From positions 1 through 36,035 of the forward strand of contig JANYGI010000071.1 in the NCBI GenBank assembly GCA_025362495.1: 36,035 nucleotides of DNA, in the 5' to 3' direction. The stretch's first letter is position 1. Each line of letters begins with the position of its first letter. The stretch is from Byssovorax sp. (lineage in GTDB: Bacteria > Myxococcota_A > Polyangia > Polyangiales > Polyangiaceae). Shown here in pieces: positions 1 through 36,035 of this stretch. Made by a program: the position numbers and the translations under genes. The notes under the pieces were generated by a model. The model was not told the origin of the DNA, made no database searches, and saw nothing but the letters and a program-made list of their open reading frames with translations.

Positions 1-392
1 GCGAGCATAAACGTTGAGTTGTTCTGTCCTGCGCCGGGTTGCGACATCCGTCGAACGAGGGCGACCAAGTGCATGGGGGTGGTCCCCGTAGGCCCGCCCG
101 TGGTGACCTTGAGGTCGCTCGACGTGGAGCTCGTCCGGATCGCGCCGTAGCCGCCCTGAGGCGCCGTCTCGTCGACCGTGCAGTAGGCGCCCGCCGAGCT
201 GCTCATCGCACCCGCTGTGCCTCCGTCGTTGGCCAGCGTGAGGATACTTGAGCCGCTGCGGGTAGTCCTCGACGTGACGCCCACCTTGTCAGCGCGCAAG
301 ATGAAGCGCGCCGAGCTGCCGAAGAGCTGCGCTGGCGTGAGGAGGCGCGCACGCCGCTTGGAGAAGCCAGGCCCGATGCCGACGCCGATCAT
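1..392 (-). CDS. Partial tail-fibre/adhesin-like protein (C-terminus outside window)
   Basis: The frame is open from an ATG at 392 to the window edge, giving about 130 codons with no stop, so the C-terminus is missing. The ATG overlaps the stop of the upstream gene in a TGATG junction, which supports this start. The N-terminus reads MIGVGIGPGFSKRR; after that the product is rich in Ser, Thr and Gly (for example SGSSILTLANDGG and TSSTSSDLKVTTGG), as in virion fibre or concanavalin-like surface proteins. Its position at the end of the tail-fibre block suggests a tail tip or host-recognition role. I recognise no specific family, so the function is inferred from composition and place. Confidence 0.65.
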   Translation of the reverse strand, partial: MIGVGIGPGFSKRRARLLTPAQLFGSSARFILRADKVGVTSRTTRSGSSILTLANDGGTAGAMSSSAGAYCTVDETAPQGGYGAIRTSSTSSDLKVTTGGPTGTTPMHLVALVRRMSQPGAGQNNSTFML

Positions 393-739
393 CAGTAGCC
401 CGCGAAGAGGCCGGTGGCCGTCGTGCCGGACTGGTAGATCTTCGTCACCCCACCGAGCGGCAGGTTCTCGAAGTCCGTGACAGCGATCACGAGGCCCGTT
501 TGCGCGGTCCCATCGCCCTTGAGACAATCCACTTTGATATTGCCCGCCGCGGTCGCGCGGATGCTACGCGGGAAGCCGGTGGCGCTGGTGTACGTGAGAT
601 CGCCGCCGCTCACGTCAGCTTTCTCGAAGCCCGTCCACGGCTCGGAGGCCGTGCGCAGCGAGCCGCGATCGTCGATGCCGAGCGCGCGCGTCGCGCCGTT
701 GGTGAGGCGCTGCAGCGCCGAGATGAATTGACCCTTCAT
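392..739 (-). CDS. Small tail spike-base-like protein
   Basis: This is a 115-residue protein. The start is an ATG preceded by GGAG 5 bases upstream. The C-terminal half (TGFPRSIRATAAGNIKV, then GGVTKIYQSGTTATGLFAGY) resembles the small spike-base proteins of the RCAP_Rcc01079 type found at fibre or spike attachment sites in phages and gene-transfer agents, which typically end in a GTTATG-hydrophobic motif. It overlaps the next gene by one base (TGATG) and sits among tail-tip genes. A structural role at the spike or fibre base is likely; the family assignment is from memory of the motif and is moderate. Confidence 0.65.
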   Translation of the reverse strand: MKGQFISALQRLTNGATRALGIDDRGSLRTASEPWTGFEKADVSGGDLTYTSATGFPRSIRATAAGNIKVDCLKGDGTAQTGLVIAVTDFENLPLGGVTKIYQSGTTATGLFAGY

Positions 740-771
740 AATGACTCCAGAGCAGGTGAGGGTGAGGGTGA

Positions 772-1008
772 TCAGGGCGCGGAGCAGGGCACCGCGCAGA
801 CATGCTCGGTCGTGCACGCGTGCCCGCAGCAGTCGCAGTCGTCGAGACACGGCGCGCCAGCGCCAGCGTCGCCGAAGGAGGAGCAGCGGGCGCCGCCGCC
901 GGAGGTGCTCGACGCGTTGGAGCAGTCCGGCCTGGAGGGGCCGCCGGGCGGCGGGCCGCATGCGGTGAGTGCGAGAGCGACGAATCCGGCGATAAGAGTG
1001 CGAAGCAT
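772..1008 (-). CDS. Cysteine-rich lipoprotein
   Basis: This is a 78-residue protein with a clear lipoprotein signal: MLRTLIAGFVALALTAC, with the lipobox Cys at residue 17. A Gly/Ser/Pro linker leads to a Cys-dense C-terminal region (CLDDCDCCGHACTT, then CAVPC). An AGG lies about 6 bases before the ATG. The mature protein should be lipid-anchored in the envelope, with several disulfides possible in the periplasm or at the surface. Lipoproteins within phage tail regions may act in superinfection exclusion or as spanin partners. No spanin-like inner-membrane partner is adjacent, so exclusion or lysogenic conversion is the better guess. The lipobox is observed; the function is inference. Confidence 0.7.
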   Translation of the reverse strand: MLRTLIAGFVALALTACGPPPGGPSRPDCSNASSTSGGGARCSSFGDAGAGAPCLDDCDCCGHACTTEHVCAVPCSAP

Positions 1009-1042
1009 AGGTATCCTGAGCTGAGTCCGTGGTGTCGTTGGG

Positions 1043-1867
1043 CTACGATCGCCAGTAGCCGTCGGGGAGGGCAATACCGGCGCCCGCGGGGTTCCACTCG
1101 GCAACGAGGATGTGGCCCGGGGCAAGCGTTTGCGGCGGGACGACGATGGCCGTTTTGAGCTGGGTCCAGTCGCCGGAGCCACCGGAGCCCGACGTCTTCG
1201 TCGACGTCGCGTAGACCGATACCTTGCTACTCACGCCAATCGCCGTGTTGACGTCGTAGATCGTGAGATCGCGGCGGTTGATGTCGTTCGACAGCAGGTT
1301 GGCGAAAGTAATAAACGCGGGATTGACCGTCACGGTCGCCGTCGGCGAGCCCATGCAGATCACGGAGACAAGGCCGGTGAGCGCGGCGGGCTGCGCGGGC
1401 TGCGGGACCACGCTTGGACCGAGATGTGTCGAAGTGGCAGCCGCCGCGCGCTGCCCCGCGTTGAGGATCGCCGTGGTGCCGCGTACCGGGTCCGACTCGT
1501 ACGTCTCATCCTTGGCGCCGACCTCGCCGCCGTTCGCCAGAGGCACGTAGAGCTTCGCCGTCGAGATCGTCGTCGAGGGGCTGTTGTTGCCGTCGACGCC
1601 TTTGCCGTTGTTGATGCGGCAGCGCAGGATCGCGGCCGTGCCGGCGACGAGCGCGGTGGTGGTCGCCGTCTCGCCGAAGGGCCCGGACTGGACGATCACG
1701 TAGTCGCCCACGTTCGAGGTCTCGTCGGTGCCGATGACGTCCCACTCGACGCTGCGCACTGAGGTGGTGTCGTCGAGCGTGGCAACGACGGTGGCACCGG
1801 CCGCGAAGCTGCCTTTGACGCCTGGCGCGCCGAGGCCGAACGCGAACACGGGAGAGGGTGCGGTCAT
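1043..1867 (-). CDS. Probable tail/virion surface protein
   Basis: This is a 274-residue protein with no membrane segment or signal. It is rich in Thr, Val, Ala and Gly with alternating beta-like stretches (for example GVKGSFAAGATVVATLDDTT), consistent with Ig-like or other beta-sandwich virion proteins. It lies between the tail-fibre gene and other tail-tip genes but is separated from the fibre gene by two plus-strand genes, so it may need its own promoter in the 85-bp interval 1868-1951. I see no strong Shine-Dalgarno sequence. No specific family is recognised. Confidence 0.7.
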   Translation of the reverse strand: MTAPSPVFAFGLGAPGVKGSFAAGATVVATLDDTTSVRSVEWDVIGTDETSNVGDYVIVQSGPFGETATTTALVAGTAAILRCRINNGKGVDGNNSPSTTISTAKLYVPLANGGEVGAKDETYESDPVRGTTAILNAGQRAAAATSTHLGPSVVPQPAQPAALTGLVSVICMGSPTATVTVNPAFITFANLLSNDINRRDLTIYDVNTAIGVSSKVSVYATSTKTSGSGGSGDWTQLKTAIVVPPQTLAPGHILVAEWNPAGAGIALPDGYWRS

Positions 1868-1914
1868 AGGTCACGGACGCCCACGCGAGAGCAGGGAGAT
1901 GATGGTGGAGGGGA

Positions 1915-1944
1915 TTGACCGTGCCGGCGGCGAGCCCGTAACCT
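1915..1944 (+). promoter_or_regulatory. Candidate sigma70-type promoter for the plus-strand gene pair
   Basis: TTGACC at 1915-1920 and TAACCT at 1939-1944 are separated by 18 bases, close to the sigma70 consensus in an otherwise very GC-rich sequence. Transcription would begin about 7 bases after the -10 box, at or just before the ATG at 1952, implying a leaderless or nearly leaderless mRNA. This would give the inverted genes independent expression. It is based on sequence match only. Confidence 0.5.
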
Positions 1945-1951
1945 CGCGCGC

Positions 1952-2452
1952 ATGGCGATGTGGGAGCTGCACGACGGGGAGGTCCAGGTCGGACCGCACG
2001 ACGACGATCGCGTCGTGCGGATGATCGTTGCGGGGTTGCCGGAAGCGACGCTCCTGCGGGTCGCGGGGAGCGAGGAGTGGAAGAGCCTGCGGACGCACGC
2101 GCCCTTCGCCCTGGCGCTCAGCAAGCGCGCCGGTGGATTTGCGCCGGTGGCCGCGCCCGTTGTGGCCGTCGCGCCTCAGCCACAGCCAGTTCAGGCCAAG
2201 AAGGTGAAGAAGTCCGAATTCATCGGCGCCGGTTGCGTCGTCCAGGGACTGGGCTTCGCCGCGCCCGTGCTGGGCTTCGTCACGATGGGCCCGGTGGGCG
2301 CCGTCCTCGGCCTTGGAGCGCTGCTCGTGCTCTTCATCGTCGGCAGCCAGATGGCGTCGTTTTGGGCCTGCGGTGCATGCGGTTCGAAGCTCGCGAGCCC
2401 GGAGGCCACGGTGTGCTCCGCGTGCCGCGCCGAGCTCACGTCGGGATCTTGA
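1952..2452 (+). CDS. GYF_2-like two-helix membrane protein with zinc ribbon (putative moron)
   Basis: This 166-residue protein is encoded against the direction of the surrounding phage genes. Residues 1-56 (WELHDGEVQVGP..., ending near EEWKSLRTH) look like a GYF_2-type domain. A Pro/Ala/Val linker follows, then two hydrophobic helices at about residues 89-112 and 114-135, and a C-terminal zinc ribbon with Cys140, Cys143, Cys155 and Cys158 (CxxC-x11-CxxC). No Shine-Dalgarno sequence precedes the ATG, matching the leaderless promoter proposed immediately upstream. The architecture is like host envelope or sensor proteins and unlike virion proteins, so it may alter the lysogen's membrane or exclude other phages. 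ATG at 1958 is an alternative start. The function is inferred. Confidence 0.8.
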   Translation: MAMWELHDGEVQVGPHDDDRVVRMIVAGLPEATLLRVAGSEEWKSLRTHAPFALALSKRAGGFAPVAAPVVAVAPQPQPVQAKKVKKSEFIGAGCVVQGLGFAAPVLGFVTMGPVGAVLGLGALLVLFIVGSQMASFWACGACGSKLASPEATVCSACRAELTSGS

Positions 2453-2527
2453 CGGGTTGACGCCGCTCCTCGGCGGCCGCAGCCTCATCTTTGGCGGTGC
2501 GGCGTGCCCCCGCTGGAGGTTGCAGGG

Positions 2528-2887
2528 ATGCGTGCGTCTTGGTGGCTGGTGGCGGTGTGCGGGCTGGCGACGGCAGGGTGCGAAGGCGGCAGCGGCAAGC
2601 CCGTTCCGCCGATCTTGTGGGGACCCATGCAGCAGCCCGACATTTTTAGCGTCGCGTGCACGAACGGCATCGCGCGCCTCGAGATGCCGGACCGCGACAT
2701 CGTCAGCCTCGCCGGCACCGTCGCCATGGGGACGGCGGCCACGTCGAACGATGCTGCGAAGCTTCTCGGGACGAACTCGGGCCCGGTGGTGATCTCGTTT
2801 GCCGACGGGCTCGTCGTTGCGCGATGCCAGATCCCCGACCTCGGCGCGGCCTCCCAGGTAACCTTCCTGGTGCCGGCGACGTTTTAA
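2528..2887 (+). CDS. Lipoprotein, second gene of the plus-strand pair
   Basis: This is a 119-residue protein with a clear lipoprotein signal: MRASWWLVAVCGLATAGC, lipobox Cys at residue 18. The ATG at 2528 follows a GGAGG 9 bases upstream, so it is preferred over the in-frame ATG at 2504. The mature domain is small, with Cys at about residues 43 and 101 that could form a disulfide. It follows the GYF_2-like gene by 75 bases and is probably co-transcribed with it. Its TAA stop overlaps the TAA stop of the opposing tail-fibre gene in a shared TTAA. A role in exclusion or envelope modification is plausible but unproven. Confidence 0.75.
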   Translation: MRASWWLVAVCGLATAGCEGGSGKPVPPILWGPMQQPDIFSVACTNGIARLEMPDRDIVSLAGTVAMGTAATSNDAAKLLGTNSGPVVISFADGLVVARCQIPDLGAASQVTFLVPATF

Positions 2888-4233
2888 GGCAGCGTCACGT
2901 AGGCGTTGGGGCCCGTGTAGCTGAAAGCGCTCACGGCGAACCAGTGCGCTCCATCCCAGACGAAGTGGATGCCGTACTTGCCGTTTGCTCCGCCGGTGAA
3001 CGACCCAACGCCGCCGGACACGTTGTCGGCGATGACCAAGTCGTTGGCGTTGGCAGCGGTAATCGTGCGCTCGACGTAGATCCCGAGCCCCTTCATCACG
3101 GAGCCGCCGGGATCGTCTAGAGTCCACGTACGCGTGCCAGTCAGTACGGGGCAGCGCAGTCCGTCATTCTGCGTTGCGTCAATCACCGCGTTGGCGTTCG
3201 GGCCGGTGCTCACGCGCCCCGTCGTCCAAGCGCCCGCGCCGGAGCGCGTTTCCGAGCCCGTGCGCGTCGTGGTCGCGCCGTTCGCGATGAGCGCACCAGC
3301 GAGGTAGGTGTCCTGCGAGCCGAATGCGTGCGTCTCGGCGCTGCCGTTGCTGTGCGCGAGCGTCGTGCCCGAGGCGCAGGTGAACGTGCCGAGCCCGCTC
3401 AGCGTCGTGGCGCCCGCGAGCGCCACCACGCTCGTGCTGTTGCAGGTGAGCGCGCCGGCGACCGTCGCCGTCGAGCCCACCGCGCACGTGAACGTCGCCA
3501 GGCTCGGCACCGTGGTCGCGCCGCCGAGCGACGTCGTGCCAGCGGAGATCGTGACAGCCGACCCTGAGATGTTGACGTCGGCCGCGTTGACGTTGAACTG
3601 CGCGCCGGCGCCGGTGACCAAGAACGTCGCCCCGTTCGGCACCGTGGTCGCGCCGCCGAGCGACGTCGTGCCAGCGGAGAAGGCGACGGTAGCGCTCGTG
3701 GCGGTGATGAACGAGCCGCTGAGGGCGTGGAGGAGCCCGCCGCTTGCGAGGTTGACCGTGCCTGCCACGCTCTCCACCGCGCCGCTCTGCACGTTGATGA
3801 GCGAGCCGCTCTGGGCTAGCAGCGTCGAACCGGAGCGTAGGACGATTTCGCCGCCGCTCTCGACCGCGACTTCGCCGCCGCTGAGCACGTCGAGCACGCA
3901 CCCGGTGTCGATCTCGAGGAGCCCGCCAGAGCCGCCGGTGATGGTGCCGTCGAAGGTAGCGTCGCCGTGGAGCGTGGTGGTCGAGCCGGTCGCGGTGACC
4001 AGCGTGCCGCCGCTCGCGACGGTGAGCACGCCCGCAGAGCCGATCTTGACGGCCGCGTCGAACTCCCATCCAGCGCTGCCTGCCGTCCAGCGGATGAGGC
4101 TGGCGTTGGCGTAGTCGCCGCCGCCGATGGTATCGAGGCCACGGGATACGTCGACGCGGATCTTGTTGAGGAACGCCGCCGGAATGACGGTCACAAACCC
4201 CACGAACGGCGTGGACCAGAGAGAGAACGACAC
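2884..4233 (-). CDS. Repeat-rich tail fibre protein
   Basis: This is a 449-residue protein. The GTG start overlaps the TAG stop of the upstream gp48-like gene by one base (TAGTG). After a short N-terminal segment (SFSLWSTPFVGFV) that probably attaches to the baseplate, residues 65-330 consist of Ser/Gly/Thr/Ala-rich short repeats such as SGGEVAVESGGEIV and SAGTTSLGGATTVP, the pattern of a beta-helical fibre shaft. The C-terminal ~70 residues (around YGIHFVWDGAHWFAVSAFSY) are aromatic and less repetitive, as expected for a tip domain. The position after the Mu gp48-like gene matches the Mu fibre gene. Receptor specificity cannot be read from the sequence. Confidence 0.85.
   Translation of the reverse strand: MSFSLWSTPFVGFVTVIPAAFLNKIRVDVSRGLDTIGGGDYANASLIRWTAGSAGWEFDAAVKIGSAGVLTVASGGTLVTATGSTTTLHGDATFDGTITGGSGGLLEIDTGCVLDVLSGGEVAVESGGEIVLRSGSTLLAQSGSLINVQSGAVESVAGTVNLASGGLLHALSGSFITATSATVAFSAGTTSLGGATTVPNGATFLVTGAGAQFNVNAADVNISGSAVTISAGTTSLGGATTVPSLATFTCAVGSTATVAGALTCNSTSVVALAGATTLSGLGTFTCASGTTLAHSNGSAETHAFGSQDTYLAGALIANGATTTRTGSETRSGAGAWTTGRVSTGPNANAVIDATQNDGLRCPVLTGTRTWTLDDPGGSVMKGLGIYVERTITAANANDLVIADNVSGGVGSFTGGANGKYGIHFVWDGAHWFAVSAFSYTGPNAYVTLP
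3504..3680. repeat. 45-bp exact direct repeat inside the tail-fibre gene
   Basis: Bases 3504-3548 and 3636-3680 are identical over 45 bp, with a period of 132 bp (44 codons). They encode the repeated SAGTTSLGGATTVP unit of the fibre shaft. An in-frame period lets copy-number change by recombination alter shaft length without breaking the frame. Confidence 0.85.
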
Positions 4234-4898
4234 TACGTGCCTCCGAGGAAGGTCTGGTCGCACACGGCGACATCACAGATGCAGACGCCTTTGTCGACAC
4301 CCACTTGGAACGTCATCCAGGCAGGGCAGAGCGAGGCGAGCTGGCGATTGATGCGCGAGACCAGCGCAAGAAAGTCCGCGTCGGTGAAGCCGAGCTTGAT
4401 GAGCTTCACGCCCACGACTGCTCGATTTGACGACCACTCGAAGCCAGGCGGACCGGGGTTGATGCCCGGCCAGTAGACGGTGGCCTGCGCAGCGTCGACG
4501 ATGGCGAGACCGCCAAAGGCAGTTCCCGCCGAGGCCGCGCATACGTCGTTGATGTCCCCGAGCGTGTTGCCGACGAGCCCGCGGAGCTGCGCGGCGACAG
4601 CGCGGCGGCGCGCAGGCGGGGTGTCACCCGGCGCGGGGCGCAGGCCACAGGCCTGCTCCCACGTGGGCAGCGTCTCCAGCATGCGCGCGGGGACCATCTG
4701 CCCGCGTAGGCGCCCGTTGATCGCCCAGATCGCCGTGATGGCGAGCGCGTGCGCGTAGCACTCGGCGTAGATGGCTGTCTCGGGGGAGACGTCCCAGCCG
4801 GGCGCGAGGGCGTCGAGGAGCGCCTGGTGCTCTAGCTCCACCGTCGACGCCCCGCCCCCGTAGCGTCGGGGGTAGCAGTTGCGGCCGTATTTCGGCAC
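4233..4898 (-). CDS. Baseplate/tail protein, Mu gp48-like (YmfQ/DUF2313)
   Basis: This is a 221-residue protein. The N-terminal part (LEHQALLDALAPGWDV, then ETLPTWEQACGL) matches the YmfQ/DUF2313 pattern: a short helix, a variable region, then a W-E-x-x-x-G-L motif where the tail protein joins the fibre network. The C-terminus is Cys-rich (VCICDVAVCDQTF). In Mu the corresponding gene lies between the gp47-like baseplate J gene and the fibre gene; here one extra small gene intervenes. It is probably needed to attach fibres to the baseplate rim. Confidence 0.8.
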   Translation of the reverse strand: MPKYGRNCYPRRYGGGASTVELEHQALLDALAPGWDVSPETAIYAECYAHALAITAIWAINGRLRGQMVPARMLETLPTWEQACGLRPAPGDTPPARRRAVAAQLRGLVGNTLGDINDVCAASAGTAFGGLAIVDAAQATVYWPGINPGPPGFEWSSNRAVVGVKLIKLGFTDADFLALVSRINRQLASLCPAWMTFQVGVDKGVCICDVAVCDQTFLGGT

Positions 4899-4901
4899 CG
4901 C

Positions 4902-5384
4902 TCAGCGCCCGTCGATTTCGACGATGGTGCCGTTGGTGAGGTCGCTGACCACCTCGGCGAGGGTGAGGATGACGACGGAGATCACGCGTCCGCTCTCAAT
5001 CGTCTGGACGTGGCCCGCCACGCTGATCGACTTCACACGCCCCGACGAGCCGCGGAATACCACCGGCTCGACGATTCCGAGCTTGTCGGTAAACGTGGCC
5101 GGGTAGGTGATCGTGTACTGGCCTGTGCCGACCTTGGCGATCACCGGCAGATCGGCAGAGCCGGTGCCCATGTGGCTGGCCCCGCCTGTCGCCGCGATCG
5201 GGCCGTTGCTGCCTGTCGAGGTGGCGAAGCGGACGAAGGCGCGTTCGCTCGTGTGCGTGAGGTGCGCGAGGTCCTCGCTGCGGCGCATGTCCTCGGCGGC
5301 GGACATCTCGATCTTGGGGTCCTCGACCGGCACACCGTCCTTCTTGACGCCGCCAAAATCATCGATGCTGCGGGGAAGTGCCAT
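4902..5384 (-). CDS. Hypothetical baseplate-region protein
   Basis: This is a 160-residue protein with no signal peptide or membrane segment. The N-terminal third is charged and probably helical (MSAAEDMRRSEDLAHLTHTS). The rest is beta-rich (GTGQYTITYPATF, then VEPVVFRGSSGRVKSISVAG), suggesting a virion protein. It sits between the baseplate J-like gene and the gp48-like gene, with gaps of 5 and 3 bases, so it belongs to the baseplate operon. I do not recognise a family. Confidence 0.75.
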   Translation of the reverse strand: MALPRSIDDFGGVKKDGVPVEDPKIEMSAAEDMRRSEDLAHLTHTSERAFVRFATSTGSNGPIAATGGASHMGTGSADLPVIAKVGTGQYTITYPATFTDKLGIVEPVVFRGSSGRVKSISVAGHVQTIESGRVISVVILTLAEVVSDLTNGTIVEIDGR

Positions 5385-5389
5385 GGGGG

Positions 5390-6856
5390 TCAGGCTCGGA
5401 TCGCGAGGGTGGCGAGGACGAGGACGTTCGGCGGATCGGCCGTCGTCGCGGGGATCGACGGCGAGGTCCGCGGCGTCGTGGTGCCGGTGTCGTAGACCGC
5501 GGCGAAGACGGCGCCGCCGATCTCGGGGTAGGCGTTGGTGAGCTGCGCGAGCTGGATGCTCGTGAGATCGCTCGGCGAGGCGAGGTCGGTGGAGGGCTGG
5601 CGCCGTCCGCGCGGCAAGATCTCAGGGCTCGTGGTCTTCTCGCCGGGGCCGAGGCGGACCACGGCGGCCGCGAAGGTCGCCGCGTAGTCGACGAGCGACA
5701 CCGCGCCGGCGGAGACGTACGCGCCGAGCGGGGAGACCGTGAAGCCGCTCTGCGCGGTGATGGTCCAAGCGCCCGCGCCGCCACCCACGCTCGCGACGAC
5801 GTACTCGCGCATGACGTTGGCGCTGGGGTCCCAAACGCCGATGCTGGTGCCCACGGCGGGAGACGCTGTGGCAGCCACCGTTGCGACGCCCGTACCGGCG
5901 TTGTAGGCGGTGACCAGCGCGTCCTCGGCGGGCCACGGCGATGCGTCGCGCCAGCCGCCGCCGGCGCCGCCAGCGACCTGCGGCAGGGAGAGGCGGAGCT
6001 GCAGGACGACGTCGACGCGCTGCGCGGTCACCGAGGTGACGTTCTGACTCTCCTGGCCAGGCATTTTTCCGCTGACGTAGCCCCGTACCGTGGCGAGAAT
6101 GGCCGCGGGCAGCGTGCGATCGCCACCGGCCTTAGTGAGCGCGATGTCGTAACTCGAGGGACCGCGGACGGCCGGGTAGCAGACCGCGAGCTCGACGCTG
6201 GCCGTGCTCTCCTCGGCCCATGCCACGACGGAGCTCCAGTTCCCGCCCACGGGCGGGAAGGCGAGGTGCTGGAGCAGCCGTTCGCGGAGGCGCTCGTTGT
6301 CGTCGGCGAGGACGCCGCCGGTGAGTCCTGCGAGGCCCACCGTGCATTTGCTCGCGAGCGGCCCGATCTGGGCGCTGTCCCAGGTGAGCTGCGTGCCCGC
6401 GACCTGGTTGGTGTCGGGGCCACCGTCGATGGCGATGAGGTCGACGCTTGCACCCGTGGCGTAGGTGCCCTGCGAGATCGTCTTGTACTTCTTGCCGTTC
6501 GGCGCCGAGGCCTGGAAGTCGGCCGGGATCGTGACCGTCGACGAGCTCGTGATCACGACCGAGCCGGCGGACGGTCCAGCGGGACGCTTCCGCACGCCGA
6601 AGATGCCGGCGAGGATGGTGAGCGCGTCGCCCGTCGCGGTGAGCGGGTTGCTGTCCTCGAGCGCGAGCTCGTTGTTGGCGACGGCGACAGCGATGCGCCC
6701 GGCGAAGACGTTGGTCCGGATGTAGTGCTCGCTGCCAGGCAGCGTGTTCGCCTCGAGCCCGCGGCGCGCGAACGCGTGGTCGATGGCACGGAGGAGCGTG
6801 GCCCTCGACTCGTCCTGCGTCGGGTAGTTGGCGTCGGCGATCGCGGGAAAGCTCAT
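5390..6856 (-). CDS. Baseplate J-like protein (Mu gp47-like)
   Basis: This is a 488-residue protein of the baseplate wedge. The N-terminus (DESRATLLRAIDHAFARRG), followed by a helical stretch and a section beginning ALEDSNPLTATGDALTILAG, is characteristic of the gpJ/gp47 family. The middle has the usual NERLRERLLQHLAFPPVGGN motif followed by a Val/Ala-rich region about variable wedge geometry (ASVELAVCYPAVRGPSSYDI). It begins with a 4-bp overlap with the gp46-like gene. It should connect the gp25-like wedge protein to the outer baseplate. Length and gene order agree with the family, and I see no disruption. Confidence 0.9.
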   Translation of the reverse strand: MSFPAIADANYPTQDESRATLLRAIDHAFARRGLEANTLPGSEHYIRTNVFAGRIAVAVANNELALEDSNPLTATGDALTILAGIFGVRKRPAGPSAGSVVITSSSTVTIPADFQASAPNGKKYKTISQGTYATGASVDLIAIDGGPDTNQVAGTQLTWDSAQIGPLASKCTVGLAGLTGGVLADDNERLRERLLQHLAFPPVGGNWSSVVAWAEESTASVELAVCYPAVRGPSSYDIALTKAGGDRTLPAAILATVRGYVSGKMPGQESQNVTSVTAQRVDVVLQLRLSLPQVAGGAGGGWRDASPWPAEDALVTAYNAGTGVATVAATASPAVGTSIGVWDPSANVMREYVVASVGGGAGAWTITAQSGFTVSPLGAYVSAGAVSLVDYAATFAAAVVRLGPGEKTTSPEILPRGRRQPSTDLASPSDLTSIQLAQLTNAYPEIGGAVFAAVYDTGTTTPRTSPSIPATTADPPNVLVLATLAIRA

Positions 6857-7257
6857 GAGGTGGTTTGCAGCGTCCCGGTGAGAAGATTGCGGTAGCTGAG
6901 TCGCGGATTGAGCCCGTCGCGGCCGTCGTCGACGACATCGAGCGTGAGGATCTTGATGGTCGGCTCGCGACCCACGGTGAGCACGGCGAGCGCGGCGCGG
7001 ATCTGCGTGGCCAGCGCGGCTTTGCTCTCGGGGGTGATCGTCGCCGGCTGCGTGACGCCGAACGCGAGGAGGAGCATCACGCGTTGCGCGACGTCGTCCA
7101 TGGCCACGAAGCCGCCCTCATCGTTGATGACGTACTTGCGGCTCATGCCGTCGATGCCGCGCGAGGAGGTGAGCCGGTTTACCGGGGGCGCGGAGACGTC
7201 GAGCGCGGGCGCGCCGAAGGGCGCCCCGCCGAAGGGGGTGGAACCGAATCCGATCAT
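6853..7257 (-). CDS. Baseplate wedge protein, Mu gp46/gp25-like
   Basis: This is a 134-residue protein. ATG at 7257 overlaps the spike gene stop by 4 bp. After a Gly/Phe/Pro-rich N-terminus (GFGSTPFGGAPFG), the core (KYVINDEGGFVAMDDVAQRV, then a central LLLAFG and TIKILTLDVVDDG) matches the layout of small gp25-like wedge proteins, which usually carry an early GD/DEGG segment, a helix leading to an LLL-x-x-G motif, and a late beta strand. It lies exactly between spike and J-like genes as in Mu. The assignment rests on motif layout and gene order. Confidence 0.78.
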   Translation of the reverse strand: MIGFGSTPFGGAPFGAPALDVSAPPVNRLTSSRGIDGMSRKYVINDEGGFVAMDDVAQRVMLLLAFGVTQPATITPESKAALATQIRAALAVLTVGREPTIKILTLDVVDDGRDGLNPRLSYRNLLTGTLQTTS

Positions 7258-7796
7258 GGCACGAGGAGGGCGACGCCGTTGACGGTGACGGTTGCCGCGG
7301 TGATCGCGACGCCGGTGGAGGACAGCGCGATCGACGCGACCGGCGGGCCGGGCGCCGGCGCGAAGCTGATCGTGCAGCCGGTGGAGGTGAGGACGATGGT
7401 GGTGCCGCCCTTGGTGATCCGGACCTCGCCGTCCTGCCCGGCGAGCTCGAGGCTCATACCGGTGCTCTTGATCTCGAAGAGGTCCTGCGCGGCGACGAGG
7501 CGAGCGCAGGCGTCGGAGTCGGTGACGATGGCGGCGTCGCCGGCGGCGAGCGCACCCGCCTTGGCAGCGAAGCGGTTGTCGCGCGCGGCGACGACGCGCG
7601 TGCTGTTGCCCTCGACGTCGACGAGCGCCTGCGCGGAGCCCGCGGCGGAGTCGGGGTTGGGGACGCTGACGAACGCGGTGCCGGAGCCCCATACCGCGGT
7701 GTCGGCGCCGAAGCCCTTGCCGGTCGTCTGCTCACCGATGTTGACGCGCGGGTCTCCGCTCTCGGTGGCGGCGTGGAGGATGTCGGCGGCGTACAT
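7254..7796 (-). CDS. Baseplate central spike protein, Mu gp45/gpV-like
   Basis: This is a 180-residue protein; ATG at 7796 lies in a TGATG junction. The C-terminal half is strongly beta-repetitive (KSTGMSLELAGQDGEVRITK, then TTIVLTSTGCTISF, then IALSSTGVAITAATVTVNG), the signature of a trimeric beta-helix that punctures the outer membrane. The N-terminus (YAADILHAATESGDPRV) is the likely hub-binding or OB-like part, though shorter than in Mu. It is flanked by the P-like hub and the gp46-like wedge. I see no obvious HxH iron-binding tip motif at the C-terminus. Confidence 0.82.
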   Translation of the reverse strand: MYAADILHAATESGDPRVNIGEQTTGKGFGADTAVWGSGTAFVSVPNPDSAAGSAQALVDVEGNSTRVVAARDNRFAAKAGALAAGDAAIVTDSDACARLVAAQDLFEIKSTGMSLELAGQDGEVRITKGGTTIVLTSTGCTISFAPAPGPPVASIALSSTGVAITAATVTVNGVALLVP

Positions 7797-8254
7797 CAGG
7801 TATCCTGGAATGGCGAGAGCGAGACCCACTGATAGGCCTTGTCACTCCTGCGCTGGACATAGAGCCCAACGTGCTTGAAGAGCAGCGCGAGCGCGGCCGG
7901 CGTGACCAGGCCAGCGCCGGCGACACCGGGGAGCAGCTTTGCCACGTTGGGCGCCACGAGGTCGATCGTGATGGTGCCCGACCGCGTCGTGCCAGCCTGC
8001 GCGATGCTCAGCGGCTGGACGTGGTGATCGTCGGTTCGCTGGCTCAGATACCAGTCGTACGCGAAGCCGCCGTCGACCGCTGAGCCGTTGACTGTGAGCG
8101 TGAGCGGGTAGCTCGAGATCACCGGCGCAACGAGGCCAGAGAACCCGCTCGCGCGCAGCTTGGCCACCGGCAACGTCTCGAAGCCGTCGGGGTCGAGGCC
8201 GGCGCCGGGGAGCGCGAAGACAGCGCGAAAGTCGGTGTAGCGCTGGATGATCAT
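7796..8254 (-). CDS. Hypothetical hub-associated tail protein
   Basis: This is a 152-residue protein with no membrane segment. ATG at 8254 overlaps the hub gene stop by 4 bp, and its own stop overlaps the spike gene in TGATG. It contains a mixed alpha/beta sequence with several aromatic strands (GGFAYDWYLSQRTDDHH, then YQWVSLSPF). Its tight coupling between hub and spike genes suggests a partner in central baseplate assembly. No family is recognised. Confidence 0.78.
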   Translation of the reverse strand: MIIQRYTDFRAVFALPGAGLDPDGFETLPVAKLRASGFSGLVAPVISSYPLTLTVNGSAVDGGFAYDWYLSQRTDDHHVQPLSIAQAGTTRSGTITIDLVAPNVAKLLPGVAGAGLVTPAALALLFKHVGLYVQRRSDKAYQWVSLSPFQDT

Positions 8255-9423
8255 GAGGGTGCGTCGCCGAGGAGGAGAGCGCCTTTCGGCAGGAGCTTGA
8301 GCGCCGTCTTTTGCCCGCCGCCGCTGTCCTGGTGGAGCGTGCGCTCGAGGAGCCACATGGACTCGTCGAGCTCCTCTGCGTCGACGACGGTGTGTACCGT
8401 CGTGTCGACGGTCCAGAGCCGGCCCGTGGTGGCGATCCACCCATCGACCTCGCCGGAGATCGCGTAGGCCGTGGCGGCGCGCAGGCCCAGCTCGAACTTT
8501 GCCACGCTCAGCGAGCGGGCGACGTCGCGCGAGCTCTTGTCGCGGAAGATCTTCGGCTTGTAGGCCGCTGCGTGCGACGTGTACGACGGCCGGTTCGGGT
8601 GGAGCTCGGCCTCGGTGACGCGGGCGACCGGGCGCGCCGTGGAGGTCTGTCCGGCGGAGTCGCCGCGCGCGCCGCGCACCGTACACTCGGAGAACTGACC
8701 GTCGTTGGAATCGTGCACGTGCACGTCACCAACGAAATAGTTTCCCGGGCGGCCGCCACCGGAGAACGTCTGGATGACGGTGGCGGCGGGCTCCTGGTCG
8801 TAGTTCGGCGCGGAGAGCAAGAGCGTGCCGTCGGCGGCGCAGCGCAGGCACACGCCGAGGCGCGTGAAGATGCGCGCGCAGAAGGCATAGGCCGTCTCGC
8901 CCTCGTGCGCTTTGCAGTCCGCGTGCTTGAGCGCGTCGACGCTGATCTTCTTGCGGTTGCCGTGGATGGGCACGCCAGAGATCGCGTTGACGTTCGCCGA
9001 AGCATCGGCCTGGATGAGCTCGAAGCCGTACGGGAAGAGCGCCTTGAGCACGGCCTCGGTGACCGGCACGTCGGTCGCACTCTTGAAGCTGATGTCAGGG
9101 TCGACGTCGCCCTGGTATGGAGTGATGAGCGGCGTGTGGCAAACGACCTTGATGGCGGCGCCGTGTTGCTTGGAGATCGTGCGGTCGACGGTCTGGATGA
9201 GGAAGCCGCCCTGGTTGACGTCGTTAACCAGCACCGTCACGAGCTCGCCCTTGGCCAGTCTCTTGCGGTAGTCAAACCACTGCGCGCGCGGCGGGATGGC
9301 CTCGAAGGTGAGCTCGCCGAGCGGGTCAGTGAAGGTGTCGCGCATCGACAGCGTATTCCAACTGTCGATGGTCGAGCCGTCGCCGAAGTGCATGACGACC
9401 TTGGCGCGGTTCGGCTCGCTCAT
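8251..9423 (-). CDS. Baseplate hub protein, Mu gpP / late-control-D-like
   Basis: This is a 390-residue protein. The start at 9423 (MSEPNRAKVVMHFGDG) is chosen because it overlaps the upstream 27-codon ORF by 4 bp; a longer start exists at 9462. The N-terminal half has the beta-rich pattern of gp27/gpD hubs (SWNTLSMRDTFTDPLGELTF, then GELVTVLVNDVNQGGF), and the middle has the typical TPYQGDVDPDI segment. The hub forms the inner tube-to-spike adaptor. Gene order (N-like, hub, spike) matches Mu N, P, gp45. Confidence 0.86.
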   Translation of the reverse strand: MSEPNRAKVVMHFGDGSTIDSWNTLSMRDTFTDPLGELTFEAIPPRAQWFDYRKRLAKGELVTVLVNDVNQGGFLIQTVDRTISKQHGAAIKVVCHTPLITPYQGDVDPDISFKSATDVPVTEAVLKALFPYGFELIQADASANVNAISGVPIHGNRKKISVDALKHADCKAHEGETAYAFCARIFTRLGVCLRCAADGTLLLSAPNYDQEPAATVIQTFSGGGRPGNYFVGDVHVHDSNDGQFSECTVRGARGDSAGQTSTARPVARVTEAELHPNRPSYTSHAAAYKPKIFRDKSSRDVARSLSVAKFELGLRAATAYAISGEVDGWIATTGRLWTVDTTVHTVVDAEELDESMWLLERTLHQDSGGGQKTALKLLPKGALLLGDAPS

Positions 9424-9503
9424 CGACCGACGTTGAGCACGAGGCCGTGCGCGTAGAGCCACGCGGCGACGTATTCATAGACAGTCTGCTTGGTGGTGGT
9501 CAT
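9420..9503 (-). CDS. 27-residue ORF between Mu N-like and hub genes
   Basis: This very short ORF (MTTTKQTVYEYVAAWLYAHG...) has 4-bp overlaps with both neighbours (9500-9503 and 9420-9423). That is the same coupling used through the whole region and is unlikely by chance on both sides. Its central part is an amphipathic, aromatic helix. In many contractile phages a small LysM-type tail protein X lies near the hub; this peptide is too short for a LysM domain. It may be a tail peptide or simply a translational relay from the N-like gene to the hub gene. Confidence 0.5.
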   Translation of the reverse strand: MTTTKQTVYEYVAAWLYAHGLVLNVGR

Positions 9504-10435
9504 ACGTAGTACCTGAGCGTCGTGCCACGCTTCGCGACTGGCAGTCGGATGGCCTGGATGTTGAGACCCATGATCTCGTTGAGCGTGTTGGCGTGCGCCG
9601 TCGCGAAGGCGTCGAGGGTGGTGTCCCGTGTGAGCACGACGGCCCTGGTGGCGCGGGCGACGCGGGCAAGGCGCTTGGCCATGTTCCGGAGCGAGCTCCA
9701 CAACTGCGTGAGCACGTCGACGAGAGGCCACGCGCGCGCCGACTTGAGCGCCTCAGCGGCGTCGATCATCCCGCTCACGATGCCCGTGAGCTGAGCGAGC
9801 CCGCCGGAGAGCATGAGCTTGGCGGAGAAGAGATCGCCGCGGAGTTGGTTGAACGCTTGGAGCAGCGACGTCGGCTGGACGCCGCCGCCCGGCGTGGGGA
9901 ACGCCGCGCCGCCGAGGTTGATGGCGCTGGAGACCGGGTAACGAATGCCCAGCGGCGCGCCCATCGTGTCGGCGACCGAGGCCAGTGTGGCGGGATCCGT
10001 CTCGAGGATGAACTCGCGGACTGCGCCGACGGCGGGATCCTCGATGGTCTCGATCCACGTGATGTCGACGATGACGCCGGAGCGGCTCGTCGAACGGAGC
10101 TCGCCCTTGGCGCCCTTCACGCGGGCGCGGAGCGGGCCGAGGATGGGATGAACGAAGTCGCCGGGGCGCCCGTCCATGTTCTCTTTCCACAGCTCCCAGA
10201 GATCCGGGAACATGCGAGCTTTCTCGCCAAGGGTATTGAGGAAGTAGAGCCGCGCCGTCATCGGGAAGCTCTTCCGGCCGACGTCGTCGTGGCCCTCGCC
10301 GTCGGTGTACGCCACGGACCTGGGCGCGAGCTCGTTCTCGAACTCGAACGTGACCAGGTCGTAGGGCGGCGTCGGGAGGCCGCGCCAGCCGAGCACAGGC
10401 AGCGACGCTACGATATTTGCGTCGGTGGTGGTCAT
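9500..10435 (-). CDS. Mu N-like tail protein (DNA circularisation N-terminal domain)
   Basis: This is a 311-residue protein. The N-terminal ~90 residues (LPVLGWRGLPTPPYDLVTFE, then AYTDGEGHDDVGRKSFPMTA) match the DNA_circ_N domain of Mu gpN-type proteins, which lie in the central baseplate or distal tube. The C-terminal half is mostly helical (KSARAWPLVDVLTQLWSSLR). ATG at 10435 overlaps the tape-measure stop by 4 bp. Gene order supports the call. The historical 'circularisation' name is probably misleading; a structural tail role is expected. Confidence 0.85.
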   Translation of the reverse strand: MTTTDANIVASLPVLGWRGLPTPPYDLVTFEFENELAPRSVAYTDGEGHDDVGRKSFPMTARLYFLNTLGEKARMFPDLWELWKENMDGRPGDFVHPILGPLRARVKGAKGELRSTSRSGVIVDITWIETIEDPAVGAVREFILETDPATLASVADTMGAPLGIRYPVSSAINLGGAAFPTPGGGVQPTSLLQAFNQLRGDLFSAKLMLSGGLAQLTGIVSGMIDAAEALKSARAWPLVDVLTQLWSSLRNMAKRLARVARATRAVVLTRDTTLDAFATAHANTLNEIMGLNIQAIRLPVAKRGTTLRYYV

Positions 10436-12762
10436 TGACTGGTTCCGCCGGTGATGCTGCCTTGCTGGCCAGCCTTGAGCGCGTCGGCCGCGCTGGTGAG
10501 TGCCTTGGCCGCCTGGTTGAGGGCGATGGCGCCGGAGTCGCCCGCTGGGGCGGCGGTGGGCGCGCTCGGGGCAGCGCTGCCGTCGTCGCCGCCCTTGCCC
10601 ACGTACTGCTCTCGAATCTTCCGCTGCGCGGGCGACTCGTGCTCTTCGTAGGCGTTGGGGTCCGTGATGAGCTTCTGAGCAAGCGCCTTGGCCTCGGCCT
10701 CAGCGGCGGCCTTCTGCTTGGCCGCAATCTCGGGCTTCGAGTCGAGCGTGTCGGAGCTCGCGCCGGCGTACTGCTTGGCGAACTCCTCGGCGTCGAGTTG
10801 GTGCCGCGGCTTGCCCTTGCCCACCTCGACTGGCTTGGTCCACGAGGCATCGTCAGCCGTCTTCACGGCGGCCTCGAGGCGGAGCTTCTCCTTGGTCTCC
10901 TCAGGCGTCGCCAGGTGGTTGCGGGCGTTGAAGCGCTCGTTGAAGCTGTCGAGGTCCTTCTTGTTCTTCTGCAGCTGCTCGCCCGGCGTGAGCACCTTGG
11001 GGTGGATGAGCCCCAGGAACTTGAATAGGTCGACGACGAGGCCGCCGGCCTCGACGAGTGCGTCGAACACGACAATCGCCGGCTCGATGGCGCCCTCCAT
11101 GCCGGCGAGCTTGGGGACGATCTTGGAGAGCGCGGGAATCACGCTCTCCGACACCTGCGCCTTGAGCCGCTCCCAGGCGCTGTCGAGCACCGCGCTCGAG
11201 TCCTTCTGCGCGGCCGCGGCGTCTTTGACCACCTCGGCCCAGTCGCCCGGCGCGTCGATGGCGCTGGCGAGCGCTTCGCGGAGGGCAGTTATACCGGCGG
11301 CCGTCTTCTCGGCCTCGGTGCCCGTGGCCTTGCCCTTGGCCTCGTTGAAGGTCGAGATCAACGGGGAGATCCCGCGGATGCCTTCCTCGCCAAATATCTT
11401 CTGGAGCTTCGGCAGACTGCCACCAGACTTGGAGATCGCGGAGGTGATCACGTCGCGCACGTCGTTGGTCTGCGTGTTGTTGGTGCCCGCCTTGAAGACG
11501 TCGACGCCCATCGCCTTGAGCTTGCCGCTCTCGCCGACGAGCTGCCGGAACATCGCCTCGACGGCGGTCGCGGCTTGCTCGGGAGAGCCCGTGGCGGAGC
11601 GCGCGATCTGCGTGAGACCGCCGAGCGTCTTGAGGCCTGTCGTGCCCTTGGAGAGACCGAAGCGCTCCGCGGCCGCGCTCATCTTGGCGAACTGCGAGGC
11701 GGCGTCCTTGAGCTCGAAGGCGCCCTTTTTGCCCTGGAAGGTGAGGGCCGCCAAAGCGTCCTTCATCTCCTCGACACCCTTGATGTCGAACTTCTGCGAG
11801 ATGTCGGCCGCGGCGTTGGCGATGTCACCGACGTTGGAGCCGGTGGCACTGGCCGCGGTGGCGAACGTCGAGGCGAACTTGCGTCCGCTCTCGAGGTCGC
11901 CCGTCTTGGCGACGAAGCCTTGCACGCCCTCGGCGATGTCCGCGGCCTTGATGCCCGGCGCATCCGCGGCCGCGGCCTCGAACTCGCGCCGCAGCGTGGT
12001 GGCGTCCGCGCCCTTCTCGCCGGCCCCGCGCGCGGAGATACTGAGTCGGTTGCTCGACTCCTGTAGCCTCATGCCCTCCTGGGCGGCGGCGCCAACGAGG
12101 CCGAGCGCACCAGCGGCGGCGCCGATGGTACCGACCGCGGATTCCTTGGCGATGCTGCCGACGGCGCTGTTGCGGCGCGACGTTGCGCGTTCGCTCGCGC
12201 GCTGCTCAGCGGCGGCCCCGCGGGCGGCAAGGCGCTCTTGCTGCGTCTCGAAGCGCGAGCGGAGCTGGGCGACGTGGTCGAGCGCGCGCGAATGCGCGTC
12301 GGCCGCCTTCTTGGCGGCCTTCTCTTCGGCGGCCGCGGCCTTCTCGGCCGACTTCGCTTGAGCAGCGGCCGACTTCGCTGCGGCTTTCTCGGCCGCAGAG
12401 GCGCCCTTGCTCGCGGCTTTCTCCTGCGCCGTGGCTGCCTTCTGCGCGGCCTTGGTGGTCGCGGCGGCAGCCTGCTCGGCAGCCAGGGCGCTGCGCTTGG
12501 CGGCCTTCTCGCCGGCAGCGCCAGCCCGCGCCGCGGCGCGCTCCTGGTCCTTGGCGACGCGCTCGGCGAGCTTGGCCGTCTCGGAGATCGGAGCCTTGGC
12601 GGCGCGCGCGCCATCGCCAGCAGCCTTGGCGCTCGCGCCGGCCGACTTGCCGGCCTTGTCGAAACTCTTGGCGCTCTCGCGTGCTGCGGTGTCGATGTCG
12701 CGGAAAGCGCCCTTGACGTCACCTGCCCCCGAGGCGACGAAGTTGAAACGAATGTCGGGCAT
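10432..12762 (-). CDS. Tail tape measure protein
   Basis: This is a 776-residue protein. Residues ~25-185 are an Ala/Lys/Glu-rich, probably coiled-coil region with repeated KAA/EKAA units. Residues ~195-235 contain a Gly/Ala hydrophobic stretch (VGTIGAAAGALGLVGAAAQE). Residues ~240-520 resemble the PhageMin_Tail/TP901 tape-measure core (FASTFATAASATGSNVGDIA, then LGGLTQIARSATGSPEQAA). The length should set a tail of roughly 100 nm by the usual ~1.5 A per residue rule, which is an estimate. Downstream coupling is a 4-bp overlap with the N-like gene; upstream there is a 3-bp gap. No peptidase or lysozyme motif was seen at the C-terminus. Confidence 0.93.
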   Translation of the reverse strand: MPDIRFNFVASGAGDVKGAFRDIDTAARESAKSFDKAGKSAGASAKAAGDGARAAKAPISETAKLAERVAKDQERAAARAGAAGEKAAKRSALAAEQAAAATTKAAQKAATAQEKAASKGASAAEKAAAKSAAAQAKSAEKAAAAEEKAAKKAADAHSRALDHVAQLRSRFETQQERLAARGAAAEQRASERATSRRNSAVGSIAKESAVGTIGAAAGALGLVGAAAQEGMRLQESSNRLSISARGAGEKGADATTLRREFEAAAADAPGIKAADIAEGVQGFVAKTGDLESGRKFASTFATAASATGSNVGDIANAAADISQKFDIKGVEEMKDALAALTFQGKKGAFELKDAASQFAKMSAAAERFGLSKGTTGLKTLGGLTQIARSATGSPEQAATAVEAMFRQLVGESGKLKAMGVDVFKAGTNNTQTNDVRDVITSAISKSGGSLPKLQKIFGEEGIRGISPLISTFNEAKGKATGTEAEKTAAGITALREALASAIDAPGDWAEVVKDAAAAQKDSSAVLDSAWERLKAQVSESVIPALSKIVPKLAGMEGAIEPAIVVFDALVEAGGLVVDLFKFLGLIHPKVLTPGEQLQKNKKDLDSFNERFNARNHLATPEETKEKLRLEAAVKTADDASWTKPVEVGKGKPRHQLDAEEFAKQYAGASSDTLDSKPEIAAKQKAAAEAEAKALAQKLITDPNAYEEHESPAQRKIREQYVGKGGDDGSAAPSAPTAAPAGDSGAIALNQAAKALTSAADALKAGQQGSITGGTSQ

Positions 12763-12765
12763 GGT

Positions 12766-13104
12766 CTAGCGGCGCGCGAGCTTTTCGACCTCGCCATCGA
12801 GGTAGTAGTCAATCTCCACCGCGGCCCCATTGGCGATCTCGGTCACCCGGGAAAGTCCGCGGTTCTCGACGAAGGAGGCGTAGGGCATCCGCGCGCCAAA
12901 CTCGATGTTGACGTCCTCCGTGGCAAACGGACCGAGCGCGAACGTGGAGCCTTGGAGGCGAAATGTTCGGTTCTTGTAGCGGTGCGTGCGCCGCTCTTCG
13001 GAGGCTGCCTTGTCGAGGATCGTCTTCATCCCCGGCCCGACGTTGTCGAGCATGCGCTCCGCAGCGCGGGTCAGCGCGAGGACCTCGGAGATATCGACAG
13101 GCAT
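12766..13104 (-). CDS. Small tail protein, HK97 gp10-like (weak)
   Basis: This is a 112-residue protein just upstream of the tape measure. An N-terminal helix (DISEVLALTRAAERMLDNVG) is followed by a Lys/Arg-rich segment, and then FGARMPYASFVENRGLSRVT, a motif like the P-Y-A-x-x-V-E-x-G signature of HK97 gp10-type tail-completion proteins, which bind to the tail terminus. The usual location of that family is nearer the neck genes, so this could be a paralogue or a tape-measure-linked protein. The motif is visible; the role is moderately supported. Confidence 0.65.
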   Translation of the reverse strand: MPVDISEVLALTRAAERMLDNVGPGMKTILDKAASEERRTHRYKNRTFRLQGSTFALGPFATEDVNIEFGARMPYASFVENRGLSRVTEIANGAAVEIDYYLDGEVEKLARR

Positions 13105-13134
13105 GGCGGCTCCAAGGCCGCCGCTCGTGGAGAG

Positions 13135-13410
13135 CTACGGCGCTGTCGTGGCGGACTGGCACGTACGCAGCCACCGCAGGATCTCGGCCTCGGTGGGGTT
13201 GTGCTTGAGTAGGCCGAGGAACGGTCCGACCTTGGGGCCGAGGTTCAAGGGGCCTTTGCCGTTGCGCGCGGCGATGGCGTAGTGCTGGCCCGTCTTGCCC
13301 TTCGGCGGCGGGTGGCGGATGCCGGCGGCGCGCCAGGTGCCCGACGTGAGGACGGGGTCGCCGCCGATGATCTCGGTGGTGACCGGCGGCAGCTCGGCGG
13401 GCGCGTTCAT
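13135..13410 (-). CDS. Small hypothetical tail-region protein, 4-bp overlap with chaperone-like gene
   Basis: This is a 91-residue protein. ATG at 13410 overlaps the stop of the upstream gene by 4 bp. It contains a central TWRAAGIRHPPPKGKTGQHY segment and a C-terminal helix (HNPTEAEILRWLRTCQ). It is immediately downstream of a probable tail-assembly chaperone gene, in the place of the frameshifted second chaperone ORF in many phages. It could be expressed both by reinitiation and, less certainly, as a -1 fusion. No family is recognised. Confidence 0.7.
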   Translation of the reverse strand: MNAPAELPPVTTEIIGGDPVLTSGTWRAAGIRHPPPKGKTGQHYAIAARNGKGPLNLGPKVGPFLGLLKHNPTEAEILRWLRTCQSATTAP

Positions 13411-14093
13411 TCGGGGGAGGATACCGACTGCGCGGCGGCGTCGCCAGTCGCTATGGCCTCGCTCTGCGCGAGCAGCACCTCCACGCTGGCGCGTGCATCG
13501 GCGAGCTTGAGCGCGAACTGGATGACGACGGCGGTGAGGATCTCGCGCGGGTAGTCGGCGAGGATGGCTTCGGGGATGTCGTCTCCGGCGTGCGCTTGGC
13601 AGACCGTGGCGAGCTTCTCGACGTGCTCGTCGGTGACCTCGCGGCGGCCCCTGGACTCCTTGCGCTTGACCTCGATGTAGAGGTTCAGGAGGACCGCTAT
13701 CTGGTCCGTGGTGAGCGTCTTCCTCATCCACCCCGGCGTCGCGAAGGCGGGATAGATGGTCTCCTTGGCCTTGTCGAGGTCGGTCGGGTCCTTGGGGTCG
13801 AGGTCGACGCGGCGGCAGACTCTCCACAGCGCCTCGATCGTCTTGGCGTCGGTGAGGAGGTCGACGTCCTTGCGCGCGGCCTCGGCGGCGTCGCCAGCGC
13901 TGCGCGCGACCTCGTGCGCGTACCTGTGCGCCTCGATGATCGCGGCGTCGTCCTCGGCCTTCACAGCAGCGCGGAAGCCGATGGCGAAGATGGCCTTGTT
14001 GCCGAGGTCGAAGAACTCGTTGACGATGAAGGGGTAGACCTTGCGCCCGCGCGCGGCGAGGGCGGCGGCGACGGGGGAGATATCGTCTGTCAT
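13407..14093 (-). CDS. Probable tail assembly chaperone
   Basis: This is a 228-residue, mostly helical, charged protein. The N-terminal ~50 residues (GRKVYPFIVNEFFDLGNKAI) and the central MRKTLTTDQIAVLLNLYIEV segment (L-T-x-x-Q-I-x-x-L-x-x-L-Y-x-x-V) resemble tail assembly chaperones that bind the tape measure before tube polymerisation. It is located between the tube and the tape measure, as expected. ATG at 14093 overlaps the upstream gene by 4 bp. The function is inferred from place and helix pattern. Confidence 0.65.
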   Translation of the reverse strand: MTDDISPVAAALAARGRKVYPFIVNEFFDLGNKAIFAIGFRAAVKAEDDAAIIEAHRYAHEVARSAGDAAEAARKDVDLLTDAKTIEALWRVCRRVDLDPKDPTDLDKAKETIYPAFATPGWMRKTLTTDQIAVLLNLYIEVKRKESRGRREVTDEHVEKLATVCQAHAGDDIPEAILADYPREILTAVVIQFALKLADARASVEVLLAQSEAIATGDAAAQSVSSPE

Positions 14094-14677
14094 TGGGTTT
14101 TCGTGGCAGCGAGGTACACGGCGCGCGCGGCGCGCCAGATCATCCAGTGACCGTCGAGCAGCTCCGCCGGGGAGCAGCCCCAGTAGCGGTCTGGACGCGG
14201 CGTGACGGCGCCGGTGCCGTGGTCGACGCAGAGCGCGAGGACGAAGGCGTCATGCAAATTGCTGGGTTCGCGCGCGCCGGCCTCGAGCGCGCGAACCCAC
14301 GCGGTGGAGTCGCTCAGCGCGTACGTCGGGCAGATGCGGCCCAGGGCCTGCAGCGCCTCGCTCCAGAGTTGGCCGACGTCGTCGCCGTCCATGCCGCCGA
14401 GCTCGTCGGCGCTGCGGAAGGTCGGCGCGTCGCCGGTCCAGAGCACGCGGGCGAGCAGCGCCGTGGAGACGCGCGAGCCGCGGAGCTCCTCGACGCCCTC
14501 GTCGGCTGCGTCGAGGAGGAGGCCTATCTCGGCGGCGCGGAGGGCGCGCACGCGGAGCGCGAAGTCCTCGGCGCTGGGGATGCGGTACGCCAGCGTGCGC
14601 TCAGGGCGGCGCTGGAGCAGCGCCCGAAACAGCCGCGCCGGCGGGAGGTCACCGGGAGGCTGTTCGAAGGCGAGCAT
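14090..14677 (-). CDS. Hypothetical protein between tail tube and chaperone genes
   Basis: This is a 195-residue, helical, Ala/Leu/Arg-rich protein. It begins MLAFEQPPGDLPPARLFRAL and ends with a Trp-rich segment (GCSPAELLDGHWMIWRAARA). Internal pattern: a VRALRAAEIGLLLDAADEG helix pair, then an aspartate-rich loop. It starts 6 bases after the tube stop and overlaps the next gene by 4 bp, so it belongs to the tail module. It might be the first of two chaperone-type proteins, but no clear family motif is visible. Confidence 0.75.
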   Translation of the reverse strand: MLAFEQPPGDLPPARLFRALLQRRPERTLAYRIPSAEDFALRVRALRAAEIGLLLDAADEGVEELRGSRVSTALLARVLWTGDAPTFRSADELGGMDGDDVGQLWSEALQALGRICPTYALSDSTAWVRALEAGAREPSNLHDAFVLALCVDHGTGAVTPRPDRYWGCSPAELLDGHWMIWRAARAVYLAATKTQ

Positions 14678-14683
14678 TGGAGA

Positions 14684-15052
14684 TCAGACGAACGGCGCGT
14701 AGGTGCCGACGAAGGTCCAGTTTTGCTCGGTGGGCTTGCCGAGGCCAGCCACCGTGTTGACGCCCTCGATGAGGTAGCCCTTGGAGATCGTGCTCTGACC
14801 GCTGTCGTACTGGAGCATGATCTCGATCTCTTCGTGGTTCGCCAGAGCACTCTCGGCGTCGAACTCGAAGCCGGTGATCGGCACGACGTTCATGCACTTG
14901 ACGCGGCGGATGGCGGAGTCGGTGGAGATGCCGGCGAAGCCGCGGACGAGCGTCTTGATGATGCTGGCGTCGCTGACGACGTCGGTCTCGACGCTCTGCG
15001 CCTGCGAGAGCAGGTCGCCGTTTACCTTGCAGTAGAGGACTCCGTAAAGCAT
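14684..15052 (-). CDS. Tail tube protein (Mu gpM-like)
   Basis: This is a 122-residue protein directly after the sheath gene, with only 3 bases between. Size, location and beta-rich sequence (LYGVLYCKVNGDLL at the start, then TGFEFDAESALANHEEIEIM, ending NWTFVGTYAPFV) fit small Mu-type tube proteins, which stack as hexameric rings inside the sheath. It carries the frequent early V-x-V/K-x-N-G-x pattern. The assignment is well supported by order; I cannot confirm by search. Confidence 0.85.
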   Translation of the reverse strand: MLYGVLYCKVNGDLLSQAQSVETDVVSDASIIKTLVRGFAGISTDSAIRRVKCMNVVPITGFEFDAESALANHEEIEIMLQYDSGQSTISKGYLIEGVNTVAGLGKPTEQNWTFVGTYAPFV

Positions 15053-15055
15053 CGG

Positions 15056-16615
15056 TCAGTACCCCGGTCCCTGCTGGCTGACAGCGAAGAACTGCTTGTT
15101 GTTGTGGCGCACGACTTCCCAGGTGACCTTCACCCCGAAGCCGTCCGCGAGGAGCGCGACGTCGACGCTCGTCTTCATGCGCTCGACTGCGTCGGGGCTC
15201 GGGTCGAGGACCGGAGCACCGTTGACGAAGGGCCCGATGAGGTCGTCGATGACGTCGAGCGCCAGGCGCTTCATCGCGCTGGGCGTCATCGTCATCGCGA
15301 CGGGCTTGGTCCCCTTCTTGGGGTCGGCGGCCACGAAGGGCTGCTTGATGGCCGCGTGGCGGCGCGCGAGCTCGGCCCAGGCGAAGTGGATGCCGCTGGG
15401 GATGTGGCCCTCGCGGCACCGGGTGTCCTTGGTCGCGCTGGTGCCCGTCCAGCTGTACATCGTCACCTGGCGACAGATGCGCGTTTGACCGGACGGCAGG
15501 ACGTCGATGCAGGTGACGCCGTTGTTCAGGTCGGCGGCCTCCTCGGTGGTGGTGGGCCGATCGTTGATGTCGAACGGCGGCGGGAGGAGCCAAGGCGTCG
15601 CGTCCGAGGACGTGTAGCCGCTCAGGTTGGAGCACGGGTGAATCTGCTCCTGCGACCGCTTCACCGCGCAGACGTGCGCGGCAATCATGCCCGCGTGCCA
15701 ATCGCTGTTCTGCGCGCGGACGAGCACGCCATAGACGCTGTTGCCGCCGCTGGCCGTGGCGACCGAGGTGCCCTGCGACTGCGTGCCCAGCGTGGCGGCC
15801 ACGCAGATCTGGTCCTTGCCATTAGCGGGCAGCGCCTGTTGGCGGATCATCTCGAGGTACTCCCCGAGCTGGTTGTCCGTCGCGGTGATCGCGCTCGTCG
15901 CGGTGAGCGAGACCGCGTGATAGTAGATCTCGACCTTGGCGAGCGCGGCGATGGCCGCCGTCCAGTCGTCGGTCTGCGTCGAGACGGTGACCGCGCCCTT
16001 GGAGATCGTGGTGGCGATCGCCGAGGAAAAGGAGAGCCGCAGGGCCGTGCAGATCTCGTCGCCGATGGGGCCGAGGTTGGCCGGCGTGAAGGTGACTTTG
16101 CCGGTGTTGCCGCCGGTGCCCTGCGTGGCGACGAAGGGCACGTAGGGGTCCGCGGCCACCTTGGCGACGAGGTTGGCGGCGATCGTGGCGGGGAGATCGC
16201 CAGCGGCCACGGGGACCGCGAGCGTCTCCGTCGCCCACTTCACGAGAACGATGCTGTCGACATCGGCCGTGGTGGCGACGGTGAAGACGACGTTGGCCGC
16301 GGCGCCGCTCTGCTCGGCGGGGCAGCACAGGTAGACGGTCGCCGACGGGTCGACCGCGACGAACATCTTGTACATCCAGTACGCCGTGGACCGCTTACCG
16401 GCGCGCGCTTGGCAGTCGGCGTCGTCGCGGATGGGACGGGCCATGTCGACGGTGTCGGTGGCCTCGGTCCCGGCGGACGTCTTGTAGCCGACGAGCACGA
16501 CGGGACGGCTCGTGCCGCCGCCGGTGGAGGCGCCCTGCGCCCAGTGGAACTCGCGCGCGGCGCGCGGGACGGGGGAGTCCGACGGGAGGCCGGTGAGGTT
16601 GAATTGCTTGCTCAT
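15056..16615 (-). CDS. Contractile tail sheath protein (Mu gpL-like)
   Basis: This is a 519-residue protein. It begins MSKQFNLTGLPSDSPVPRAA and contains the signature sheath features: an early G-x-x-T-S-R-P-V-V-L-V-G segment, a long mid-domain with repeated Ala/Thr strands, and a C-terminal domain with the conserved MKTSVDVALLADGFGVKVTW-type end that links neighbouring subunits. A GGAG lies 9 bases before the ATG. Presence of a sheath directly shows a contractile (myovirus) tail. The length is usual for Mu-like sheaths. Confidence 0.92.
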   Translation of the reverse strand: MSKQFNLTGLPSDSPVPRAAREFHWAQGASTGGGTSRPVVLVGYKTSAGTEATDTVDMARPIRDDADCQARAGKRSTAYWMYKMFVAVDPSATVYLCCPAEQSGAAANVVFTVATTADVDSIVLVKWATETLAVPVAAGDLPATIAANLVAKVAADPYVPFVATQGTGGNTGKVTFTPANLGPIGDEICTALRLSFSSAIATTISKGAVTVSTQTDDWTAAIAALAKVEIYYHAVSLTATSAITATDNQLGEYLEMIRQQALPANGKDQICVAATLGTQSQGTSVATASGGNSVYGVLVRAQNSDWHAGMIAAHVCAVKRSQEQIHPCSNLSGYTSSDATPWLLPPPFDINDRPTTTEEAADLNNGVTCIDVLPSGQTRICRQVTMYSWTGTSATKDTRCREGHIPSGIHFAWAELARRHAAIKQPFVAADPKKGTKPVAMTMTPSAMKRLALDVIDDLIGPFVNGAPVLDPSPDAVERMKTSVDVALLADGFGVKVTWEVVRHNNKQFFAVSQQGPGY

Positions 16616-16618
16616 CGA

Positions 16619-16951
16619 TCAGCTCTCCGCGGCGGGGCGCGTAGGGGTGGTGGGCTTGGCGACCGGCTTGGCGGCGAAGATCGCGCGGGCGCTGTCGTGG
16701 TCGGCGGCGACGCACTCGGCGACGAGCGTGAGGTGGCCGCGCTTGATCGCGCCGCGGAGGTCCGCGTGGTCGGCGATCACCTGGGCCTGCGGCTCGTAGT
16801 GGTCCTCGAGGTGCTCGGCGTCCTTGGCGGGCTCGCCGGCGCGCGGGGACCAGCCGGCGAAGCGGCCGGGGCTGGAGCTGGGGTTGTGCGGATCGGACAC
16901 GAGGTGTCCGGCGACGCCCTCGACGCAGAGGAAGCGTTTCTTGCTGGCCAT
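16619..16951 (-). CDS. Small hypothetical protein upstream of the sheath gene
   Basis: This is a 110-residue protein starting MASKKRFLCVEGVAGHLVSD; AAGGA lies about 5 bases before the ATG. It has a central His/Asp-rich segment (AEHLEDHYEPQAQVIADHAD) and a Pro/Ala/Thr-rich C-terminus. It ends 3 bases before the sheath start. In other Mu-like phages small proteins here help neck or tail terminator assembly, but no family can be assigned. Confidence 0.7.
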   Translation of the reverse strand: MASKKRFLCVEGVAGHLVSDPHNPSSSPGRFAGWSPRAGEPAKDAEHLEDHYEPQAQVIADHADLRGAIKRGHLTLVAECVAADHDSARAIFAAKPVAKPTTPTRPAAES

Positions 16952-16976
16952 GTTGTCCTTGAGGGCTGGAGCGAGA

Positions 16977-17135
16977 TCAGGAAGCGGGCGGGGTCGTGGG
17001 CGCGTCGGTGACGACCCAACCAACGGACGGCGCGGCGAGGATCTCGGCGCCGTCGACGAGGCATCGCGTGCCAGGGCTCCACCATGCCGGCGTGGCGGTC
17101 ACGACGATCGGGTGCTGCTTAAAGGTCTGTGTCAT
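16977..17135 (-). CDS. 52-residue hypothetical protein
   Basis: This short protein starts MTQTFKQHPIVVTATPAWWS and has a sequence of beta-like strands. The longer overlapping minus-strand ORF in this frame extends into the upstream gene and looks like a shadow there, so the ATG at 17135 was chosen. It lies 17 bases after the stop of the upstream gene and 25 bases before the next start. It is likely a neck or tail accessory component, and is real mainly because it fills the only gap in a tightly packed operon. Confidence 0.6.
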   Translation of the reverse strand: MTQTFKQHPIVVTATPAWWSPGTRCLVDGAEILAAPSVGWVVTDAPTTPPAS

Positions 17136-17152
17136 AGGCGTTTGCGAGCGAA

Positions 17153-17662
17153 CTACAGCAGAAGGCCAGAGCGCCGAGGCTCCCAGTCCACGCCGTTGAA
17201 GTAGAAGACGGCGAACGAGCGCGCCGAGAGGGGCAGCGTCGTCAGGAGTCCAGCGCCTGCGCCGCCGTTGGTGATCGGCACCGTCCACGCGCCGACGTCG
17301 AGCCGCACCACCTCGAGGGTGGCGCCTTTTCGCGCGTTGGTGGTCGACAGCGTGAGCTGTAGATTGGCAACGAGCGCGGCGACCGGGATGGCGCGCCAGG
17401 CGCCATCCCCGACCGCCAGCGTCGTTGTCGCCGCGGTGATGTCGGCGCCCTTGTCGGCGTCGTAAACACGCAGCCACGCGCCGCTGGAGTCGCTGCAACC
17501 GAGGACAGCGCGACCATCGTCGACGAGCGTCGAGCCGACCGCGAAGCGGAAGGGCTGCGGCAGGTCGAGGGGCAGCGCATACTCTTCCGCGATCGGCCCG
17601 GGCGACGAGCGCACGTTGGCCGCGCTCGAGCGAACGGTGAGAGCTCGACGGGGAGGGGCCAT
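17153..17662 (-). CDS. Hypothetical virion-associated protein
   Basis: This is a 169-residue protein with no signal peptide. It is beta-rich (RFAVGSTLVDDGRAVLGCSD, then SGAWLRVYDADKGADITAAT, then ARSFAVFYFNGVDWEPRRSG), consistent with a structural protein such as a head-tail decoration or tail terminus component. It starts 12 bases after the upstream stop and sits between neck genes and sheath. I do not recognise a family. Confidence 0.72.
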   Translation of the reverse strand: MAPPRRALTVRSSAANVRSSPGPIAEEYALPLDLPQPFRFAVGSTLVDDGRAVLGCSDSSGAWLRVYDADKGADITAATTTLAVGDGAWRAIPVAALVANLQLTLSTTNARKGATLEVVRLDVGAWTVPITNGGAGAGLLTTLPLSARSFAVFYFNGVDWEPRRSGLLL

Positions 17663-17674
17663 GTTGGGGGTGCT

Positions 17675-18484
17675 TTACGTGCCGGGCTGCTCGGAGCCGT
17701 CAGGCGCCGAGCAGATGCGCTGCATGATGGGCAGCGCATCGGGGAGGTCGCCGTTACCAGGAACCGAGATGGTGGCGGTAATGCCGGGGGTGACGTCCTG
17801 CGGGTCACGGAGGGCGCGCGGGCCGATCTCCTCCCACGCGGTGAACGTGCCCATGAGCGTCGGGTACGCGTGGATGACGTGGCCGTCGGCGCCGCGGCCG
17901 AGCGCTTCAGACTGGCCCGGGATCGGCGCCATCATCCCCTCTTCGCCGCCCTCGTAGACAAGACCCCAGCCAGCGAGCTGGAGCGACACGTCGATGGGCG
18001 TGCCGAGCGGAGCGCCGTTGTAGCCGTAGGCGGGGTGGAAGCCGTTGCTGGCCGCGTCGTAGAAGGCGGCGTCGACGGTGGTGCGGAGGCCGAAGCGGTC
18101 CTCGAGCGCGCCGGGGAGGACGAGCTCATCGAAGACGTAGAGGACGCCGACGGTGACGCGCCGAGCATCGGTGAGCAGGGTGAGCTGCTCACGTTTGCCT
18201 GGACCGCGGCGCCACACGTAGAGGGCGGGGAAGGGCGAGCCGGCGCCGTCCTGGTGGCCGCGGACGAAGTAGCTCGACGGGTCCCAGCGGAAGCGGTTCT
18301 TGGGCAGGACCGCGTGGGGCGAAGTGCCATGGAGGTTGGCCAGCTTCGCGTCGAGCGCGTCGGCGAGGCAGAACGAAAGGTAGTCCAGCAGGCCCGACAC
18401 CAGCGGATCGCCGATCGCCGTGTTCACCGCGCCCGCGGCGAGCGGGAGGACGATGGCGCCGACGTTGACGGTGGCGGTGTTCAT
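17675..18484 (-). CDS. Hypothetical neck/tail protein
   Basis: This is a 269-residue protein. The N-terminal part is hydrophobic but not a classical signal (GAIVLPLAAGAVNTAIGD). A central region of Trp/Tyr/Phe-rich strands follows (FRWDPSSYFVRGHQDGAGSP, then FPALYVWRRGPG), similar in feel to tail terminator or completion proteins. ATG at 18484 overlaps the stop of the upstream gene by one base (TGATG). Neck position is inferred from its place between connector-like genes and the sheath. Confidence 0.75.
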   Translation of the reverse strand: MNTATVNVGAIVLPLAAGAVNTAIGDPLVSGLLDYLSFCLADALDAKLANLHGTSPHAVLPKNRFRWDPSSYFVRGHQDGAGSPFPALYVWRRGPGKREQLTLLTDARRVTVGVLYVFDELVLPGALEDRFGLRTTVDAAFYDAASNGFHPAYGYNGAPLGTPIDVSLQLAGWGLVYEGGEEGMMAPIPGQSEALGRGADGHVIHAYPTLMGTFTAWEEIGPRALRDPQDVTPGITATISVPGNGDLPDALPIMQRICSAPDGSEQPGT

Positions 18485-18912
18485 CAGAAGGGGACGACAC
18501 GGTCGAGGGCTTGTAGCTCGAGCGTGTAGTGGAGCGCGCTCGTGTTGCTGAGCTTGAGCAGCTTGTACGGTCGCTCGACGCCGTCGGGGCCGAGGATGAC
18601 ATGCACCGTCTCGGTGCCAGCGGAGTCGGCCGGGTTGAGCTGCGCCGGCGTGTAGCCGCCCGGCGGCGGGCCGGGGTACGCGGGCGTGATGGGCCCGACG
18701 AGCATCGACGGGTCGCCAGCGGTCGCGCGGACGTGGGGAACCGGCAGGAGCTCCAGGTCGGAGACGATGGCGGTGCCGGTCTGGATGCGGCCGCTCGACC
18801 AGGTGCGCGTGCGGACGATGACGCGGCTTGGCCTCACGTCAATCCCAGGCTCGCTCGGTATCGCGCGGAGCTCGTCGGCGAGCTCCCGGAAGTCGTCGCG
18901 CCAGCTGCTCAC
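18484..18912 (-). CDS. Hypothetical neck protein (head completion/tail terminator region)
   Basis: This is a 142-residue protein. The GTG start at 18912 overlaps the previous stop by 4 bp. The first ~20 residues are helical and charged (SWRDDFRELADELRAIPSEP), followed by a beta domain (IDVRPSRVIVRTRTWSSGRI), a proline-rich loop and a final beta section (VERPYKLLKLSNTSALHYTL). Its length and place agree with connector or head-closure proteins, but no diagnostic motif is seen. Confidence 0.75.
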   Translation of the reverse strand: MSSWRDDFRELADELRAIPSEPGIDVRPSRVIVRTRTWSSGRIQTGTAIVSDLELLPVPHVRATAGDPSMLVGPITPAYPGPPPGGYTPAQLNPADSAGTETVHVILGPDGVERPYKLLKLSNTSALHYTLELQALDRVVPF

Positions 18913-19319
18913 AGGAACATGTCCCCATAGACAGACATGCCGCGCACGTTCGGCGGGGACGACGAGTAGACGTCGTGGAGGGGGCCGCGCATGCCGAGCG
19001 TGGAGCAGAGGCGGCCCACGAGGACGCGCCCCTCGGAACGGAGCATCGCGGTGCCGCGGACCGCGTCCACGGTGAGCTCGTCGATCTTCACCGCGTGGAA
19101 CTTGGTGATGAGGTTGAGCCGCGCGGCGTCGATCTGCTGGAGGCTGGCGATGATGCCCTTAACCAGCGTCTCCGTGCTGGAGTCGACGCGCGTGCCTCCG
19201 TCGGCGACCGACTGCGACGCGGAGATCGCGTTCTCCAGCGCGGGCCAGAGCGACGCGAAGATCGCCGAGGCCCCCACGTAGAGGCGGATCTGGACGCGGT
19301 CGGTTTCGACGAAGGCCAT
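18909..19319 (-). CDS. Hypothetical head-tail connector-region protein
   Basis: This is a 136-residue protein. An N-terminal segment (FVETDRVQIRLYVGASAIFA) is followed by helices (SLWPALENAISASQSVADGG, then LVKGIIASLQQIDAARLNLI), a helix-rich layout like many head-tail connector adaptors. It begins 3 bases after the upstream gene stop and is coupled to the next gene by a GTGA overlap. The role is inferred from position. Confidence 0.72.
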   Translation of the reverse strand: MAFVETDRVQIRLYVGASAIFASLWPALENAISASQSVADGGTRVDSSTETLVKGIIASLQQIDAARLNLITKFHAVKIDELTVDAVRGTAMLRSEGRVLVGRLCSTLGMRGPLHDVYSSSPPNVRGMSVYGDMFL

Positions 19320-19322
19320 GGT

Positions 19323-19850
19323 CTACCTCTTCGGCTTGGCGTCGGCGACGACGGGGGGCGCGTCGGGCGCGCCCTGGATGCTGGCGCGCAGCTTGACCAG
19401 CTCGGCCTCGAGCTCGGCGGCGCGGGAGTTCGCCTTGGCGAGGTCGGCGACGGTGCTGTCGGCGATGTCGCGGGCCGCGATGGCCTGGCGGCGCGCGTCC
19501 TCGATGGCCTCCATGCCCTCGCGCTTGAAGGACTCCATCTCGCGGCGCATCTCGTCGAGCTCGCCGGTCGCGCGGCCCGCCGCCTCACGCGCCTCGGCGA
19601 GGCCGAGCGTCGAGGTCACCGGCAGCGCTTCCACGCCGACCTTGACCAGCTGAGGCGCCATGCCGCCGACGACGAGCCCGTTGTGCACCTGGTGGATGGC
19701 GCCGTCGTACTCGCCGTTGAGCACGACTTCCTTGCCGGGCTCGATCGTCACCTTGTGCGGCCTCACGCCGCGGTCGCGGTGGAAGCTGAGGGAGACGGTC
19801 TTATCGGTGGGGTTCTTCCACCGGGTGGTGTGTTCGTCGTCGTGCTGCAT
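19323..19850 (-). CDS. Hypothetical head-region protein with coiled coil
   Basis: This is a 174-residue protein when started at ATG 19850 (MQHDDEHTTRW), which has AAGGA 4 bases upstream; a longer start at 19886 lacks such a site. The N-terminal ~75 residues form a beta-type domain (KTVSLSFHRDRGVRPHKVTI, then EVVLNGEYDGAIHQVHNGLV). The rest is a long Ala/Glu/Arg coiled coil (ATGELDEMRREMESFKREGM) ending in a Pro/Lys tail. It could be a head-to-tail accessory or a decoration protein. No family is recognised. Confidence 0.7.
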   Translation of the reverse strand: MQHDDEHTTRWKNPTDKTVSLSFHRDRGVRPHKVTIEPGKEVVLNGEYDGAIHQVHNGLVVGGMAPQLVKVGVEALPVTSTLGLAEAREAAGRATGELDEMRREMESFKREGMEAIEDARRQAIAARDIADSTVADLAKANSRAAELEAELVKLRASIQGAPDAPPVVADAKPKR

Positions 19851-19907
19851 GTGATCCTTGAAGAGCTGGGGGAGAGCGCGGGGCACCGAAGCGCCCCACG
19901 CTGGCCG

Positions 19908-20456
19908 TCACGTGGCGATGAGCGAGATTCCGAAGCCCGACGGCGCGCTGGCCATGTGGGCGATGATCTTCGGCTTCGCCGCGTTGGCGAGAGTGATGAG
20001 CGTGGCCAGATCGCTCGCGTTCGTGGTCGCGATCGTGTTCGTGCCGTCGTTGTTGAAGTGGACGCCCGACTGCGAGCAGTGCGTGTTGAACACGCTCTTG
20101 CAGAGGTTCATCAGCGTGATCGCCGTGGCGAGGTCCGTGGCCGTGACGCCAGCCGCGAGGGCCGCCACCGCCGTTGGATCGGCCGCGAGGTGAACGAACG
20201 TTGAGTCCGCGAAGTGCTGCGTGAGCACGGCGAAGGTCTGGTTGACCATCACCAGCGACGTCGGCAGATCGGCAGCCGTCGCCGCCGTGATCACCGTGGC
20301 CGTCACCGTCGGCAGGTTCGGATCGTTCGTATTCGTCGTCTGCACCTGGCCCGAGTGGAACCGGGCGCCGACGACGGTGAGGTCGCGCCGGAGCGCGTTG
20401 ATGGCGAGGACGTTGGCCGCGGCCACGCGGTTGCCGTCCTTTCGAATGGTCATCAT
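19908..20456 (-). CDS. Head-associated protein with HxxxxxxH-type internal repeats
   Basis: This is a 182-residue protein directly downstream of the capsid gene. Residues 57-96, 103-141 and 142-170 are diverged copies of a unit with the pattern (T-A-x-D-L-x-T-x-I-x-L-x-N-x-x-K-x-x-x-x-x-H...) ending in a second His region such as SGVHFNNDGTN. This repeat type occurs in phage head or capsid-associated proteins of unknown function. The repeats are visible; the exact role is not. Start MM at 20456; AGGAG lies upstream at a long spacing. Confidence 0.78.
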   Translation of the reverse strand: MMTIRKDGNRVAAANVLAINALRRDLTVVGARFHSGQVQTTNTNDPNLPTVTATVITAATAADLPTSLVMVNQTFAVLTQHFADSTFVHLAADPTAVAALAAGVTATDLATAITLMNLCKSVFNTHCSQSGVHFNNDGTNTIATTNASDLATLITLANAAKPKIIAHMASAPSGFGISLIAT

Positions 20457-20496
20457 AGAGGGGTGATCTCCTGGTTGCTTTGAGGCGGTGAGGAGA

Positions 20497-21537
20497 TCAG
20501 CTCTCGTCGATGTCGTTGAGCTGGCCGAAGGCGTTGGCCCGGCGCACGCGCAGCTGGAGCTTGATGCTCACCTGCATGAGCACGGCGTCGCCGACCTTGG
20601 GCAGGGGCGTCACGACGGCGACCAGCGGCAGCGGCGTCGAGGTGCCGCCGTCGCTGCTCTTGAGCGCCATGTCCATTTGGCGGATGTAGTTCGCCATCGA
20701 GCGGTGCGGCAGCTGCACGAGGTCGAGGTAGCCCGTGTTGAGCCAGAGCATCTTGCCAGCGGCGCAGTCCGCGTCGCGGACGACGGGCGCGGTGCCGTAA
20801 TCGAACTCGCTCGTGCCGCCGCTGTAGGTGAGCGGGGCGCGGCCGTCGGTGACGACGCGACGACTCTGCTCGAAGAGGCCCTTGTACTTCCGGCGCGTGG
20901 CCGGCGTGCACACGATCGCGTTCGGCTTGAGCCGGCTCGACGTGTAGATGTTGGCCTCCATCTGGTCCATCAGGTCGGTCGTGATCGCGCGCGCGACGCC
21001 GCCGTTGGCGAGGACGTTACCCTTCCACTCGGTGTACGTGCCGCGCGAGATGCCGGCGTACGTGCCGCTGGCGTCCGTGGAGCCGCCGAGCAGGCCGATA
21101 ATGTTGGGGTTGCCCGAGCCGTCGGTGCCCGTGCCCAAGATGACGTCCTGGTTGATGAGCTGGGCGAGCTTCGTGAAGGCTCCTTCCATGCGCTCACCGA
21201 AGATGTCCATCACGGCATCCTCGACGCCGATCGTCGAGGATGCCGCGTCGATCTCCGTGTCGGAGACCGAGAACGCCGAGCGGTAGAGGCCCCACGGGAT
21301 CGTCGCGCCGACCATCGGGTCGTACGAGAGCTCGCCGGCGCCGACCGCGGCGCCATCGGCGTGAGCCGCGGCGGTCGCGCCGGAGAACTCGACGTCCCAA
21401 CTGAGGTTCTTGCCGTTTCCGCGCGAGACGGGGATCAGCTTGAGGGTTTCGGTGGTGCGCGCGTATTGGCGCGCAAATCCGGTGGCGAACGTCTGCGAGA
21501 GTGCGCCCGCGAGGTTGGTGAGAAGCTCGGCTGCCAT
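20497..21537 (-). CDS. Major capsid protein (HK97-like fold expected)
   Basis: This is a 346-residue protein immediately after the scaffold gene. The N-terminus (FARQYARTTETLKLIPVSRG, then KNLSWDVEFSGATAAAHADG) and middle (GLYRSAFSVSDTEIDAASST) have the pattern of HK97-fold capsid proteins, with an early helix, E-loop-like strands and a central SxSDTEIDAA helix start. The C-terminus holds KVGDAVLMQVSIKLQLRVRR, a strand series typical of the P domain. GAGG lies 5 bases before the ATG. No N-terminal prodomain is apparent; with a separate scaffold gene, a prodomain is not needed. Confidence 0.9.
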   Translation of the reverse strand: MAAELLTNLAGALSQTFATGFARQYARTTETLKLIPVSRGNGKNLSWDVEFSGATAAAHADGAAVGAGELSYDPMVGATIPWGLYRSAFSVSDTEIDAASSTIGVEDAVMDIFGERMEGAFTKLAQLINQDVILGTGTDGSGNPNIIGLLGGSTDASGTYAGISRGTYTEWKGNVLANGGVARAITTDLMDQMEANIYTSSRLKPNAIVCTPATRRKYKGLFEQSRRVVTDGRAPLTYSGGTSEFDYGTAPVVRDADCAAGKMLWLNTGYLDLVQLPHRSMANYIRQMDMALKSSDGGTSTPLPLVAVVTPLPKVGDAVLMQVSIKLQLRVRRANAFGQLNDIDES

Positions 21538-21587
21538 GATGGCCTCGTGCGTGAGTGGTTGCGGTCAGCCTCGCGAGCGCGGTGGCG

Positions 21588-22373
21588 CTACTCGCTGTCG
21601 CCGTTGAGGAAGCCTCGAACGGCAGCGCGGAGTGGAGCGCGAGGATCATTCTTGTCCAGCGGAGCGGTGCCGCGGCCGTTCGGGCCGCTGCCGGATCCGC
21701 CGGGGTTCTGCGCGGGGAGGAACAGCTTGCCCTCGGTGCTGCGCAGGAAAGATTTCAGGCCGGCGTCGAGGGAGACCTCGTTGCCGTCGCCGTCGCGGTA
21801 GACGACCGAGTCGCCCTGGCCCTCGTCGGAGTAGCCGACGATCTGCTCCGCGGAGATCAGGTGTCCGACGGCCAGCTTGATGCGGTCGGCGGGGACACCC
21901 TGCTTGGCGAGCTGCTCGCTCAGCGTGGAGCGGAGCTGCGAGGCGCGGTTCTTCGCGCGCTCTTGCGCGGTGGATGCCTCGGCGTCCGCCGTCTTCTTCT
22001 TGAGCTCGGCGATGGTCGCCTGGCTCGCTTTCCACTCGGGGCTCTCCTCGAGCTTGAAAACGGTGGCAGCGGACTGCTCACCGGGCTTCGCGGCCTTGTC
22101 GGGCGCGGACGGCTTGAAGGTCTCGAGCAGCTTGCCGAACTCGTTGAACTTCGACTCGAAGCTGGTGGTGATGCCCGTTTGAATCTCGGCGAAGCGACCT
22201 TCGAGGCCTTTCTTAAGCTCGCCGATTCGGCCGCCGATGGCCTTGTTGAGCACCTGATTGAACGCGTCTTCGCTCTCGAAGGTGAAGCCCTTGGCTCCGC
22301 CGTCGCCCGACGCTCCGGATGCGCCGCCCTGGCCGCCTTGGGGAGGCGGTTGTCCCTGCGACTCGGTGGACAT
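21588..22373 (-). CDS. Capsid scaffold protein
   Basis: This is a 261-residue, highly charged protein. ATG at 22373 follows AAGGAGG 3 bases upstream, so the longer ORF start at 22586 (inside the F-like gene) is rejected. It has a Gly/Gln-rich N-terminus (QGQPPPQGGQGGASGASGDG), a coiled-coil centre (EELKKK-like: QATIAELKKKTADAEASTAQ) and a basic/acidic C-terminus, the standard scaffold layout, and it precedes the capsid gene. A short GC-rich hairpin lies 50 bases upstream in the 113-bp gap, which may also hold regulatory signals. Confidence 0.85.
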   Translation of the reverse strand: MSTESQGQPPPQGGQGGASGASGDGGAKGFTFESEDAFNQVLNKAIGGRIGELKKGLEGRFAEIQTGITTSFESKFNEFGKLLETFKPSAPDKAAKPGEQSAATVFKLEESPEWKASQATIAELKKKTADAEASTAQERAKNRASQLRSTLSEQLAKQGVPADRIKLAVGHLISAEQIVGYSDEGQGDSVVYRDGDGNEVSLDAGLKSFLRSTEGKLFLPAQNPGGSGSGPNGRGTAPLDKNDPRAPLRAAVRGFLNGDSE

Positions 22374-22486
22374 AGTCCTCCTTGCTCGCCGTCGCCGAGA
22401 GTCGTGCCCAGCGGGGCGTTGTGGGCCCGCGAGGGCCGTTGTTGATGTGCGAGAGGCGCGCTGCGGTGAGGCAGAGCGAGGTAGTC

Positions 22487-23338
22487 TTACGCGGCGGCGC
22501 GGAAACCCGCGGTGGCGCCGAGGTACGCTGAGCCGGGGATCAGGACACCGGGCTTGAGCGCCAAGAGCGAGGACTGGCAGCGGCAATGCGCGTGCACGGA
22601 GCCGGGAAGCATGCCACTCTTAAACTTGAGACCGACGACGGCCCAGCGGCGGTCCATGTCGCGACACACCGGACAGAGCTTGCGGTCGAGCGTCGCGTCC
22701 CAGACCTTGACCAGCAGCACCAGCCATTTGGCGTCGGCGTGCTTGGTGGCGAGCTGGTCGGCGCGCGCGGCGTGCTCCTCGGAGTAGGCCTGCGGCACCT
22801 CGGTCGCGGCGGTCCGGCGGAGGCGGTGATCTTGCTGGTCGGTGGCCGTCGCGAGCGCGGTGGCCAGCGGCGGCCGCTCGGCTGCGGCCACCCACCGGCT
22901 GAGCGCGGCAGCGACGCCAGCGCGCCAGGCCGCCGTGTAGGCGTCGGCGGAGGCCGCGGCACGGTGCTCGTCGGCGGCGCGGTCGGCTGGAGCTGGCGCG
23001 GGGAGGGTGAGCTTGAGGGTGCGAGCCGCGACGTCGAGCTCGCGGGCGAGCTGCTTGCTGGCGTCGTCGCGAGCGGCCCCGCGGCTCGCCAGGACAGCGC
23101 GGGCGACCTCGCCGCGGAGGCGCTCAGCAGCCACGCGGAGAGCGGCGAGGGCGCGGAGGCGGGCCCGCTGCGGATCTTGCTCGTGCTGCGCCGCGCGGGT
23201 GACCTCGTCGAGGGCGCGCTGGGCGGCGGCCTGGAGCTCGACGAGCAGCGTGGCCTCGGTGGCCAGCATCGCCCGCTGGCCCACGCGCGCCAGACGGCGT
23301 TGCGCGGGCGAGAGGGTGAGGCGAAGAGGGGGTTTCAC
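22487..23338 (-). CDS. Mu F-like minor head / head morphogenesis protein
   Basis: This is a 283-residue protein. The N-terminal two thirds are helical (EATLLVELQAAAQRALDEVT). The C-terminal part contains the Mu F / SPP1 gp7 signature: WDATLDRKLCPVCRDMDRRW with Cys222 and Cys225, and GSVHAHCRC with His249, His251, Cys252 and Cys254, a likely zinc site. The protein interacts with the portal and is needed for head assembly. It overlaps the metallopeptidase gene by 4 bp. Confidence 0.88.
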   Translation of the reverse strand: MKPPLRLTLSPAQRRLARVGQRAMLATEATLLVELQAAAQRALDEVTRAAQHEQDPQRARLRALAALRVAAERLRGEVARAVLASRGAARDDASKQLARELDVAARTLKLTLPAPAPADRAADEHRAAASADAYTAAWRAGVAAALSRWVAAAERPPLATALATATDQQDHRLRRTAATEVPQAYSEEHAARADQLATKHADAKWLVLLVKVWDATLDRKLCPVCRDMDRRWAVVGLKFKSGMLPGSVHAHCRCQSSLLALKPGVLIPGSAYLGATAGFRAAA

Positions 23339-23712
23339 GGGCGCGAGGCGTACTTCGTCGCATAGAGCGCGTGGGCGTAGGCCTCCACGATCTGCTCCTC
23401 GTGGATGTTGACCTCTCCGTGAGCGGGGAGGTCAAGGCGGCCAAGCTGCACGTGTCCGAGTTCGTGGAGAAAGACGCGCTCGACGGTGTCGGAGAACTCG
23501 CTCGGCTCCCACCTGTCCGGATCGTGGATCTGGATTAGAGCGTGCTTCCGCCTGATCCACACCGTTGCGAGCCCGCGCGACCCGAGATGAGTCTCGTACT
23601 TCGCGATGATCGTCCAGTCGCCGAGCTTCATGCGCGGCTGCCACTCCGCGATGAGCGCGTCGAGGTCGGGGCGATCGGGCGCTGGCGTGGCCTTTGACTT
23701 CTTGACGGTCAC
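23335..23712 (-). CDS. HExxH zinc metallopeptidase-like protein between portal and F-like genes
   Basis: This is a 125-residue protein. The motif VFLHELGHVQLG (His83, Glu84, His87) is a clear HExxH zincin site. A third ligand could be Glu in HEEQIVEAYAHALY (residues ~104-117), as in gluzincin-like proteins with a distal E. The preceding DWTIIAKYETHLG and TVWIRRKHALIQIHD strands fit a minimal beta-sheet-plus-helix zincin. ATG overlaps the portal stop by 4 bp, so it is made with head proteins. It could be a head maturation peptidase or a small neutral zincin of unknown substrate. Activity is inferred only. Confidence 0.75.
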   Translation of the reverse strand: MTVKKSKATPAPDRPDLDALIAEWQPRMKLGDWTIIAKYETHLGSRGLATVWIRRKHALIQIHDPDRWEPSEFSDTVERVFLHELGHVQLGRLDLPAHGEVNIHEEQIVEAYAHALYATKYASRP

Positions 23713-25487
23713 GTCGGCTCCTCGGCGGGCTCGGTGGTCGCGGGCTCGCGTTGGCTGCCCGGCGGCTCGTCGACTTCGGGCTCGAGCTCTTCGTCGACGA
23801 CGGGGACGCCAGCGCTCTCCTCGTCAGGGATCGCCGCGGAGATCTCCTTGGCCACCTGAGCGCGCGTCGCCGGGTCCATGCCCGGCTGCAATTTCAGAGC
23901 GAGGGAGATCTTCCGCTCGACTTTCCACGTCCTCGAGGGGATCTCGATGGCGTCGATCTGCAGCGCCTCCTCGAGGAGGGCTGCGCGGTCGATGTCGCCC
24001 TCGAAGGCGTCGAGGCCATGCACCGTCCAGGTGACGTCCTCGTTGCGGGCGCCGGCGATCACGTCGTAGATGCGGCGCGCGCCGTCGCGGAAGATGGCGC
24101 CGAGCGCGAGCAGCACCGTGGTGAAGTCGGCGCGGTCGATCGCCTTGCTGGCGCCGCTGCGCCCGACGGCGTTGGCGGTGCTCGAGATGCTGGCGGCCAT
24201 GCGGCCAGACACCCGGTGGATCTCGTCCACCAAGCCGTCGAGCTGCTTGTCGACGATGGTGAAGGCCTCGGTGGGCGGGCCCTCGAAGCTGAGATCGTCG
24301 TCCTTACCGAGGACGAAGTAGCCCTGTTGGCGGTAGCGCTCGACGGGGTCATCGCCACGGGCGGGATCTTGCGCGCGCTCGGCCGGCATCTCGCCGTGGA
24401 CGGCGCCGATCTCCGGACCCAGCTTGACCAGCGGGATCACGAGCAGGCTGCGCTGCTGCGCGGCGAGCAGCGCGGAGCGCCGCTGCCAGTGCTCCTTGTT
24501 GAGCGGGCCGATGACGTTGCCGAGCCAGAGGGCGTCGGGGATGACGACCTCGACGATCGGGATCTCGCAGAACGCCGTAGCGCCCTCGTCCACCCGGGAG
24601 ATCATGTCCTCCGGACGGAGCGGCTGGCCGGGCTTCTGCGGGGGCGTGCGGTAAAGCGCCCATCGGACAACGCCGTCGTCGCCGCCGCGCGCCCAGATCT
24701 TGAACTCCTCGACCGGCGCGGGCCGGGGCTCCGTCGGCGAGGGGCGGCGAGCGACGACGCGGCGGAGGACGGCCCACGCGAAGCGGCCGATCTCGAACTC
24801 GACGGATCCACCGCCTTCGAGCTCGACGCGGCGGCGCACCACCTCGTCGTGTTCCCAGTCGATGAGCTCTTCGGGCTCGAGCAGGAAGGCGTACGGACGG
24901 GCGAGGCCGAGGCGGTCGCTGTCCGCCTTGGTGATGACGTCGACGCCCGCGGGGGCGGCGGGGAAGTCAATACCGATGAGGCTCTTGCCCTTCACCAGGC
25001 CAGAGTTGGCGACGCGCCGCAGGAGCTCGACGAACGAGCCGCCGCGGAGGTCGGCGTTGCGCGCGAAGTCCTCGTAGACGCCGGGGTCGGGTAGCTCTCC
25101 GGGGGTGTTCGGGTCGTCGGCGTCGCCAGCGGGCGTGACCGAGACCGGCTGCGCGAACAGCGAGGCGGAGTAGACGCCGGCGATCTGGCCGAAGTAGCCG
25201 ATGTACGCGGCGAGGCCGAGGCGCTCCTTGTGGCGCGGCGCGCTCTCGCCGACGGCCTTGGGGAGGAACTCGTTGGCGGCCACCTGGATGGCGTAGCCGC
25301 CGCGGTGGAGGAGATCGAGCTCGCGCCAGAGCGCAGGCGTGTAGCCGCGCTCGTTGTCGCTGCACGGGTGCTCCGCGTTGAGCAGGCCGTACGGCAGCGA
25401 GGCCGGGAGACCGCTCGCGTGGACGACAGGCAGCGCAGCGGGTGCGGCCTGGTCGCCGTCGACGAGCATGGGGGTGGAGGCGTTCAA
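23709..25487 (-). CDS. Portal protein
   Basis: This is a 592-residue protein. Order (terminase then portal then F-like) and sequence fit a portal of the DUF4055-like/SPP1-type. There is an N-terminal helical clip region (YIGYFGQIAGVYSASLFAQP), a wing domain with alternating strands (LIGIDFPAAPAGVDVITKAD, then YAFLLEPEELIDWEHDEVVR), a stem region with ALWLGNVIGPLNKEHWQRRS, and an acidic, Pro-rich C-terminus. It forms the dodecameric DNA channel and docks the terminase. The start ATG at 25487 is 5 bases after the terminase stop; an in-frame ATG follows shortly after. Confidence 0.88.
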   Translation of the reverse strand: MNASTPMLVDGDQAAPAALPVVHASGLPASLPYGLLNAEHPCSDNERGYTPALWRELDLLHRGGYAIQVAANEFLPKAVGESAPRHKERLGLAAYIGYFGQIAGVYSASLFAQPVSVTPAGDADDPNTPGELPDPGVYEDFARNADLRGGSFVELLRRVANSGLVKGKSLIGIDFPAAPAGVDVITKADSDRLGLARPYAFLLEPEELIDWEHDEVVRRRVELEGGGSVEFEIGRFAWAVLRRVVARRPSPTEPRPAPVEEFKIWARGGDDGVVRWALYRTPPQKPGQPLRPEDMISRVDEGATAFCEIPIVEVVIPDALWLGNVIGPLNKEHWQRRSALLAAQQRSLLVIPLVKLGPEIGAVHGEMPAERAQDPARGDDPVERYRQQGYFVLGKDDDLSFEGPPTEAFTIVDKQLDGLVDEIHRVSGRMAASISSTANAVGRSGASKAIDRADFTTVLLALGAIFRDGARRIYDVIAGARNEDVTWTVHGLDAFEGDIDRAALLEEALQIDAIEIPSRTWKVERKISLALKLQPGMDPATRAQVAKEISAAIPDEESAGVPVVDEELEPEVDEPPGSQREPATTEPAEEPT

Positions 25488-25492
25488 GGGAG

Positions 25493-27877
25493 CTATGCAG
25501 GAGGTAGCGAGTGCGAGCGGTAAACGACCGGCTGCGGCTTGCCGAACCTGTTAAAGATGGGGTAGCGCAGCGCGTCCATGCTGTTGTGAACGAGCACGCC
25601 GTTGGCGAAGAACTCGTGCGCGCCGTCAACCGTCAGGTCGTAGACCGACCGGTGCTCCCCGGTGGGCGAGCAGCTTTCCACACGAACGAGAGCACGCTCG
25701 CGTCCGGTGGTACTTGTTGATGCGGAAGACGGTGCCGCACCATCCGCAGGTGCGGTCGATGTCGTCGACCCCCGAAGCGCGTCGGAAAGCGCTCTTGCAG
25801 TTGTTCGAGCAAAAGCGAACAGCGTCGTGGAGAGCGAGCGTCTGGAACTTGTCGCCGCACTTCTCGCAGGCACGCTCGACGGACTCTCGGCTCGCGAACG
25901 CGTCTTTGCCGTGTTGGCTGTGCCAGGCTCGCCCCGCGGGGCTTCCGTGCCAAGCCTTGGTAAGAGGCTGGATCGTGCTGACCCGCGCCCTCGCTCGCTC
26001 GCGCCACTCGGGCGTCCAGTGATCGCTGAGATGGTCGAACCCGAGCTTGCACTCCAGGTTGCCGATGTCGTTGTTGAGGGTGTTCTCATCCACGTGGTGG
26101 ATGTGATGCCCCTCGGGGATCGGCCCATGATGGTACTCCCAGATCGCCCGATGAAGGCGATGGCCCTGTTGAGCCATGAAGTAGACACGCAGGGAGCTGT
26201 CCTTCGAGTCGGGGTAGCGTCGGAAGGGAGTGCCGTTGAAAACGACGGCGACGGATGCTCCGTGGATACGTGTTCGCACCCAAGAAGCATATCACCGTAT
26301 CGCAGTGCGTCCAGACGAACCCACCCACGATTTGCAGTCCAGACCGGGTGATCGCCCGTGCCTTCGATAACTCCTCCATCGAACATGAGCCGGTGAATCG
26401 CCGCGCTCTTGAAGGTCATTCCAGAGGCGGTGACGTCGCGCCATCCAAGGCGGGTGAGCACATGGGCGCCCACGGGGACCTGCTCAATCGGCAACGGGCC
26501 CGCGTTGGTGGTGACCAGCGTGCCGGCGACGAGGCAGTGGTTGTCCTTGTCGACGATGTCGTCCAAGAACCTGTCCGCGTTCTGCGGGTCGCGCTTGCGC
26601 CGGTAGTTGACCAGCTCGTACAACGTGCTCTTGCACGAAGGGTCGATATAGAGCCGAGAGAGCTGGCGCTCTTCGTTGGCGTCGTCGGGATCGACGCGCA
26701 GCGCGAGCTTCTCCGCCACCGCACTCACGCCGTCTTCGATGGCGTTGTCGACGTCGGCGAAGGTGATCTTGGCGCCGCGCGCCAGGGCGGCCACCCGGTC
26801 TGGCCGCGAGGGGTCGGCGTACCAGCGCTGCGGGGCGCTGGAGTACCTGGCCTTGATGAGCTTACACCGCTCGATCCACCAGCTTTCCATCTGGTGCGAC
26901 TCGTAGACTTCTTCGAGCAGGTAGAGATTCGCCTCCGCGCCGGAGCCAGCCACGCCGACCACGAGGATGACGCCGGGGTCCTCCCAGCCGTGATCGATGC
27001 CGATGAGGTACTCGGTGAACTTGATCGCGGGCGGGGCGCGCCGGACGTGAACGCCCTCGTTGAAGTGGCTGTAGACGAGCCCCTCGGCGGAGTCGAAATC
27101 GCACTCCCACTCGCGCTGGTATACGGCCTTCTGGCCGGCCGCGAGGAGGCTGGCTTTCGTCTGCGCGACGAACTTCGCGTCGACGTTCTTGGGCGCGTCG
27201 CGCCACGTCGCGTGGAAGCTGTGCTTGAGCCGGAGGGCGTTGAGCCGCTCCTGCTCTTCGGGCGTCGCCAGGGCGATCTGCGCGTCGGTGAGCAGCCGCG
27301 CGACGTTGCCGTCAAGGCCGGCGCGGTGCTCGCGGTGGAGCAAGCCGTAGCGGCCTCGACGGGGGGTGCCGCCGAGGAGGATCATCCGCAGCGACCAGGG
27401 CTCAGAGAACCAGGGCTTGATGATCGCGTCGTAGACGCTCGGGTCGACGTCGTCGCCCTCGTCGATGGTCACGGCGTCGCAGCGGATGCCGCGCGCCGAC
27501 TGCGCCGCCTTGGCGCCGAACCATTTGATCCACGAGCCACCGGGAAAACGGAACTGCCAGGCGGTGTGGTCGATCTGCGCGCCGAGGAACGCCCACGGCG
27601 CTTGCTGGCCCTCGAGCTCGGCGAGGACGCTGTCCTTGTGGACGTCCTTGCAGCTCTTGAACGTCGGCTGGATGTGGACGATACGAATGCCCCGCATCGT
27701 CCCGCCGCCCTCCGTGGGTCGCTCGACGCCATCCCACTGGGAGATCGGGAGATACCAGCCGCCGACGCGCTGAAACCAGCTTTTGCCGACGCCGCGACTC
27801 CACGGGAGCGTGACGCTACGTCCAGGGACGAGCACTTGGTGGGCTCGGGCCTGGGGCAGGTTGAGGTGGAGGTCCAT
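25493..27877 (-). CDS. terL: Large terminase subunit, interrupted by an intein
   Basis: The continuous frame encodes a 794-residue precursor: 447 residues of N-extein, a 318-residue intein and a 29-residue C-extein, giving a 476-residue terminase after splicing. N-terminal ATPase: Walker A RGVGKSW (Lys32, Ser33) and Walker B AVTIDEGD (Asp139, Glu140). Nuclease domain: LIGIDHGWEDPG with Asp295. The C-extein opens with SMDALRYPIFN, whose Asp matches the third acidic residue of the nuclease. ATG at 27877 overlaps the small terminase gene by 62 bp and has no strong Shine-Dalgarno sequence; a GTG at 27835 is a weaker alternative. Packaging motor and DNA cleavage are expected only after splicing. 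Confidence 0.88.
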   Translation of the reverse strand: MDLHLNLPQARAHQVLVPGRSVTLPWSRGVGKSWFQRVGGWYLPISQWDGVERPTEGGGTMRGIRIVHIQPTFKSCKDVHKDSVLAELEGQQAPWAFLGAQIDHTAWQFRFPGGSWIKWFGAKAAQSARGIRCDAVTIDEGDDVDPSVYDAIIKPWFSEPWSLRMILLGGTPRRGRYGLLHREHRAGLDGNVARLLTDAQIALATPEEQERLNALRLKHSFHATWRDAPKNVDAKFVAQTKASLLAAGQKAVYQREWECDFDSAEGLVYSHFNEGVHVRRAPPAIKFTEYLIGIDHGWEDPGVILVVGVAGSGAEANLYLLEEVYESHQMESWWIERCKLIKARYSSAPQRWYADPSRPDRVAALARGAKITFADVDNAIEDGVSAVAEKLALRVDPDDANEERQLSRLYIDPSCKSTLYELVNYRRKRDPQNADRFLDDIVDKDNHCLVAGTLVTTNAGPLPIEQVPVGAHVLTRLGWRDVTASGMTFKSAAIHRLMFDGGVIEGTGDHPVWTANRGWVRLDALRYGDMLLGCEHVSTEHPSPSFSTALPSDATPTRRTAPCVSTSWLNRAIAFIGRSGSTIMGRSPRGITSTTWMRTPSTTTSATWSASSGSTISAITGRPSGASERGRGSARSSLLPRLGTEAPRGEPGTANTAKTRSRAESPSSVPARSAATSSRRSLSTTLFAFARTTARALSDALRGSTTSTAPADGAAPSSASTSTTGRERALVRVESCSPTGEHRSVYDLTVDGAHEFFANGVLVHNSMDALRYPIFNRFGKPQPVVYRSHSLPPA
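25583..26536 (-). other. Intein inside the large terminase (class 1, with split-frame endonuclease region)
   Basis: There are 318 codons in the terminase frame. Block A: CLVAGTLVTT with Cys1 directly after DKDNH. Block B: GTGDHPVWT, with Thr60 and His63 forming the TxxH motif. Block F/G: SVYDLTVDGAHEFF and VLVHN, ending His-Asn before Ser+1. All residues for protein splicing are present. The centre (about intein residues 90-275) in the splicing frame looks like out-of-frame sequence rich in Ser, Arg and Thr, while the alternative frame encodes an HNH endonuclease. Thus the splicing frame is open throughout but the endonuclease domain is not fused to it. Either it is a nested ORF or two frameshifts flank it. 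Confidence 0.9.
25626..26279 (-). CDS. HNH homing endonuclease encoded in another frame within the intein
   Basis: This is a 217-residue ORF from GTG 26279 to TGA 25626, offset from the terminase frame. The HNH core is IWEYHHGPIPEGHHIHHVDE, then Asn residues in NTLNNDIGNLE and a final His in FDHLSDHW. It begins with a family-typical FNGTPFRRYPDSK and RVYF segment, has a KAWHGSPAGRAWHSQHGK element, then two Cys pairs (CEKC, CSNNC) and two more (CGWC, CSRSC) forming probable zinc fingers. An in-frame TGA lies a few codons before the GTG, so the N-intein cannot simply read into it without a -1 shift. No Shine-Dalgarno sequence is seen. The motifs make the protein real; how it is translated is unclear. 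Confidence 0.85.
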   Translation of the reverse strand: MRTRIHGASVAVVFNGTPFRRYPDSKDSSLRVYFMAQQGHRLHRAIWEYHHGPIPEGHHIHHVDENTLNNDIGNLECKLGFDHLSDHWTPEWRERARARVSTIQPLTKAWHGSPAGRAWHSQHGKDAFASRESVERACEKCGDKFQTLALHDAVRFCSNNCKSAFRRASGVDDIDRTCGWCGTVFRINKYHRTRACSRSCGKLLAHRGAPVGLRPDG

Positions 27878-28706
27878 CTTGCGGGAGCGCGACGAGAGCG
27901 GGTGAAGGAGGCGGAAGCGGCGCAATCGGCACCACGCCGTCGGGGTAGACCACGCTGAGCAGGGGGCGCTGCTCGGGGGTGAGCCCAGGGCGCACCGCGG
28001 CCGGCGCCGGCGCGAACACGGCCATTGATTTGGCGATGAGCGCGATGCTGTTGAGCGCCTTGGGGTCGCCCTCGCGCGTGCGGCCGTTGACCGTCTTGCT
28101 GCGCGCGAAGTCGAGGCCCAGGCCAAGCGCCTCGCGGAGCGCGGCCATCACGGAGGCCTGGACGGCGACGGGGTCGACCAGGCGCTGGACGGCGCGGCTT
28201 GCCTCGCACGCGTCGTGCTCGACGGTGCCCGGGTGGACGCCCCAGAGCTTCGCGAGCTCGGGGCCCGTGACGCCGGTGACCCACTCGAGGTGGACCATCA
28301 GGCCGATGATGTGGTTGACCCGTTGCTCTTTCGTCGGCGCGCCCGGCGGCAACTCGCCGATGCGGCGCTTGCGCTGCTGCGGCGGGGCGTCCTGCTCACC
28401 GTCCTGGAACTGGGACGCCGTGTCATCCCGGGACGCAGCCGCGGGATGGTGCTCATCTGGGACGCTGGGACGCTGGGACGTCTCAACATCCCGAGGCCCA
28501 TCCCGGGACGCCGTCCCGCTATCCTGGCCGAGGCCAAGGCACTCCTTGCGGTGGCGGCCGATGCCTGATTTGGAGAGCGGCGGGTAGCGCTCGGCGAGCG
28601 CGACGACGCTGTTGATCTTGCCGCCGGCTGCCAGCGCCGCGTCGATGTCCGTGGCGGCGGCGTGGCGCCCGACGGAGCAGCGACAGGGGCGGGTGGGGGT
28701 GGGCAT
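27816..28706 (-). CDS. terS: Small terminase subunit
   Basis: This is a 296-residue protein. The N-terminus (CRCSVGRHAAATDIDAALAA, then KSGIGRHRKECL) has a short DNA-binding-type pattern seen in small terminases. Residues ~60-115 are a low-complexity linker encoded by a repeat cluster. Residues 144-172 (GVTGPELAKLWGVHPGTVEH) are an HTH. The rest is Ala/Leu-rich and helical with a Pro-rich end that overlaps the start of the large terminase. It should bind the packaging site and load the large subunit. Adjacency to the large subunit supports the call. Confidence 0.85.
   Translation of the reverse strand: MPTPTRPCRCSVGRHAAATDIDAALAAGGKINSVVALAERYPPLSKSGIGRHRKECLGLGQDSGTASRDGPRDVETSQRPSVPDEHHPAAASRDDTASQFQDGEQDAPPQQRKRRIGELPPGAPTKEQRVNHIIGLMVHLEWVTGVTGPELAKLWGVHPGTVEHDACEASRAVQRLVDPVAVQASVMAALREALGLGLDFARSKTVNGRTREGDPKALNSIALIAKSMAVFAPAPAAVRPGLTPEQRPLLSVVYPDGVVPIAPLPPPSPALVALPQDGPPPQPAPGPSPPSARPWT
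28412..28517. repeat. GGGACG repeat cluster within the small terminase gene (candidate pac site)
   Basis: GGGACG occurs at 28412, 28430, 28459, 28467, 28475 and 28505 (start positions), with the 28459-28480 copies in tandem at 8-bp spacing, plus the inverse CGTCCC at 28512-28517. The 13-mer CATCCCGGGACGC occurs at 28424-28436 and 28499-28511. The encoded residues are a low-complexity linker, so the constraint appears to be on DNA. Packaging sites often lie inside the small terminase gene, and this protein has an HTH. The repeats are observed; pac function is inferred. Confidence 0.6.
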
Positions 28707-28725
28707 CGGGGGCGCCTGCGCGCCC

Positions 28726-28824
28726 TCAGCGCGTGAGCGCGATGTCCTCGACGCGGCGGGCGCGGGGCGGCGGGGGTGGCGCCGCGAGAAGGGCGACGAG
28801 GACGAAGAGCGAGAAGGGGAGCAT
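28726..28824 (-). CDS. Possible 32-residue membrane peptide
   Basis: This is a short ORF, MLPFSLFVLVALLAAPPPPP plus a charged tail. One hydrophobic helix is followed by a proline run and a basic/acidic end. It lies in the 123-bp gap between the JAMM peptidase and small terminase genes, starting 5 bases after the first stop. No Shine-Dalgarno sequence is visible. It could be a real small membrane peptide or chance. Confidence 0.35.
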   Translation of the reverse strand: MLPFSLFVLVALLAAPPPPPRARRVEDIALTR

Positions 28825-28829
28825 GGTGA

Positions 28830-29285
28830 TCAGGCAGCGCGGAGCGCGACCGGTTTGCCGTGCTCGTAAACGGTGGCGCTCAGCGCGTAGGCGCCGGGCG
28901 TGCCGCCGAGGATCAGCGAGAGCGCCGCGTTGCCGAGCGCGTGATCGCGCATCGTCGCGTGATCGGTGTCGCTCGGGACGGGGGGCGATTCGCCAGGGTG
29001 CGTGTGCCAGTCGCCGAGGTGGAAGCGAGCGGGCCAGATCGCTGCAAAGTACCCCGCGAGGCCAGCGACGCCGAGGACCAGCGCGCGCGGCCCGTGGATG
29101 GTGTCGGCGGGCGGACCGAGGACGTCGGTCACCACGGCGAGCTTGTCGCCGTCGTAGTAGCCGACGAGCACGCCGCCCGTTTCCAGCGGGTGAACCGCGG
29201 CAGCGAAGACGTGGAGCGCGTCGAGGGCGACGGGATCGAGGCGAACGGCGAAGCGTCCACGCGGCTCGGTGAAGAGCGTGCTCAC
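28830..29285 (-). CDS. JAMM/MPN (JAB) metallopeptidase-like protein
   Basis: This is a 151-residue protein. GTG at 29285 overlaps the previous stop by 4 bp. The motif set is complete: Glu35 in HPLETGGVLVGYY, then GDWHTHPGESPPVPSDTD with His94, His96, Ser105 and Asp108. The spacing between the second His and Ser is one residue longer than the common HxH-x7-S-x2-D, as also happens in other phage-like JAB proteins. These enzymes remove ubiquitin-like or isopeptide-linked tags, or in tail phages process peptidoglycan-related substrates, but no partner E1/E2/ubiquitin-like gene is seen nearby. The location in the early cassette upstream of terminase suggests a non-structural role. Confidence 0.82.
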   Translation of the reverse strand: MSTLFTEPRGRFAVRLDPVALDALHVFAAAVHPLETGGVLVGYYDGDKLAVVTDVLGPPADTIHGPRALVLGVAGLAGYFAAIWPARFHLGDWHTHPGESPPVPSDTDHATMRDHALGNAALSLILGGTPGAYALSATVYEHGKPVALRAA

Positions 29286-29617
29286 GCCGCCTCGCTGCCG
29301 CTGCCCGCGTGGATGACGACCGCGCCGTCGCGAAAAGCCGACGCCTTGAGCTGCACCATCGGCACCGCGGCGCACTGCCGGCGCTCAGCCCTACGCTCGG
29401 CGCGGCGCTCGCGCGACGTCGACTCGCCAGGCCACTCCACCTGGAGACCGATGGCGCGAGCCTCCTCGGCAAGCCTGCGGCGGCCACCGTCGGCGTCGGG
29501 GCCGGGCGGGATCACCAGCGGCGCGAGCTCGGGCCCGTGGAACTCGGTGAGCGTGGCGCCCTGGCGCCAGACGGCGACGACACGGGGTGTGGCGGCGGTG
29601 GGCGTTGTGGTGAGCAT
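29282..29617 (-). CDS. Hypothetical early phage protein
   Basis: This is a 111-residue protein with ATG at 29617 overlapping the stop of the upstream gene in TGATG, and its stop overlapping the JAMM gene by 4 bp. It contains a short beta segment (VVAVWRQGATLTEFHGPELA), then an Arg/Glu-rich helix (STSRERRAERRAERRQ) and a final KASAFRDGAVVIH strand. It may be a small nucleic-acid or protein-binding factor. No family is recognised. Confidence 0.75.
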   Translation of the reverse strand: MLTTTPTAATPRVVAVWRQGATLTEFHGPELAPLVIPPGPDADGGRRRLAEEARAIGLQVEWPGESTSRERRAERRAERRQCAAVPMVQLKASAFRDGAVVIHAGSGSEAA

Positions 29618-29871
29618 CAGGCGCGCGGGGGCCAGTGCCAGGTGCCCTGCGCGGGCGTGGCGCTGTCGTCGAACTTCGCCGAGCCGAAGAAGCCCTTGCT
29701 GTCGGCGTCGTTGAGCTGGTCGAGGAACACCGTCCCGTTGCACATGCCGTCGGCCGCGCTCGGGAAGACGTTGGTCACCATCGCGGCGCGCACCTCGCCG
29801 GCGCGGCGGCCGTCGGGGAGCACGTAGTGGATGACGCGGCCGAGGGTCGGGGGCTGCGTGGGCGCGGCCAT
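29617..29871 (-). CDS. Conserved small phage protein (TWHWP C-terminus)
   Basis: This is an 84-residue protein. The pattern LGRVIHYVLPDGRRAGEVRA, a mid VFLDQLNDADSK segment and the end GTWHWPPRA are typical of a widespread small phage protein of unknown function that begins with a V-H-Y-V-L-P motif and ends in T-W-H-W-P. It is the first gene of the segment after a 210-bp intergenic gap (29872-30081), so a leftward promoter in that gap is plausible. The function is unknown. Confidence 0.8.
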   Translation of the reverse strand: MAAPTQPPTLGRVIHYVLPDGRRAGEVRAAMVTNVFPSAADGMCNGTVFLDQLNDADSKGFFGSAKFDDSATPAQGTWHWPPRA

Positions 29872-30075
29872 GATGGGACCTGACTGCGCCTCGTGGGCGC
29901 GGTGAAGAATTGCCGCCGTACGCCCCGATCACGGGCGCCTTTGGACTGCGCGATGGCAGGTGGGCCGGACGGTCGACCCTGGGGTGGAGAGCCGGGATGA
30001 GCCAGCTCGCCGTGCGCTGTGCCTCGGATGGGAGGCGATGCGCAGCGTACTCATATTGGCCGATTTCGCGGCGAG

Positions 30076-30153
30076 CGACGTTCAGATCGACGACGCGAGA
30101 ACAGCTTGATTTCCCGTCGATTTCTCGCGACGCACCAAACGACGTTCAGATCG
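30076..30153. repeat. Pair of 14-bp direct repeats at the end of the tandem-HTH gene
   Basis: CGACGTTCAGATCG occurs at 30076-30089 and 30140-30153, 64 bp apart, with CGCGAAATCG-like sequence near each copy on the minus strand. One copy spans the stop codon of the HTH gene; the other lies in its last codons. The 210-bp interval 29872-30081 beyond it has no gene. The repeats could be operators for the adjacent HTH protein or for control of the operon starting at 29871. Repeats are seen; regulatory role is inferred. Confidence 0.55.
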
Positions 30154-30555
30154 CCCCGCGGCGTCCTCCGCGCACGGCCTGTCGTGGGCGAAGCACCAGT
30201 CGCGCACCGCGCTCTCGAAGGCCACGACGTCGGCGCCGGCGGTGAAGAGCGGCAGGGGGTCGCGCTCACGGCGAGACCAGCCGAGGAGCTGCGCCTCGGT
30301 GACGCCGCGGCCGACGAAGGCTTGCAGCTGGCGCAGGCCGACGAGCTTGGGGAGCTGGGCTTGCGCGCCGAGCTGGTGCCGCTCGCGCCACTCGTCGAGG
30401 TGCTGAGCGCGCTGCCACACCCGCCTCAAGAAGCGGCGCAGGCGCAGCGGGTCGCGCTCAAGGCGGGTGTACGCCCAGACGGTGACGCGCGAGCCGACGC
30501 GCAGGCGGGCGGTGATGGCGGCGAGGCCGACGACGTCGGGGGAGGGGGTGGTCAT
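30082..30555 (-). CDS. Tandem HTH (excisionase/AlpA-like) DNA-binding protein
   Basis: This is a 157-residue protein with two related halves: residues ~10-62 (GLAAITARLRVGSRVTVWAY, then RLERDPLRL) and ~72-125 (LVGLRQLQAFVGRGVTEAQL, then SRRERDPLPLF). Both have the G-L-x-x-I/L-x... W-x-R-x-x-x-D-P-L layout of winged-helix or excisionase-type HTH domains, suggesting internal duplication. ATG at 30555 overlaps the upstream gene by 4 bp. It may bind the 14-bp repeats at its own 3' end and act as a regulator of the phage operon. The duplication is visible; the targets are inferred. Confidence 0.65.
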   Translation of the reverse strand: MTTPSPDVVGLAAITARLRVGSRVTVWAYTRLERDPLRLRRFLRRVWQRAQHLDEWRERHQLGAQAQLPKLVGLRQLQAFVGRGVTEAQLLGWSRRERDPLPLFTAGADVVAFESAVRDWCFAHDRPCAEDAAGRSERRLVRREKSTGNQAVLASSI

Positions 30556-30968
30556 GCGGCCACCGCTCGGCGCGCGTTCGCGTTGCGCACGATGCTCATC
30601 GGCCAGCGCGTGCCGGTGTCACTGATGAAGCACTCGCCCGCGACGCGAGCCACGGTGAGGCGCATGAACCCGGCTCGCTTGGCGGTCGCCGGATCCTCAG
30701 CTTCGGGCCACGTCGCCGTCGCGTTGCGCGCCTCGAGCACGTCGCCGATCTCCACGATGGGAGCGGGCCACGCCTTGGGTGCGCGCGCCTCCCACAGCAT
30801 CCATCTGTTCAGTCCCCACCGCTCGACGGCGATCGCGGCCTCGCCAGACATCGGCGGGAGGCAGTCGGGCCATGCCTGCGCGGCGCGCGCGTACCGGCGC
30901 GCGTCGAAGGTGATGCGCGCGCCGCTCGCTTCGAGCAGATCGACCAGCTCATCGACGGCGTCGCTCAT
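30552..30968 (-). CDS. Hypothetical early protein
   Basis: This is a 138-residue protein starting MSDAVDELVDLLEASGARIT, with ATG at 30968 overlapping the previous stop by 4 bp. Trp-rich middle (VERWGLNRWMLWEARAPKAW) and a basic C-terminus (SIVRNANARRAVAA). No membrane segment. It is part of the coupled chain of early genes; no family is recognised. Confidence 0.75.
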   Translation of the reverse strand: MSDAVDELVDLLEASGARITFDARRYARAAQAWPDCLPPMSGEAAIAVERWGLNRWMLWEARAPKAWPAPIVEIGDVLEARNATATWPEAEDPATAKRAGFMRLTVARVAGECFISDTGTRWPMSIVRNANARRAVAA

Positions 30969-31291
30969 CGCCGCACCCACCGCGCCGCGCCGTCCGTGTG
31001 GTCGCTCTTGTGCTCGGCGTCTCCCACGCAGGTCCGCCCGTCGGGGTCCGCGGGATCGCGAGCGCCGCAGAGCGTGCCTGCCGGAGCTGTCGAGCGCTCG
31101 AGGATCTCGACGAGATCCTCGTCCTCGACGCCGAAGAGGTCGACGGCCTCACCGTCTGCGTGGCGCGCGCGCTCCGTCGCGTTTTCGATGAGCTGGCCGA
31201 GACGCAGGGCCGGCGCGAGCGCCCAGGCGGCGAGCAGGCGCTCGACGAGGGCGCGCTTGGTCGCCGTGGTGGTGGCACGTCGCGCGCTCAC
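30965..31291 (-). CDS. Hypothetical protein with short Cys/His (zinc-finger-like) C-terminus
   Basis: This is a 108-residue protein. The start is the second of two adjacent GTG codons at 31291, giving a GTGA 4-bp overlap. The N-terminal half is helical (KRALVERLLAAWALAPALRL, then a D/E-rich DLFGVEDEDLVEILE). The C-terminus has CGARDPADPDGRTC followed by His in GDAEHKSDH, a possible C-x12-C-x5-H-x3-H zinc site. A small DNA- or RNA-binding role is possible. Confidence 0.7.
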   Translation of the reverse strand: MSARRATTTATKRALVERLLAAWALAPALRLGQLIENATERARHADGEAVDLFGVEDEDLVEILERSTAPAGTLCGARDPADPDGRTCVGDAEHKSDHTDGAARWVRR

Positions 31292-31884
31292 CACGTCGCC
31301 GCGCACTCCGTCGCGGTCCTCGCGGCTGCGCGCCCGCTGGGCTGGTACGCCGCGAGTTCGTCGCGCACCTGGGCCATGGCGCCCTCGTAGGCGTCCAGCG
31401 CCTTGCGGAGCAGCGCCCTCGCCGTGAGCAAGATCTCGCCGACGTCGCCCACTTCCGCACCGCGCGCGCCCGACGGCCGGGCATAGTGCCGCACCTCGGG
31501 CCAGCTGGCCACGACGCCGAGGTACTCGCCGAAGGCCGTGGTGAGCCGGTCGCGGGCGGCGAAGTCGCCCGGGTACGCCGCGAGCGCGAGCTGGCCCAGG
31601 TTCTCGCCGCTGTAGGCGCGGGCGAGGACCTCGACCTGGTCGCGGGTGAGCCGCTGCAGCGCGAGGTACACGCACCGCGCACGCTCCGCGTCCGACGGGC
31701 CACCGTGGAGCTGGTCAAACCGGGTGCCGAGCTTCGTCTCAGCCGACTGCGGCGCCGGCATGTTGCTCGGGCCGATCGACACCATCGCGGCGAACGACTC
31801 GTGCTGGGAGATCAGGCCGCCAGCGCGCGACTCGGCGCTGGCGAAGTACCACGTGAGATCGGAGCAGCGCGGGACTTCGTGCAT
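31288..31884 (-). CDS. Hypothetical early protein, helical
   Basis: This is a 198-residue protein; ATG at 31884 is preceded by GAGG 6 bases upstream, so it is preferred over the longer start at 31944. N-terminal region: SDLTWYFASAESRAGGLISQ. The central helix ARCVYLALQRLTRDQVEVLA is vaguely like the recognition-helix environment of sigma-type region 4 but is not enough for a call. It might be a late-gene regulator, which is speculation. It overlaps the next gene by 4 bp. Confidence 0.7.
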   Translation of the reverse strand: MHEVPRCSDLTWYFASAESRAGGLISQHESFAAMVSIGPSNMPAPQSAETKLGTRFDQLHGGPSDAERARCVYLALQRLTRDQVEVLARAYSGENLGQLALAAYPGDFAARDRLTTAFGEYLGVVASWPEVRHYARPSGARGAEVGDVGEILLTARALLRKALDAYEGAMAQVRDELAAYQPSGRAAARTATECAATW

Positions 31885-31892
31885 CGTGGGCC

Positions 31893-32099
31893 TCAGCGGT
31901 GAGCGGCGGTGGTGTGCTGTGCAGGCTGTGCAGGCGGCAGACACGTCGTGCGGCTGCTGGGCGCGTCGACGACGAGCCGGCGCAGCGCCCGGGCGTAGCG
32001 GCGAGCGTGGCTGCGATCGGCGCGGTGGAGGCGGCGCAGCTCGTGGGCGAGGGAGGCGGCGCCGAGGAACACGACGAGCAGGGCGGCGAGGGGGATCAT
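31893..32099 (-). CDS. Small single-span membrane protein
   Basis: This is a 68-residue protein: MIPLAALLVVFLGAASLAHE forms one N-terminal membrane helix, followed by an Arg/His-rich cytoplasmic-type tail (LRRLHRADRSHARRYARALR). ATG at 32099 overlaps the previous stop by 4 bp. A holin-like, Rz-like or regulatory membrane peptide are all possible; it is in the early cassette, not next to any lysin. Confidence 0.65.
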   Translation of the reverse strand: MIPLAALLVVFLGAASLAHELRRLHRADRSHARRYARALRRLVVDAPSSRTTCLPPAQPAQHTTAAHR

Positions 32100-32263
32100 C
32101 GGGGCGGCTCCTCCGGCGGTGGCGCGCTCTCCGCGGGCTCGGCAGCGGCCTTCTCGCGGGCGCGCTCCTGCAGCTGCCAGAGCGGCGTCTGCTTGTACGA
32201 CTCGGTCCGCAGCGCGCGGACGAGCTTCCGGAAGGCCCACGGGTCGCGAATCGGCGCGCTCAT
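32096..32263 (-). CDS. 55-residue hypothetical protein
   Basis: This short protein (MSAPIRDPWAFRKLVRALRT, then a charged, Glu/Pro/Ala-rich C-terminus) has ATG at 32263 overlapping the frame of the upstream Ead-like gene (stop at 32260) by 4 bp. The basic N-terminal helix suggests a nucleic-acid or protein-binding peptide. In the longer ORF of the same frame it looks fused to the upstream gene, but that fusion results from the probable frameshift described there. Confidence 0.65.
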   Translation of the reverse strand: MSAPIRDPWAFRKLVRALRTESYKQTPLWQLQERAREKAAAEPAESAPPPEEPPR

Positions 32264-32632
32264 CGCGGGCCGTCCTTGCTGCCCCACGGGCCGCGCAGGA
32301 TGAGCGGCAGCTCCGCCGCGGCGGAGCTCTCCAGCGCCCGCGCGTGGCACTCGGCGCGCGCGGCGGTCAACGGGCTCGGCGGCGCGCAGGGCCGCAACGA
32401 GCCGCGGCACGTCCGCGCGCGAGGACGCGATGAAGTCGGCGTCGGTGCGCGGATCGCCACCGCCGGGGAAGGCGTGGACCTCCGCGCACAGCGTGAGGGC
32501 GTCGTGCTGCCCGGCGCGCACCTCGGAGTCGATCCCGAGGCTCGGCGCGCGTCGCCACGGTCCAGGCGTTGCCGCGTTGGCGCGCGCCTCGATGGCGTCG
32601 AGGTCCGCCGGGGTGAGGGCGGCGCCGCTCAT
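32260..32632 (-). CDS. Ead/Ea22-like protein with probable frameshift near 32374
   Basis: The gene starts at ATG 32632 (4-bp overlap with the previous stop). The first ~85 residues (LTPADLDAIEARANAATPGP, W, then DADFIASSRADVPRLVAALR) match the Ead/Ea22-type phage proteins that usually continue in a coiled-coil tail. From about 32377 the original frame becomes Arg-rich shadow sequence, while the +1 frame continues as LTAARAECHARALESS and ends in SKDGPR at 32260 with an ATGA overlap to the next gene. Skipping one C of the CCC at about 32374 restores a ~123-residue protein. This could be a sequencing or assembly error, a mutation, or a programmed +1 shift. The function is unknown. Confidence 0.6.
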
Positions 32633-32949
32633 CGGGGCTCCGTGGGCGCGCCGAGCAGCTGCAGCACGCGCTTGCAGGCGGCCACCTTCCCCTCGTGGCG
32701 CAGCTTGCCGCTCACCGGCGGCTCGTTGGCCATGTCGGCGACGAGCGCCACGAGCACGGTCTCCATGGCGCTGGCCCCGCGCAGCGCGAGCTTCTCGCCG
32801 ATGCGCCGGTCGACCTCGCGGTCCGGCTCGCTCAGCTCTTCCCACGGCACGAGCCACGAGGGCGTCGGGCTGGGCTGTTCGCGAGCCCACGCGATCCACT
32901 CCTCGCGGACGGCACGGCCGAGGACTTCGCGCGTGGCTGCGTCGATCAT
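32629..32949 (-). CDS. RyR-like conserved phage protein (weak)
   Basis: This is a 106-residue protein. ATG at 32949 overlaps the upstream stop by 4 bp. The stretch REEWIAWAREQPSPTPSWLV then PWEELSEPDREVDRRIGEKL is the pattern common in small phage proteins that recall the RyR domain (W...W...Q..P.SW..P...LSE...E.DR.IGE). The C-terminal half is a helical MANEPPVSG... KVAACKRVLQLLG segment. The function is unknown; RyR-like proteins are thought to bind ligands. Confidence 0.65.
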   Translation of the reverse strand: MIDAATREVLGRAVREEWIAWAREQPSPTPSWLVPWEELSEPDREVDRRIGEKLALRGASAMETVLVALVADMANEPPVSGKLRHEGKVAACKRVLQLLGAPTEPR

Positions 32950-33224
32950 CGCTGTTCTCCCACCCGCGCCACGAGCTTGTCCACGGCCTCGCCGCGGCTC
33001 TTGCCCCAGCTGGCCCCCTGGCCGTCGCTCGCCCCGCCCACCACCTGCGCGCGCCACCGGCGCCGCATGCCCAGGCCCACGTCCTCGGTCGCAGCCACCT
33101 GGCCGGCGTCGAGCTCCACGGCCGGGGCGTCGACGAACGACACCACGGCCACGACGACGCCGACGAGCACCTCGTCGCGCTCGCTCACCACGTCGTGGCC
33201 GAGGACGTAGGCCGGGGCGCTCAC
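32946..33224 (-). CDS. Hypothetical early protein
   Basis: This is a 92-residue protein with GTG at 33224 overlapping the previous stop by 4 bp and its stop overlapping the next start by 4 bp. N-terminal half is beta-rich and hydrophobic (AYVLGHDVVSERDEVLVGVV), the C-terminal part is basic (GMRRRWRAQVVGGASDGQGA). No family is recognised. Confidence 0.7.
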   Translation of the reverse strand: MSAPAYVLGHDVVSERDEVLVGVVVAVVSFVDAPAVELDAGQVAATEDVGLGMRRRWRAQVVGGASDGQGASWGKSRGEAVDKLVARVGEQR

Positions 33225-33382
33225 GCCTGCGGCTGCTCCGCGGGCGTGGCATTGGGCTTGGCCGCGCCGCGCTTCGCCGGGGCCTTCTTGGCGGCGGCGT
33301 TGGTGGCGCTGGCCGTCGGCGCCTTCTTCGCGGCGGACTTCGTGGCGGGCGCGCTGGCGGTCGTCTTCGTGGTGCGAGGCAT
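33221..33382 (-). CDS. Lys/Ala-rich histone H1-like basic peptide
   Basis: This is a 53-residue protein. ATG at 33382 has AGGAG 6 bases upstream; a longer frame start at 33481 is rejected. The sequence is built of Ala/Lys/Pro/Thr repeats (TKSAAKKAP, then AAKKAPAKRG), the composition of the histone H1-like C-terminal tails of bacterial nucleoid proteins. It may bind DNA non-specifically in the early phase or shape replicating DNA. Repeats are seen; function inferred. It begins the coupled chain of small early genes. Confidence 0.7.
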   Translation of the reverse strand: MPRTTKTTASAPATKSAAKKAPTASATNAAAKKAPAKRGAAKPNATPAEQPQA

Positions 33383-33979
33383 CGTGGTCTCCTGGTCGAG
33401 GTGAGCAGGGCGCGAGACGCGCCCGTGTGCTGCGACCCTGAGGGATTGCTCGCGTGAATGACCAGAAAAGTGATTATTCATCGCGCCAATAGTGCGAGCG
33501 CCGGGGTGGAGGTGCGCAGCTCACTGCGCCGCCGGCGTGGTGGCCACGGGGAGCGCCCAGCGGAGCCTGCGCCTGGTGTGCGTCGAGGCGCGCCGCAGCG
33601 GAGCGACAGCCACGGGTGGGCAGCGGCAGAGCGAGGGCGCCTGCGCGGGCCTACCTCGAAGCTCCGACCGAGCGCGCCTCGAGCGGCGGCAGGGCGGCGA
33701 TCCCAAGCGACCGATCGCAATGTTGACGCTGCGCGTGCCCGCTGCAGCGCCCTCCGTCCACGCCGCCTTGGGGTGGCCGCAAAAGCGCTAAAGGAAACAG
33801 GTCTGGTCCGGTCCCTCTCTTCTTTCTTAGGGCTTTTGCGGCCACGTCGGCGATCGCACACTTGGTGCGCAACCGGGCCCCTCCGGCAGCTCCTCGCTGA
33901 CGGCATTGGCTGGCCTTGGCCCCCGCTGACACCCCGCCGCTCCGGCTCACGCGCCTGGCCGGCTGAGCTGCTCGAGCTC
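33383..33979. other. Non-coding interval upstream of the early operon
   Basis: About 600 bp lie between the helicase gene and the H1-like gene. Several frames are open but only with Arg/Ala-rich, low-complexity translations, so I see no convincing gene. It contains a long hairpin (33773-33845), a short AT-richer stretch at about 33451-33485, and a CTTGGCTGGCCTTGG-type region near 33905. It is a natural place for operon control or an origin, but no motif proves either. Confidence 0.55.
33773..33845. repeat. 14-bp perfect inverted repeat with extended hairpin
   Basis: GTGGCCGCAAAAGC (33773-33786) and its exact complement GCTTTTGCGGCCAC (33832-33845) are separated by 45 bp. After one mismatch, CTAA and TTAG also pair, and further A/G-T pairs follow, so the RNA or DNA could fold as a 73-base hairpin with a loop rich in GGTC motifs (GGTCTGGTCCGGTCC). 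It lies 135 bp downstream of the helicase stop. A terminator, origin structure, regulatory site or small mobile repeat are possible. Confidence 0.6.
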
Positions 33980-36010
33980 CTAGCGGTCCCGGGTCATCTC
34001 GGCCCGCTCGTCGAGGACGGCGCCACGGACGCTCGCCGCCCAGCGGAGCATCGCCATCGCGGCTGCCGTCGGAGCGGTGCGGCCGCTGGTGTACATCTGC
34101 AGCGTGGTCCTGGGGATGTTCGCCACGGCCGAGGCTCCGCGCTGCCCGCCGAGCTGAGCCACGAGGGCGCGCAGCTCCTGGAGCTCGACGCTGGCCACCT
34201 CGCTGGAGGCCTTGGCCGCGTTCTTGGGGCGACCCTTATGTGGCTCGTCCTTGGTGTGGCGGCCCTCCCATCCGCGGGGCACCACGCGACCGATGTGGAG
34301 CTGGCGGCCGGGCTTGGTGCGGTGGATGGTCCGGAGGCGGCCGTGGGCCTGCTCCAGCTCGGCGCCGGCGTACGCGAGGGCGCGCTCGCTCTCTACGCGG
34401 GCGAGGGCCGCGGTGTCGTGGGCATTGCCGTGGAGGAAGACGGCCTCGAGCTTCACGTGGGCGACGTCGATCCATGGATCGCCGAGCGTGATCGTCGCGT
34501 CGAAGTCCGCCCAGACGTCGAGGCCGCGGGTCGCTCCGAAGTGCGCGTAGCCGAGCGGGACGGCGGCGAGCGGCGCGAGGAGCGGGCTCAGCAGCGCGAC
34601 GGCGGCGTCGAGGTCCTCCGGGGCCTGCTTGATATCGTGGGCCCATAGGTGGGCGATCTCGAGGCGGCGGGCCGGAGTGGTGCTCGGAGCGGCGGCCTCG
34701 AGGGCGAAGCGGAAGGGGCGCCGGGTGACGAAGAGCACGCCGCCGGCGGCGGTGGGGCTCTCCAACGCCCAGCGCACGGCCCACTCGACGGCGCGCAGCG
34801 CGGCGGGGGAGAGCCGGAATTTCTTGCCGTCGAAGATGCTCGAGGCGGGGCCGGCGGCGCGCAGGTGCATCAGGCGCCGGGCGATCGGCGCGCCGTCGGG
34901 CGCCTTGATCTCGAAGAAGATCGGCGGGTCCGCGAGGAGCTTGCAGAGGATCGGGTAGTGAAGGTCGGCGTCCGCGGCGAGGAGGATTCCCGTGCCTTGG
35001 AAGTGCACGATCACGCGCTCGAACCACTCCAAAATGCCGAACGTGCGGAGCACGGGCACGCCGGCGCGGAGCTCGACGGTGGCGCAGAGGCGTCGCCGTC
35101 GGAGCGCGTCGCCGAGGACGCGCGCCATCTGCATCGCCTCGCCGAGGGGCGCGCCGCGGTGGGTGACCTGGCGCAGGAGGATGAGCTCCTGGGATTTCAG
35201 GATGGCCTCGACGCGCCGGCGGGCATACAGGTCCTCGAGCTTCTCCAGGAGCTCTGCCGGCACGAGGTCGGCGAGGACGAAGAGGTCGCCGGCGGGCGGC
35301 GAGCTGCGCAGCCAGGTCGCGAGATGGCCGAGAATCGGCGCGAGGGCGATGCCGAAGGCGGGCTCGAAGGGCGGGTGTTGGCGCGCGTCGAGGGCCGCGG
35401 CGGCGTCGAGCTCGTCGGCGGAGTACGCGTGAGTGTCGAGCACCGTGGGCGGCGGATCGTCGATGCCGAGGAGGCCTGTCCCAGCGTGGCCGGCGAGCTG
35501 CGGGCCCATCGACTGCGGGCCGATGGCGAAGCGCGCTGCCGGATCGCCGTCGACACCGTCGCTCTTGTACGTGTCGCACGCGGCGCGGTGCTCGCAGGGC
35601 GCGCCACGGCGCTTGTCCGAGCCGCCGTCACAGAGGGTGCGGCGGGCCGACTGGCCAGCTTGCGAGAAGAGCGTGAGAGACTTGGGCCAGCGGCAGCCGC
35701 GGCCGGGCGCATACGGGGCCGAGGTCATGCCGAAGCGGCGCTGGACGTCACCGCCGCGCTCACGGACCTGGAGCGTCTTTTCGACGGCGAGCGCGGAGGT
35801 GGGGAGGAGAAGAGCGGATTTGGAGCCCGCGGGCGCGCGGCCGGTGGTGGCAGTGGGGCCGCTGGCCTTTTTGGCGCGCTCGAGGGCGAGGTTGCAAAAC
35901 TCGACGGTTTTGCCTGCGCCCGGGGGAATTTTGCCGATCGCCCAGCCCTCACGACAGGCACGCAGGCGAGCTTTGATCTGCTCGGAGACGGTGGGCTCAG
36001 GGGCAGTCAC
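33980..36010 (-). CDS. P-loop helicase/primase-like replication protein with C-terminal HTH
   Basis: This is a 676-residue protein with GTG start at 36010. Walker A IPPGAGKTVEFC is at residues 28-39 (Lys34, Thr35); a Walker B-like LLGIDDPPPT is at 180-189. Cys106, Cys127, Cys139 and Cys145 form a possible Fe-S or zinc site between them, as in some XPD-like helicases. The middle is helicase-like with mixed helix and strand. The C-terminal ~85 residues contain LRALVAQLGGQRGASAVANI, then RTTLQMYTSGRTAPTAAAMA, a Cro/CI-type HTH of about 40 residues. It is the first gene of the early block. Helicase activity and DNA target are inferred. Confidence 0.7.
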   Translation of the reverse strand: MTAPEPTVSEQIKARLRACREGWAIGKIPPGAGKTVEFCNLALERAKKASGPTATTGRAPAGSKSALLLPTSALAVEKTLQVRERGGDVQRRFGMTSAPYAPGRGCRWPKSLTLFSQAGQSARRTLCDGGSDKRRGAPCEHRAACDTYKSDGVDGDPAARFAIGPQSMGPQLAGHAGTGLLGIDDPPPTVLDTHAYSADELDAAAALDARQHPPFEPAFGIALAPILGHLATWLRSSPPAGDLFVLADLVPAELLEKLEDLYARRRVEAILKSQELILLRQVTHRGAPLGEAMQMARVLGDALRRRRLCATVELRAGVPVLRTFGILEWFERVIVHFQGTGILLAADADLHYPILCKLLADPPIFFEIKAPDGAPIARRLMHLRAAGPASSIFDGKKFRLSPAALRAVEWAVRWALESPTAAGGVLFVTRRPFRFALEAAAPSTTPARRLEIAHLWAHDIKQAPEDLDAAVALLSPLLAPLAAVPLGYAHFGATRGLDVWADFDATITLGDPWIDVAHVKLEAVFLHGNAHDTAALARVESERALAYAGAELEQAHGRLRTIHRTKPGRQLHIGRVVPRGWEGRHTKDEPHKGRPKNAAKASSEVASVELQELRALVAQLGGQRGASAVANIPRTTLQMYTSGRTAPTAAAMAMLRWAASVRGAVLDERAEMTRDR

Positions 36011-36035
36011 GCGCCGAGATCAGGCGCGGAGACGG
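36007..36035 (-). CDS. Possible tail end of an upstream gene (partial)
   Basis: In the frame ending with TGA at 36009-36007, the last codons before the window edge read VSAPDLGA. The TGA overlaps the GTG start of the helicase gene by 3 of 4 bases (GTGA), the same coupling used across the early operon. Only about 8 codons are visible, so the gene is not identifiable. Confidence 0.3.

Follow-up and report, generated by a model that had tools for sequence, protein, structure and literature searches.

Inteins are usually described as single polypeptides that carry both a splicing and an endonuclease domain. Fractured genes, in which a split intein has an endonuclease gene between its two halves, were reportedly described by Dassa et al. 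in 2009. An in-frame intein of the HNH_3 type lies in the dCTP deaminase of cyanophage CL131, where, in the available sections of the report, a HintN domain is combined with HNH_3 and the element excises itself in E. coli (PMC6293099), and the accessible part of a further paper shows that terminase inteins are already known (PMC8228797). The closest published case found in the open-licence literature is the ShiLan domain, an out-of-frame HNH inside a phage DNA methylase, in which, according to the portion of the text available, the authors found no splicing domains (PMC11855218). In the open-licence literature searched, no description was found of a splicing intein with an out-of-frame endonuclease in it.

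The locus described here lies in a window (the whole stretch of DNA that was analysed) that constitutes a complete contig of 36,035 bases from a tailed phage or prophage, within a 10.8-Mb draft genome of 240 contigs. A terminase gene, neighbored by genes for portal, capsid, sheath, and tape-measure proteins, contains what is very probably a splicing intein with an HNH homing endonuclease encoded as a separately translated, overprinted gene. Its features are as follows:

25493-28126, minus strand: terminase open reading frame (ORF), stop-free through the 318-codon intein.
26537..27877, minus strand: N-extein, large terminase subunit (PHROG 5653, E 1.2e-15; two other terminase PHROGs also match).
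25583-26536, minus strand (26536 down to 25583): intein, 318 codons, no stop in the terminase frame.
26267..26536, minus strand: N-terminal splicing half, residues 1-90, with Cys1 and the GTGDHPVW block (Pfam Intein_splicing; Hint_2 falls under its cut-off).
26292..26294, minus strand: TGA in the HNH frame, 12 nt upstream of the GTG, read from the sequence.
25626..26279, minus strand: HNH homing endonuclease gene, 217 codons, GTG start, -1 frame relative to the terminase.
26049..26159, minus strand: HNH_3 catalytic core, HNH residues 41-77 (Pfam HNH_3).
25680..25868, minus strand: two Cys4-type zinc-finger-like motifs (C138/C141...C157/C161; C178/C181...C196/C200), conserved Cys, zinc binding putative.
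25703..26266, minus strand: intein linker in the terminase frame, residues 91-278, open, unconserved and predicted to be disordered.
25583..25702, minus strand: C-terminal splicing half, residues 279-318, with block F and VLVHN (C-intein profile, iE 4e-17).
25496..25582, minus strand: C-extein (SMDALRYP...) with +1 Ser, read from the sequence; an intein-free relative has NNHACDAMRY at the same place.

The ATG at 27877 is likely the terminase start inside the longer ORF. No Pfam family matched the N-extein of the window at E 0.001; the N-exteins of relatives matched Terminase_6N in 49 of 93 cases and Terminase_3 in 35 of 93, two sets that may overlap. In the terminase frame, the intein displays Cys1 (CLVAGT), a TxxH-type block (GTGDHPVW), block F (VYDLTVDGAHEFF), a terminal VLVHN, and a +1 Ser. 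Pfam Intein_splicing matches this frame with an E value of 2.9e-10 and 40.6 bits (cut-off 35.8; 44.1 bits in a second run), and the C-intein profile that identifies the second half was built without the window. In the AlphaFold model, pLDDT per ten-residue block was 84-98 in the N-terminal splicing half and 32-43, with no secondary structure, in residues 91-280, while residues 281-318 of the C-terminal half scored 93-97. The model resembles solved mini-inteins, namely the Mtu RecA intein 3ifj (TMt 0.81) and NrdJ-1. The element thus has the sequence and fold of an intein, with Cys1, a TxxH-type block, a terminal Asn, a +1 Ser, and the Hint fold. It is not a split intein or a fractured gene, as both halves lie in one continuous frame, and these features suggest that it would splice out and join the exteins.

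The same DNA was then read in the HNH frame, relative to which the terminase frame is +1. The 217-residue product matches Pfam HNH_3 (E 2.7e-14, 52.9 bits; cut-off 24.8) and PHROG 15471 (E 8.2e-35), and its AlphaFold model has a mean pLDDT of 89.1. Residues H61, H62, N69, N70, and N74, together with H83 just past the core, are invariant in 18/18 aligned members, as is the first Cys4 set (C138, C141, C157, and C161); the second set is present in at least 90% of 15 members and is absent from L045 and L072. No significant PDB match was obtained, either with the model (best I-HmuI, E 0.33) or by sequence/profile search. The protein carries the HNH_3 catalytic core of an HNH homing endonuclease, and it may cleave the empty terminase allele. 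Its stop codon (TGA, 25626-25628) sits within the block F coding of the intein. A canonical in-frame endonuclease it is not, since its frame is shifted, and in-frame loci numbered 0 of 156 in the census given below. The preliminary description of this DNA had set out much of this architecture from the letters alone, and the analysis bore it out: the coordinates of the intein and the HNH ORF all hold, the splicing blocks and 318 codons are open in one frame, the HNH runs from GTG 26279 to TGA 25626 in a shifted frame, a TGA precedes the GTG, and the zinc fingers that it proposed correspond to the two Cys4-type motifs.

Codon statistics per frame, which the description had proposed as a check, pointed to the HNH frame. 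GC at its codon positions 1/2/3 is 0.63/0.51/0.77, which is coding-like, and 0.50/0.77/0.63 for the terminase frame over the same DNA, so that base composition does mark HNH as the protein-like frame in the window. The window GC is 70%, however, and long open shadow frames are common: stretches of 217 codons were open by chance in 90 of 2465 cases in +1 (3.7%) and 153 of 2465 in +2, counted over eleven contig stretches taken as coding, namely the terminase N-extein and ten further ORFs, some of which are unconfirmed as genes. When codons of the window HNH were shuffled synonymously, the absence of +1 stops had a p of 0.16. Because open shadow frames are so frequent and the shuffle p is 0.16, the window by itself proves little, and the case depends on relatives. 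A chance open frame, compatible with the window at these values, was rejected by the stop tests on the family.

A census of relatives was assembled from several searches. With the window HNH as query, and seeded with no other nested member, 57 viral contigs were found. An alignment of 18 nested members was used to select the best 80 of 194 relatives, which added 75 loci after removal of one overlap and four repeats of contigs already counted (L081, L098, L110, and L120); it also gave seven genome contigs (two nested, four split, and one without an intein). A further 16 phage records were hand-picked among the matches (four nested, three split, and nine without an intein), the nested L170 among them being an unverified clone. 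Profiles of the intein halves, rebuilt from matches, were run on three forward frames per locus (six frames in a first version). A locus was classed as NESTED+1 when both intein halves lay in the +1 frame relative to HNH and were stop-free between, so the class is partly defined by stop absence.

Among 156 HNH loci including the window, 94 were NESTED+1, 6 were NESTED+2, and none was in frame; the remainder comprised 3 nested +1 loci with no C half found, 23 split or broken, 1 with a C half only, and 29 without an intein. These proportions are tilted toward nested forms because the query was nested only and the best 80 of 194 relatives were kept. Within the 57 loci found with the window HNH only, the respective counts were 36 NESTED+1, 2 NESTED+2, 0 in frame, 3 with no C half found, 7 split or broken, 0 with a C half only, and 9 without an intein. 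All 100 NESTED loci have a single continuous frame (by class definition) and range from 30 to 64% GC, with 43/100 below 45%; the nested class falls into 66 clusters at 50% identity. Complete phage records with NESTED+1 include TJE1, Highwayman, and Rhodobacteraceae phage MD07. Of 99 nested inteins that could be parsed (L105 could not), 98 start with Cys, and His precedes the terminal Asn in 71; parsing required a terminal Asn and a +1 Cys/Ser and is therefore not an independent test. L157, which is cut by a contig end, is a nested intein that does not start with Cys. Two loci without a recognised intein, L004 and L093, also have an open +1 frame; that of L004 seems to be open by chance, and that of L093, which appears degenerate, stops close to a terminase-like CDAMRY. 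In L080, the HNH frame continues beyond its end.

The regularity of the offset bears on the idea, raised in the preliminary description, that two compensating frameshifts of assembly or sequencing shifted the HNH of a canonical intein out of frame. The window is one contig of a draft genome, and in-frame HNH_3 inteins do exist, as in the CL131 dCTP deaminase according to the sections available (PMC6293099). The same offset nonetheless appears in 94/156 loci, complete phage genome records included, and a start candidate and a stop of their own are present in most nested HNH frames. In the 31% GC locus L031, the intein frame has 0 stops and the third frame 37, the upper end of the +2 counts where +1 stops are absent. 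An artefact was accordingly rejected for the family, and we regard it as extremely unlikely for the window. The nested layout appears instead to be a real mobile element, with sequencing error excluded by its recurrence in about a hundred other phage sequences.

To evaluate stop avoidance, codons were shuffled among synonymous sites, a null that preserves protein and codon usage. The 88 scored nested +1 genes contained 0 stops in +1 versus 169.9 expected, and 1396 in +2 versus 1487.1 expected. The six nested +2 genes showed the reverse, with 0 stops in +2 versus 46.4 expected and 46 in +1 versus 41.7. No such depletion of +1 stops was seen in 27 genes without an intein (141 versus 145.1 expected) or in 22 split genes (169 versus 159.2). 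Individually, 38/88 nested +1 genes reached a shuffle p below 0.05 in +1, and 14/88 in the control frame +2. With one representative per 50%-identity cluster (61 scored), there were 0 stops versus 137.0 expected, in a set again defined by stop absence. Because the NESTED class is itself defined by the absence of stops, a stop-blind scoring was added: for the 105 loci whose two halves share a shifted frame, 99 stops were counted versus 319.0 expected, and 94/105 had zero stops, compared to 2/27 genes without an intein (Fisher 2.9e-16). The shuffle scoring omitted nine loci with a stop inside the matched HNH stretch; the six nested ones (L013, L019, L023, L051, L117, and L122) each contain a single stop, located 1 to 11 codons ahead of the match end, and these look like natural ends. 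L055 and L080 were also among the omitted loci. Together, these comparisons suggest that the linker frame is kept stop-free by selection across the family.

Conservation between related nested pairs was used to ask which of the two proteins is maintained. In 13 such pairs (near-copies kept), HNH codon positions 1/2/3 differ at rates of 0.23/0.19/0.52, and identity in the linker frame equals that in the silent frame. The conserved protein is therefore that of the HNH frame, the linker being unconserved and predicted to be disordered. This pattern speaks against an HNH ORF that is a decayed or unexpressed remnant, with the linker open only through the needs of the terminase, as positions 1 and 2 are conserved, position 3 is variable, and the linker frame fares no better than the silent one. 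A remnant would fit the lack of a clear Shine-Dalgarno site at the window HNH and the one relative, L055, whose HNH frame is broken. In the recent insertion in phage Highwayman, however, the endonuclease gene is nested and no in-frame one is present, and we judge a remnant very unlikely.

Evidence for mobility came from the Acinetobacter phages Highwayman and Acba_21, whose terminase genes match in length once the intein of exactly 981 nt, nested in Highwayman, is subtracted. Without the intein, the two genes are 98.8% identical, with 15 mismatches in 1302 nt, all of which fall from -163 to +12 of the insertion point and 10 within 30 nt of it. The flanks are 99.3% identical over 3108 nt, with six further mismatches at the far end of the stretch. 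The +1 codon is Cys in the occupied Highwayman gene and Leu in the empty Acba_21 gene. Such a mismatch tract around this recent insertion is what co-conversion during homing would leave; this pair of relatives thus presents a precise presence/absence insertion with altered flanks. WCHABP12 has the same empty site as Acba_21; these are the two in which the empty site was examined among 42 Acinetobacter phage records that match the terminase stretch. HNH searches matched two Acinetobacter records, Highwayman in terL and BP10 outside terL. At the window site, an intein-free relative with about 42% protein identity reads through.

To consider how the HNH is translated, the first ATG, or else the first GTG/TTG, was taken as the start in 93/100 nested loci, omitting the near-copies L044, L046, and L054 and four loci without a start candidate. 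These proposed internal starts are ATG in 81/93 and, in the family, lie at about intein residue 89. A Shine-Dalgarno core precedes 41/93 of them and is absent from 52/93; among 1563 control ATGs the share with a core is 12.2% (Fisher 2.2e-13), and among shuffled upstream segments it is 18.3%. At the window GTG, there was no clear Shine-Dalgarno site (duplex -3.0 kcal/mol versus a control ATG average of -2.57), and for this reason the window HNH start is the weakest link of the case; by analogy with its relatives, initiation there would be internal. The HNH-frame stop upstream is followed by the first ATG at a median of 4 codons, and within 5 codons in 49/84. For the stop codon that ends the HNH gene, a fixed position in a VY(D/N) motif was sought: 22/92 stops lie there (the Tyr codon being TAT in 19/22), and 81/92 are found between -13 and +26 nt of the VY(D/N) Tyr codon.

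Programmed -1 ribosomal frameshifting out of the N-intein would instead yield a terminase-N-intein-HNH fusion with no internal initiation, and the preliminary description was logically right that such a fusion could not splice. The offset of -1 in 94/100 nested loci and the start of the window, a GTG with no clear Shine-Dalgarno site, are in keeping with frameshifting. X_XXY_YYZ heptamers, counted in a 40-codon window after the HNH-frame stop, occur in 14/93 loci versus 7/93 in the upstream control window, and no slippery site common to most loci was found. The short stretch from stop to ATG, the predominance of ATG, and the enrichment of Shine-Dalgarno cores argue against frameshifting, and the 6 loci in the other frame would need the opposite shift. 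Overall, we consider it unlikely. The recurring frame of the relatives, the stop avoidance, and the start enrichment point instead to the other option of the description, an independently translated ORF nested in a splicing-competent intein.

Under this nested-gene reading, one mRNA would give two products. In the terminase frame, the DNA encodes a complete Hint domain, and a linker of about 188 residues, predicted to be disordered, connects its two halves. The DNA of this linker also holds, in the -1 frame, an intact homing endonuclease gene of the HNH/zinc-finger type that has a start and a stop of its own. Translation in the terminase frame would make the precursor, from which the intein and its linker would be spliced out, and ribosomes at the internal start would make the endonuclease. 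The endonuclease would then cut intein-free terminase alleles, and repair would copy the whole unit in. Selection would maintain the stop-free linker frame and the HNH protein, and not the linker sequence.

A broader proposal, which we put forward tentatively and with somewhat less than even confidence, is that overprinting is the general route by which an intact free-standing endonuclease gene enters an intein, and that loss of the open linker leads to split inteins. Such a gene would have to sit out of frame in the intein because of its own stop codon, and would do so mostly in +1 because in an HNH gene stops are about three times rarer in that frame than in +2 (141 versus 473 in the 27 genes without an intein). 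In split or broken relatives, which are not independent, the C half lies in the +1 frame of HNH in 18/23. On the HNH tree, the nested +1 label needs 24 changes versus a shuffled mean of 46.1 (97 rows, partial cases included); the order of free-standing, nested, and split forms is not settled by this tree, because 71/148 inner branches fall under the support limit. If this proposal is true, the nested form would link free-standing endonucleases, full inteins, and split inteins. Under the nested-gene reading itself, splicing and homing would fall to separate proteins from the same DNA across a widespread group. How inteins gain endonucleases and how split inteins arise becomes testable, and near-identical occupied and empty phages exist that could be used in a homing assay. 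The family also provides a large natural collection of overlapping genes nested on the same strand, with the six other-frame cases as a built-in control. Annotation misses the overprinted HNH genes: in each of three complete phage genomes that carry the nested form, terL is the only gene annotated across the HNH.

Compared to known systems, the nested form shares with ShiLan, as far as the available text describes it, an HNH with zinc fingers out of frame, an open host frame, a proposed GTG start, and a mobile distribution (PMC11855218). The same text gives for ShiLan an insert that does not always end in Asn and is proposed to be retained, with no detectable ribosome-binding site (PMC11855218), whereas the present element sits in a terminase and has both splicing halves, and a Shine-Dalgarno core is found at 41/93 family starts. 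The window is therefore not a ShiLan-type element, an out-of-frame HNH without a splicing domain. Like the CL131 intein in the sections available, it combines a Hint splicing domain with an HNH_3 nuclease at an insertion within a host protein; in CL131 the intein polypeptide itself contains the nuclease, while here the nuclease is encoded in a different reading frame and is presumably a protein of its own. Fractured genes likewise have an endonuclease gene between intein halves, and 23/156 loci here are split or broken. In the nested form, however, the halves stay in one open frame across the nuclease gene, so that splicing would occur in cis.

When intein-half profiles were run on the three forward frames of each locus, six HNH loci (L053, L054, L131, L149, L150, and L155) were found to be nested the other way, with the intein frame +2 relative to that of the HNH. 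At all six, the +2 frame contained no stops, while the +1 frame was interrupted by stops; this nesting implies either an additional origin or a switch of frame.

Among the HNH loci in which no intein half was recognized is L093:
2627-3712, L093: HNH open in the +1 frame
Here, the enclosing +1 frame terminates near a terminase-like CDAMRY, and neither intein half was found by the profiles in the three forward frames. L093 is perhaps a decayed intein.

Another layout at terL was noted in Lactobacillus phage CL2 (L160, NC_028835):
1955-2771, CL2: stretch 3′ of the annotated terL end
An N-intein precedes that end (1954), followed by the HNH and then an unannotated C-intein carrying the terminase tail, a layout that looks like a split-intein terminase. 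An HNH homologue (2501-2956) also lies in the unannotated terL-portal gap of Brevundimonas phage Poludnitsa (L168). In Vibrio phage 1.238.A (L169), a divergent HNH, placed on a very long branch of the HNH tree, sits between terL and a separate Hint gene; this is a split arrangement.
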